A DNA stretch of 40,573 nt from positions 1 through 40,573 of the IMG/VR virus record IMGVR_UViG_3300045282_000100. One strand, 5' to 3'. The DNA is from a virus. Shown here one piece after another: positions 1 through 40,573 of this stretch. The notes under the pieces were generated by a model. It was not told the DNA's origin and searched no databases. It saw only the letters and a list, made by a program, of their open reading frames with translations. Within the stretch, counting starts at the first letter, position 1. Each line of letters opens with the position of its first letter. A program made the position numbers and the translations under genes.

Positions 1-160
1 GCTTTCACCAACGTCGCGCCGCCGGTGTCGCTGGCGTCGTGCACCAGCACCAACGCGGGGTGCGACACCGGCCAGACGATCGCGAGCTTCACGGCCAGCA
101 TTGCCGGGAACGCCAGCGCAGAGGTTCCCGAGCCTGCCACGCTGGCGGTGCTCGGCATGG
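1..160. repeat. terminal direct repeat, left copy (matches 40414-40573)
   Basis: Bases 1-160 match 40414-40573 with three substitutions, at 127, 135 and 148 (40540, 40548 and 40561 in the other copy). The repeat begins exactly at one window end and finishes exactly at the other, and a gene frame continues across it. This fits the overlap of a circularly permuted or terminally redundant phage map with a unit of about 40,413 bp. The mismatches point to population variants or contig-end errors. Confidence 0.9.
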
Positions 161-219
161 GGCTGCTCGGCTTGGGGCTGTTGCGGCGCCGTCGGAGAGA
201 CGACGCAGCGGCGGCCTGA
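1..219 (+). CDS. PEP-CTERM sorting-domain protein, 3' part (continues from 39958)
   Basis: This is the C-terminal part of the gene whose 5' part lies at 39958-40573. On a circular map, 39958-40413 followed by 1-219 gives one uninterrupted frame of 224 residues. The end shows the full exosortase sorting signal: the motif VPEPAT, a hydrophobic stretch (LAVLGMGLLGLGLL), then a basic cluster of five arginines and a short acidic/alanine tail. In the known family, the tail is recognised by exosortase in the inner membrane, cleaved, and the protein goes to the surface or extracellular matrix. This copy has the canonical PEP; the overlapping copy at the window end reads SEP. There is no start codon here because the gene begins elsewhere. 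Confidence 0.9.
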   Translation, partial: AFTNVAPPVSLASCTSTNAGCDTGQTIASFTASIAGNASAEVPEPATLAVLGMGLLGLGLLRRRRRDDAAAA

Positions 220-232
220 GGCCCTTCAGTGG

Positions 233-259
233 GCGGGGCGTCTCGGCAGAGCGCCCCGC
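233..259. terminator. GC-rich hairpin between convergent genes
   Basis: GCGGGGCG (233-240) pairs perfectly with CGCCCCGC (252-259) around an 11-base loop. It lies 14 bases after the stop of the PEP-CTERM gene and before the convergent gene at 295-582, the usual place for a bidirectional terminator. No T-run follows on either strand, so intrinsic termination is uncertain. The rest of 220-294 shows only an isolated TATAAT (272-277) without a matching -35. Confidence 0.45.
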
Positions 260-294
260 TTACCGCTCGGCTATAATCGGGCTTATGCGCGGGG

Positions 295-582
295 CTACTG
301 CATCGGTGGCGCGCCCGGCTTGTTCGCCGGGTCGTAGCCGTGCTGCTTCAGGAAATCGAACAGCCCCGCGGCGAGGTCGTAGGCAGCGGGGACTGGCATG
401 ATCAGTCGACCGATGACGACGCGATTGACCGGCCCCGGGGTGCTGACGTGGCTGACCCGCGCCGCCGCGAAGGTGATGGCGACGTTGGCGCCGAATGCGG
501 CGAAGCCGACCGCCTCGGTAGCGAATACGTCGGGCGCGTGCGGGTTGTCCACGAAGTGGACGGGTGGGCCGGTATTCGTCAT
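295..582 (-). CDS. conserved hypothetical protein, 95 aa
   Basis: The start at 582 is well supported by AGGGAGA a few bases upstream on the minus strand. The protein has a compact alternating pattern: a segment with VFATEAVGF, then NVAITFAAARVSH, then PGPVNRVVIGRLIMPV, and a C-terminal helix ending in FDFLKQHG. This order (beta strands, a PxPVNRVVIGRL core, then a helix) resembles small proteins of the DUF3467 type found in proteobacteria, but I cannot name a function. It is transcribed in the same direction as the repressor and lies just downstream of it, inside the immunity region. It is therefore probably expressed in the lysogen. No signal peptide or membrane segment is seen. Confidence 0.7.
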   Translation of the reverse strand: MTNTGPPVHFVDNPHAPDVFATEAVGFAAFGANVAITFAAARVSHVSTPGPVNRVVIGRLIMPVPAAYDLAAGLFDFLKQHGYDPANKPGAPPMQ

Positions 583-675
583 GAATAACTCTCCCTATGA
601 CAGCGATCACCGGGTGTGGCGGTCCGACGATGGCGGCCACACTTGGACGGCCGTCCCGGGACGAAGCCGCGACAC

Positions 676-1038
676 TTAAGCTGCTTTTTCAGCGGAGATG
701 AGCGCGCGCAGCAGCGCTAGGCCCTTGCGCTTCTGCTCCTCGGTCATGTCGCCAAGCACTGCGGCTATTCCGAAATCGCTATCCGGTGGCCGGGCCAGAA
801 GGTCGGCCGGTTCACACTGAAGTGCGTCGGCAAGGGCCTCGAGCATTCCTTGGTCGTAGGGCGTCTTGCCTGTCTCGACGCGCGAAATGGTAGCGCCCGA
901 CGTCTCGAGCCGCTCGGCAAGCTGCTCCTGCGTGAGGTCCCGGTATTTCCGCCAAGCCTTGATGTACGTGGGCCGGCGGCGCTGGTCGCGAGCGAATCCC
1001 ATGGCGCAGCGTGTTGCACCCGGTGCAATCATGTCCAT
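676..1038 (-). CDS. XRE-family phage repressor (CI-like)
   Basis: The product is about 120 aa with a helix-turn-helix of the XRE/HTH_3 type (roughly residues 20-75: YIKAWRKYRDLTQEQLAERL, then SGATISRVETGKTPYD). A short C-terminal helix follows (TEEQKRKGLALLRALI), and there is no peptidase domain of the LexA/CI type. It is divergent from the Cro-like gene at 1097 with paired operators between them, so it is the likely lysogeny repressor. Without a self-cleavage domain, induction may need an antirepressor or another signal. Start choice: 1038 and 1032 are adjacent ATGs without a clear ribosome site, and 1002 is a third option that would leave the HTH intact. An upstream in-frame ATG at 1098 was discounted because it would put the operators inside the gene. 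Confidence 0.82.
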   Translation of the reverse strand: MDMIAPGATRCAMGFARDQRRRPTYIKAWRKYRDLTQEQLAERLETSGATISRVETGKTPYDQGMLEALADALQCEPADLLARPPDSDFGIAAVLGDMTEEQKRKGLALLRALISAEKAA

Positions 1039-1053
1039 GTCACCGGGCGTAAG
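1037..1053. promoter_or_regulatory. candidate repressor operator OR2 (degenerate)
   Basis: The right half CGTAAG (1048-1053) matches the operator half-site exactly. The left half (ATGTCA) is decayed. Its centre is 35 bases from that of the perfect site at 1072-1088, the same spacing as the pair at 39788-39839. It lies at the start of the repressor gene and could mediate autoregulation. Confidence 0.5.
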
Positions 1054-1060
1054 TTTTGTC

Positions 1061-1090
1061 TTGCGGCGCTTCTTACGTGAGGCGTAAGAT
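1061..1090 (+). promoter_or_regulatory. candidate early rightward promoter PR
   Basis: TTGCGG (1061-1066), an 18-base spacer and TAAGAT (1085-1090) make a sigma-70-like promoter. The perfect operator 1072-1088 fills the spacer and overlaps the -10. The predicted start, about seven bases after the -10, falls on or next to the ATG of the Cro-like gene at 1097. The transcript would therefore be leaderless or nearly so. The same architecture is repeated at PL. Confidence 0.6.
1072..1088. promoter_or_regulatory. candidate repressor operator OR1
   Basis: Perfect inverted repeat CTTACG-TGAGG-CGTAAG, with half-sites at 1072-1077 and 1083-1088. It sits between the divergent repressor and Cro-like genes. 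The same half-sites with a 5-base spacer recur at 39788-39804 (perfect) and 39823-39839 (one mismatch). Confidence 0.75.
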
Positions 1091-1096
1091 TGCTCC

Positions 1097-1312
1097 ATGC
1101 GATTAGCAAATTATCTACGCGCGCAAAACATCACGCTGGCGGCATTCGCCAAACGGATTGGCCGCTCGGAGGCCACCGTCAGCCGCCTCGCACGCGGAAA
1201 GCATCTGCCGGACTGGGACACGATGCAGGCGATCAAGGAAGCCACCGATGGCTGCGTGACGCCGAACGATTTCGAGCCGACCGCATCGGCCGATAATGAG
1301 AGCGCGGCATGA
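1097..1312 (+). CDS. Cro-like HTH protein, 71 aa
   Basis: A small DNA-binding protein with a helix-turn-helix over residues 5-45 (LRAQNITLAAFAKRIGRSEA, then TVSRLARGKHLP). It ends in the motif CVTPNDFEP, as do YdaS/Cro-like phage regulators. It is the first gene of the rightward transcript and divergent from the repressor, which is the standard position for Cro. No Shine-Dalgarno sequence is visible, and the -10 of PR ends seven bases before the ATG, so leaderless translation is likely. Its stop overlaps the start of the next gene by four bases. Its HTH is clearly related to the C-terminal half of the protein at 1309-1794. Confidence 0.8.
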   Translation: MRLANYLRAQNITLAAFAKRIGRSEATVSRLARGKHLPDWDTMQAIKEATDGCVTPNDFEPTASADNESAA

Positions 1313-1794
1313 TCTACTTCATCCGCGCCGGGGCCGATGGCCCCGTGAAGATCGGCTATGCCGCGAGCGTCGAGCGCCGAGTTGCGCTCATTCAGGCCGG
1401 CAATCATCAGCGGTTCACGCTGCTGCGCACGCTTCCGGGCGAGCGCCAGACTGAAGGCTGGCTGCATCGCCATTTCGCCGCGGCGCGCATCGATCGTGAA
1501 TGGTTCGCCTTCGATGTCGACATGCTCACCGTCGAGCCGCCAGCGATAGCCGAGCACCTGCGCATCCCGCGTGGGCGCGCCAACTATGCAAAACATCCGC
1601 TCGGCGCGTGGCTTGGCGAGGCAGGCATGAGCCTTGCGGAATTCGCGGTGAAACTCGGCGTGCATCAGGATGCCGTCCGAAAGTGGCTGCACAGCCAACG
1701 CGTGCCACGTGTCGCGCAACTCGCCGCGATCAAGCGCATGACAGCCGGCCGAGTCACGGCCAACGACTTCCAGCCCGCTGAGATGGCGGCATGA
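1309..1794 (+). CDS. GIY-YIG-like nuclease fused to a Cro-like HTH
   Basis: The N-terminal ~75 residues resemble the GIY-YIG/MUG113 (T5orf172-like) group. MIYFIRAG starts the first strand, GPVKIGYA follows, R23 may be the catalytic arginine, and WLHRHF (51-56) and REWF (63-66) carry the late conserved residues, including E64. The C-terminal part (about 95-161) is a helix-turn-helix that parallels the preceding Cro-like protein (LGEAGMSLAEFAVKLGVHQD, then GRVTANDFQP). The product could be a nuclease aimed at the Cro operators or a regulator with an accessory nuclease domain. It sits immediately after cro with a four-base overlap. Nuclease activity is inferred from motifs only. Confidence 0.7.
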   Translation: MIYFIRAGADGPVKIGYAASVERRVALIQAGNHQRFTLLRTLPGERQTEGWLHRHFAAARIDREWFAFDVDMLTVEPPAIAEHLRIPRGRANYAKHPLGAWLGEAGMSLAEFAVKLGVHQDAVRKWLHSQRVPRVAQLAAIKRMTAGRVTANDFQPAEMAA

Positions 1795-2057
1795 GCGGGC
1801 GGACCGTCCGCGCGGCGAAGCTGGCGGCCACGTGGCGGCGCATCGGCCCCGCGGTGTCCGAGCGGCCCGAGCGCGCCGGGACCAGCCCGCGCATGGCGAC
1901 CGCCGCCGAGCGCGCCGCGACGATCGCGCGCGAGGACGCCGCACGTGATGCCACGCATGCGCTGCCGCACGCGATGCTCAGCTATCTCGGCACGTCCCTG
2001 CATTTCCGCGAACGCGCTGTCCCCGCATTACTCGATTTTTCGGACGACAAATCGTGA
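1791..2057 (+). CDS. hypothetical protein, 88 aa
   Basis: The start ATG overlaps the previous stop (ATGA), so it is translationally coupled to the GIY-YIG/HTH gene. The protein is rich in alanine and arginine, with a probable long helix over residues 35-58 (ATAAERAATIAREDAARDAT) and no recognisable domain. A perfect small palindrome follows immediately after the stop. I do not recognise the family. Confidence 0.6.
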   Translation: MSGRTVRAAKLAATWRRIGPAVSERPERAGTSPRMATAAERAATIAREDAARDATHALPHAMLSYLGTSLHFRERAVPALLDFSDDKS

Positions 2058-2059
2058 GT

Positions 2060-2076
2060 GCATGGCTGTGCCATGC
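2060..2076. promoter_or_regulatory. perfect 7-bp hairpin after 1791-2057
   Basis: GCATGGC (2060-2066) and GCCATGC (2070-2076) are perfect complements around a 3-base loop, starting three bases after a stop codon. The interval 2058-2163 holds no gene. The hairpin could be an mRNA end or processing point, or an operator for the HTH protein encoded just downstream at 2164. No T-run follows. Confidence 0.45.
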
Positions 2077-2163
2077 GGCCATACGAGGCTGCGGTAGTTC
2101 CCCGGATCTTTCGGTCGCGCGCGCCAAAGATTTCGCGGGCCATTAGAGCAAAGAGTTTTTCCG

Positions 2164-2442
2164 ATGAGCCTCGCCGCTATTCGCCGGGATCTTCGCGAGC
2201 GTTTGCCGCGTGTCGTGCAGCGTCAATCGGCGAAGGTTTTGGCGCTTCGGACCGAAACAACCCCGCGCACGATCGAGAACTGGAAGGCGGGCGAGTGCCT
2301 GCCGAGCGTGCCGGCTTTCATCATGCTGGCGAAGAACGATCCCGAGTTGCGCGCGTGGGTGCTCAACGAGTTGAGCATTGAGGAAGATCCTACCCGCGCA
2401 CTCGCCGTGATCGCGAACGCACTGGCGCGGAGACGAGAATGA
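2164..2442 (+). CDS. HTH DNA-binding protein, 92 aa
   Basis: A small probable regulator. Residues 15-45 read as a helix-turn-helix (RVVQRQSAKVLALRTETTPR, then TIENWKAGECLPSVP), followed by a helical C-terminus with LAVIANALARRRE. The TPRTIENWKxG recognition-helix style is common in phage DNA-binding proteins in the position of lambda CII. The ribosome site is weak (AAAGAG about nine bases upstream). It lies between the switch genes and the replication block, so a role as a delayed-early activator is plausible but unproven. Confidence 0.65.
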   Translation: MSLAAIRRDLRERLPRVVQRQSAKVLALRTETTPRTIENWKAGECLPSVPAFIMLAKNDPELRAWVLNELSIEEDPTRALAVIANALARRRE

Positions 2443-2479
2443 AGCATCAGGTGACGATAACAACAGAGAGGACAGGCGG

Positions 2480-3118
2480 ATGAAAACGGCAGCGGCACCA
2501 GCAACCGTCATCGAGATCGGCGGCGAGAGCCCGACCAACGGCGGAGATGAGGCGATCTCGTTCCGGAGGCCGTATGTGGCCGCCGTCACCATCGTCGGCG
2601 TCGCCGATATCTTGTTTCACCGCTGGAACGTCGAGGGCGTCGATATCAAGGCGGCGGCCACGAAGGGCAGCAAGGCCAAGAAGAGCGATGATCTCGAAAC
2701 GTATGTCTATCGCGACGAAAGCGGGCAGCTCTGCCTGCCGACCGAGTATCTGCGGCAGTCGATCATCTTTGCCGCCAAATTCCGCCAGGACCCGCGCAGC
2801 CCGCGCAAGTCCGCGATGGATTTGTTCAAGGCCGGGGTGGTGGCATTGACGAACTTGGCGCCGTTGGGCGTCGACCAGTGGGATTACGAGGACCGGCGGC
2901 GGGCTTTGGTGCAGCGGCAGGCAATTAATCGGACGCGGCCGGCGATGCGGGCGGGCTGGGGTGCGGCTTTCGAGTTCCAGATTTTGGTCCCCGAGTACAT
3001 CAGCCCGGCGCTGCTCCATGAGGTGCTGATCGATGCCGGCAGATTGATCGGAATTGGCGATTTTAGGCCGACTTTCGGCCGTTTTCAGGTCACCAAATTT
3101 TCGACGGATGAGGTCTAG
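2480..3118 (+). CDS. conserved phage protein of unknown function, 212 aa
   Basis: The start is supported by GAGAGGAC upstream. The protein has a mixed alpha/beta pattern: VAAVTIVGVADILFHRWNVE near residue 35-55, a lysine-rich loop (KGSKAKKSDD), then LPTEYLRQSIIFAAKFRQDP, and a glycine-rich C-terminal motif GIGDFRPTFGRFQV. The C-terminal motif reminds me weakly of glycine-rich loops in RAMP/Cas7-like folds, but this is an impression and not an assignment. No catalytic residues, signal peptide or membrane helix are evident. Its stop codon ends one base before the GGCNN array, so gene and array are directly abutted. It lies upstream of the replication nucleases. Confidence 0.7.
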   Translation: MKTAAAPATVIEIGGESPTNGGDEAISFRRPYVAAVTIVGVADILFHRWNVEGVDIKAAATKGSKAKKSDDLETYVYRDESGQLCLPTEYLRQSIIFAAKFRQDPRSPRKSAMDLFKAGVVALTNLAPLGVDQWDYEDRRRALVQRQAINRTRPAMRAGWGAAFEFQILVPEYISPALLHEVLIDAGRLIGIGDFRPTFGRFQVTKFSTDEV

Positions 3119-3620
3119 GGCGAGGCAAGGCAGGGCACGGCCGGGCCCGGCGCGGCTTGGCAAGGCGCGGCGGGGCTGGGCCAGGCGCGGCTTGGCAAGG
3201 CAAGGCTCGGCATGGCGTGGCAGGGCGTGGTGCGGCTCGGCATGGATGGGCAGGGCGTGGCGGGGCGAGGTGGGGCCTGGCGAGGCAGGGCACGGCGCGG
3301 CAGGGCGCGGTGCGGCGCGGCAAGGCATGGCGGGGCTCGGCGCGGCGTGGCTTGGCCTGGCCTGGCGCGGCGCGGCCTGGTGTGGCGTGGCCCGGCATGG
3401 CAGGGCCTGGCGTGGCCGGGGCGAGGCATTGGCCGGGCGGGGCGCGGCATGGCCGGGCCTGGCACGGCAGGGCCTGGCGCGGCCGGGCGGGGTATGGCAA
3501 GGCGCGGCAAGGCGAGGTCAGGCGCGGCTGGGCGGGGCGCGGCGCGGCGCGGCTGGGTCAGGCGGGGCGGGGCGAGGCGGGGCCGGGCATGGTAGGGCGA
3601 GGCGAGGTACGGCATGGGTG
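3119..3620 (+). repeat. degenerate pentanucleotide array (GGCNN), about 100 units
   Basis: From directly after the stop at 3118 to just before the ribosome site of the gene at 3631, the sequence is a run of about 100 five-base units of form GGCNN. The GG is present in every unit I could phase. The C is replaced about a dozen times, nine of them by T. The last two bases vary freely over nearly all dinucleotides. The phase is broken only by two single-base insertions (near 3419 and 3430). Adjacent units are mostly different, unlike a young microsatellite. Read as RNA, it offers unbroken GG-N3-GG-N3 runs compatible with two-layer G-quadruplexes. All frames are nearly free of stops, which creates long spurious reading frames on both strands. 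The function is unknown. Confidence 0.95.
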
Positions 3621-3630
3621 GGGAGGAAGC

Positions 3631-3861
3631 ATGAGTGACACCGGCGCCGTGGCCGCCGTGCGCCTGCGGGTCATCGACGAGCTGGCCGCCGCCGCCGGCC
3701 GCAGCTATGGCGCCGACGTGGCCGCCATGACGGAGGTCGAGTACCTGCAGGCGATGCTGATCTGCGCCGCGGATCGCATCGCGGCCGGCGAGGTGCGGGG
3801 GTTCGCCCGGCATGTGCCGCGGACAGCGGATAAGCCGCCGCTCGTCACGGGCATCGAGTAA
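3631..3861 (+). CDS. hypothetical protein, 76 aa
   Basis: The start is fixed by GGGAGG at 3621-3626, which is formed by the last, diverged units of the pentanucleotide array. The protein is probably all helical (VRLRVIDELAAAAGRSYG, then EVEYLQAMLICAADRIAAGE) and ends in a polar tail. No domain is recognised. The stop TAA shares its last base with the ATG of the VRR-NUC gene, so the two are coupled. Longer in-frame reading upstream runs through the array and is taken as spurious. Confidence 0.7.
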   Translation: MSDTGAVAAVRLRVIDELAAAAGRSYGADVAAMTEVEYLQAMLICAADRIAAGEVRGFARHVPRTADKPPLVTGIE

Positions 3862-4220
3862 TGGCGCGCGCCGTGCCGCCTATCGCCAGCGAGCGCGCCG
3901 AGCAGGCGGCGCTGTTTGCGTGGCTTGCGACGGCCGCACCACCGGGGCTCTGGTTCGGTGCAATTCCAGGTGGCGACGGCCGCGAAACGCGCGCACCGGG
4001 ATACGTTGCAGGAACGCCGGATGTGCTGCTCGTCTGGCAGGGCCGGCCGGTGTTCGTGGAAATGAAGCGGCGGCGCGGCGGCGTGCTGTCGCCGGAACAG
4101 ATCCTCGCCCACCAGCACATCACGCTGGCGGGCGGCGTCGTCATCGTCGCTTACGGATGGGAGGACGCGGCGGCACAACTGCGGCTGCTGGTGCCCATGC
4201 GCGCGCGGGTGGCCGCGTGA
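3861..4220 (+). CDS. VRR-NUC domain nuclease, 119 aa
   Basis: This matches the stand-alone VRR-NUC proteins of phages, which are PD-(D/E)XK-fold nucleases thought to resolve branched DNA during replication or recombination. Visible elements are the helix SERAEQAALFAWLA, the active-site line GTPDVLLVWQ (D54), VFVEMKR (E67, K69) and the downstream SPEQ (Q80), spaced as in the family. The length is typical. It overlaps the previous stop by one base and lies two genes before the primase-helicase, which fits a role in phage DNA replication. Confidence 0.88.
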   Translation: MARAVPPIASERAEQAALFAWLATAAPPGLWFGAIPGGDGRETRAPGYVAGTPDVLLVWQGRPVFVEMKRRRGGVLSPEQILAHQHITLAGGVVIVAYGWEDAAAQLRLLVPMRARVAA

Positions 4221-4298
4221 AAGGGCCGCTGGCGTCGTGGGGCGCGCTCGAGGCGGGCGAACGCAAGGGCGCCGCAACGCGGAAGGGGTGGGAACGCA

Positions 4299-4865
4299 AT
4301 GCAAAAACTCACGGGCATTCCGACGACGTATGCCGGCGTCGAGTTCCGCTCGCGGCTCGAGGCCAAGTGGGCGGCGTTCTTCGATCTGGTGGGGTGGAAG
4401 TGGACCTACGAGCCGCTCGACTATCCGGGCTGGATACCGGACTTCATGCTTGCGGGCGTGCCGCGCGGCATCTTGGTCGAGGTCAAGCCCGAGCATCAGT
4501 GGCCTGCTACGGAAGCCGAGCTCGGCGCCATTGTCACGCCGCACGAGATCCTGCTGATCGGCGAAGCTCCGTTCTTGCGACGCGGCGCCGAAGGCGGCGA
4601 TCTGCTCGGCAGGATTTGCGATCGCTATACCGAAGACGCAACGAGCGGCTTGTGGCAGGGCGCCGAATTCGGCCGTTCCGGCACAGGGGCGTTCGGCTTC
4701 GGTGCTGATTTCAACAGCTTCCACGATCGCATCAGCGGCATTCACAACGGCACGTCGAGCATTGTCCCGGATACCGACCGTGCAATCGAACTGTGGCGCA
4801 AAGCTGGAAACACGACCAAGTGGCAATCGGAACGGTGGCAGGACCGGTGCGGCTGGCGAGGGTGA
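4299..4865 (+). CDS. PD-(D/E)XK-type phage nuclease, 188 aa
   Basis: The N-terminal half carries FRSRLEAKWAAFFD (E21), a tryptophan-rich GWKWTYEP, GWIPDFML (D48) and GILVEVKP (E61, K63). This is the order of a restriction-endonuclease-like core as seen in phage nucleases that start with 'F.SRLEA.WA.FF'. The C-terminal half is variable and includes a helix with RAIELWRKAG. GGAAGGGG-like sequence upstream supports the start. The 78 bases before it hold no gene. Substrate and role are unknown; the position next to the primase-helicase suggests DNA processing. Confidence 0.78.
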   Translation: MQKLTGIPTTYAGVEFRSRLEAKWAAFFDLVGWKWTYEPLDYPGWIPDFMLAGVPRGILVEVKPEHQWPATEAELGAIVTPHEILLIGEAPFLRRGAEGGDLLGRICDRYTEDATSGLWQGAEFGRSGTGAFGFGADFNSFHDRISGIHNGTSSIVPDTDRAIELWRKAGNTTKWQSERWQDRCGWRG

Positions 4866-4868
4866 GCC

Positions 4869-7046
4869 ATGATCGGCCTCACCGCGCTGCGCATCGAACT
4901 ATCGCACCATGGCTATCCCCCCGTGCCGGTCACATCGCCATGGGCCAAGGGCGTCGACAGTCCCGGCAAGGCGCCACGGTTGCGGGCATGGCAGATCGTC
5001 TGCCGCACTGCCGACGAAGCCGAGATCGCGAGCTGGCCGAGGCGCCTCGTCGACCACGGCAACACCGGCATATTGTGCGGCGATATCGTCGCGATCGACA
5101 TCGATGTCATGGACGACGAGCTCGCCAACAAGATCGAGGTGCACGCTCGCACCCGGCTCGGCGATACGCCGCTGCGCCGTGTCGGCCTGCCGCCTAAGCG
5201 CCTGCTGGTCTACCGCACCGACCGCCCGTTCCCGAAGCTTGCCACGGGGGCGTTCGTCAAGGACGGCAAGAAGTGCCTGGTGGAAGCGCTGGCCGAGGGC
5301 GAGCAGTTCGTCGCCTTCGGCGGGCATCCCAGCGGGCATGATTACACCTGGACCGGCGACACCCCGTTGCAGATGGCGGCCAGCGATATTCCCACGGTGA
5401 CCGCTGGCCAATGCGGCGCCTTCCTCGACGAGTGCGCTACCATCATGCGCTTCGCCAAGGCCACCCTGGGCGAGGCTGGCGGCGGGGGCGGGAGGCAGGG
5501 GGCAATCGGGGCCAGACCCCTCTCGGCGCCCCCCCTGCAGGCATGGTGCGGCATCGTCGGCAACCGGCCGCCGCGCGAGCTGGTCGCCGAGGCCCTGCGG
5601 TTCATCCCCTGCGGCGAACTCGACTACCTGCAATGGATTACAATCGGCCATTCGCTCGCGGCCGCGCTGGGCGACGACGGCGGCGAGCTATGGATTTCCT
5701 GGTCGGACGGCTATGCCCAGAACGACCGCGCCACCAGCGCCCGCAAATGGGCCGGCTTCAGCGCCTCCCGCAGTAGTCATAGGACGCTGTTCTCTTGGGC
5801 CGAACGCCGCGGGTGGAAAGGCTGGCCGAGCGCAGACCGGGAGGGCGCGATGAACGACGCCCGCGCGCAGCCGGACGCCAAGGATGCCCCGCCGGATACC
5901 GACCTCGGCGTATGGGATGCCGGCGACGACGATTACGTCATTCCGCCCCGCGAGTGGCTGCTGGGCACGGCTTTTTGCCGCACGTTCGTATCAACCCTCA
6001 TCGCAGACGGCGCCATCGGCAAGACCACGCTGCGCATCGCCCAGCATCTCGCGCTGGCCACTGGGCGCCCCTTTACCGGCGAGCACGTATTCCTACGCTG
6101 CCGCACGCTCATGCTGTGCTTCGAGGACGACCGCAACGAACTGCGCCGCCGCGTCCGCGCCGCCATGATCCACCACGGCGTTACCGCAGACGAGCTCAAG
6201 GGGCATCTGTTCCTCGCGGCCATCCGCCAATGCGATCTGAAGCTCGCCCTGCTCGACAATTACGGCAACGCCATCGCCGGGCCGCTCGGACCCGCGCTCA
6301 TGAACGCTGTTACGGCCCGCGGCATCGACCTGGTTACCCTGGATCCGTTCGTCAAAACCCACGCCGTCGAGGAAAATTCCAACCCGCACATCGATTTCGT
6401 CACCGGCATCCTCGCCGATATGGCGACCGCTTTGAATGTCGCGACCGACCTCACCCACCACACCAGCAAAGGCCCGAGCGACGCCGGCAATGCCGATCGC
6501 GGCCGCGGCGCCAGCGCCCACAAGAACGCCGGCCGCATCCTCAAAACCCTGGCCGTGATGACACCGGAGGAGGCCGAAGGGTTCGGCGTCTCCGACCTCG
6601 ACCGCCGCTCCCTCGTCCGCATGGACAACGGCAAGGTCAACCTCACCCGCCCCGCCCGCGAAGCCCAATGGTTCCGCCTCGTGTCCGTAAGCCTCGGCAA
6701 TGGCAACGAAATATATCCCAACGGCGACGAGGTGCAGGCGATCGAAGTCTGGACCCCACCCGGCCAGTTCGATGGGATCGGCCACCACGTCATCAATCTG
6801 ATCCTGGACCGCATCGATGCCGGGACCGCAGGGGGCGAGCGCTACACCGATGCCAATCGCGCCACCGACCGCGCCGTCTGGCACGTCTTCGGCGACCTAG
6901 CTCCCGATCTGACCGAGCGGCAAGCCCGCAATATCGTGAACTCGTGGAAAAAAACCGGCCTGCTTTACCACACGGAATACGAGAGCAAGTCCCAGCGCAA
7001 AATGCGCAGTGGCCTCTCCGTCAACAATGGGAAACGCCCCTCTTGA
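4869..7046 (+). CDS. bifunctional primase/polymerase - RepA/DnaB-like helicase, 725 aa
   Basis: The N-terminal ~200 residues form a Prim-Pol-type primase domain, with AIDIDV giving the metal-binding D77 and D79 and a later GGHPSG loop. After a glycine-rich linker, residues ~230-320 look like a PriCT-type module (ALRFIPCGELDYLQWITIGH). The C-terminal half is a RecA-fold ATPase of the RepA type: Walker A DGAIGKTT (380-387), Walker B LVTLDP (D492), and LTHHTSKG as a sensor region. A small C-terminal winged-helix-like end (DLTERQARNIVNSWKKTG) follows. It is predicted to unwind and prime phage DNA. The start has GAGGGTGAG upstream. It is directly followed by an origin-like inverted repeat. Confidence 0.9.
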   Translation: MIGLTALRIELSHHGYPPVPVTSPWAKGVDSPGKAPRLRAWQIVCRTADEAEIASWPRRLVDHGNTGILCGDIVAIDIDVMDDELANKIEVHARTRLGDTPLRRVGLPPKRLLVYRTDRPFPKLATGAFVKDGKKCLVEALAEGEQFVAFGGHPSGHDYTWTGDTPLQMAASDIPTVTAGQCGAFLDECATIMRFAKATLGEAGGGGGRQGAIGARPLSAPPLQAWCGIVGNRPPRELVAEALRFIPCGELDYLQWITIGHSLAAALGDDGGELWISWSDGYAQNDRATSARKWAGFSASRSSHRTLFSWAERRGWKGWPSADREGAMNDARAQPDAKDAPPDTDLGVWDAGDDDYVIPPREWLLGTAFCRTFVSTLIADGAIGKTTLRIAQHLALATGRPFTGEHVFLRCRTLMLCFEDDRNELRRRVRAAMIHHGVTADELKGHLFLAAIRQCDLKLALLDNYGNAIAGPLGPALMNAVTARGIDLVTLDPFVKTHAVEENSNPHIDFVTGILADMATALNVATDLTHHTSKGPSDAGNADRGRGASAHKNAGRILKTLAVMTPEEAEGFGVSDLDRRSLVRMDNGKVNLTRPAREAQWFRLVSVSLGNGNEIYPNGDEVQAIEVWTPPGQFDGIGHHVINLILDRIDAGTAGGERYTDANRATDRAVWHVFGDLAPDLTERQARNIVNSWKKTGLLYHTEYESKSQRKMRSGLSVNNGKRPS
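5495..5538. repeat. nested GC hairpin in the primase-helicase linker
   Basis: GCAGGGGG (5495-5502) pairs with CCCCCTGC (5531-5538). Inside the loop is a second inverted repeat, GGGG-CCAGA-CCCC (5508-5520). The region encodes the low-complexity linker between the primase and helicase halves. The inner motif resembles short palindromes scattered in proteobacterial genomes, so a small inserted palindromic element is possible. Confidence 0.5.
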
Positions 7047-7097
7047 GTCTGCGCCACGAGGTTCTCGTTCCGTGGCTATCCGTGGCGCACCGAGGTT

Positions 7098-7185
7098 TGC
7101 GCCACCACGGACGGTCGCCTAAGGAAAAATACCGTGGTGGTGGGGTGCACCACGGATTTTTCCCTTAGGCGGCGACCGTGGCGCA
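7098..7185. other. large imperfect inverted repeat, candidate replication origin
   Basis: The 211-base gap after the primase-helicase gene contains a long interrupted palindrome. TGCGCCAC...GGTCGCC...TAAGG-AAAAAT...CCGTGGTG on the left mirrors CACCACGG-ATTTTT-CCCTTAGG...GGCGACC-GTGGCGCA on the right, with a short central loop near 7139-7149. CCGTGG or CCACGG occurs six times (7070, 7080, 7105, 7132, 7150, 7176) in about 110 bases, like iterons. Its position next to the initiator-type helicase suggests an origin or a primosome loading site. A regulatory or termination role cannot be excluded. The rest of 7047-7257 holds a small palindrome ATAC-C-GTAT near 7230 and the ribosome site of the next gene. 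Confidence 0.6.
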
Positions 7186-7257
7186 GCGGCGCAAGTGACA
7201 CCCTGAACCCCTGCACCATGAATATCAGGATACCGTATATGATAAAGGAGCGCCCCA

Positions 7258-7395
7258 ATGCCGCATGATCCCTACGACCTTCACAACCTTGGCCGCCACG
7301 ACATCCCGCGTTTTCTCAAAACGCCGAGCGGCCATTTGACAAATCCCGCCGCCTCGTCGCTGCAATCCGTTCCGCCCCCGCAACGATCGTGCTAA
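7258..7395 (+). CDS. small hypothetical protein, 45 aa
   Basis: A short frame from ATG 7258 to TAA 7395, with a very good ribosome site (AAAGGAG, 7245-7250). The product begins MPHDPYDLHNLGRHDIPRFL, is rich in H, P, S and D, and ends PPPQRSC. No domain is recognised. The strong ribosome site and its place in a tightly packed rightward operon are the main support. Confidence 0.55.
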   Translation: MPHDPYDLHNLGRHDIPRFLKTPSGHLTNPAASSLQSVPPPQRSC

Positions 7396-7429
7396 ACCCG
7401 CTACACCGCCACCACCGGCCGGCCCCCGC

Positions 7430-7675
7430 ATGCCCGCCAGCCCCCTCGTCGCCCAGCTTCGCGCCCTGCGCCTCGAGCGCGGCCTCCCCCTCAAAGTCGT
7501 CGCCCACGAGCTCGGCGTCAGCCTGTGGTGGCTCTGCCGCCTCGAGCACGACAGCCGCTACGGCCTGCGCCAGGTCGAGCGCTGGGCCGCCGTGCTGGGG
7601 TGCGATGTCGCCATTACGCCGCGGCAGCCCGAGCACGGGCAGCAGAACGCAAGAAAATTGCGCGATATTTCATAG
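7430..7675 (+). CDS. XRE-family HTH protein, 81 aa
   Basis: A compact helix-turn-helix protein. Residues 5-45 hold the HTH (LVAQLRALRLERGLPLKVVA, then HELGVSLWWLCRLEHDSRYG), followed by a helix (LRQVERWAAVLGCDVAI). The HTH_3 pattern with RLExxxRYG is clear. It lacks any effector domain and probably acts as a transcription regulator for the early-to-late transition or as a DNA-binding accessory. A GTG or ATG further upstream is not needed to complete the domain. Confidence 0.7.
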   Translation: MPASPLVAQLRALRLERGLPLKVVAHELGVSLWWLCRLEHDSRYGLRQVERWAAVLGCDVAITPRQPEHGQQNARKLRDIS

Positions 7676-7745
7676 ACGGCTAGGGCCACCGGCCCTATAA
7701 GGATCGTCATCGAAACGCAGCAAGGGCGCAGGAGGCCCGGCACAC

Positions 7746-7952
7746 ATGAACCAGACCCTCACCCTCAAGACCGAGTTCGGCACGATCCAGGCGCGCGTCG
7801 GCAAGACCATGCAGGGCAACGGTTGCCTGCGCATCTCCACGCGCGCCGCCCGCAAGCTCGGCACGCGCGACGCGAGCCGCCTCCCGCTCGTGGCCGGTTA
7901 CGGCGAGTGGATCGCCCAGCATGGCGACGATTTCATCGCCTTCGCCGAGTGA
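7746..7952 (+). CDS. hypothetical protein, 68 aa
   Basis: AGGAGG about eleven bases upstream supports the ATG at 7746. The protein has predicted beta strands (TLKTEFGTIQARVGK; GCLRISTRAARKLGTRD; RLPLVAGYGEWIAQ) and ends DDFIAFAE. I do not recognise a domain. Its stop overlaps the GTG start of the next HTH gene, suggesting coupled expression. Confidence 0.6.
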   Translation: MNQTLTLKTEFGTIQARVGKTMQGNGCLRISTRAARKLGTRDASRLPLVAGYGEWIAQHGDDFIAFAE

Positions 7953-8128
7953 CCCCCGCCGACTTCCGCGCCGCTCTCGACCGCCTCGGGCTCTCGCAGT
8001 CCGAGGCGGCGCGCCGTTGCGGCGTCAACGCCCGCACCGTGCGGCGCTGGGTCGCTGGCGACAGGCCCATACCGGGGCCGGTCATCGCGCTGATCCGCAC
8101 CTGGATGGCGCAACGCCCCGCCGCATAG
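7949..8128 (+). CDS. small HTH protein, 59 aa
   Basis: It starts at GTG 7949, overlapping the previous stop by four bases (GTGA), and ends at TAG 8128. The sequence TPADFRAALDRLGLSQSEAA followed by RRCGVNARTVRRWVAGDRPI is a textbook phage or plasmid helix-turn-helix, ending with a helix PVIALIRTWM. Such tiny HTH proteins are common in proteobacterial phages, and their targets are usually unknown. A longer reading of the same frame from 7823 is unsupported and overlaps the previous gene. Confidence 0.75.
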   Translation: MTPADFRAALDRLGLSQSEAARRCGVNARTVRRWVAGDRPIPGPVIALIRTWMAQRPAA

Positions 8129-8197
8129 CGGCGCTGTGGCTATTGCCGCAAAGCGCGAGCCGCCCAAGCTCAGCCGGCGTGCGGTAGGCTAGCCCCC

Positions 8198-8464
8198 ATG
8201 CCGCTGGTGAAATCGCCTTCCAAGCAGGCCGTCGGCCAGAACATCCGCCGCGAGATCGCTGCGGGCCGTCCTGCCGAGCAGGCCGTCGCCATCGCCCTCG
8301 ACACGCAACGCCGCGCCCAAGCGCCTGGGAAGCCCGCTGGTGCGTCCAAGCCCGCCGGGCCAGGTCAGCCCGCCGACAAGCCCAAGCCGCGCCAGCGCGT
8401 GCCGCAGCGCGACGGCGCCGCCAAGCGCCTCGCCGCCCGCATCGCCAGCGGCGGCGCTCTTTAG
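8198..8464 (+). CDS. DUF6496-like small basic protein, 88 aa
   Basis: The N-terminal segment PLVKSPSKQAVGQNIRREIA followed by AGRPAEQAVAIALDTQRRA matches the pattern of a widespread family of small basic phage and bacterial proteins (KSxSKxAVxxNIxxEIxAGxPxxQAVAIAL). The C-terminus is a basic, proline- and lysine-rich tail (PADKPKPRQR). The function is unknown, though the charge suggests nucleic-acid contact. It is the last gene before the terminase genes. No clear ribosome site is visible. The 69-base gap before it contains no other gene. Confidence 0.7.
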   Translation: MPLVKSPSKQAVGQNIRREIAAGRPAEQAVAIALDTQRRAQAPGKPAGASKPAGPGQPADKPKPRQRVPQRDGAAKRLAARIASGGAL

Positions 8465-8493
8465 AACGGTTCTCAAAACAGGATCGCTGAGTT

Positions 8494-8832
8494 GTGCCGT
8501 CTAGGCAGGGACAGTTCAAACCTGGGCAGTCGGGCAATCCTGGTGGCAAGCCCAAGGGCTATGCCGAGATGCGCGAAGCGGCGCGAGCCTATACCGATGA
8601 AGCGCTCGAGACGCTTGTTCGCAATCTCAAGTCAAAGACGCTTGGCGTTCAGGCGGCTGTTGCGATCCTCAACCGCGGCTGGGGCATGCCATCACAGCCT
8701 CATACCGGCGAAGGCGGCGAAGGCCCGATCCAGTATCTCGTCCAATGGCTGAAAGTGCGCGAGATAGAAGCGCTGCCGACGACGACAACGACGCTGTTGC
8801 CGAGCGAGCCGTCCGACAAATCCCAATCCTGA
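8494..8832 (+). CDS. putative terminase small subunit, 112 aa
   Basis: The protein starts at GTG 8494 and opens with QFKPGQSGNPGGKPKGYAEM, the DUF5681-type basic N-terminus common in phage small terminase-like proteins. A helical segment follows (RAYTDEALETLVRNLKSKTL, then GVQAAVAILNRGWG) and a threonine/serine-rich tail. It overlaps the large terminase by 88 bases. Position plus this N-terminal signature is the basis for the call. A DNA-binding domain is not directly demonstrated. Confidence 0.65.
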   Translation: MPSRQGQFKPGQSGNPGGKPKGYAEMREAARAYTDEALETLVRNLKSKTLGVQAAVAILNRGWGMPSQPHTGEGGEGPIQYLVQWLKVREIEALPTTTTTLLPSEPSDKSQS

Positions 8833-10073
8833 TCCAGTACGCGCCGCGCGAAATCTTCATCCCGTTTCATGATCGCACGCAGCGCTGGTCCATAGAGGTT
8901 GCACATCGCCGCGCCGGCAAGACGGTCGCCAGGATCAATGACCTGATCATCCGCGCGTGCCGCTGCAAACTTGTCGAGCCGCATTACGCCTATGTCGCGC
9001 CGACATTCACGCAAGCCAAAGATGTCGCGTGGGGTTACTTGAAACGCTTCATGCAGGCGTTCCCCGACGTCGAGACGAACGAGGCTGAGCTGCGCGCCGA
9101 CTTGCCCAACGGCGCGCGTATCCGCCTGTACGGCGCCGAGAACTACGACCGGCTGCGCGGCATCTACCTCGACGGCGTGGTGATGGACGAGGTCGGCATG
9201 ATCGACCCGCGCGCATGGCCGGAAGTGATACGGCCGGCGCTATCGGATCGCCGCGGCTGGGCGGACTTCATCGGCACGCCCAACGGCTATAACCATTTCT
9301 TCGATCTGTGGGTGACGGCGGCCAAAGATCCAGACTGGTTCCATGCCATGCACAAGGCATCGGACACCGGCATCCTCGATGCTGCCGAGCTCGCCGACGC
9401 GCGCAAGACCATGACGCCGGAGCAGTATTCGCAAGAATACGAATGCAGCTTTGCCGCAGCGGTCATAGGCAGTTACTACGGTCGTGAGATTGCGTACCTC
9501 GAGGGTGAGAAGCGCATCGGCCGCGTGCCATGGGAACCGGCAACGCAAGTTCATACCGCATGGGACTTGGGCATAGGCGACGCCACGGCTATCTGGTTCG
9601 CGCAGTTCGTCGGGCGTGAAGTGCGGATCATCGATTACCTCGAGCACAACGGCGTCGGGCTCGCGTGGTACGCGAACGAGCTGCGCCAGCGGCCCTACGC
9701 GTATGGCGAGCATATCCTGCCGCATGACGCCGAGGTGAAGGAGCTGGGCAGCGGCCAGTCGCGCATCGAGACGCTGCGCTCCCTCGGCATCATGAACACG
9801 CGCGTCATCCCGGCGCAGCGCGTCGAGGACGGCATCCAGGCGGTGCGTAACCTGCTGCCGCGGTGCTGGATCGACGCCGATAAGTGTGCGCGCGGGCTAC
9901 AGGCGTTGCGGCAGTACCGGCGCGAGTACGACGACAAGCGCAAGGTGTTTCAGGACAGGCCGCTGCACGATTGGGCGTCCCATGCCGCGGACAGTTTTAG
10001 GTATTTGTCGCTCGGCCAGCCCAAGGATCGCACCGCCGTGAAGCTCGTCTACTCCAACAAGGGGATCGTGTGA
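8745..10073 (+). CDS. terL: terminase large subunit (ATPase/nuclease), 442 aa
   Basis: The phage DNA-packaging motor. The ATPase half shows an atypical Walker A AHRRAGKT (53-60), a Walker B VVMDE (145-149) and the coupling segment GTPNGYNHFFD. The RNase H-like nuclease half shows WDLGIGDATAIW (D274, D279), HILPHDAEVKELGSG, and a terminal HDWASHAADSFRY with D409 and D416. Length and motif order fit Terminase_6-type large subunits. It overlaps the small-subunit candidate and is followed by short accessory genes and the portal. The phage packages DNA by headful or cohesive ends; the sequence does not decide which. Confidence 0.95.
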   Translation: MAESARDRSAADDDNDAVAERAVRQIPILIQYAPREIFIPFHDRTQRWSIEVAHRRAGKTVARINDLIIRACRCKLVEPHYAYVAPTFTQAKDVAWGYLKRFMQAFPDVETNEAELRADLPNGARIRLYGAENYDRLRGIYLDGVVMDEVGMIDPRAWPEVIRPALSDRRGWADFIGTPNGYNHFFDLWVTAAKDPDWFHAMHKASDTGILDAAELADARKTMTPEQYSQEYECSFAAAVIGSYYGREIAYLEGEKRIGRVPWEPATQVHTAWDLGIGDATAIWFAQFVGREVRIIDYLEHNGVGLAWYANELRQRPYAYGEHILPHDAEVKELGSGQSRIETLRSLGIMNTRVIPAQRVEDGIQAVRNLLPRCWIDADKCARGLQALRQYRREYDDKRKVFQDRPLHDWASHAADSFRYLSLGQPKDRTAVKLVYSNKGIV

Positions 10074-10420
10074 TGTGCAACCGCTACCTCGTGCGGGTCC
10101 GCCATCCGGAGGAATACGGCATCGATCTCGAGCTGCTGGCCGACGACACCACCGAGGCCGCGACCATGGCGCTCGAGCAATGCCCGGCCGACACGTTCAT
10201 CGAGCGCATCGTGCCGTGCGAGATCGACGCGCTCGAGGCCGACGGCACGCCGACGACCGCAGGCATTCTCAGCCGTGAAAGGATGGCGCGAAATGGAGAG
10301 CGAACGCGAAGCGACGATCGACCCGAAAGAGCCGGCAGTGGAACTGGTCGACCGCAGGATGGCGATCGAGTGGCCGAAGATCGACGCGATCGCCAGGCCG
10401 AGCCGGCGCTACCGCGTTGA
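10073..10420 (+). CDS. repeat-module protein, first frame (possibly frameshift-truncated)
   Basis: The ATG at 10073 overlaps the terminase stop. Residues 1-65 (RYLVRVRHPEEYGIDLELLA, then ATMALEQCPADTFIERIVPC) form a ~45-residue module that occurs twice more in the next gene. After about residue 75 the composition turns arginine- and glycine-rich and looks like out-of-frame reading of the next gene. This suggests either a long 128- to 146-base overlap or a frame disruption of an originally longer three-module protein. Joining would require a +1 change between about 10270 and 10300. The function is unknown. Confidence 0.55.
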   Translation: MCNRYLVRVRHPEEYGIDLELLADDTTEAATMALEQCPADTFIERIVPCEIDALEADGTPTTAGILSRERMARNGERTRSDDRPERAGSGTGRPQDGDRVAEDRRDRQAEPALPR

Positions 10421-10829
10421 GCAGCGCCAACTCGACGGGAGCCTCACCGACGGCGAGGTGACGGCGGCGACGCTAGCGGACGCGCGCGCGCAGGCGGCGG
10501 CCGACGTGCCGGCGGGCTCGACGATCAATCGCGTGGAGTTGCTCGAGGGCGAGCCGGTGATCAACCGCTACCGCATCGAGCTGCGCCACCCGGATATGGA
10601 CGGCACCGACGGCGAGGTGTTCGCCGAGACGGAAGAGGCTGCGCTCGCCCAGGCGGCGGCGCTCGCTCCCGAGGGTGCGACGGTCCACCGCGTGGTGATC
10701 ATGGAAGTGGACTGGCAGCCGCCGCCGCCGGTCGAGCCGCCGCCGGTGGGCACGGATGCCACAGGGCTGATGTGGGATGCGGGCTCGTCGCGCGCGACCG
10801 GCGTGGCAAGCGAGCCGCGCACGTATTAA
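10293..10829 (+). CDS. protein with two repeated ~45-residue modules, 178 aa
   Basis: It begins at ATG 10293, behind GAAAGGATGG; an in-frame ATG at 10275 is the alternative. Two copies of the module are clear: RYRVEQRQLDGSLTDGEVTA through STINRVELLE, and RYRIELRHPDMDGTDGEVFA through ATVHRVVIMEVD. The preceding gene has a third copy. Each copy has the plan of two strands, a helix with AxAQAAA, and a final strand. The C-terminus is proline-rich (PPPPVEPPPVG). It lies in the terminase-portal interval, where phages often carry small accessory virion genes. No known domain is recognised. Confidence 0.7.
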   Translation: MESEREATIDPKEPAVELVDRRMAIEWPKIDAIARPSRRYRVEQRQLDGSLTDGEVTAATLADARAQAAADVPAGSTINRVELLEGEPVINRYRIELRHPDMDGTDGEVFAETEEAALAQAAALAPEGATVHRVVIMEVDWQPPPPVEPPPVGTDATGLMWDAGSSRATGVASEPRTY

Positions 10830-10843
10830 CGGGAGTAGCGAAC

Positions 10844-11353
10844 ATGCGTCCACAAATTTGCTTGATCGTGCCGCTCGGCGATGCGCCGGGCAACATGCCT
10901 GGGCACCCGGACCAGGGCCTGCCGCAGCCGCCGGCCTATCCAAGCCAGGGTCTGCCTTGGGCACCTGGTCGGCCGGATCAGGGACTGCCTCCGCAGCCTG
11001 GGCACCCGGACCAGGGCCTGCCGCCCGGCGCTGGGCATCCCTCGCATCCCATCGCGCTGCCCCCGATGCCCGTGCATCCGGAGCACCCGATCGCTGGGAT
11101 TGGCGGGACGCCGGAGAACCCGATCTACACTCCGCCGACGCCTGGGCATCCGAGCCGTCCCATCTACATCCCGGGCTCGCCGACGCATCCCATCGCGCTG
11201 CCGCCTGGGTCGGTGTGGCCGCCGCTGCCGGACGGCGCTCCCAGCAAGATGGTCCTGCTCGCCTGGGTGCCGAGCGTCGGCTACCGCTGGGTCGTCGTCG
11301 AGGCGGGTCAGCCGACGCACCCCATCGCGCCGACGCCTGCGCCGAAGCGCTAG
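10844..11353 (+). CDS. proline-rich repeat protein, 169 aa
   Basis: The start is at 10844 with GGGAG upstream. Almost the whole chain is proline-rich tandem motifs of form GHPDQGLPxxP, then HPIALPP / HPEHPIAG / HPSRPIYIP. It ends with a short globular stretch (SKMVLLAWVPSVGYRWVVVE) and HPIAPTPAPKR. At the DNA level a 27-base block is repeated exactly (10899-10925 and 10998-11024), showing recent internal duplication. Similar PxHP-rich proteins with a terminal YRWxVV strand occur in related podophages between terminase and portal. Their role is unknown, and an extended spacer or decoration protein is possible. Confidence 0.75.
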   Translation: MRPQICLIVPLGDAPGNMPGHPDQGLPQPPAYPSQGLPWAPGRPDQGLPPQPGHPDQGLPPGAGHPSHPIALPPMPVHPEHPIAGIGGTPENPIYTPPTPGHPSRPIYIPGSPTHPIALPPGSVWPPLPDGAPSKMVLLAWVPSVGYRWVVVEAGQPTHPIAPTPAPKR

Positions 11354-11365
11354 CCGAGGTGGCCG

Positions 11366-11731
11366 ATGCTGCACGACGTGAAGGTTCGCACGTTCGACCG
11401 CGTGCGCAAGACCGAGCTGATCGAGATCCTGACCGTCGATACCTCGAGCGGCGACGATGCGGCGCAGGCGGCGCTCGATCTGCGGCCGGGCGGCACCGTG
11501 GTTGGCGTCACGGTGCAGGGCGGGTTCGGGCCGGTGGGCGGTGCGGCGATCGAGGCCGACGACACGCCGCCCGAGGACGAGGACAGTGAGCCGGGGCCGA
11601 GCAACCGGGAGTTGGCGGCTATGCCGATGATGCGGCCCCGTCCGGCGCCGTCGCCCCCGCTGGCGGCGCCGGACCCCGATGCGCCGCCGAAGCGCGGGCC
11701 GGGCCGGCCGCGCAAGGAGCCGCAGCCGTGA
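11366..11731 (+). CDS. module protein with AT-hook-like tail, 121 aa
   Basis: Residues 1-55 (KVRTFDRVRKTELIEILTVD, then DAAQAALDLRPGGTVVGVTV) resemble the repeated strand-helix-strand modules of the genes at 10073-10829, so this may be a fourth relative. The middle is acidic (DDTPPEDEDSEPG). The C-terminus ends in PPKRGPGRPRKEP, a good match to the AT-hook core (GRP flanked by basic residues), which binds the minor groove of AT-rich DNA. It overlaps the next start by four bases. A DNA-contacting role in packaging or the virion is inferred. Confidence 0.65.
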   Translation: MLHDVKVRTFDRVRKTELIEILTVDTSSGDDAAQAALDLRPGGTVVGVTVQGGFGPVGGAAIEADDTPPEDEDSEPGPSNRELAAMPMMRPRPAPSPPLAAPDPDAPPKRGPGRPRKEPQP

Positions 11732-11967
11732 GCGACACCACCATGGGCGACACCATCGCGCACTACCGCGTGAACATGGGCCACCACTGGCTGCACGCTG
11801 TCGCCATGGGCGATGCGATGGCGGTGCTCAAGCGGCTGAAGGAAGACGATCCCGTATGGCAGCGGCCTGATGTCGAGCTGGTCGCGTGCAAGCCGATCGA
11901 TGCTTGGAACGGCCCATTTCCCAAGCCGGGCAAGCTCAGGATCTGGACCGTCGGGGCGGACGACTAG
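11728..11967 (+). CDS. hypothetical protein, 79 aa
   Basis: It begins at GTG 11728, overlapping the previous stop. The sequence has helical stretches (TIAHYRVNMGHHWLHAVAMG, then AMAVLKRLKED) and ends with a tryptophan-containing strand (KLRIWTVGADD). No domain is recognised. It lies three bases before the portal gene, so expression is coupled to it. Confidence 0.6.
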   Translation: MSDTTMGDTIAHYRVNMGHHWLHAVAMGDAMAVLKRLKEDDPVWQRPDVELVACKPIDAWNGPFPKPGKLRIWTVGADD

Positions 11968-11969
11968 CC

Positions 11970-14567
11970 ATGGCGAAGATGTCGGACCAGACGCTGCTCG
12001 CCATCGTGGACCAACGCTATCGCGACGCCGACAGCATGGGCGGCTCGGGCAGCAACACGTTGGCCGGCGAGCGCATGACGGCGCTGCGCTACTACCGCGG
12101 CGACAAGTTCGGCGACGAGCAGGAGGGGAGGTCGCAGGTCGTATCGCGCGACGTGGCCGAGAGCATCGACAGCACGCTGCCGAGCCTGATGCGGATATTC
12201 AGCAGCGGCGACCAGGTGGTGATGTGCGAGCCCACCGGGCCGGAAGACGAGGAGGCGGCGCAACAAGCGACCGACTATGCGAACTATGTCTGGAACCAGC
12301 AAAACGCGGGTTTCAGGCTGTTTTACTGGTGGTTCAAGGACGCATTGCTGCAGAAATTGGGCATCGTCAAGATCTGGTGGGATGACACGGAAAAGAGGAC
12401 GCGGGAGGAGTACTCGGGGATAACGGAGGAGCAGGCGGATGAGCTGCGCGCCGATCCCGACATCGAGGTGATCGAGGAAAGCGAGCCCTATGAGGCCGCA
12501 GAGGGCGACGCGGCGCGGCAGGTGCCGCTGGGATTGCCCGTGCCGGGCTCGATGCCGCTGGCCGGGCCGCCGCCGATGCCGCCAGGCAATGCGCTCCAGC
12601 TTCCGCCCCAAGCCCCGCCGCCGCCGGGACTGTTGGCGCCGCCGCAAGCGGCGATGCCGCTCGGCCAGATGGCGCCGCAGCAGCAGATGCCTCCCGGACT
12701 TCCTATGGTCCTGCCGCCAATCCCGCAAGCACCGCCCAAGCTGGTCGACATGATCGTGCGGCGCATCAACAGGAAGGGAAAGATCCGCATCGAGAACGTG
12801 CCGAACGAAGAGTTCGGCATGGCACGATCGGCCATCAGCGTCGAGGATGCGAACTACACGCACCATCGCCGCAAGATGACGCTCAGCGACCTCAAGGCGA
12901 TGGGATACCCCCAATCCCAGATCGACAAGATCCCCACGGACGATCTCTGGAGCCTCAACCAGGAAAAGCTGACGCGTTTCGAGGACGACGGCACGGCGAT
13001 GCCCGAGGACACGGGCGTGATGGACCCGAGTACGCGCGTGGTGTGGCTGACGGAAGCGTACCTGCGCGTCGACTACGACGGCGACGGCATTGCCGAGATG
13101 CGCCGCGTGACATGGGCCGGCAACCAGATTTTCGAGAACGAGGAGACCGACGAGAACCCGTTCGCGTGCTGCACGCCGACGTTGATGCCTCACAAGGCGG
13201 TGGGGCTGTCCATGGCGGACCAGGTCATGGACCTGCAGCGCGTCAAGAGCACCTTGTGGCGCAATTTTTTGGACAACGTGTACCTGCAGTCAGCGCCCGC
13301 GCTCGTCGTCAACGACGATCAGGTCGTCGACTACAACGAATGGCTGACGCGGCGCGTCGGGCAGATCCTGCGCGCCAAGGGGCCGCCAGGGACGGCGTTC
13401 GCGCCGCTGCCGACGCAGTTCGTCGGGGCGGAGGTGTTCCCCGCGATCGAGTACATCGACACGGTGAGAGAGCAGCGCACGGGAACCCAGCGCACGGGCG
13501 CGTCGGGGCTCGATGCGAATGCGCTCAACCGTACCGCTACCGGCGTCAACATGATCCAGCAGGCGAGCGGCCAGCGCATCGAGCTGATCGCGAGGTCGTT
13601 CGCCGAGACGGGCGTCAAGCCGGCGTTCACGAAGATCCTCAAGTTGGCCAGCCAGTACGTTAAGCCCGAGGAGAAAATCCGGCTGCGCGGCAAGTGGGTG
13701 GACGTGGACCCGCGCGCCTGGGCCGATGGTTTCGACATGAGCGTCTCGGTCGGGCTGGGCACCGGCAACAAGGACCAGGCGGCGGCACACATGATGGCGC
13801 TGCTGCAGCTCGACCAGCAGATCATCATGCTGCAGAAGGGCATCCAAGGCCCGCTGGTCACCGGCGAAAATCTTTTCAACAAGCTCGAAAAGCTGGTGCA
13901 GGCGATGGGGCTGCACTCGGTTGATCCGTACTACAGCGATCCCGAGAGCCCCAAGATGCAGGCGGCGATGCAGGCCGCGGCCAGCCAACCCCCGCCGCCC
14001 GATCCGTCGGTGCAGATCGCGCAGATCGGGGCGGGCGTGCAGACGCAGGGCATGCAGGCGCAGATGCAGGTGGATCAGCAGAAGGCACAGAACGATCAGG
14101 CGAAGACGCAGATCGATGCCATGGACAAGAAGGCGGCCAGCGACCTGGCGATGCGCAAGCAACTCGCGGACGAGGCGTACAAGCAGCGCGAGCTCGACAT
14201 CCGCGAGCGCGAAGCGGCAATCAAGGAGCAGGAGCTGGGGATCAAGGGCAACGAGATCGGCGTGCGGGCGAATATCGAGCAGGCGAAGATCGCGGATGGG
14301 CAGCAGGCGCGTAGCGAGGCGCGGATGGCTGAGCAGGCGGCGGCGCGCAATGCCTCGCTGGATGCGGCGATGGCGCCGGCCAACGGGCAGCCGCACCCGC
14401 TCGAGATGATGCACGCGACAATGCAGCAGCACGGCCAGATGCTGGGCCAGTTGGCGGGCGCGATTGCCCAGATGAGCCGGCCGAAGGCGGGGCGGATGGT
14501 GAAGCGCGGCGACGGCGTGTGGGACTTCCAGCAGGCGGATGCGCCTACCGACGAGCCGAGGATCTGA
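11970..14567 (+). CDS. portal protein (head-tail connector), 865 aa
   Basis: The start at 11970 (MAKMSDQTLLAIVDQRYRDA) is chosen because upstream in-frame residues are shadow sequence over the previous gene. The core matches large podovirus portals: ALRYYRGDKFGDEQEGRSQV, the helix VESTLPSLMR-like SIDSTLPSLMRIF, FACCTPTLMPHKAVGLSMAD, RVKSTLWRNFLDNVYLQ, LDANALNRTATGVNMIQQAS and the following GQRIELIARSFAETGVKPAF. The C-terminal ~180 residues are a glutamine/alanine-rich coiled coil (QAQMQVDQQKAQNDQAKTQI), as in barrel-bearing portals. An 80-residue proline-rich insertion (about 185-265) interrupts the N-terminal half and is unusual. It forms the dodecameric ring for DNA entry and exit. Confidence 0.9.
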   Translation: MAKMSDQTLLAIVDQRYRDADSMGGSGSNTLAGERMTALRYYRGDKFGDEQEGRSQVVSRDVAESIDSTLPSLMRIFSSGDQVVMCEPTGPEDEEAAQQATDYANYVWNQQNAGFRLFYWWFKDALLQKLGIVKIWWDDTEKRTREEYSGITEEQADELRADPDIEVIEESEPYEAAEGDAARQVPLGLPVPGSMPLAGPPPMPPGNALQLPPQAPPPPGLLAPPQAAMPLGQMAPQQQMPPGLPMVLPPIPQAPPKLVDMIVRRINRKGKIRIENVPNEEFGMARSAISVEDANYTHHRRKMTLSDLKAMGYPQSQIDKIPTDDLWSLNQEKLTRFEDDGTAMPEDTGVMDPSTRVVWLTEAYLRVDYDGDGIAEMRRVTWAGNQIFENEETDENPFACCTPTLMPHKAVGLSMADQVMDLQRVKSTLWRNFLDNVYLQSAPALVVNDDQVVDYNEWLTRRVGQILRAKGPPGTAFAPLPTQFVGAEVFPAIEYIDTVREQRTGTQRTGASGLDANALNRTATGVNMIQQASGQRIELIARSFAETGVKPAFTKILKLASQYVKPEEKIRLRGKWVDVDPRAWADGFDMSVSVGLGTGNKDQAAAHMMALLQLDQQIIMLQKGIQGPLVTGENLFNKLEKLVQAMGLHSVDPYYSDPESPKMQAAMQAAASQPPPPDPSVQIAQIGAGVQTQGMQAQMQVDQQKAQNDQAKTQIDAMDKKAASDLAMRKQLADEAYKQRELDIREREAAIKEQELGIKGNEIGVRANIEQAKIADGQQARSEARMAEQAAARNASLDAAMAPANGQPHPLEMMHATMQQHGQMLGQLAGAIAQMSRPKAGRMVKRGDGVWDFQQADAPTDEPRI

Positions 14568-14568
14568 T

Positions 14569-15054
14569 ATGGCAAGCAACGAAACTCTCGTTACCCTGTA
14601 TCCGGCCGACAACGAGCCGCCGGGCAGCCTCTACGCGACGCGAGGCACGCGCAACGGCCACCCGACGCTCCAGTTCCTCAATGGCGTCGCATGGATCGCC
14701 ATATTCAGCTTCGTGATGCCGCGCAACTATGCGGGCGGCGGCGTTACCGTCTACGTCCATTCGTCGGCGGTGCCGACGAGCGGCACGGTGGGGTGGCTGG
14801 CGGCATTCGAGCGGGTGGGAACCGCGCAGGATATCGACAGCGACAACTTCGCGAGCAACCAGACGATCACGGCTGCGGCCGTCAGCGGCACCAGCGGCAT
14901 CGTCACCATCGGCAACGTCGCTTTCACGAACGGCGCGCAGATGGCGTCGATCGCGGTCGGCGAGCTGGCGCGCCTGCGCATCACCCGCAACGGCACCGTG
15001 GATACTGCCGCCGGCAATGCGGAGCTGGTCTGCGTCGAGATTAAGGAAACCTGA
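14569..15054 (+). CDS. conserved virion protein (jelly-roll-like), 161 aa
   Basis: The start is ATG 14569, directly after the portal. The protein opens NETLVTLYPADNEPPGSLYA and continues TRNGHPTLQF, MPRNYAGGGVTVYVHSSAVP, GTVGWLAAFERVG, DSDNFAS, then IVTIGNVAFTNGAQMASIAV. This is the pattern of a common family of small beta-rich phage proteins next to portal and capsid genes, probably exposed on the head or neck. The exact role is unknown. No signal peptide is present. Confidence 0.7.
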   Translation: MASNETLVTLYPADNEPPGSLYATRGTRNGHPTLQFLNGVAWIAIFSFVMPRNYAGGGVTVYVHSSAVPTSGTVGWLAAFERVGTAQDIDSDNFASNQTITAAAVSGTSGIVTIGNVAFTNGAQMASIAVGELARLRITRNGTVDTAAGNAELVCVEIKET

Positions 15055-15056
15055 GC

Positions 15057-15809
15057 GTGGCGCGCAGCTTTGCGTCCGCATCGACCGACGCTATCGTCGC
15101 CACGATCACGCCGACAATCGCGTCCACGGGCACGATCGCGTTTCGTGCGCGCCCGCTGTTCTCGCCGGGGGACGGCACATATCGGTTCTTTTTTGCGATC
15201 GTCAATGCCGGTACCCCCGCGAATAACAACCTCAAGCTGTACCGTTATTCGGATAACAATTTCTATCTGGACTTCCAGGCGCTCGGCTCGCTGAGCCAGG
15301 CATCGGCTGCCGATACGGGCGTGTTCGCCAGCGGCGTCTGGGCCGACTGGATAGTGACGTGGGACAATTCGGTTCCGGCGCGCAACATGTACGTCGGCAA
15401 CGTATTGAAAATGACCAGTGGCGCGGCATTCAACATTCCGACGACAAGCGACACCGCTTATATCGGGCAGAACAACGGCGGCGGCTCGATATCGTTCTAC
15501 GGCGACCTGTGCGATGTGGGATCTTCGACCATCGTGTGGAGCGCGAACGACCGGGCGATGTATCGCGCCGGCTATACATTCGATCAGATCCGGCCGGATG
15601 CGATTGCCAACTACTGGCCGCTCGTCGGCGGCGCATCGCCCGAGCAGAACCTGTGGAGCGCGAATGCCGGCGTGCTCACCGGCACGACGGTATCGGCCAA
15701 TCCGCCGCTGATGTTCCCGCGCCGTCGTGGGTTCACGAAGGGCGGCGCCACCGTGCCGCCGCCGCCGCCTGCCCGCCAATACCTGCCGCTGCTCGGCGTA
15801 GGAGACTGA
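15057..15809 (+). CDS. LamG/concanavalin-like virion protein, 250 aa
   Basis: It starts at GTG 15057, two bases after the previous stop. The beta-rich sequence (TGTIAFRARPLF, GTYRFFFAIVN, NLKLYRYSDNNFYLDFQA, WADWIVTWDNSVPARNMYVG, GAAFNIPTTSDTAYIGQNNG, SISFYGDLCDVGSS) has the strand order and phrases of LamG-type jelly rolls, which often bind carbohydrate. The C-terminus (FTKGGATVPPPPPARQYLPL) is proline-rich, a style common to phage surface proteins. It is probably a head or neck fibre contacting host glycans; this is inference from the fold pattern. Confidence 0.68.
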   Translation: MARSFASASTDAIVATITPTIASTGTIAFRARPLFSPGDGTYRFFFAIVNAGTPANNNLKLYRYSDNNFYLDFQALGSLSQASAADTGVFASGVWADWIVTWDNSVPARNMYVGNVLKMTSGAAFNIPTTSDTAYIGQNNGGGSISFYGDLCDVGSSTIVWSANDRAMYRAGYTFDQIRPDAIANYWPLVGGASPEQNLWSANAGVLTGTTVSANPPLMFPRRRGFTKGGATVPPPPPARQYLPLLGVGD

Positions 15810-15819
15810 CGTGGCCGCA

Positions 15820-16350
15820 CTAGCCCTTCATCCAGCGCCCGGTGACGGGATGGCGCGGACGTGGTGGTGGGGGCGTCCATCGCCGGTTTTGCGCTTGTTC
15901 GATGCGCGTCGCCCAGCGGCAGTTAGCGGGGGAATATGGGCCGTCGTTATCGACACGTTCCAGCGTGTGCTTGGGCGTCGGCTTCGGTCCCATGTCGGCG
16001 AGGAAGGCGGCGAAGTCGTCGCGCCAGCGGTCGCAAACCGTAATGCCGCGAGCGCCGTACCATTTGTAAGCAACGTGGTTTTTGTCATAGCACCGTGCTC
16101 GCATGGCCATCCAAGTATTGAACTCGGTTGTGCGCCCTCTGTGGTTGGTTGCTCCATGCGTGGTGACGCGCTCGCGTTGGAGACAACCGCAGGAGCCGTG
16201 CCGACCACTTCTAAGATCGCCGGTATGAGCGCGGCATTGCTTGCCGCAGTCGCAAATGCAGAGCCAGATTTTTCTGTAACCCCGCTGTTCCGCAAGTTGC
16301 AGTATCCGCAGTCGGTTGAACCTTTTGCCAATGTAATCCTCGGTTTTCAT
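15820..16350 (-). CDS. HNH-type homing endonuclease, antisense, 176 aa
   Basis: Encoded against the virion operon. The N-terminus carries a zinc-binding pattern (CICDCG, then GSCGC), followed by [28 protein letters not shown] and the signature [20 protein letters not shown] plus a QAQNRR tail. This matches the free-standing phage endonucleases that read 'GRGI.VC..W' and 'DN.GPY.P.NCRWAT'. It has its own sigma-70-like promoter and is less GC-rich than its neighbours, as expected of a selfish element inserted between two genes. The stop lies ten bases from the end of the convergent gene. Confidence 0.85.
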
Positions 16351-16357
16351 AGGCCTA

Positions 16358-16386
16358 ATTATGCCTATAAAACCCGCTTAATGCAA
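16358..16386 (-). promoter_or_regulatory. sigma-70 promoter of the antisense HNH gene
   Basis: On the minus strand TTGCAT (16381-16386), a 17-base spacer and CATAAT (16358-16363) form a near-consensus promoter. It lies just ahead of the ATG at 16350, so the leader would be very short. It is the best sigma-70-like promoter I noticed in the window. Confidence 0.7.
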
Positions 16387-16399
16387 GGTTGTCACTGAA

Positions 16400-17437
16400 A
16401 TGGCGGATAACTATACCTGTTCCCCCGGTAGTGGCGGCGACACCTTTGCTGCCGACGACATCGGCGGCATCAAGACGCCGTTCGTCAAGCTGCGCTGGGG
16501 GCCGCTCGATACCGCCAACGACGCGGACATCGCGGCGGGCAAGGCGATCCCGGTGCAACTGCGCGGCTCCGACGGCACGGATCGCAGCAACCTGCTGCCG
16601 ATCAACATGTCGCAGATCAACGGATCTGCGGTGCTGACCGGCAACGGGCTGGCGACCGGCGCGCAGCGCGTGGTCATCGCGAGCGATCAAACTGCATTCG
16701 CGGTCAACTCGACGCAGATCGCGGGCACCAGCCTCGCGACCAACAACGGCCCTGCCAACGGCGGCTCGCAGCGCGTCGTGATCGCATCCGACAACACCGC
16801 CTTTTCCGTCAACGCCGTGCAGTCGGGCTCGTGGAGCCTCGCGGCCAACCAGTCGGTGAACAACGCGCAGGTCGCCGGGGTGGCGACGGCGACGGGCAAC
16901 GGCGTTGTGGGCACCGGCGTGCAGCGGGTGGCGATCGCCAGCGACAACACGCCGTTCGGCGTCAACAACGCGCAGATCGCGGGCACGGCAGTATCGGTCA
17001 ACAACGGCGTGGCCGGGACAGGCGTGCAGCGGGTTGTCGTGGCGTCGGACCAGACGCCGTTCGGCGTCACCATCAAGCCGGCGACATCCGGCGGCGTGAC
17101 GCCATACATGTATCTGGCGGCGGCGAGCGCGAACCAGGACAGCCAGAGCGTCAAGGGCAGCGCCGGCCAGCTCTACGGCTATGACCTGTTCAACGCCAAT
17201 GCCGCTATCCGCTACGTCAAGATCTACGACAAGGCGACGGCGCCGACCTCGGCCGATACGCCCAAGATGGTGATCATGGTGCCGGGCAACACGGCGGGCG
17301 CTGGCGCGGTCAAGGATCTGTCCAGCGGCGTTGCGTTCGCGTCGGGCATCGGGATCAGGATTACGACCGGGCAGCCAAACGCGGATACCGGCGCCGTGAC
17401 GGCCGGCGATGTCGTTGTAAACCTTCAGTACGCCTAG
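16400..17437 (+). CDS. repeat-containing phage fibre/neck protein, 345 aa
   Basis: The N-terminal ~70 residues (IGGIKTPFVKLRWGPLDTAN, KAIPVQLRGSDGTD) are an attachment-like domain. The middle holds four imperfect ~35-residue repeats of form NGxxxTGxQRVVIASDxTPFxVNxxQIAG. The C-terminal third is a beta domain (GQLYGYDLFNANAAIRYVKI, then PKMVIMVPGNTAGAG). This is the repeat grammar of beta-helical or trimeric fibre proteins of podophages. It probably forms a slender appendage; the receptor is unknown. The gene follows the inserted antisense HNH gene. Confidence 0.75.
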   Translation: MADNYTCSPGSGGDTFAADDIGGIKTPFVKLRWGPLDTANDADIAAGKAIPVQLRGSDGTDRSNLLPINMSQINGSAVLTGNGLATGAQRVVIASDQTAFAVNSTQIAGTSLATNNGPANGGSQRVVIASDNTAFSVNAVQSGSWSLAANQSVNNAQVAGVATATGNGVVGTGVQRVAIASDNTPFGVNNAQIAGTAVSVNNGVAGTGVQRVVVASDQTPFGVTIKPATSGGVTPYMYLAAASANQDSQSVKGSAGQLYGYDLFNANAAIRYVKIYDKATAPTSADTPKMVIMVPGNTAGAGAVKDLSSGVAFASGIGIRITTGQPNADTGAVTAGDVVVNLQYA

Positions 17438-17449
17438 CGGTCGCCTGGT

Positions 17450-17971
17450 GTGCTGCCGGCAATCCATACGCTGCTCGGCTTCACGGCGAGCGATCCCGTT
17501 GTCCTCACCAATGGCGCGCCAGGCATCGCCTTCCTGCCGATGGGGCTGCTCGGCGGCGCATCCGATCCCGGCGTCATCGCCGTGCCGCCCCCGCCGCCGG
17601 GTGGCGGAATGCGCCGCAAGCGCAAGCGCATCGACGAGCTGCCGCCTGATCTGCGCCATCTGCTGCCGCCCGAGTTGCGGGACGAGCTCGAGCCGGAACC
17701 GGTTCTCGAGCCGGCGGCCAGCGTCAAGTTCACCAAAGCCGAGCGCAAGCTGGCGCAGGCGGTGGCGCGCGCGCGCAGTGCCGATCCGGCGACGGCCGAG
17801 CGGGCGCGCGCTTTCCTCGACAGCATCAGGGCCAACGCCGACAGCGACCTGGCGCGGCTCCTCGCGCGCCAGCAGGCGCTGGACGAGCAACGCCGCGGCG
17901 AGCGCATGCGGGTTGCGGCCGAGGACGAGGACGCCGTGATGGCGATGATGCAATGGCTGATGAGCCAGTGA
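17450..17971 (+). CDS. hypothetical virion-region protein, 173 aa
   Basis: It starts at GTG 17450. The N-terminal part is hydrophobic/glycine-rich (AIHTLLGFTASDPVVLTNGA, AFLPMGLLGGASDP), then PPPPPGG, a basic patch RRKRKR, and a long charged helical region (KAERKLAQAVARARSADPAT to RMRVAAEDEDAVMAMMQWLM). The order resembles a fusion of a small membrane-proximal head with a coiled-coil tail. No domain is recognised. Its end overlaps the next gene by 19 bases. Confidence 0.6.
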   Translation: MLPAIHTLLGFTASDPVVLTNGAPGIAFLPMGLLGGASDPGVIAVPPPPPGGGMRRKRKRIDELPPDLRHLLPPELRDELEPEPVLEPAASVKFTKAERKLAQAVARARSADPATAERARAFLDSIRANADSDLARLLARQQALDEQRRGERMRVAAEDEDAVMAMMQWLMSQ

Positions 17972-18159
17972 AATATCATCTGCTGTGGCAATACTGGGAG
18001 CCGGGCGAGCGGCGCATCAAGGCGACGCAAGCCGGCTGGATGCGGCGGCCCGAGCTCGAGGTCGAGCAGCGCAAGTGGTGGTGGATGTGGGAAGCGCCGG
18101 ACGGGACGCTGGTATCCGCGCCGGCCAACACGATCCCCGTGATATGGCGATCACAATGA
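17953..18159 (+). CDS. hypothetical protein, 68 aa, tryptophan-rich
   Basis: The start at 17953 lies inside the previous gene's end. The sequence has many aromatics (HLLWQYWEPGERRIKATQAG, then QRKWWWMWEAPDGTLV), suggesting a compact beta-rich fold. It ends IPVIWRSQ. It overlaps the following 29-residue membrane peptide by four bases. The family is unknown. Confidence 0.6.
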   Translation: MADEPVKYHLLWQYWEPGERRIKATQAGWMRRPELEVEQRKWWWMWEAPDGTLVSAPANTIPVIWRSQ

Positions 18160-18245
18160 CAGTCGGCGATATCGTCGTGGTGATGGCCTGCTATGGCCTG
18201 CTGATCCTGGGGCCGTTGCTGGTTGTCGCGGTGATGCTGCCATGA
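18156..18245 (+). CDS. 29-residue single-pass membrane peptide
   Basis: ATG 18156 to TGA 18245, overlapping by four bases the stop of the preceding gene and the start of the following one. Almost the entire product is one hydrophobic helix (IVVVMACYGLLILGPLLVVA). The double ATGA coupling in a packed operon strongly suggests a real gene. Possible roles are an inner-membrane accessory or a virion membrane peptide; nothing more can be said. Confidence 0.6.
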   Translation: MTVGDIVVVMACYGLLILGPLLVVAVMLP

Positions 18246-18514
18246 CGGAAGACGAGATCATCGCCCGCGCCAACCGCGCCCAGGCCATCCTCACCGATCC
18301 GCTGGTCGAGGAGACGTTCGCCGGGCTCGAGGCCGTGTACATCAGCCAATGGCGCGACGCATCGAGCCCCGAGGCGCGGGAAACCATGTGGCTATTACTG
18401 CAAAACCTGATGACCTTCCGCGCCGCGTTTGGGCAGTACATTCGCCAGGGCCAAGTCGCGGTTGCCGCGCGCGACCAGCGCGAACGTGCCAAGCGACAGG
18501 ACGCCGAGCCCTGA
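18242..18514 (+). CDS. conserved phage protein, 90 aa
   Basis: An all-helical protein: EDEIIARANRAQAILTDPLV, ETFAGLEAVYISQWRDASSP, RETMWLLLQNLMTFRAAFGQ and a basic tail VAARDQRERAKRQ. This pattern (NRAxxILxDPLxxEAF, then W..s) is shared by small proteins found just upstream of scaffold and capsid genes in many podophages and siphophages. The function is unknown. It overlaps the previous stop and lies two bases before the scaffold gene. Confidence 0.68.
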   Translation: MTEDEIIARANRAQAILTDPLVEETFAGLEAVYISQWRDASSPEARETMWLLLQNLMTFRAAFGQYIRQGQVAVAARDQRERAKRQDAEP

Positions 18515-18515
18515 G

Positions 18516-19523
18516 ATGGCTGACGAGCCACCGACCATAACTCCCGGGCAATCCGCCCAATCCATTGCCGCTGCCATCACCGAGCGGCTGCACCCCCCCG
18601 GTTCCGAGGGTGAGGGTGCGCCCGGTGCCGACAGCCCCCCAAGCTCGCCGCCCCCCGCGGGCGACGACGCCGCCCCTGCGGACACGCAGGCTACCGGCGA
18701 TGATCAGGCGCCGGCCGACCGGGAGCCAGCCGCTCCCCCAATCGAGCCGCCCCGGTCATGGTCCAAGGAAGCACGCGCCAACTGGGCCAAGCTCGACCGC
18801 GAGACGCAGGAATACCTGCGTGAACGCGACAGCGAGGACAGTGCTGCGGTGCGCCGCGGACAGAACGAGGCTGCAGAGACGCGCAAACGGGCGGAAGCCG
18901 AGATTGCGCAGATCGCGGCCGAGCGGCAGCGAACCGCGCAGCAGCTCGAGTTCCTCTCCCAGCATATCCAGAATTTCGATCCCGTTCTTGCCGAGGGCGC
19001 ACGTACCGACTGGACACGCCTTGCCAAAGAGGCGCCCGGCGAATACGTCGCCAAGCGGCAGGAATACGAAAGCCGCATCCAGACCGTGCAGGCCATCAAC
19101 AACCAGCGCCAGCAGCTCAACGAGCAGACGCTGGGGCAGGCCAAGGCCCGCATGGTCGAGACACTGCGCCGTGATCTGAACCTCGACGACAAAGGCTTCG
19201 CCGCCTTCGACGCCGAGATCACGAACTACCTGGTGAAAACGGGCTACCGGCCCGAGTTCATCGCGCAGGTGGTCGATCCTACATCCGTGCAGATCGCGCG
19301 CAAGGCGATGCTGTACGACAAGCTGATGGCGGATCGCGCCGGCCTCGAGGCCAAGAAGAAGGCCCCGACGCCGACACGGGTGATGCGTCCTGGAGCACTG
19401 GAAGAGGCGACATCGACTGATGCGCGCTTTGAAACCGCGAAAAAAGCGGCACTCAAGAGCGGCAATCAGCGACGCATCGCGGACCTGATCGCGCAGCGCT
19501 TGAGGGCCAACCCTCAACCCTAA
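18516..19523 (+). CDS. scaffolding protein, 335 aa
   Basis: The start at 18516 (MADEPPTITPGQSAQSIAAA) avoids overlap with the previous gene. The N-terminal ~85 residues are disordered, acidic and proline-rich. Next comes the module RSWSKEARANWAKLDRETQE, typical of phage scaffolds, then a long coiled coil (AAETRKRAEAEIAQIAAERQ onward) and a lysine-rich C-terminus (KKAALKSGNQRRIADLIAQR) suited to binding capsid. It directly precedes the major capsid gene, the normal order. The role in prohead assembly is inferred from composition, order and the RSW motif. Confidence 0.82.
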   Translation: MADEPPTITPGQSAQSIAAAITERLHPPGSEGEGAPGADSPPSSPPPAGDDAAPADTQATGDDQAPADREPAAPPIEPPRSWSKEARANWAKLDRETQEYLRERDSEDSAAVRRGQNEAAETRKRAEAEIAQIAAERQRTAQQLEFLSQHIQNFDPVLAEGARTDWTRLAKEAPGEYVAKRQEYESRIQTVQAINNQRQQLNEQTLGQAKARMVETLRRDLNLDDKGFAAFDAEITNYLVKTGYRPEFIAQVVDPTSVQIARKAMLYDKLMADRAGLEAKKKAPTPTRVMRPGALEEATSTDARFETAKKAALKSGNQRRIADLIAQRLRANPQP

Positions 19524-19560
19524 GCCGCGGCCCACCGATGGCGCCGCCCAGGGAAGCGCC

Positions 19561-20490
19561 ATGACGATCCTCCTTAATACATTCCTGACGTTCTCCGCGA
19601 TCGGCAATCGCGAAGACCTCGTGGACATGATCTACAACATCGATCCCGTCGAGACGCCGTTCCAGTCGCGGATCGACAAGAACAAGGCAAGCGCGGTCTT
19701 GCACGAATGGCAGACCCAGGCGCTCGCCGCGGCCGCCCAGAATGCGCAGGTGGAAGGCGACGAGGCGGCATTCACGGCCGTGACGCCGACTGTGCGCGTC
19801 AACAACCGCTGCCAGATCGCGCGCAAGACCGTGGCCGTCTCGGGCACGCAGGAGGCCGTGGACAAGGCCGGCCGCGAGGGCGAGATGGCCTATCAGATGG
19901 TCTTGAAGAACAAGGAGTTGAGGCGGGATATGGAGTTCGACCTGTGCGGCAACCAGGCGCCGGTCACAGGCTCCAGCGCGGTGGCGCGCCAGTTTCGCCC
20001 GCTGTGCGGCTGGTACGCGACCAATACGAGCCGCGGCGCCACCGGCGCCAACGGCACCACGGCGCTTGCAGCGGTGGACGGCACGCAGCGCGCGTTCACC
20101 GAGGCGCTGCTCAAGCCCGTGTTGTCGTCGATCTGGGTCAACGGCGGCAAGCCGGACATCGCCATGGTGGGGCCGACGCAGCGGGTGATTTTCTCGAGCT
20201 TCACGTCGAACGTCACGCGCTACCAGGACACGAGCGACAAGAAGCTGACGACGAGCCTCGAGATCTACGACTACGATTTCGGCTCTATCACCGTCGTGCC
20301 GAACCGCTTCCAGCGCGATCGCGACGTGCACATTCTGCAGACCGACCTGTGGGCGATCAGCTATCTGCGCAAGCCGTTCACCAAGGATCTCGCGCCCACG
20401 GGGGATGCCGAAAAAGGAATGACGATCACGGAATACACCCTGGAAGCAAGAAACGAGAAAGGAAGCGGCATCGTCGCGGATTGCTCGTAG
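19561..20490 (+). CDS. major capsid protein (DUF5309/SU10-type), 309 aa
   Basis: The start has GGGAAG upstream. The sequence reads TFSAIGNREDLVDMIYNIDP followed by VETPFQSRIDKNKASAVLHE, WQTQ, RVNNRCQIARKTVAVSGTQE, KNKELRRDMEFDLCGNQAPV and a late FGSITVVPNRFQRDRDVHIL. This is the HK97-fold capsid family known as DUF5309 or SU10 major capsid protein. The length is standard and no prodomain is evident. It lies after the scaffold and is followed by a strong hairpin, consistent with high expression and partial transcript end control. Confidence 0.92.
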   Translation: MTILLNTFLTFSAIGNREDLVDMIYNIDPVETPFQSRIDKNKASAVLHEWQTQALAAAAQNAQVEGDEAAFTAVTPTVRVNNRCQIARKTVAVSGTQEAVDKAGREGEMAYQMVLKNKELRRDMEFDLCGNQAPVTGSSAVARQFRPLCGWYATNTSRGATGANGTTALAAVDGTQRAFTEALLKPVLSSIWVNGGKPDIAMVGPTQRVIFSSFTSNVTRYQDTSDKKLTTSLEIYDYDFGSITVVPNRFQRDRDVHILQTDLWAISYLRKPFTKDLAPTGDAEKGMTITEYTLEARNEKGSGIVADCS

Positions 20491-20503
20491 GCAATTGCTG
20501 CGC

Positions 20504-20535
20504 GCGCGGGGGCCGCCTCCTCTCGGCCTCCGCGC
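20504..20535 (+). terminator. strong hairpin after the capsid gene
   Basis: Bases 20504-20515 pair with 20524-20535 over 12 positions (11 Watson-Crick, one G-T) around an 8-base loop. It lies 14 bases after the capsid stop in the 70-base gap before the next gene. There is no T-run, so it is more likely an attenuator or 3'-end stabiliser than a complete terminator. Confidence 0.55.
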
Positions 20536-20560
20536 ACTACCCCGTCACCCGGAGCCGCCC

Positions 20561-20878
20561 ATGCGTCGCTTGCTCGAGCTTCACCCTGACGGGATGCAGG
20601 AATGGTTCAACTGGTGCGAGCACGATCGCACGTTCGCGATCGAGTATCGCCAGGACCTCGATGACACGTTCCGCCGCGTGCATGAGGAGAGCGCCGATAC
20701 CGGCGGCTGGAGCAAGTCGCGCGAGCTGCGCCATGTCATGACGGTGCCGGTGGTGGCGCACTACGAGATGATCAGGAAATACGGCGCCGATCCGTTCAGG
20801 CGCGGCAACGAGGATCTGCGCCGCCGCGCGCTGCGCGATCCGGATTTCCGTTACCTGACCATCGGCAGGATCATCTGA
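20561..20878 (+). CDS. conserved virion-region protein, 105 aa
   Basis: The start is ATG 20561 (MRRLLELHPDGMQEWFNWCE). The chain is mostly helical with polar faces (RTFAIEYRQDLDDTFRRVHE, SRELRHVMTVPVVAHYEMIR) and ends with DLRRRALRDPDFRYLTIGRI. This 'KYGxDPxxRGNEDLxRRALRDPDFRYLxT' ending is widespread in podophages immediately after the capsid gene. The function is unknown and could be head completion. Confidence 0.72.
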   Translation: MRRLLELHPDGMQEWFNWCEHDRTFAIEYRQDLDDTFRRVHEESADTGGWSKSRELRHVMTVPVVAHYEMIRKYGADPFRRGNEDLRRRALRDPDFRYLTIGRII

Positions 20879-21060
20879 TGTCGGATCTGATCAATATTCC
20901 GCTGTCCGACGAGGAGCACGCGCTCGTCGTGGAAGCTGCGCGAGCCGCCCGATTGAGCGTCGTGCAATGGTGCAAGGTCGCCATCATCAAGGCGTCGCGC
21001 GCTCCGGTGGTGATCGGCAAGCCTGCCGGCGGGCCGCCCAACCCCCCGCGAGAGCCCTGA
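20878..21060 (+). CDS. small ribbon-helix-helix-like protein, 60 aa
   Basis: It shares its first base with the previous stop. The sequence INIPLSDEEHALVVEAARAA then RLSVVQWCKVAIIKASRAPV has the strand-helix-helix look of Arc/CopG proteins (a short strand, then two helices separated by RLSV). A proline-rich tail follows. It could be a DNA-binding regulator of the late operon or only a similar fold. The stop is shared with the next start. Confidence 0.55.
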   Translation: MSDLINIPLSDEEHALVVEAARAARLSVVQWCKVAIIKASRAPVVIGKPAGGPPNPPREP

Positions 21061-21716
21061 TGCTGACGACCCTCGGCGGCCTCAAAACGGCGATCGACGA
21101 CTTTCTGAGCCGCCAGGGCGACCTTACGGCGGCCTACAAGACCGAGTATTTCGTGACGCTCGCGCACGCGCGCATCCACTACGGCAGCGACGATCCGCGC
21201 TTTCCCAGCGATCCGCTGCGCGTGCGCGCCATGGAGACGACGGCGGACGTGGTGGTGGGCGCGCAGACGGCGCCGTTGCCGGCGGGCTACCTCGCGATGC
21301 GCCGCGTCTATCTCGACACGAGCCCGGTGGCGCCGCTGCAGTTCCTGCCGCCCATGGACTTTTGGGCGAAGTACGTGAGCGGCCAGAACGCGCAGCCCAT
21401 CGCCTACACCATCGAAGGCGAGAACATCGTCTTTGGCCCGGTGCCGGACGGGGCATATACGGCGAAGGTTCTGTATTGGAAATCATTCGCGCTGCCCGCG
21501 GCCGACGCCGACAGCAACTGGCTGATGACGAACGTCCCGGCGCTGTACCTCTACGGATCGCTGATCGAAGCGGCGGTCGTCATCCAGGACGACGAGCAGC
21601 TTGCGAAGTTCGGGCCGATGTTCGCGGGGGCGTTGGCGGGCCTCATCAAGAGCGACAGGCGGGACAGGTACAGCGGCGCGCCGCTGATGATGCGCAACGA
21701 CAGCGGGAACCCGTAA
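21060..21716 (+). CDS. phage head-tail adaptor protein, 218 aa
   Basis: Starts at ATG 21060 overlapping the previous TGA. LKTAIDDFLSRQGDLTAAYK, EYFVTLAHARIHYGS, PLPAGYLAMRRVYLD, LQFLPPMDFWAKYVSG, YTIEGENIVFGPVPDGAYTA and the closing VPALYLYGSLIEAAVVIQDD are the successive phrases of the adaptor/tail-tubular-like proteins found after DUF5309 capsids. It forms the ring joining portal and tail. The assignment rests on the sequence pattern and gene order. Confidence 0.82.
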   Translation: MLTTLGGLKTAIDDFLSRQGDLTAAYKTEYFVTLAHARIHYGSDDPRFPSDPLRVRAMETTADVVVGAQTAPLPAGYLAMRRVYLDTSPVAPLQFLPPMDFWAKYVSGQNAQPIAYTIEGENIVFGPVPDGAYTAKVLYWKSFALPAADADSNWLMTNVPALYLYGSLIEAAVVIQDDEQLAKFGPMFAGALAGLIKSDRRDRYSGAPLMMRNDSGNP

Positions 21717-21718
21717 TC

Positions 21719-23281
21719 ATGCCGCTGGCGCGCCGCTTCGTATCCTTTCCCGAGTGGACGCCCGATCGCCCGCGCTACCAGCGCGGCCTCGGCAAAGCGG
21801 TGAATTGCTATCCGCGCACGCAGGGCCAGGACGGCTCGATCAGCTATGGCCCCTATCCGGCGCCGCAGCCCTATTCGACGCCGTTGCCCGGCCCTTGCGT
21901 CGGCGGCTTTGCCGCGCGCTCGCTCGCCGGCAATGTCACCATCTTTGCCGCGACGGCGACGGGCATCTACAAGTTTACCGGTGCCTGGGTGGACGTGTCG
22001 GGGATGGCGTACAACACGCCGTCCGATGGATTTTTCGAGTTCTGCCAGTTCGGCGAGTTCGTGCTGGCGACGAACTTCGTCGATCCCGTGCAGGTGTTCC
22101 AGCTCGACGTGTCGGGCGCGTTCGCCAATCTCGCGGGCTCGCCGCCGAAGGCGAAGCACATCGCCGTGATCGAGCCGGGCTTCGTCGTGCTGGGCCACTT
22201 GAACGTGGGCGGCACCATCTATCCGAACGGGCTGCAATGGTCGGCCTGGAACGATCATACCAACTGGCCAACGCCGGGCACGGGGGCCGCCGGCGCGGTG
22301 CAGAGCGATCGCAACGTGTTGCCGTTCGGCGGTTGGGTGCAGCGGATCCTGGGGCCGGTGGGGGGAGCGAGCGGCGCCGTGTTCTGCGACACGGCGATAT
22401 TCCGCATGGAATATGCGCAGCCGCCGCTGGTGTTCCGCTTCATCGGCACCGTACCTAATCGCGGCTGCCAGGCGCCGTTCTCGATCATGCTCGTCGCGGT
22501 GAGAAACTCGCAGACCGTGGCGCTGTTCGTCGGCGAGGACGGCGTGCATGCGTTCGATGGCACATCGACGCAGCCGATCGGCGCGAACAAGGTCGATCAA
22601 TACGTATTGGGGCTGTTCTCGCGGTCCTTCCAAAGTCGCATCTGCGCGATGCTCGATGCGTCGCGCAATCTCGCCTTCTGGCTCATTCCTGACCAGGGCG
22701 GCTACAGCACGCGCATCCTCGTGTTCAACTGGGATCTGAGCGCTTTCAGCGAACTGCAGCCGGACGAAATGACAGGATCGCCGGGCACGTCGCCGGGCAT
22801 CTTCGGGCCGCTGGGGCTGATGACGTTGGGCTACACGACCGACGGGCTCGACGTGCTGAACACGCCGACCGATCTGCTCACCTTCCCGATGGACAGTCGG
22901 GTGTGGACCGGTGGCGCTATGGCGGGGCCGGGGTATTTCGACAGCCAGAACCGGCTTTGCTACTTCATCGGCCCGAGCATGCGCGCCGAGATCGACACCG
23001 GCCAGATCGACGGCGGAAACGGCAGGCGATTGTTCTGCGGCGGCCTGCGGCCGATCGCCGACGAGCCCACGCTGGCGAACTTGAGCACGCAGGTGCTCTA
23101 CACGGACATCCCCAACCAGCTCGGGACTGCGACGACGCCGGCATTTCCGGCGGCCGATGGCGTGTGCCCGCACCGTATCAGCGCCCGCTACATGAGCGCG
23201 CGCGTCAACGCGGCGGCCGGCGGAAGCTGGACGCACATGCAGGGCGTCGAGGTGAGACTGCGGCCGGAAGGCCTCCGATGA
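21719..23281 (+). CDS. tail/DNA-stabilisation protein, 520 aa
   Basis: The ATG at 21719 sits three bases after the adaptor gene. The N-terminus RRFVSFPEWTPDRPRYQRGL, then AVNCYPRTQG, and the beta-propeller-like middle (GGFAARSLAGNVTIFAATAT, GIYKFTGAWVDVSGM, DGFFEFCQFGEFVLATNFVD, NGLQWSAWNDHTNWPTPGTG, QRILGPVGGASGAVFCDTAI) match the large beta-rich tail protein that follows the adaptor in P22- and SU10-like podophages. It is thought to close the portal channel and carry distal tail parts. It ends overlapping the next ATG by four bases. Confidence 0.8.
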   Translation: MPLARRFVSFPEWTPDRPRYQRGLGKAVNCYPRTQGQDGSISYGPYPAPQPYSTPLPGPCVGGFAARSLAGNVTIFAATATGIYKFTGAWVDVSGMAYNTPSDGFFEFCQFGEFVLATNFVDPVQVFQLDVSGAFANLAGSPPKAKHIAVIEPGFVVLGHLNVGGTIYPNGLQWSAWNDHTNWPTPGTGAAGAVQSDRNVLPFGGWVQRILGPVGGASGAVFCDTAIFRMEYAQPPLVFRFIGTVPNRGCQAPFSIMLVAVRNSQTVALFVGEDGVHAFDGTSTQPIGANKVDQYVLGLFSRSFQSRICAMLDASRNLAFWLIPDQGGYSTRILVFNWDLSAFSELQPDEMTGSPGTSPGIFGPLGLMTLGYTTDGLDVLNTPTDLLTFPMDSRVWTGGAMAGPGYFDSQNRLCYFIGPSMRAEIDTGQIDGGNGRRLFCGGLRPIADEPTLANLSTQVLYTDIPNQLGTATTPAFPAADGVCPHRISARYMSARVNAAAGGSWTHMQGVEVRLRPEGLR

Positions 23282-23523
23282 GCAATCTCGCCGACTTGCC
23301 GCTCGAGGCGCCCGGCCCCAACCTTGCCGCCGCGATCGCGCTGTGGGAGCAGCAGACGGGCAAGCAGGCGAAAGCCGTGGGCTGGGTGAAGTTCCGCGAG
23401 GCGATGTACCAGCTTGCCAACCGCTACCCGCGGACGGATGTGATCCCCGAGGAGGCCGCGCACGTGTGGTTGGAAGCGCTCGGCCTCGAGGTGCCGGACC
23501 CGAGCTGTGGCCGCGGCAAATGA
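23278..23523 (+). CDS. hypothetical tail-region protein, 81 aa
   Basis: Coupled by an ATGA overlap to the tail gene. The helical sequence LAAAIALWEQQTGKQAKAVG then WVKFREAMYQLANRYPRTDV and EEAAHVWLEALGLEVPDPSC contains several aromatic helices. No domain is recognised. Its position suggests a tail or virion accessory role. Confidence 0.62.
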   Translation: MSNLADLPLEAPGPNLAAAIALWEQQTGKQAKAVGWVKFREAMYQLANRYPRTDVIPEEAAHVWLEALGLEVPDPSCGRGK

Positions 23524-23867
23524 CTAATCCCGTCGTCGCCCCGCCGCCCACCGACGCGACAGCCGACACGCCGGCCGCGATCCGCGAGGCGCTGCGGCGC
23601 TGGTACAACGCGATGTTCGCGCTGTGGGGACGTGACATCACGTTTCTCGTGACATTGGCGGCCGGGGCGACATCGACGCCGGTCACGGATGCGCGGATCA
23701 CCGGCACGACGGCGATCCTGCTGCAGCCGGCGACGGCCAACGCCGCTGCGGCGCTCGCAACGACCTACGTGAGCGAGACGGGGCGGGTGAACGGCACCGT
23801 GTCCATCACCCACGCCAACAGCGCGCAAGTGGATCGGACGTTTCGCGTCAAGCTTGGTGGTGCCTAG
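23520..23867 (+). CDS. small tail-associated protein, 115 aa
   Basis: The ATG overlaps the previous TGA. After a proline/threonine-rich start and a helix (IREALRRWYNAMFALWGRDI), the rest is beta-rich: TSTPVTDARITGTTAILLQP, AALATTYVSETGRVNGTVSI, THANSAQVDRTFRV. The phrase 'TSTxVxDxRIxxxSxxxLxP' and the final 'H..s...DrtF' are shared by many small phage tail-fibre-associated proteins. The role is not known in detail. Confidence 0.72.
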   Translation: MTNPVVAPPPTDATADTPAAIREALRRWYNAMFALWGRDITFLVTLAAGATSTPVTDARITGTTAILLQPATANAAAALATTYVSETGRVNGTVSITHANSAQVDRTFRVKLGGA

Positions 23868-25142
23868 ATGGCATACGTCGCCAATCCCAACTACGGCACG
23901 CTGCCTGGCGCCCCGATGCGCGTCAATTGGTGGACGCCAAGCGGCTCTCCATATCAGCTCTCGCGGTTCAACATCTCGGATCTGCTGGCGACGCTGCCGC
24001 CGGCACAGTCGCCGCTGACGCCGACAGTGACGCCGCAGGACGATGCCGCGCAGGCAGGCGCCGTCGAGTTGCGCACCGACACCGGCGGCGCCGAACCGGG
24101 CGGCAGCGGGCCTGGCACAGGGCCGGGCGGCATCGGCGGCGCATCAGGCGGCGGCCAGGATCGCACCACGAGCGGCATCCAGGGCGTCTATGCGCAATCG
24201 CCGATCGAGATGGACAGCCGCTTCGGGCAGGCTGGCGGCCTGCTCGGCATGGTGGGCGGGGGGATCGGCGGCATCCCCGGCATCGGCACGGCGGCCGGTG
24301 CGCTCGGCGGCGCCATCGACGCGGCGCGCTATGCCGGCGTGCTCAACCAGAACGGCATCGCCAACAACATCAACCCATGGACGGCGGCGCTTGCCAGCGC
24401 GTTGCCGAGCATACCGTTCACGGATAGGGGCCTCGCCGGCCTGTTCGGCATCCCGAGCGCGCGGCAGCAATTCGAGAACGAGCTACGCACCAACCTCGCG
24501 ACGGTTGGCCCTACCGCGCTCAATACATCGCAGCCGATTTCGCGGATCGATCCCGTGACTGGGGAAATGACGGTCGACGTCGCGCCCGTGGCGGCATTCG
24601 ATCCGGCCTCGCTCGGCCGCGATCAGGGCTATGGCGGCCCCGCGGGCGTCATGGGCGCGCCGCAAGGGCAGACCGGCTATCAGAGCGGAACCTACGTCTC
24701 GGGCATTGAAGGCGGGAGCGACCCATCCCAAGCGGGCTATGGCGGGGCGCCATCGGTCGGCGGCGGCGCTGTTGATCCTTCTGGAGGCGGTAGAGGAGCC
24801 GGCGGTGGCGATACCGGCCGCGACACCGGCTTCTACCGCGGCGGCCTGATCGGCGCGCCGCCGGGGCGCTATGCCGCGGGCGGCATGGTTGGCGGCATGC
24901 CCACGGCACCGGGCGACAACATCAGCCCGGCGGCGTTCGGCGCACTACGCGCCATCAACCCGCCCGGCCCCGACGACCAGATCGGCGCGCTGCAGACCGG
25001 CGAAGGCGTCCTCACAAGGGATGCTATGCGGGCATATCCTGGGCTGCTCGCCGCGGCCAATGCCGGCACGCTCGATCCTGGCCGCGTCAAGGGCCTGCTG
25101 ACGCCGGCCGGTACGGGCCGCAAGCCGCGGCTGATCAGATGA
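23868..25142 (+). CDS. glycine-rich virion protein, 424 aa
   Basis: Directly follows the previous stop. It is glycine/alanine-rich throughout: a hydrophobic GGLLGMVGGGIGGIPGIGTA near residue 125-145, low-complexity GGGRGAGGGDTGRDTG near 310, and a C-terminal domain (YAAGGMVGGMPTAPGDNISP, then PDDQIGALQTGEGVLTRDAM). The last part resembles the 'GExVLxRxAV/AL' ends of phage internal proteins and tape-measure-like chains. A role as an internal or ejected virion protein is likely by position. Confidence 0.65.
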   Translation: MAYVANPNYGTLPGAPMRVNWWTPSGSPYQLSRFNISDLLATLPPAQSPLTPTVTPQDDAAQAGAVELRTDTGGAEPGGSGPGTGPGGIGGASGGGQDRTTSGIQGVYAQSPIEMDSRFGQAGGLLGMVGGGIGGIPGIGTAAGALGGAIDAARYAGVLNQNGIANNINPWTAALASALPSIPFTDRGLAGLFGIPSARQQFENELRTNLATVGPTALNTSQPISRIDPVTGEMTVDVAPVAAFDPASLGRDQGYGGPAGVMGAPQGQTGYQSGTYVSGIEGGSDPSQAGYGGAPSVGGGAVDPSGGGRGAGGGDTGRDTGFYRGGLIGAPPGRYAAGGMVGGMPTAPGDNISPAAFGALRAINPPGPDDQIGALQTGEGVLTRDAMRAYPGLLAAANAGTLDPGRVKGLLTPAGTGRKPRLIR

Positions 25143-25600
25143 GCGGGGCTCGTGCCATGCGCCGCGAAGATGTGGCCCCCGCAACCGGCCGCATCCTCGC
25201 CGTGCCCGAGATCGTCGCGCACTGGAGCGAGATCCTGCCGCTGCTCGAGAGCATCAGCGGCCACGGTCAGTACTGGACGACACCCGCGGGTGAAGCCTTC
25301 CAGCGCTTCTATGCCGGCCAGTGGACGCTGTGGGTGCTCGGCGATCCGATCACGACGCTGTGCGCCGTCGGCGTTGCCAAGGAATACGACGGCAGCCTGA
25401 GCCTGCGCCTCGAGCTCGTGGCGGGCCATGCGGACGATTGGCACGCGCAGCTCGAGCCGATCGCCGCCTGGGGCCGCGAGCGCGGGGCGTCGCGCATCTG
25501 CATGCCGCGCGCGCGCAAAGGCTGGGCGCGCGTGTTCCGCGACAGGTTCAAGGTTCAAGCGCTGTTTCTAGAGGCGCCGATCGAGGACGACACGCCATGA
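25139..25600 (+). CDS. GNAT-like phage acetyltransferase-fold protein, 153 aa
   Basis: It overlaps the previous stop. The order of elements suggests a GNAT fold: IVAHWSEILPLLESIS (helix), FQRFYAGQWTLWVLGDP (strand with W), TTLCAVGVAKEYDGSLSLRL (strand), then a helix LEPIAAWGRERGASRICMPR and ARKGWARVFRD. The Q/R-x-x-G-x-G/A acetyl-CoA loop is not clearly present, so it may be catalytically inactive. Similar proteins sit among the internal-virion genes of T7-like and other podophages. Function is unproven. Confidence 0.6.
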   Translation: MSGARAMRREDVAPATGRILAVPEIVAHWSEILPLLESISGHGQYWTTPAGEAFQRFYAGQWTLWVLGDPITTLCAVGVAKEYDGSLSLRLELVAGHADDWHAQLEPIAAWGRERGASRICMPRARKGWARVFRDRFKVQALFLEAPIEDDTP

Positions 25601-26412
25601 GCAGCAACGACACCCCGAACTACCAGGTCGCCAAGACCGACAGCGCGCCATGGGCAGGGCAGCAGCCCTACCTGCAAACCGGGTTCCAGACCGCGCAGAA
25701 CCTGCTGAACAGCGGCCAGCCGCAGTTCTTCCCGAATGCGACATATGTGCCGATGTCGGACACGACCGGGCAGGCGCTGGCCGGCGCGCAGGGCGCTGCG
25801 AACAACCAATGGGGGGCGACCAATCAGGGCGCGCTCGCCAGCCTCACGCCGAACGCGATCAACCAGACGCTCCAGACGGCGAGCGGCAATTACCTGACGC
25901 AGAACAATCCGTATTTCCAGCAGAAGCTGCAGAACACGTTCCAGCAGGCGCAGCCGACGATCGATGCGGCGTTCGCGGGCGGCGGGCGCGGCATCTCCGG
26001 CGCGCGCGATGCCGCGATCAGCGATGCTTGGGCGCAGACGGCCGGCAATCTCGGCTATCAGGACTACGCCACCGAGCGGCAGAACCAGATCAATGCCATC
26101 AATGCATCGCCCGGCATGGCGCAGGCGGGGCTGGCGCCGCTGCAGCAGCTCGGGCAGGTCGGCGCGACACAAGAACAATATGCAGGCCAGCAACTGCAGG
26201 ACACGCTGAACCGCTACAACGCGCAGCAGAACGCCGGCTGGAACAACCTGGCCAAATTTATGGGGACTATTGGCGGCGGTAGCTACGGCACTCAACAGAC
26301 GCAGTATGTGCCTCAAACGTCGTCGCCGTGGCTGACGGCAGCTGGATTGGGTGGGACAGCCGCTAGCATCGCAGGGTCGCTATTCGGCAGGGGTGGGGTC
26401 TTCGGCTCATGA
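25597..26412 (+). CDS. glutamine-rich internal virion/ejection protein, 271 aa
   Basis: The start is ATG 25597, coupled to the previous gene. The N-terminal half is Q/N-rich (TGFQTAQNLLNSGQPQFFPN, YLTQNNPYFQQKLQNTFQQA). A glycine loop AGGGRGISGARDAAISDAWA follows, then more helices (ERQNQINAINASPGMAQAGL, LAPLQQLGQ). The C-terminus is glycine/alanine-rich and hydrophobic (LTAAGLGGTAASIAGSLFGR). This composition is shared with phage proteins ejected into the cell envelope during DNA entry. The Q-rich helices and C-terminal hydrophobic patch are the main evidence. Confidence 0.65.
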   Translation: MSSNDTPNYQVAKTDSAPWAGQQPYLQTGFQTAQNLLNSGQPQFFPNATYVPMSDTTGQALAGAQGAANNQWGATNQGALASLTPNAINQTLQTASGNYLTQNNPYFQQKLQNTFQQAQPTIDAAFAGGGRGISGARDAAISDAWAQTAGNLGYQDYATERQNQINAINASPGMAQAGLAPLQQLGQVGATQEQYAGQQLQDTLNRYNAQQNAGWNNLAKFMGTIGGGSYGTQQTQYVPQTSSPWLTAAGLGGTAASIAGSLFGRGGVFGS

Positions 26413-26900
26413 CAATCACGGCTGAACGTCTTCGCGAACTGCTGCGCTACGACCCTGAGACGGGCGTCTTTCATTGGCTGAAGACCGGCAGTGGCAAGCG
26501 CCTGGATCTCGTCGCCGGATCTTTCAAGCCGGGCGGCTATGTCTTCATGTGGATCGATGGCAAATCGTTTTACGCGCACCGATTGGCATTTTTGTACATG
26601 GAAGGCGCATTGCCGCCGGAAGATGTCGATCATATCAACCGATGCAAATCGGATAATTCCTGGCTGAACCTGCGCAAAGCGTCGCGCTCGCAGAACCTTC
26701 AAAATGCTACGAAGCCGAAGACAAACACATCTGGGTTTAAGGGCGTTAGTTGGATCGTGCCGCGGCGCAAATGGCGCGCGCAGATCCAGCTAGGGACTTG
26801 CCGGCGAGAATTGGGTGTTTTTGACACCCCTGAAGAGGCACACGCCGCTTACATCGATGCATCACGCGAACTGTTCGGTGAATTTGCGAGGGCTAACTGA
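26409..26900 (+). CDS. HNH homing endonuclease with AP2-like domain, 163 aa
   Basis: Coupled (ATGA) to the previous gene and to the next. It opens with LRELLRYDPETGVFHWLKTG, the N-terminal motif of HNH_3 endonucleases. Next come FYAHRLAFLYMEG and the HNH core VDHINRCKSDNSWLNLRKAS with the catalytic H and N residues, then RSQNLQN. The C-terminal part (TSGFKGVSWIVPRRKWRAQI, then EEAHAAYIDASRELFGEFA) is an AP2-like DNA-binding domain. It is less GC-rich than its neighbours. It is a mobile endonuclease lying in frame-compatible operon position between two virion genes. Confidence 0.9.
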   Translation: MTITAERLRELLRYDPETGVFHWLKTGSGKRLDLVAGSFKPGGYVFMWIDGKSFYAHRLAFLYMEGALPPEDVDHINRCKSDNSWLNLRKASRSQNLQNATKPKTNTSGFKGVSWIVPRRKWRAQIQLGTCRRELGVFDTPEEAHAAYIDASRELFGEFARAN

Positions 26901-28945
26901 TGTCAGGCGGCATATTCGGCTGGCTCGGCGACGCCATCTTCGGCGCCGATCCCTATGTCCCGACGCAGCGAGCAGGCGTGGGGGCTGGTATCACACCTAC
27001 GCCTGCGGGCGGCTACGGGGCCGGCTACGGCGCGGGGCTTTTGGACCCGCAAGGGATACGCCAGCAGGCGTTCTTTTCTGGATTGGGCTCGCTGTCGCAG
27101 GGCCTGCTGGCGGCGGGACTGCCGCATCCGGCGGCGCAGGGCAACCTGATCCCGCAGGCGCTGGGCGCGTTCCAGCCGGCCTACAGCGGCGCGCTGTCCA
27201 GTGGCTACCAGCAGGCGGCGGCCGAGCGGCAGATGCTGCAGCAACAGCAGGACGATGCGCTGATCGAGGCCTTTCGCAGAAGCAATCCCGCATATGCGAA
27301 TTACACGCGGGCAGCACTTGCAGCACAGATGGCGCGCACGCCGCCTGCGGGATTTGAACCCGATCCAGATAGACCGGGCGCTCTGCGTCCCATCGTCGGC
27401 GGGCCGGAAAGTCTGCCCTATCGCGGCGCGCGCGCCGCAGTCGAGCGCGATCCGCTCAGAACCGTAGACGGCCAACTGATCGACACCAGGCAGTTGCCGA
27501 CCGGCGGCGGGCCGCAGCAGGGGCAGCAGCCGGGAACATCGGCGCCCGCGTCCGCGCCGGGGCAGCCGCTGCCGCCCGTGCCGGGACATGCGCCATCGAC
27601 CAACCCGATGGCGCTGACGACAGGGCAGCGTGATGCCAATGGCAACTTGCTGTTCCGCAATTTCGCGACGCCGGATGAGGGCATCCAGGCGGCTCAAGCG
27701 CAACTCGTCGTCAACGCGCAACGGCTGCGGGCGGCCGGGCTTCCCGTCAACGCAACCACGCTCACGACGCATCCGCAATTCGGCTGGGCGGCCGGGGATC
27801 CCCGGAACATCGCCTATCCAGGGACAATCTCCCGGTTTACGGGCTTGTCGCCGGATGCGCCGCTCGATATCAGCCCGGGGTCTCCCCATCTGGCGGCTGT
27901 CACGCAGGGGATCATCCGTCAGGAAGGCGTGCCACCGCCGGCCGGTACGGCTGTCCAACGCGCAGCGGCGCCGCCGCAGGTACAGGTCGCCCAAGCCGGC
28001 GGCCCGACTGCAACCGGCGCTGCGGCACCAGCGCCGCCAGCAGGTACGGCCGCACCCACGCCTGCCCCGGCTGCCATCGTGCCGCCCGCATTAGCCGCTC
28101 CGCTGGCGCCGCCGCCGGTCGCTGCCGAAAACCTCGTGCTACGTCAGCAGCCGGGCGCGCTCATGCCGGGGCCGTCGTCCACACAGGTGAACCAGGCTCA
28201 TCAAGCCAACCAGTCGTTCTACAGCAGCCAGCCGGTCCAGCAGGCGCTCAGGACGGTGACCGTATTGCGCGCCATGGAAGACGCCGCGCCGCGCGCGACG
28301 GCCGCCAGCGACCTGAACCTGATCTATGGATTGATGACGATCCTCGATCCGTCCTCGGTGGTGCGCGACCCCGAGACGGGCATGGTGCGTTCAACGGCGC
28401 CGCTCGATGCGCGGATCCAGGGGTATTTCGACCAGTTGCGCGGCAATGCCGCGCTGCCACCTGAAACCCGCGCGGCGATCATGACCGAAGCGCGGGGGCG
28501 GGTTCAGGCGTACCTGGACACGACGAACGAGCTGCGCAACAACACGGAAGGGCTGTTACGCTCGTCCAACCTCAATCCCAACGCGGTACTCGGGCAGCGG
28601 CTCGCCATGCCGCAGCCGGCGCGGCTGCCAGAGGCGCCGCGGACGACGCCACTGCCCGCATCTACTGCCACAGGATCACCTGGGACATCCGCCCCACAGC
28701 AGGCCGGGGCGGCACCTGCGCCACCGCCCGCCCCGCCACCCGCCGGTCCTCAACTAGGCGCCGCCGGGCGACGCGATGCTATTCCGTCGCGTCCACCCGG
28801 CCCTACGCCGCAGACGCCGCAGCAGATCCAGATGCTATCCAACGACGCGCTAACCGCGCTTGTCGGTAGCTGGGACTTCTTGACGCCGGCACAGCAAGAC
28901 GCAGTGCGACGTGAAACGACGAGACGAGCAGGGAGGCAGCCCTAA
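26900..28945 (+). CDS. large internal virion protein, 681 aa
   Basis: Starts one base into the previous stop. Residues 1-100 are glycine/glutamine-rich. Between roughly 225 and 350 lies a domain reading NPMALTTGQRDANGNLLFRN, FATPDEGIQAAQAQLVVNAQ, HPQFGWAAGDPRNIAYPGTI and RFTGLSPDAPLDI, the pattern of a structural-lytic module used in podovirus internal proteins. A long proline/alanine-rich linker (350-430) and a helical C-terminus with further low-complexity tracts follow. It may act on the cell envelope during ejection. No active site of a known glycosidase can be pointed to. It is probably co-ejected with the following gene product. Confidence 0.62.
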   Translation: MSGGIFGWLGDAIFGADPYVPTQRAGVGAGITPTPAGGYGAGYGAGLLDPQGIRQQAFFSGLGSLSQGLLAAGLPHPAAQGNLIPQALGAFQPAYSGALSSGYQQAAAERQMLQQQQDDALIEAFRRSNPAYANYTRAALAAQMARTPPAGFEPDPDRPGALRPIVGGPESLPYRGARAAVERDPLRTVDGQLIDTRQLPTGGGPQQGQQPGTSAPASAPGQPLPPVPGHAPSTNPMALTTGQRDANGNLLFRNFATPDEGIQAAQAQLVVNAQRLRAAGLPVNATTLTTHPQFGWAAGDPRNIAYPGTISRFTGLSPDAPLDISPGSPHLAAVTQGIIRQEGVPPPAGTAVQRAAAPPQVQVAQAGGPTATGAAAPAPPAGTAAPTPAPAAIVPPALAAPLAPPPVAAENLVLRQQPGALMPGPSSTQVNQAHQANQSFYSSQPVQQALRTVTVLRAMEDAAPRATAASDLNLIYGLMTILDPSSVVRDPETGMVRSTAPLDARIQGYFDQLRGNAALPPETRAAIMTEARGRVQAYLDTTNELRNNTEGLLRSSNLNPNAVLGQRLAMPQPARLPEAPRTTPLPASTATGSPGTSAPQQAGAAPAPPPAPPPAGPQLGAAGRRDAIPSRPPGPTPQTPQQIQMLSNDALTALVGSWDFLTPAQQDAVRRETTRRAGRQP

Positions 28946-31119
28946 TGGCTGCGCCGCAAGACGTGATCGATGCCGCCGCGCGACTGAGCGCGCGCACCGA
29001 CGCTGCCACCGCCGCCAATCCGCTGGGATCGATCGACGCGGGCGATGTCGGCATGAGCGTCGCCAGCGCCATTCCGCGAGCCCTTACGGCGCTGTTGGGC
29101 ATGCCGGTCGATACCCTCAATGCCCTATCGCGCAACGTACCGCAGGGGGCGATCCCGTTCTTTCCCACCTTCGGACGGCCGAACATTCCGCCGCAACAGA
29201 CGCTTTCAAGCCAGATCACGGGCGAGCCGCGAGCCGTGCCGCCGCTGCAAATCCCCTATGGCGGAGCCGCGGACTTCCAGAACCTCGCGCGCAGCTATGA
29301 GGCCAGCCGCCCCGCGGCAGGCGGCGGCGTGCCGATCCCCGGTAGCCAGCCCGCGCCATCCCTCCTCGACTATCGGCCGACGAGCACACTGGGGCGCTAT
29401 GCCCAGACCGGGACGGAATGGGCGGTGCCGGCGCTGCTCGGCGGCCCCGGCAGCTTGGCGCGACGCGTGGTGACCGGCGAGGCGGGCGGCATCGCGAGCG
29501 AGGGCATGCACGATCTCGTCAACCGCGTCGTGCCGGAAGCCTATCGCCCCTACGTCGCGCCCATCCTCGACACCGCCGCCGGGCTGCTCACCATGGGCAT
29601 GGCCAACCGCCCCTACATGGCCCGCACCAACCCGTCGGCAGTGGTGCGCGATGCGACGCGGGACATGACACCGGCCGATTGGCAGGTGGCGGAGCAGCGC
29701 ATGCAAGCGGCGCCGCCGGGCACGCTGCTGCCCGTCGAGGCGCTGGGAACGCCAGGCGCCACGCTTCAGGGGATCGCGTCCGACGTTGCAGCAAGCCCGG
29801 CGGGCGGTTCCATCGTGCAGGCGATCCAGACGCGCAGCCCCCGCGTGGTTGCCGCGGGTGAGCAGGCGATAGCGAATGTCGGCGGGCCGCCGCGCGCTGC
29901 CGCCGATGTCGTGCGCGATGTCAGCGAGGGCGCGCGCAACACCATCGGTGAGGCTGTCGCGGCGCGCACGCGCGCATCGCAGCCGTATTACAGCGCAGCC
30001 GATGTCGAGCAGGTGCCGATCGCGGCATTCAATCCGATCATCCGGGACATCAACGCCCGCATCGCGCGCGTCGGGGAAGATAGCGAGATCGGCCGCGCAC
30101 TGGTGGATCTGCGCGACCGCATCATCCGCCCCAGCACCGGCACAACCGTCCCCATCGGGCCGCTCTCGACCCTGGCCCAGGAAACGACTGCCGGGCAATA
30201 TCCGCGTCCGCCAGGGCAGAGCGCGACGGTGGTGCCGCCGCGCGCCATGAGTGCGCGCGAGCAGGGCGTGGTGGGGCCTGTCGTCCAGGATCTGCAAGAC
30301 ACGCTGGAGCGTCTTAGCCCGAATTACCGCATGGCGCAGGATCTGCACCGCGCCAACAGTCCCCGCGTCAACGCGCTCGAGCAGCCCGATGTCATGGGCA
30401 ACCTTCAGGCGCCGATAACGCCAACGACCCGCATACCGACAGCGCTTGCCGATCAGGTTGCCATGCTGACCGGCGACAACGTCACGCCGCAGCAGATCAA
30501 TCGTGTATTCGGCGAGTTGTCGATGTCGAGCCGGCCGCAAGCCGCGAGCGATCTCGGCGCCGTCCTGCTGCGCAACGAACTCAACGAGGCTGCCAGGCGG
30601 ATGGCATCGGCGCCGAATGCACCATCGACGGGAATACGCTTCGAGACTGCACTCAACAGGACGCCGGATGCGGCAGGGCGCATCGAAGCCATCGTGCGCG
30701 GCATGGCGCGCGCCAACGGCCAGAACCCGGATACCGCATGGACTGGCTTCTCGCGCCTGCTGGATACGTTCGCGCAGCATGGCAACATCCCCGCCATCGG
30801 CTCGCGTACTGCGCCGCGCGGCCAGCTCGCGCAAGCCCTGGGCGGCAACTGGATCTCGACGCTGCTAAACCTGCCGAACCTCGGGCAAGGATCTATTCTC
30901 GCTTCTGGGGCAAGGAGCATGGCAGAGCGGGTGGCAGCCGGGGACTATGCCGCTCTCGCGCGCGCGTTCACGGACCCCAGGGGCGTGCAGATCCTGCGCG
31001 ACATGGCGGGGCAGATCCCGAACTCGCCCCGCGCACAGCAGAACCTGACGCGGTTCCTCGAGCTCGCCCGCCAGGCGGGCCAGACGATGCAGGATCAGCG
31101 AACGCAGGATCAGCGATGA
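28945..31119 (+). CDS. large internal virion/ejection protein, 724 aa
   Basis: The ATG is joined to the previous stop. The protein is mainly helical with an N-terminal region of short hydrophobic stretches (VASAIPRALTALLGMPVDTL, EWAVPALLGGPGSLARRVVT, VAPILDTAAGLLTMGMANRP) and a central and C-terminal region of amphipathic helices (RALVDLRDRIIRPS, QDLQDTLERLSPNYRMAQDL, LAQALGGNWISTLLNLPNLG). The 'SPNYRxAxDLHRANSP' phrase is shared with internal virion proteins of related podophages. The position at the end of the ejection block supports the call. It probably forms part of the DNA-ejection conduit. Confidence 0.65.
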   Translation: MAAPQDVIDAAARLSARTDAATAANPLGSIDAGDVGMSVASAIPRALTALLGMPVDTLNALSRNVPQGAIPFFPTFGRPNIPPQQTLSSQITGEPRAVPPLQIPYGGAADFQNLARSYEASRPAAGGGVPIPGSQPAPSLLDYRPTSTLGRYAQTGTEWAVPALLGGPGSLARRVVTGEAGGIASEGMHDLVNRVVPEAYRPYVAPILDTAAGLLTMGMANRPYMARTNPSAVVRDATRDMTPADWQVAEQRMQAAPPGTLLPVEALGTPGATLQGIASDVAASPAGGSIVQAIQTRSPRVVAAGEQAIANVGGPPRAAADVVRDVSEGARNTIGEAVAARTRASQPYYSAADVEQVPIAAFNPIIRDINARIARVGEDSEIGRALVDLRDRIIRPSTGTTVPIGPLSTLAQETTAGQYPRPPGQSATVVPPRAMSAREQGVVGPVVQDLQDTLERLSPNYRMAQDLHRANSPRVNALEQPDVMGNLQAPITPTTRIPTALADQVAMLTGDNVTPQQINRVFGELSMSSRPQAASDLGAVLLRNELNEAARRMASAPNAPSTGIRFETALNRTPDAAGRIEAIVRGMARANGQNPDTAWTGFSRLLDTFAQHGNIPAIGSRTAPRGQLAQALGGNWISTLLNLPNLGQGSILASGARSMAERVAAGDYAALARAFTDPRGVQILRDMAGQIPNSPRAQQNLTRFLELARQAGQTMQDQRTQDQR

Positions 31120-31280
31120 AGAACCATCCGGCGCAGGGTGTCGAACACATAGGGAGCGGCCAAGGCGCAGGCCGCGCCGAACGCCCCCGGCACCGTGGGC
31201 TCCATCAGCGGATCGTCGAGCGCGAGAATGAGCCAGGTGCCGCAACAGAAGCCCACGAACCGAATAACCGCATTGTGCAT
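31110..31280 (-). CDS. small antisense membrane protein, 56 aa
   Basis: Minus-strand frame from ATG 31280 to TGA at 31110, filling the only sizeable gap in the virion operon. AGGGTGAG lies just before the ATG. The product has two hydrophobic segments (VIRFVGFCCGTWLILAL and FGAACALAAPYVFDTL) with a short acidic loop and a basic C-terminus, unlike typical shadow frames. The opposite-strand frame (from ATG 31116) is arginine/histidine-rich and looks spurious. A membrane role is likely; it might be a holin-like or superinfection-related protein. Confidence 0.5.
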   Translation of the reverse strand: MHNAVIRFVGFCCGTWLILALDDPLMEPTVPGAFGAACALAAPYVFDTLRRMVLHR

Positions 31281-31362
31281 TTCTCACCCTACCGCGCCCG
31301 CCCGCGGCCACGCCATGCGTTAACCAATCCGGGGATTTCCGCCATGCGTGAAGGAGCCTGAC

Positions 31363-32538
31363 ATGGCCGGCCAAGGCGTCACGTTGTATGCCACGACAGC
31401 CGGCGGCAACAAGGCGATTGTCGGCACGGTCGACTGGCGCGAGGCGATCTACATGCCCGCGCAGATCAACGACAACGTCGCCCAGATCATGGCCGACATC
31501 CGCGCCATGGCGAACGCCATCGCCAACGGCTGGATCGAGGTCGGCGACGGCGACGGCGTCTATACCGCGGCCTACGTCGCGGCCAACCAGTTCCAGTTCA
31601 GCGGCATGGACGTGCGGAGCATCTACCGCGTCGGCATGCGCGTGCGCGTCGTGGCGCCAACGCCGGGCACCATCAGCGGCACCATCACGGCCGTCGCCTT
31701 CACGACGAACACGGTCATAACCGTCGCGTGGGATAGCGGTGCTGGACTGTCCAACGAGGCGATCACGTCGGTGCTGATCGGCATCGGCAGTGGCCCCGGC
31801 GGCGGCTCCGGTGCGGGCAGCGCCGTGCGGCACGATTGCCGTTTGGATCGAGTCAGCAATTCGATTGCCAGACTTTCGGGTTATGGCGGCAATCAGCTCA
31901 CCATTGCTGCGCAGCCGGTGACGATCCCGGCGGCAGGTGTCGATCTTGCCTTCAGTTCCGGCTGGGCGGCATCTGCCATGACATACGTCTATGCAACCTA
32001 TAGCGGCGGCGTCATCACGCTTGCAGGATCGAATAATGGTCCGGTCGTGGATGCGCGTGACGGCAATGTCGTGATGAACGGCAATGCCGATGCGACGCTG
32101 GTTGGCGCGGTGGTCAATTATGGAACCGGCATTTATGAAACCGGCCGGTTGCAAAGCGTGGCGTCGTACTGGAACAGATGCGCGCAGCTCAATTTCACTT
32201 CCTTCAGTTCGGTTTCCACCGCCTCGCTAACGGCGGTCGATCTTGCTTCGCCGGTCTATTTCATCACCTTCGGCCAAGATACGGTTTACATCGACTCGCC
32301 AGCCTATGCGTCCAACAGCGCGGCCGGCGCCTACAGCGTCTACGACTTCCGCGTCAACGTCACGCCGCAAGGCGTCGGCGTCCTGGCTCACGCTCCCGGC
32401 GCCGGATACCTCACACCGATGACGGTATCGTTTCAGATCGTCATCGCGCCGGGCGTTTATCCGGTGGTGCCGCAGGGCCAGGTCGGCAGCGGCAATGCGA
32501 CGTACAACGGCAAGGTGTTCGTCAGCTCGCAGGGGTAA
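31363..32538 (+). CDS. putative tail fibre protein, 391 aa
   Basis: The start at 31363 has GAAGGAG upstream. The N-terminal ~60 residues (GNKAIVGTVDWREAIYMPAQ, then VAQIMADIRAMANAIAN) look like a virion-attachment helix. The rest is beta-rich and threonine/valine/glycine-rich (ISGTITAVAFTTNTVITVAW, then a GSGPGGGSGAGS hinge and GVITLAGSNNGPVVDARDGN). A glycine hinge followed by a compact C-terminal domain is common in receptor-binding fibres. The receptor is unknown. Confidence 0.65.
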   Translation: MAGQGVTLYATTAGGNKAIVGTVDWREAIYMPAQINDNVAQIMADIRAMANAIANGWIEVGDGDGVYTAAYVAANQFQFSGMDVRSIYRVGMRVRVVAPTPGTISGTITAVAFTTNTVITVAWDSGAGLSNEAITSVLIGIGSGPGGGSGAGSAVRHDCRLDRVSNSIARLSGYGGNQLTIAAQPVTIPAAGVDLAFSSGWAASAMTYVYATYSGGVITLAGSNNGPVVDARDGNVVMNGNADATLVGAVVNYGTGIYETGRLQSVASYWNRCAQLNFTSFSSVSTASLTAVDLASPVYFITFGQDTVYIDSPAYASNSAAGAYSVYDFRVNVTPQGVGVLAHAPGAGYLTPMTVSFQIVIAPGVYPVVPQGQVGSGNATYNGKVFVSSQG

Positions 32539-32544
32539 AGGATC

Positions 32545-32793
32545 ATGTGGAAGATCGGCCCGACATTCGCCTCCGAGCTTGCCGCGGCGGGCGTATCGCT
32601 CGACGGCTATAGCTGGAACATCTTTGACGGCACGTTCACCTATAATCACGACGTGCCGGTGGCGACGCGCGACGCTGTTGCTGCCGTCTACGCCGCGCAC
32701 GATCCGGAAGCGCAGACCGATCCGCCGACCGTGCCCTATCCGCCGGGCGTGCCGATGCAGAAGCCGGCGCAGCAACTGCCGGGGCCAAAGTGA
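32545..32793 (+). CDS. hypothetical protein after fibre gene, 82 aa
   Basis: A ribosome site (AAAGGA) precedes ATG 32545. The product begins MWKIGPTFASELAAAGVSLD and YSWNIFDGTFTYNHDVPVAT, followed by a proline-rich end (DPPTVPYPPGVPMQKPAQQL). It could be a tail-fibre accessory or chaperone-like protein by position. No family is recognised. Its stop overlaps the GTG of the next small gene. Confidence 0.6.
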   Translation: MWKIGPTFASELAAAGVSLDGYSWNIFDGTFTYNHDVPVATRDAVAAVYAAHDPEAQTDPPTVPYPPGVPMQKPAQQLPGPK

Positions 32794-32969
32794 CCGATGA
32801 CCGATTGCGGATGCTCGAAATTCAGGTCACCGCGCTGCGCGGCGATTTCAACGGCCATGTCGCGCTGTGTGATGGAAGGTGGCGTGCGATGAGATTGGCC
32901 GCGACCTTGCTAAGCGCCGCAATCGCATTCGCGGTGTCGCTGGTGGTGTCGCTGTTTACTCGGTCCTGA
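32790..32969 (+). CDS. XhlA-like small membrane protein, 59 aa
   Basis: Begins at GTG 32790 overlapping the previous stop. A polar N-terminal helix (MTDDRLRMLEIQVTALRGDF) precedes a C-terminal transmembrane helix (LAATLLSAAIAFAVSLVVSL), the plan of XhlA/hemolysin-type holin accessories. This and the next two genes form a likely lysis-linked membrane cassette at the end of the late operon. The role in lysis is inferred. Confidence 0.6.
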   Translation: MTDDRLRMLEIQVTALRGDFNGHVALCDGRWRAMRLAATLLSAAIAFAVSLVVSLFTRS

Positions 32970-32994
32970 TAGCGGATGACGTGGGAGGTGCAGC

Positions 32995-33162
32995 ATGTCC
33001 ATCGGCTTCTTGTTTTGGCTGATCTTCATCCTGTCTTTGCTGTTCGGCGCATACGTGCGCCGCAGCGCCCTCGGCACGCCTTTGGTGTGGGGCGGTGACT
33101 TGTTGCTGCTGATCATGCTTGGACTGCTCGGCTGGCAGACCTTTGGCGCGCCAGTCCGCTAG
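32995..33162 (+). CDS. two-helix membrane protein, 55 aa (holin candidate)
   Basis: GGGAGG precedes ATG 32995. Two hydrophobic helices (IGFLFWLIFILSLLFGAYVR and DLLLLIMLGLLGWQTFG) are joined by a short polar loop RRSALGTPLVWG. Size and topology fit a small class II holin, and the position in the terminal late region supports it. Small membrane proteins of this kind also occur without lytic function. Confidence 0.6.
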   Translation: MSIGFLFWLIFILSLLFGAYVRRSALGTPLVWGGDLLLLIMLGLLGWQTFGAPVR

Positions 33163-33186
33163 GCGCCACGCAGCGCGGAGGTTGCC

Positions 33187-33348
33187 ATGGAACTGCTGCT
33201 GATCGTCGTCGTCGTCCTGCTGCTGCTGGGGTTCTTCGGCCGCCCCATGCCCTACGCCACGCCGAACATCCTGCTGGTTCTGCTGGTGGTGATCGTCATC
33301 CTGTACCTGCTGCCGCCGCTGTCAGGGTATCGGCTCTATCGCTGGTAG
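33187..33348 (+). CDS. two-helix membrane protein, 53 aa (holin candidate)
   Basis: GGAGG lies just before ATG 33187. The product has a first helix ELLLIVVVVLLLLGFFGR and a second, NILLVLLVVIVILYLLPPLS, with a short loop PMPYATP, and a basic tyrosine-rich end. It resembles DUF3309-like short membrane proteins. With 32790-33162 it makes three consecutive membrane genes, so any of the three could be the holin. Confidence 0.6.
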   Translation: MELLLIVVVVLLLLGFFGRPMPYATPNILLVLLVVIVILYLLPPLSGYRLYRW

Positions 33349-33421
33349 CGGTTACTGCCGTTACTGCCAATAGACGAGAACGCCAGCGGAACATCACTGT
33401 GCCGTATCTGTGACGCAAACC

Positions 33422-33440
33422 GGCCCGAATAGGGCTTTTT
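33422..33440 (+). terminator. intrinsic terminator of the rightward operon
   Basis: GCCC (33423-33426), a 5-base loop GAATA, GGGC (33432-33435) and five Ts (33436-33440) make a short Rho-independent terminator, possibly extended by flanking G-T and A-T pairs. It lies 74 bases after the last virion-operon gene. The surrounding 33349-33495 also carries a direct repeat TTACTGCC (33352-33359 and 33361-33368), a candidate integrase arm site. Confidence 0.65.
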
Positions 33441-33495
33441 GTTCTCGGAATTGCCCGATTGGGACACGGCGACTGCGCGCCAAGTCCTTGATAAA

Positions 33496-33544
33496 TGGTC
33501 GGAGTGAGAGGATTTGAACCTCCGGCCCCTAGCTCCCGAAGCAG
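33496..33544 (-). other. attP core in a tRNA-Pro(CGG) 3' segment
   Basis: Read on the minus strand this is the last part of a tRNA: anticodon loop TTCGGGA (anticodon CGG), variable region, T-arm GGAGGTTCAAATCCTC and the acceptor end with CCA. The bases upstream of the loop do not form the 5' half of the anticodon stem, so it is a fragment and not a gene. The integrase gene ends four bases away. Tyrosine integrases typically use the 3' end of tRNA genes as attB, restoring the host tRNA on integration. Identity of the host tRNA is inferred. Confidence 0.85.
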
Positions 33545-33548
33545 ATGC

Positions 33549-34628
33549 TCACCCATTGCCATTGCTTTGATGCCGCTTGGTTTTCGGCGCCATCGCGTCA
33601 TGGGTGTGACGTATATGTGCCGCGAGCGCGTCGACTGCGGCACGCTCGGCGCTCACCTCGCGGTGGGCGTAGCGCATCGTCGTCTCGATACGCGCATGGC
33701 CGAGGACGCTGCGCACCGTGTCGAGCGGCACGCCTGCCTGCACCATCCACGACGCCGCGGTGTGGCGCAGATCGTGCCAGCGGAAGTTCGCGATCCCAGC
33801 GCGCCTGAGCGCCGTGGCAAACGCCCGCCGCCACTTCGCGATCGGCCGCCGCTGCCAGGTGAACACCGGCCCGGCATCGTGCGGTGCCATGTTGGCGAGC
33901 GTCACCAACGCCACCTCGTTCAGCGGCACCGTCAGCACTTTGCCGCCCGGTATGCGCGACTTCACCCGCAGCGTAATGACGCGGTTGTGCATGTCGACCA
34001 TTGACCAGTCGAGCCCGACGCAGTTCGCAAGCCGGATGCCGGTGTGAAGCGACAGCGCGATGGCGGGTCGAAGGTGGGGGGCGGCGCAGGCGATGAGCCG
34101 CGCGGCCTCGTCTGCAGTCAGATAGCGATTTCGCCCCTCGGGCTCACGCAGCCTATGCGCCTTCCAGTTGATGGGCGCGACCTCGAGCCCCCAGCGGTCG
34201 CGGGCCATGCGGAGCACGGCGCGGAGGATGGTGAGCTCGCGGTTAACGGTCGCATCCGCGACCTTGGCGCGGCGCCGCGCGACGAACGTGGCAACGTCAC
34301 CATCGGCCAGATCCTCGATCATCGCCGCCTTGGGAATCAGGGCAAGGACGTTGGCAATCTGGATCGCGATCGTGGTCGCGGACGGTAGACGCTGGGCGTG
34401 TTCCAGCCAGTAGCGGCCACATGCCGCGTCGAGCGAAACGGTCGGCTTCTTGCCGGTCAGGCCGCAGAGGAGGGCGGTGGATCGGTGCCTGGCGGCGATG
34501 ATTTCGGCCGTCGTTTCGTCGTCCGTCTGACAGCTTCCGCGAACCCGACGACCGTTGACGGTGAAATCGTAGTACCAATGTGGCGTGTCCGCCCGCTGAT
34601 AGATGAGCCGGCTCTTGCGCCTTGCCAT
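33549..34628 (-). CDS. int: tyrosine-type phage integrase, 359 aa
   Basis: Catalyses site-specific integration and excision at the adjacent attP. N-terminal arm-binding segment, then a SAM-like core-binding domain (about 65-145), then the catalytic domain with R199 (HTGIRLANCVGL), H285 and R288 (HDLRHTAASW), H311 (LGHARIETTM) and the nucleophile Y320. All five residues of the family are present, and the length is normal. The start MARRKSRLIYQRADTPHWYY is typical of the family. Its 5' end overlaps the excisionase-like gene by 172 bases, as int and xis overlap in several phages. Confidence 0.95.
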   Translation of the reverse strand: MARRKSRLIYQRADTPHWYYDFTVNGRRVRGSCQTDDETTAEIIAARHRSTALLCGLTGKKPTVSLDAACGRYWLEHAQRLPSATTIAIQIANVLALIPKAAMIEDLADGDVATFVARRRAKVADATVNRELTILRAVLRMARDRWGLEVAPINWKAHRLREPEGRNRYLTADEAARLIACAAPHLRPAIALSLHTGIRLANCVGLDWSMVDMHNRVITLRVKSRIPGGKVLTVPLNEVALVTLANMAPHDAGPVFTWQRRPIAKWRRAFATALRRAGIANFRWHDLRHTAASWMVQAGVPLDTVRSVLGHARIETTMRYAHREVSAERAAVDALAAHIRHTHDAMAPKTKRHQSNGNG

Positions 34629-34804
34629 GCCACGCGCCTCCGCTCGATGAATTCCAGCAAGTCGGCTTCCGTGAACCGGCGCCGCTTTCCGATGCGCACA
34701 AAGCGGATGTTGCCAGCCTCGACCTCACGGCGGAAGACCTTGAGCGAGACGCCGAGGCGGCTGGCGGCCTCGCGCTGGGCGATCAAGAGGCGCTCGTTCA
34801 TCAT
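34457..34804 (-). CDS. excisionase-like HTH protein (MerR/HTH_17 type)
   Basis: Starts at ATG 34804 (or 34801) after a GGAG ribosome site. Residues 1-55 hold an HTH_17 domain: RLLIAQREAASRLGVSLKVF, REVEAGNIRFVRIGKRRRFT, EADLLEFIERRR. This is the usual plan of small excisionases. The following ~60 residues overlap the integrase gene in another frame and may be weakly constrained. Location directly before integrase and on the same strand supports a directionality-factor role. DNA binding is inferred. Confidence 0.75.
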   Translation of the reverse strand: MMNERLLIAQREAASRLGVSLKVFRREVEAGNIRFVRIGKRRRFTEADLLEFIERRRVAWQGARAGSSISGRTRHIGTTISPSTVVGFAEAVRRTTKRRPKSSPPGTDPPPSSAA

Positions 34805-34805
34805 C

Positions 34806-34997
34806 TCACTCCGTCTCGGGCTTGGGGGGTTCGGGAAGCTCCATCCAATGCGTGATGCCGCGGTCGTTGCTGAAACTGTCCTCGGCCTCGGACCACTCCT
34901 GCACCGAATAGCGGTCGAGCGATCTGCCGGGCATGAACACGAGAAACACATCCTCAATCGTGGGCTGGTGCTTCTTGATGTTTCGCCATCCGCTCAT
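34806..34997 (-). CDS. DUF551-like small protein, 63 aa
   Basis: The sequence begins MSGWRNIKKHQPTIEDVFLV and ends with the diagnostic ITHWMELPEPPKPETE (DUF551 proteins end THWMPLPEPP). Such proteins are frequent in leftward early operons of temperate phages and have no known function. Its ATG overlaps the preceding gene's stop by four bases. Confidence 0.8.
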   Translation of the reverse strand: MSGWRNIKKHQPTIEDVFLVFMPGRSLDRYSVQEWSEAEDSFSNDRGITHWMELPEPPKPETE

Positions 34998-35170
34998 CTC
35001 GGCCCTGCTTTGAGAATGCCGGACTCAACGCGGTCGCGGTAATGAGCGCAAAAGTCGCTGCCCGGCTCCGCGACATCGACGCATCGCAGGCCGGTGCTCT
35101 TGCGCGTGGCGCCGACGTGAGCGTTGCATCGCCGAGCGGCCTTGGCGACCGCCTCAAAGTCCGGCGTCAT
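34994..35170 (-). CDS. hypothetical protein, 58 aa
   Basis: Minus-strand frame from ATG 35170 to TGA 34994, coupled to the DUF551-like gene by ATGA. The product reads TPDFEAVAKAARRCNAHVGA, STGLRCVDVAEPGSDFCAHY and ends ILKAGPR. The order AxxC...C...C-x-H hints at a small metal site (C15, C30, C42, H44 approximately). No family is recognised. The opposite-strand frames over this region look like shadows. Confidence 0.6.
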   Translation of the reverse strand: MTPDFEAVAKAARRCNAHVGATRKSTGLRCVDVAEPGSDFCAHYRDRVESGILKAGPR

Positions 35171-35194
35171 GGGCGGGACTCCGGCATCATCGTC

Positions 35195-35767
35195 TCAGCC
35201 ATGATCCTCTCCCCCCTTAAGGGGCAGACCGGATGGGGGTGTCCGCTGTTCGGCCCATTTGGCGAGCATGATGAATGTGTTGCGGCCGTCCGAAGCCTGC
35301 GGGTACATGGCGGCGTATCTGCGCGCTTCGGCGGCGACGGCCGCGGCGCCATCGCGAAAGCCGGAATTGTAGTTCGTGTTGCTGGCCTTCTCCGCTTCGT
35401 CGCGTTCGCCGATTGCCGCCATCAAGTCATCCCGCAGTCGCGCGCACTCGGCGCGCGCCGCGTCGCGCTCCGCAAGCACAGCTTCAAAGTTAGCCTTGAG
35501 TGCAACGGGCGACGATGTGACGTAGCTGATGTCCCCGCTGGGCGCCGGGGCGGCCGGCGATGCGGGTGACGGGGGCGGCGAGGCCGACAGGGCGGCGCGC
35601 AGATGCTCGTCCAGCTGATCTGCGATCTTGACGAAGCCGGCGCCCAGAATCGGCATCTCGGGATGCGCCTGCGCGCCCTGGCGCAATCCGGCCGCCATGT
35701 CCGCGATAAACTCGCGCCAGTGCGCCACTTCGCCCCGCAGCGCCCGCGCGCACTCCGCTTCCGTCAT
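35195..35767 (-). CDS. hypothetical early protein with coiled coil, 190 aa
   Basis: Begins at ATG 35767, coupled to the preceding small membrane gene. The N-terminal half is helical (TEAECARALRGEVAHWREFI, then ADMAAGLRQGAQAHPEMP). After a proline/alanine-rich linker (residues 70-90) a coiled coil follows (LKANFEAVLAERDAARAECA, RLRDDLMAAIGERDEAEKAS) and a C-terminal YNSGFRDGAAAVAAEARRYA. The ending 'NFNxGFRDGxxAAA' is often seen in small phage early proteins. The function is unknown. Confidence 0.68.
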   Translation of the reverse strand: MTEAECARALRGEVAHWREFIADMAAGLRQGAQAHPEMPILGAGFVKIADQLDEHLRAALSASPPPSPASPAAPAPSGDISYVTSSPVALKANFEAVLAERDAARAECARLRDDLMAAIGERDEAEKASNTNYNSGFRDGAAAVAAEARRYAAMYPQASDGRNTFIMLAKWAEQRTPPSGLPLKGGEDHG

Positions 35768-35895
35768 CGGAACACCCCCAGCGCAGCGGCGGCGATCAGC
35801 AGCACGAGCCACAGCGCCGTAACGGCGATGCTGCCGCGCCAGAACCAGAACCACTCGTCGGCGGTGTTGGGCAGCAGCGAGCGGCGGATCATCAT
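35764..35895 (-). CDS. small single-pass membrane protein, 43 aa
   Basis: ATG 35895 to TGA 35764, with four-base overlaps on both sides (annealase stop and next gene's start). The product has a polar N-terminus RRSLLPNTADEWFWFWRGSI and one hydrophobic helix AVTALWLVLLIAAAALGVF. Tight coupling and clear topology support a real gene. The function is unknown. Confidence 0.6.
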   Translation of the reverse strand: MMIRRSLLPNTADEWFWFWRGSIAVTALWLVLLIAAAALGVFR

Positions 35896-36791
35896 GCCGC
35901 CGCCGCCTTGCGCCGCAGCTCGAGCTGGCAGCCGGTGAATACGGCGCGCAACCTGTCGGCCGCCGCCGCCCCGGCCTTGGTGGCCGACATCGTCAGCATC
36001 ACGTCCTTATTCTGCTCGACGATCGCAAGCAGATCGTCCTCGCACTCGGCCGCCATCAGCGCGTCGCGATAGTCGCTACACCAGGCCGTCCACTCTTCCT
36101 TGCCGCTGACGCCATCCGCCCCGACGCCGAGCTTGATGGCGAACGGGCGCTCGCCGATGTCGACGATCTCGCCGGTTTCCGCATCATGCGCGTGCGCGGG
36201 CGGGGGCGGCTCGGCGATCTGCTTCGGCGGGTTCTCGCCTGCGAACTCCGCCAAGTCGTCCGCAGGCTTGCGGCTCACGGCTGGCCGCGTCGCGGCGCGC
36301 GTGCTGGCTTCGATCGAGATCTCGGTTTCGTCCAGCATGCCAAGGCCAACGATCGACAACGTGACGCGGCGCTTGGCCTTAGTCTCCGCCTTCATCATCG
36401 CGTTCGCCAGGTTCTCGCCGACCAGCCCCTTGATATTGACAGCGCCGGTTGACCAGTCCTCGCGGCCGGTTGCTTCGGTAGCTGTCGCCATGACGACGTA
36501 GACATCCTGGATCGTCCGCGTCTCGCCGAGCCGGATCGAGATGCGGTTCAGCTTGCGAAGCTGATCGGTGCAGTCCCGCTTCGCGTACAGGACGAGCCGG
36601 TTGTTCAGCCGGATGTATTCAAAGGGTTTCGTGAGCGGGTTGAGGCCAAGGCTGTCGCATACGGCATGGTAGTACCGGATACGCTCGTCGGGCGAGAGCA
36701 CCGACAGGTCGCCTTCGATCAGCACCGTCTCGAGCGCGCGCGACGGATCTTTCGGCGCCGCGTCCTGCGTTGCGGGGGCCTTACTCGCCAT
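35892..36791 (-). CDS. probable ssDNA-annealing recombination protein, 299 aa
   Basis: The start at ATG 36791 has GGAAAGGAAAC upstream, so the longer reading frame from 36872 is not needed. The core reads [100 protein letters not shown] and [20 protein letters not shown]. This is the phrase order of phage recombination proteins paired with YqaJ-type exonucleases (RecT/Erf-like). The C-terminal third is a linker plus a helical domain. It is predicted to anneal single strands made by the exonuclease. The exact superfamily is not certain. Confidence 0.75.
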
Positions 36792-37236
36792 TGCGTTTCC
36801 TTTCCTTGCTGGCGATACGGTTGCGGCGCCTCTTGGCGTTCTGACAAATTCGGCAAAGCCGCTGTACCGCATTCCGATGCGTAAACGGATGGCCGAACTT
36901 GCAGGTGTCTACCAGAAGGTGCCGGTGCCGCCCCTTGGCGGCCATGTCGCGGCAGTTGTCAGCTATCGTTCCGAGCCATAGATGCGCAGGGTTCACGCAA
37001 CACGGCACGTCGCAGTGATGAAGAACAAAAAGCCCGGCCGGGATAGGGCCGCGATGAAGCTGCCATGAAACTCTATGGGCCAGAGCTGGACCTGTTCGTC
37101 TACCAAGGCTGATACACCCATAGCCCCAGCGATTAACCCGCATGGTCCACAGCCAACAGCCGCTTTCAGTGACCGGCATGTAGCTGCGTTCAAAGCGCTC
37201 GCGCAACGGTGTAACCTTATTCATCGGCGTCGCCAT
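36781..37236 (-). CDS. HNH homing endonuclease with C-terminal zinc finger, 151 aa
   Basis: It lies between the exonuclease and the annealase and overlaps both (20 bases and 11 bases). Motifs: [40 protein letters not shown], and the HNH core [20 protein letters not shown] followed by ADNCRDM. The C-terminal [11 protein letters not shown]...[11 protein letters not shown] is a zinc-finger-like tail typical of HNH_3 phage endonucleases. It is probably a mobile element that invaded the recombination operon. Confidence 0.9.
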
Positions 37237-38134
37237 TGCTGATCCGCTTGATCCGCAAAACCCTTACGTCCTTCTCGGGCACGGTATAGGCTTTGCGGTG
37301 CTCCGTTGCGTTGCGGATAAGCCACTCTCCTGACCGGGCTGTCCTGGCGGCACCCACCTTGGCTCGGATCGCATCGTTGATGTCTGCGAGGCGCTTCGTT
37401 GCGCCCAGGAGAGTGGCCCGCTCGGTCAACAGACCGGGCATCTCGTTATCGCCATCGAGCGAAATCTCTTCGCCGTTATCCGTCGGGAACAGACGCGCCA
37501 ACGTTTCATAGTCCTGCGGCAGCACTGGCTTAGGCGGCTCGCCGCGCTCGACCGCATCCCAGAACGACGCAACGTCGGCTGTGATTTTCGCCTCGACTGC
37601 AGCGATACGCGGCACCGCGAATAAGCGCAGATCGAGGTTTCGCGTCATCACCATGATCGCGATCGTTCCCCATGCCGCGCCGGTCGTCATCATCTGGACG
37701 ACGACTTGCAGCGAGTGGAAAAGCGGCGCCGTCTCGCCGTATGTCGCGAACTTCTCGGGCAGCATTGATTTGAGTTCGAGGACGCCGGTAGCGGGCTCGC
37801 CTGGCTCACCTATGAAGCAATCTGGGGTGCTGCCGATCCGCTGCTCGGGCAGGCGCCAGTAATCGGTCGCCTTGTGGATCAACGGAGCCCATTCCGGGTT
37901 CTGGTCCTTGACGGCTTCCATGATGGCCGGCTCGAGCCAGCGGCCGCGTTTCATCGCCGGGTTCTCGCCTTGCTGACCATCGTCGCCCCGCTTCTGGTGA
38001 TACAGCTGCAGCGCGGTGAGATAGGGATGGTGGCCCCAGAGCGCTGCTACTTGGCTTGCCGTGACATCGCGGCGACGCATGTCGAGCCATCGCCCCTTGT
38101 CGGTTATGGCGATGCGTTCGCGGTTCTCGGTCAT
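37217..38134 (-). CDS. YqaJ-family viral exonuclease, 305 aa
   Basis: A lambda-exonuclease-fold PD-(D/E)XK nuclease. Visible elements are [20 protein letters not shown] (N-terminal signature), [20 protein letters not shown] (E68), GSTPDCFIG (D105), GVLELKSML (E120, K122) and the helix [13 protein letters not shown] with its conserved Q. The length is slightly above the domain alone. It resects double-strand ends to feed the annealase encoded downstream, forming a two-component recombination system. The HNH gene sits between them. Confidence 0.9.
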
Positions 38135-38250
38135 CGAAAAACGGCTCCCAGATAGAAAATGATTGCGGCGGCAATGACGATGGCGCCGATGAGGATGCGG
38201 GCGATCGCTTTGTCGCGCGTCGGCATGAGCGGCGATCGCGGCGGCTTCAT
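38131..38250 (-). CDS. small membrane protein, 39 aa
   Basis: The stop overlaps the exonuclease start by four bases. From ATG 38250 the product has a basic N-terminus (KPPRSPLMPTRDKAIARILI) and a single hydrophobic helix (LIGAIVIAAAIIFYLGAVF). A longer frame from 38406 is probably shadow, because it runs through another gene and a tandem duplication. ATG 38226 is an alternative start. No clear ribosome site is seen. Confidence 0.5.
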   Translation of the reverse strand: MKPPRSPLMPTRDKAIARILIGAIVIAAAIIFYLGAVFR

Positions 38251-38260
38251 GGGCGCGGGA

Positions 38261-38515
38261 TCATGGCTTACCTGCGAGGCCACAGAAGCCTTGCGTGTGA
38301 AGCGAGCCTTGCGTGTGAAGCGGATTGAGATTGTCGAACCACCGCCACGCCATGCAGCGCGATCCGATGCAGGTGGAGACTTTGAGCGAAACGTCCATGA
38401 TGTCATCCACGTTTTTTTCGCGCATGGCGCCGGCCAGCAGGGTAGCGGTCGCCAGCCATGGCGGGCCGCAGCATTGCAGTTTCCCGGCTTCGTCTTCGGT
38501 CATGTGCCGCGTCAT
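38261..38515 (-). CDS. conserved phage early protein, cysteine-containing, 84 aa
   Basis: Starts at ATG 38515 or 38503. The sequence reads TEDEAGKLQCCGPPWLATAT, NVDDIMDVSLKVSTCIGSRC, MAWRWFDNLNP, then a duplicated LHTQGSLHTQG and FCGLAGKP. The CIGSxCMAWRW core and CGLAGKP end match a small protein family of temperate phages with conserved cysteines, likely a metal-binding fold. The function is unknown. The internal duplication reflects an 18-base tandem repeat. Confidence 0.72.
   Translation of the reverse strand: MTRHMTEDEAGKLQCCGPPWLATATLLAGAMREKNVDDIMDVSLKVSTCIGSRCMAWRWFDNLNPLHTQGSLHTQGFCGLAGKP
38288..38323. repeat. 18-bp tandem duplication inside a gene
   Basis: An 18-base unit (starting GCCTTGCGTGTGAAGCG) is repeated directly at 38288-38305 and 38306-38323 with only the final base different. 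It adds six residues (LHTQGS) in frame to the conserved cysteine protein on the minus strand. This looks like a recent slippage event. Confidence 0.9.
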
Positions 38516-38516
38516 G

Positions 38517-38636
38517 TCACGCGCGCCAGGCGAAGGCGGTGAGCAGGCCGGCGAGGGCGCCGGCCATCAGTCCGATGGCCGCCCACTCGGGGTAGGCCAT
38601 GAGCCAGCGCCAGGGCGCGAGCGGCTTGCGGGTCAT
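38517..38636 (-). CDS. small membrane protein, 39 aa
   Basis: ATG 38636 overlaps the stop of the upstream gene by four bases, and the stop TGA at 38517 lies one base before the next start. The product reads TRKPLAPWRWLMAYPEWAAI then GLMAGALAGLLTAFAWRA, a basic/aromatic lead and one transmembrane helix. The small size and tight coupling resemble other early membrane genes in this operon. Confidence 0.6.
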   Translation of the reverse strand: MTRKPLAPWRWLMAYPEWAAIGLMAGALAGLLTAFAWRA

Positions 38637-38878
38637 GCGTCGTCATCCATGTCGCGATAGTCGGCGGCGCAGTCGGGCTCGAGGTCGCCCTCGTCGCGGC
38701 GCCTTTCATATTCGGCGTCCGGGTCCTGGCCGTGGATAGGACACCAGCGGTCGAGCTTGGGCTCTGGCGGATCGATGTCGGTGGGGTGGACCGAGGTCCA
38801 GCCGCAGGTGCAGCCGGCAAGCCTTGCTTCCTCGGTGCCCATCTCGGGCTCGGTGAGCCGTCCGCGATAGCGCGTCAT
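38633..38878 (-). CDS. small zinc-binding-type protein, 81 aa
   Basis: Begins at ATG 38878. The sequence ARLAGCTCGWTSVHPTDIDP followed by KLDRWCPIHGQDPDAEYERR shows a CxC...CPxH pattern consistent with a zinc ribbon. An acidic C-terminus follows (DEGDLEPDCAADYRDMDDDA). Such small C/H proteins are frequent in early phage operons. Metal binding is inferred from spacing only. Confidence 0.65.
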   Translation of the reverse strand: MTRYRGRLTEPEMGTEEARLAGCTCGWTSVHPTDIDPPEPKLDRWCPIHGQDPDAEYERRRDEGDLEPDCAADYRDMDDDA

Positions 38879-39321
38879 GCGCGCACCACGCCGAGGATCT
38901 GCCAGCCCTCGGCCTCGAGCTGCGCGGGGTCGTGCGCCATGATCCAGTCGCGCGCGGCAGCGAAGGCGGCGCCGGGCTCGGGCGCGGCAAACCGGGGCGA
39001 GCAGCCGGAGCCGGCGGTGTGGATGGTGACGACGAAGCCATCCGGCCCGCGCGATTTGTGCGACCAGATGCCGGCCGTCACAAAGCTGAAATGGTCGCCC
39101 AACACCTCGCGGCCGAGCACGCTCAGTTCGTCGAGCACGTGGCGCACGCCCTCGACGTCGAGGGCGGCGTCGGCGAGCAGCCCGTTGTCGCGCAGCGCCG
39201 CCACGATGTGGCGCGCGTGGTCCGTGAACGACACGTCCATGTCGTGGTGGTTGTCCATCGTGTCGACGATAAGCTCGCCAATGCTCTCGTCGTTAAACGT
39301 CAGTTCGTATGGCGTGGTCAT
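38875..39321 (-). CDS. hypothetical early protein, 148 aa
   Basis: The start ATG 39321 shares a base with the preceding gene's stop, and the stop overlaps the next start. The product reads TTPYELTFNDESIGELIVDT, SFTDHARHIVAALRDNGLLA, ALDVEGVRHVLDELSVLGRE, then GFVVTIHTAGSGCSPRFAAP and DWIMAHDPAQLEAEGWQILG. The fold is alpha/beta with no recognised domain. A much longer frame reaching 39834 is rejected because its upstream part is arginine-rich shadow over two other genes. Confidence 0.65.
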   Translation of the reverse strand: MTTPYELTFNDESIGELIVDTMDNHHDMDVSFTDHARHIVAALRDNGLLADAALDVEGVRHVLDELSVLGREVLGDHFSFVTAGIWSHKSRGPDGFVVTIHTAGSGCSPRFAAPEPGAAFAAARDWIMAHDPAQLEAEGWQILGVVRA

Positions 39322-39566
39322 CAGCGCGTCTCGGTGAGGGTGACGGGAAGCGTCGGGAGCCGCGGCAGCGTGACGGTGCGGTGGCGACCGTCGAGATGCG
39401 CGATCGCTTCCAAGAGCGATTGGCGCGTGTGCTGGGCATGCATCGCGAAGGCGGCTTCGCCGTTGGGCGCCTCGGCCTCGGCCATGGCATGCGCCACGGC
39501 GTCGAGCGCGTGCAGCACGCACTGGAAGGCGTTGCGCGAATTTTTTATGTTTTCGGCGACGATCAT
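39321..39566 (-). CDS. hypothetical early protein, 81 aa
   Basis: AAGGGAA precedes ATG 39566. The first 60 residues are one long helix-rich stretch (VAENIKNSRNAFQCVLHALD, AVAHAMAEAEAPNGEAAFAM, HTRQSLLEAIAHLDG), followed by HRTVTLPRLPTLPVTLTET. It could form a coiled-coil dimer. No family is recognised. Confidence 0.6.
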   Translation of the reverse strand: MIVAENIKNSRNAFQCVLHALDAVAHAMAEAEAPNGEAAFAMHAQHTRQSLLEAIAHLDGRHRTVTLPRLPTLPVTLTETR

Positions 39567-39590
39567 GGGGAGTTCCCTTGGCGGCCGGGC

Positions 39591-39743
39591 TCAGAGCCCG
39601 GCCAGGTGGTTGGCGGTGACCGTGTTGACCATGGCGTAGACGATGCGGCGCGCGCGGGTCGTCCCGTGGCGGAAGTCGCGGCTGAAGCGGTAGCCGGTGA
39701 GGTAGAGGACGGGGGCGATCAGGCGGGCGGTGAGGTTGCGCAT
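39591..39743 (-). CDS. first gene of leftward operon, 50 aa
   Basis: ATG 39743 lies behind an excellent ribosome site (GGGAG) and about 36 bases after the predicted PL start. The product reads RNLTARLIAPVLYLTGYRFS, RDFRHGTTRARRIVYAMVNT, VTANHLAGL: basic, with two amphipathic helices. As the first leftward gene it occupies the place of lambda N-type or other immediate-early regulators, but no antiterminator motif (beyond basic charge) can be shown. Confidence 0.55.
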   Translation of the reverse strand: MRNLTARLIAPVLYLTGYRFSRDFRHGTTRARRIVYAMVNTVTANHLAGL

Positions 39744-39785
39744 CGGTGTCTCCCTGGGGCGCGGCGGGGGCAGCGCGTGGGAAGG

Positions 39786-39815
39786 AACTTACGCCGAGCG
39801 TAAGAGCGCGCGCAA
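39786..39815 (-). promoter_or_regulatory. candidate early leftward promoter PL
   Basis: On the minus strand TTGCGC (39810-39815), an 18-base spacer and TAAGTT (39786-39791) form a promoter whose spacer holds the perfect operator 39788-39804. The geometry is the same as at PR (-35, 18-base spacer, -10, operator overlapping the -10). It would start the operon 39743-33549 near 39779. Confidence 0.6.
39788..39804. promoter_or_regulatory. candidate repressor operator OL1
   Basis: Perfect inverted repeat CTTACG-CCGAG-CGTAAG, with the same half-sites and 5-base spacer as OR1. It overlaps the -10 of PL. Confidence 0.75.
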
Positions 39816-39822
39816 GGGAAAT

Positions 39823-39839
39823 CTTACGCGGCACGTAAT
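39823..39839. promoter_or_regulatory. candidate repressor operator OL2
   Basis: CTTACG-CGGCA-CGTAAT, one mismatch from the perfect palindrome. Its centre is 35 bases from that of OL1, and it ends seven bases from the PL -35, as OR2 does at PR. It is the nearest operator to the PEP-CTERM gene. Confidence 0.7.
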
Positions 39840-39870
39840 ATTTCTGTCAGCCGCCTTTACAGCCGGTGTC

Positions 39871-39891
39871 CGGGGGGCAGCGAACCCCCCG
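39871..39891. promoter_or_regulatory. 7-bp GC hairpin upstream of the PEP-CTERM gene
   Basis: CGGGGGG (39871-39877) and CCCCCCG (39885-39891) pair perfectly around CAGCGAA. The hairpin lies between OL2 and the sigma-54 promoter candidate. It could be an insulator or enhancer-binding geometry for an activator. A weak inverted repeat CTGT-N11-ACAG (39844-39862) lies just upstream. Confidence 0.45.
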
Positions 39892-39902
39892 CAAATCCGC
39901 TA

Positions 39903-39918
39903 TGGCACAGGACGTGCT
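39903..39918 (+). promoter_or_regulatory. candidate sigma-54 promoter of the PEP-CTERM gene
   Basis: TGGCAC-N5-GTGCT matches the -24/-12 consensus TGGCAC-N5-TTGCW with only one change among the consensus positions outside the spacer. The GG and GC pairs have exact spacing. The predicted start is near 39928, thirty bases before the ATG at 39958. In some betaproteobacteria PEP-CTERM genes are reported to depend on RpoN and the PrsK/PrsR two-component system, so this fits the gene. Confidence 0.68.
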
Positions 39919-39950
39919 CCCTGTGGCCGGTAAGCCAACCTCACAGGGAG
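39917..39950 (+). promoter_or_regulatory. inverted repeat covering the ribosome site of the PEP-CTERM gene
   Basis: CTCCCTGTG (39917-39925) pairs perfectly with CACAGGGAG (39942-39950) around 16 bases. The right arm contains the AGGGAG ribosome site. The left arm lies just upstream of the predicted sigma-54 start. Only transcripts from further upstream would therefore fold it and hide the ribosome site. Confidence 0.6.
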
Positions 39951-39957
39951 TTCACCC

Positions 39958-40573
39958 ATGAAACGTCTGCTCTTCGCCGCCGCTCTGCTGCTGGGCGCAG
40001 CACCCGCCTATGCCGCCCCGATCATGACCTTCGGCCAGATCAGTGGCAGCAACACCATCACCGCCACCGCCTCGGCCACCGGCACGACCTGGGGCAACAA
40101 CGACATCGGCGTGACGGTGACGCAGATCGCGCCCAACGGGCCGGCGACGCCGTTCAATGCATTCCTCGACATCGCCGCGCACTCGATCAGCGGGGCGACG
40201 CTGACCGGCGGCGTGCTGATCACGCAGCATTTCGCGGGCACGTTCAGCATCTGCAGTACGGCTGTCGGCTGTGCGGTCAACTACCTGTCGGGCAGTTTTT
40301 CCGATGGCGCGATCACGGCCAACGGCGCCACCGGCATCGCCGTATTCTCACCCACCGCCACCTTCGTCAGCGACGTGATCCAGGCTCTTGACTTGCCGCG
40401 GTCGATCAACTTCGCTTTCACCAACGTCGCGCCGCCGGTGTCGCTGGCGTCGTGCACCAGCACCAACGCGGGGTGCGACACCGGCCAGACGATCGCGAGC
40501 TTCACGGCCAGCATTGCCGGGAACGCCAGCGCAGAGGTTTCCGAGCCCGCCACGCTGGCGCTGCTCGGCATGG
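39958..40573 (+). CDS. PEP-CTERM sorting-domain protein, 5' part (continues at 1-219)
   Basis: Starts at ATG 39958 with AGGGAG eight bases upstream. Signal peptide: a basic start KR, a hydrophobic core LLFAAALLLGAAP, cleavage after AYA, then APIMTFGQISGSNTITATAS. The mature part is a small beta-rich domain with several cysteines (SICSTAVGCAVNYLSG, LASCTSTNAGCDTG). Joined with 1-219, the protein is 224 aa and ends in a PEP-CTERM signal; in the copy within this end the first proline reads serine (VSEPAT). It is probably secreted through the Sec system, processed by exosortase and delivered to the surface or biofilm matrix. It is phage cargo in the immunity region. Confidence 0.9.
   Translation, partial: MKRLLFAAALLLGAAPAYAAPIMTFGQISGSNTITATASATGTTWGNNDIGVTVTQIAPNGPATPFNAFLDIAAHSISGATLTGGVLITQHFAGTFSICSTAVGCAVNYLSGSFSDGAITANGATGIAVFSPTATFVSDVIQALDLPRSINFAFTNVAPPVSLASCTSTNAGCDTGQTIASFTASIAGNASAEVSEPATLALLGM
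40414..40573. repeat. terminal direct repeat, right copy (matches 1-160)
   Basis: The last 160 bases repeat the first 160 with substitutions at 40540 (C/T), 40548 (T/C) and 40561 (G/C). All three fall in the final 34 bases. The first changes the P of PEP to S, the second is silent, and the third changes V to L. Confidence 0.9.

Follow-up and report, generated by a model that had tools for sequence, protein, structure and literature searches.

A phage-borne PEP-CTERM gene behind a predicted host-type sigma-54 promoter: candidate cargo for the host exosortase system

PEP-CTERM proteins are numerous on the surface of bacteria and are tied to biofilm and polysaccharide, but most of them have no assigned function. 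Two phage systems invite comparison with the gene described here, namely rexAB of phage lambda, which is transcribed together with cI, and the receptor-shielding lipoproteins of the T5 Llp type, which are phage-encoded and envelope-bound. Upstream of proteobacterial PEP-CTERM genes, Haft and colleagues described a 17-nt motif ending in TTTACA, a spacer of 32-92 nt and a sigma-54 motif (PMC1569441). PrsR is the presumed activator at these promoters, and the regulon of this PEP-CTERM box is tied to polysaccharide synthesis (PMC1569441). The window analyzed in this study is the whole of the 40,573-bp IMG/VR virus record IMGVR_UViG_3300045282_000100. It had been predicted to carry a PEP-CTERM gene of a temperate phage, for which no well-characterized phage example was known; the open-access literature searched likewise contained no description of phage PEP-CTERM genes, subscription journals being outside the scope of that search.

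As drawn, the record ends in an ORF (39958-40572) that lacks the tail and runs off the end. The stretch 40414-40573 is a copy of 1-160, of which the first 126 bases are exact and the following 34 contain 3 mismatches. When 39958-40413 and 1-219 are joined at this overlap, an ORF of 224 amino acids results, in which the signal peptide MKRLLFAAALLLGAAPAYA is followed by a beta-rich body, VPEPAT, a hydrophobic stretch and an arginine cluster, the tail reading VPEPATLAVLGMGLLGLGLLRRRRRDDAAAA. The complete tail foreseen in the original prediction is thus present across the joined ends. The right-end copy of the tail reads VSEPATLALLGM, with another residue in place of the first proline (VSEP versus VPEP), so that the two window ends represent two strain variants of one PEP-CTERM gene. 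An exact overlap that then diverges would be the expected assembly product if one circular or permuted phage were present as two strains. Two contigs of other metagenomes, L053 and L054, support the circular join in that each has the same order within a single contig, i.e., in L053 the homologues of the exonuclease gene and of o39321, the PEP-CTERM gene and the counterpart of 295-582, and in L054 the o39321 homologue, the PEP-CTERM gene and the same counterpart (95% identical in either case). In both, the PEP-CTERM gene is uninterrupted and its body is 72% identical to that of the window.

An assembly artefact, in which a host PEP-CTERM gene was misjoined to phage DNA, might have been suspected, because the gene extends across both ends of the record and the two copies of the overlap are not identical. 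It is, however, barely credible and already refuted, since two other metagenome assemblies hold the gene uninterrupted, at the same locus and amid the same phage genes; it is neither host flank nor absent from relatives of this phage. An integration junction at the PEP-CTERM gene is ruled out as well, because the integrase gene and the att-like site (33.5-34.6 kb) lie about 6.4 kb away and, together with the excisionase-like gene, occupy 33.5-35.0 kb.

The window gene is a genuine PEP-CTERM gene as judged from its sequence. The joined protein scores 24.9 bits with TIGR02595 (cut-off 16) and, like the exosortase (EpsH) substrates of that family, combines a signal peptide, predicted from hydrophobicity and an AXA site, with an unclassified body, the VPEPAT motif, and a hydrophobic stretch ending in a basic cluster (LAVLGMGLLGLGLLRRRRR). 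At the PEP position, the other window variant reads SEP, and L053 and L054 read AEP. AlphaFold2, run on 71 sequences, predicted an all-beta body (pLDDT 91, pTM 0.86), for which Foldseek gave no match better than E 0.2 in the PDB or BFVD, and a sequence search of the PDB gave no match. The body alone matched no Pfam family and, with confidence, no NCBIfam family. A relation to floc_PepA was considered and rejected; the whole protein reached 45.7 bits where the cut-off is 80, this match came with the tail, and the body alone matches nothing. For a leader RNA element, Rfam yielded sub-threshold matches only, and the predicted folding of 39928-40000 was not stronger than that of shuffled sequences (z +1.5).

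Table 1. Features of the window around the PEP-CTERM gene and in the phage control and integration regions
Feature	Position	Strand	Remarks
Probable attP, 53 nt similar to the tRNA-Pro(CGG) 3' end, beside integrase	33497-33549	-	Alphaproteobacterial replicons give the best matches, about 86-90%
Tyrosine integrase	33549-34628	-	PF00589, E 2e-26
Excisionase-like protein	34457-34951	-	TIGR01764, 42.3 bits (cut-off 28.8)
Lambda-exonuclease/YqaJ-type recombinase, left early operon	37217-38134	-	
Left operator block, two 15-bp palindromes TTACG...CGTAA	39789-39838		TTACGCCGAGCGTAA (39789-39803) and TTACGCGGCACGTAA (39824-39838); ends 8 bp before motif 1
Motif 1 of PEP-CTERM box, presumed PrsR site	39846-39862	+	GTCAGCCGCCTTTACAG; 17-nt motif ending in TTTACA (PMC1569441)
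Motif 2, predicted sigma-54 -24/-12 promoter	39903-39918	+	TGGCACAGGACGTGCT; separated from motif 1 by 41 nt and from the start codon by 55 nt
PEP-CTERM gene, 5' part (signal peptide, body, tail start as strain variant SEPATLALLGM)	39958-40573	+	Continues in 1-219 via 126-base exact overlap; intact in L053 and L054
PEP-CTERM gene, 3' part (body end, VPEPAT tail, hydrophobic stretch, RRRRR, stop)	1-219	+	TIGR02595 in place at 124-198, 29.1 bits
95-aa protein adjoining PEP-CTERM gene	295-582	-	95% identical in L053 and L054; no Pfam match
CI-like repressor (HTH)	676-1098	-	phrog_7241, phrog_8, phrog_3 (transcriptional repressors); true start probably internal, near 1002
Right operator block, sites related to the left palindromes, between repressor and cro-like gene	1048-1087		
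Cro-like HTH protein	1097-1312	+	

With an integrase beside a tRNA-Pro-like site, an excisionase-like protein, CI- and Cro-like genes and paired palindromic operators, the window phage looks temperate by its gene content (Table 1). The late genes, i.e., those of terminase, portal and major head protein, are located from 8.7 kb on. ARAGORN found no complete tRNA, and the tRNA-like att segment, searched with up to 2 mismatches, had no match in 299 Acetobacteraceae genomes or 289 genomes of the class. As had been proposed, the PEP-CTERM gene lies between the two early operator blocks, flanked by the left block on one side and by the repressor and the right block on the other. The parallel drawn with lambda rexAB holds for this position, that of an accessory gene between repressor and left operators which, as with surface genes of lysogenic conversion, would plausibly be expressed in the lysogen. 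It does not hold otherwise; the gene starts on the plus strand and runs counter to the repressor and the left operon, has its own host-type sigma-54 promoter and would need a host exosortase, and neither a sequence relation to rexAB nor co-transcription with cI was found, the body being without a family match. The adjoining genes have diverged unevenly between the window and L053, as if genes had been swapped; the protein of 295-582 is 95% identical to its counterpart, yet the PEP-CTERM body is 72%, the exonuclease 58% and the protein of 35892-36872 65% identical. The same accessory slot, between left operon and PEP-CTERM gene, holds two overlapping ORF calls in L053 and L054 (L053:7602-9679, minus strand), among which a 352-amino-acid ORF has no Pfam match.

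Motif 1, a spacer within the published range of 32-92 nt and motif 2 are all found at 39846-39918. A position weight matrix, trained on 12 bacterial copies only and scored over both window strands, ranks this composite site first in the window with 30.4 bits, the runner-up reaching 19.3 bits and the maximum of 100 Markov shuffles 25.6 bits; the exact box pattern occurs once in the window and in none of the 100 shuffles. Bacterial substrates of TIGR02595 have the same PrsR/sigma-54 box upstream (PMC1569441). The bacterial relatives of the window gene show the box as GTCGGCTTTCTTTACAG, a spacer of 60-63 nt and TGGCAC-N5-TTGCT; the window gene differs from them in being phage-encoded and in its spacer of 41 nt, which is approximately two helical turns shorter. 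A box with the 41-nt spacer also precedes the PEP-CTERM genes of L053, L054, L063 and L017, the last of which has a body unrelated to that of the window and CI-, Cro- and RecT-type genes as neighbours. In a protein-blind test, the box pattern was searched in all viral contigs and was found in 21 contigs, of which 18 had at least 600 nt of downstream sequence; a PEP-CTERM gene, with several unrelated bodies, followed at 11 of these 18 evaluable sites, although certain virus records may include host DNA. The matches include L172 (integrase, primase), L175 (minor tail protein) and L179 (terminase subunits, portal), and a promoter search of this kind is suggested as a protein-blind route to further such genes. 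Box-like sites without a PEP-CTERM gene were seen in L176 and L178, where the same 237-amino-acid gene follows the box, and in L169, L171, L174 and L183; they are due either to chance or to further members of the regulon. In L023, from an integrase-bearing record (G029), a good motif 1 (GTCGGGAAACTTTACAC) is followed 64 nt on by a sigma-54-like site with GG changed to AG at -24, which is possibly a decayed box. The predicted host-type sigma-54 promoter of the window supports host-regulated expression of the PEP-CTERM gene in a lysogen.

A viral scan with the single window protein found no relatives, the pattern VPEPATLA had matches in 29 viral contigs, and an alignment of bodies matched 173 stretches, of which 161 are true relatives in viral contigs, many of them beside homologues of terminase, portal or capsid genes. 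By tblastn, neither the window protein nor two other phage PEP-CTERM proteins matched any of 50,697 deposited phages, nor did the window protein match plasmids, and a PHROG search with six phage PEP-CTERM proteins gave no confident match. Distinct complete phage ORFs number 63, and all of them have E-P, the hydrophobic helix, the basic end and a hydrophobic leader, while P-E-P is kept in 58; the first proline varies in the closest copies (VSEP in the other window variant, VAEP in L053 and L054). Pairwise dN/dS values of 0.1-0.3 support purifying selection on the phage gene. Two PEP-CTERM tails within one phage record, at times in adjacent genes, were observed in L030 and L007 and in the records G013, G014, G024, G025, G027, G031 and G032.

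On the bacterial side, 5 of 397 genomes in the family of Sabulicella (Acetobacteraceae-type) contain the body, and samples of the class (385 genomes) and of the phylum (398) yielded no further genome with it. When the whole collection was scanned with one genome for each species, 17 loci were found, none of them outside Sabulicella and Roseococcus; this is a lower bound because the scan pattern was narrow. These chromosomal paralogues (L036-L052) have the same body, at 37-47% identity, and in most copies the same two-part promoter; they differ from the window gene in their tails, which end in VPAPA and not in VPEP, in their dispersal as about nine scattered copies per genome, and in having no phage genes beside the copies examined. 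The copies within a genome are diverged and 75-94% alike over roughly 750 bp only. In a tree, phage and bacterial copies are strongly separated (2 changes versus 17 in shuffles), most of the diversity is held by the phage copies, and the window copy belongs to a supported clade made up of 11 phage rows. Body relatives in bacterial chromosomes, such as L152, which adjoins genes that are dapA- and smpB-like from their translations, would agree with a passenger host gene picked up by chance and without a role for the phage. This is highly improbable, however, given the presence in 161 viral contigs, the low dN/dS values, the tail retained in every distinct complete ORF and the concentration of family diversity in phages.

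The predicted dependence on a host exosortase is in line with the sequence data. The window and the viral loci fetched were searched for an exosortase and a PrsR relative, and neither was found; the exosortase domain (PF09721) has one match each in Sabulicella and Roseococcus, the two genomes with most copies, and PrsR scores above the cut-off in four of the five bacterial genomes with body relatives.

Most relatives have no box (score below 17); they lie close to terminase and portal genes on the late strand, and the PEP-CTERM gene there often overlaps or abuts the beginning of the reading frame of a small membrane protein with one helix. The latter (VTEQER...LPPAFLMLIVLN... or ...LGPQFLALV...) was seen after or overlapping late-operon PEP-CTERM genes in L099, L116, L125, L117, L121, L029 and others, and has no PHROG match. 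Among 30 long related records, the PEP-CTERM tail exceeds the cut-off in 29 and phrog_2 terminase is found in 22; a tyrosine integrase is found in only 3. In the records G006, G004, G010, G028 and G032, terminase matches contain internal stops (up to 4 TGA), for which introns, frameshifts or recoding may account. The surface gene had been proposed as a form of lysogenic conversion, and this stands for the window insofar as an intact, selected and recurrent gene is located in a phage of temperate type behind a host-type sigma-54 promoter. It does not stand as a general rule, because many copies are located in late operons of integrase-less phages; lysogenic conversion alone does not explain the whole family, and a role in the lytic phase is also needed. 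From this arrangement the gene might be taken for a lytic-phase envelope protein, made late, which would aid lysis or release or prevent progeny from adhering to debris, with the window copy as a relocated late gene; its closest relatives include L065 and L062, and in L154, of the same record as L065, the gene lies just upstream of terminase. For the window this seems rather improbable, as the repressor and the left operators flank the copies of the window, L053 and L054, and the promoter there is of the host's sigma-54 type and not a late one. Box-bearing copies such as that of the window look to be host-regulated genes in or near control regions.

Summarizing, the preferred reading, to which a probability of roughly 0.7 is assigned, is that the window carries a phage cargo gene for the host exosortase system which is wired into the host's own regulon. 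The gene, its tail, the promoter, selection, recurrence and the temperate gene set being read from the sequence, the following course of events is proposed. In a lysogen, CI would occupy the operators, and the separate sigma-54 promoter just past the left operators would stay free. A PrsR-type activator of the host would bind motif 1 and fire this promoter when the host makes extracellular polysaccharide. The protein would then be exported via Sec, its tail would anchor it in the inner membrane, and the host exosortase would cut at (P)EP. Eventually, the beta-domain would be released or attached, at the surface or in the matrix. The host's switch has a copy in front of the gene, and the virus thus seems to contribute a protein of its own to the coat while the host is building it.

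As to the benefit, shielding of the surface from other phages is offered as a tentative first guess, which falls short of even odds and is placed first because it would pay both in temperate copies and in late-operon copies of integrase-less phages. The analogy is with the T5 Llp type, which is likewise a phage-encoded envelope protein and would be useful in lytic and lysogenic growth if adsorption were blocked; unlike it, the window protein has an exosortase tail and no lipobox, and its shielding is putative. Second, close behind, comes a role in matrix or aggregation, in which the displayed protein would make lysogens stick or floc, from which both host and prophage would profit in biofilms. 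In activated-sludge bacteria, PEP-CTERM proteins are reported to be necessary for flocs to form (PMC9850573, PMC9012009), and the phage promoter belongs to a regulon tied to polysaccharide synthesis (PMC1569441). This role is nevertheless judged unlikely, as it leaves the many late-operon copies in integrase-less phages unexplained, and the body matches no NCBIfam family, the weak floc_PepA match of the whole protein having come with the tail.

The chances are about even that exosortase cargo, in part from a beta-domain family that is largely phage-borne and has no close solved or viral structural match, was recruited by phages more than once, and that some of it is plugged into the PrsR/sigma-54 regulon, so that a prophage protein would be made exactly during the building of the polysaccharide coat. 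If such proteins are carried by phages, under strong selection and with a copy of the host promoter in front, then the PEP-CTERM coat is edited by viruses, and the phage copies would be a handle on the roles of PEP-CTERM proteins, e.g., in blocking adsorption or in cell cohesion. If true, this would be a previously undescribed phage route to remodel or shield the host surface.
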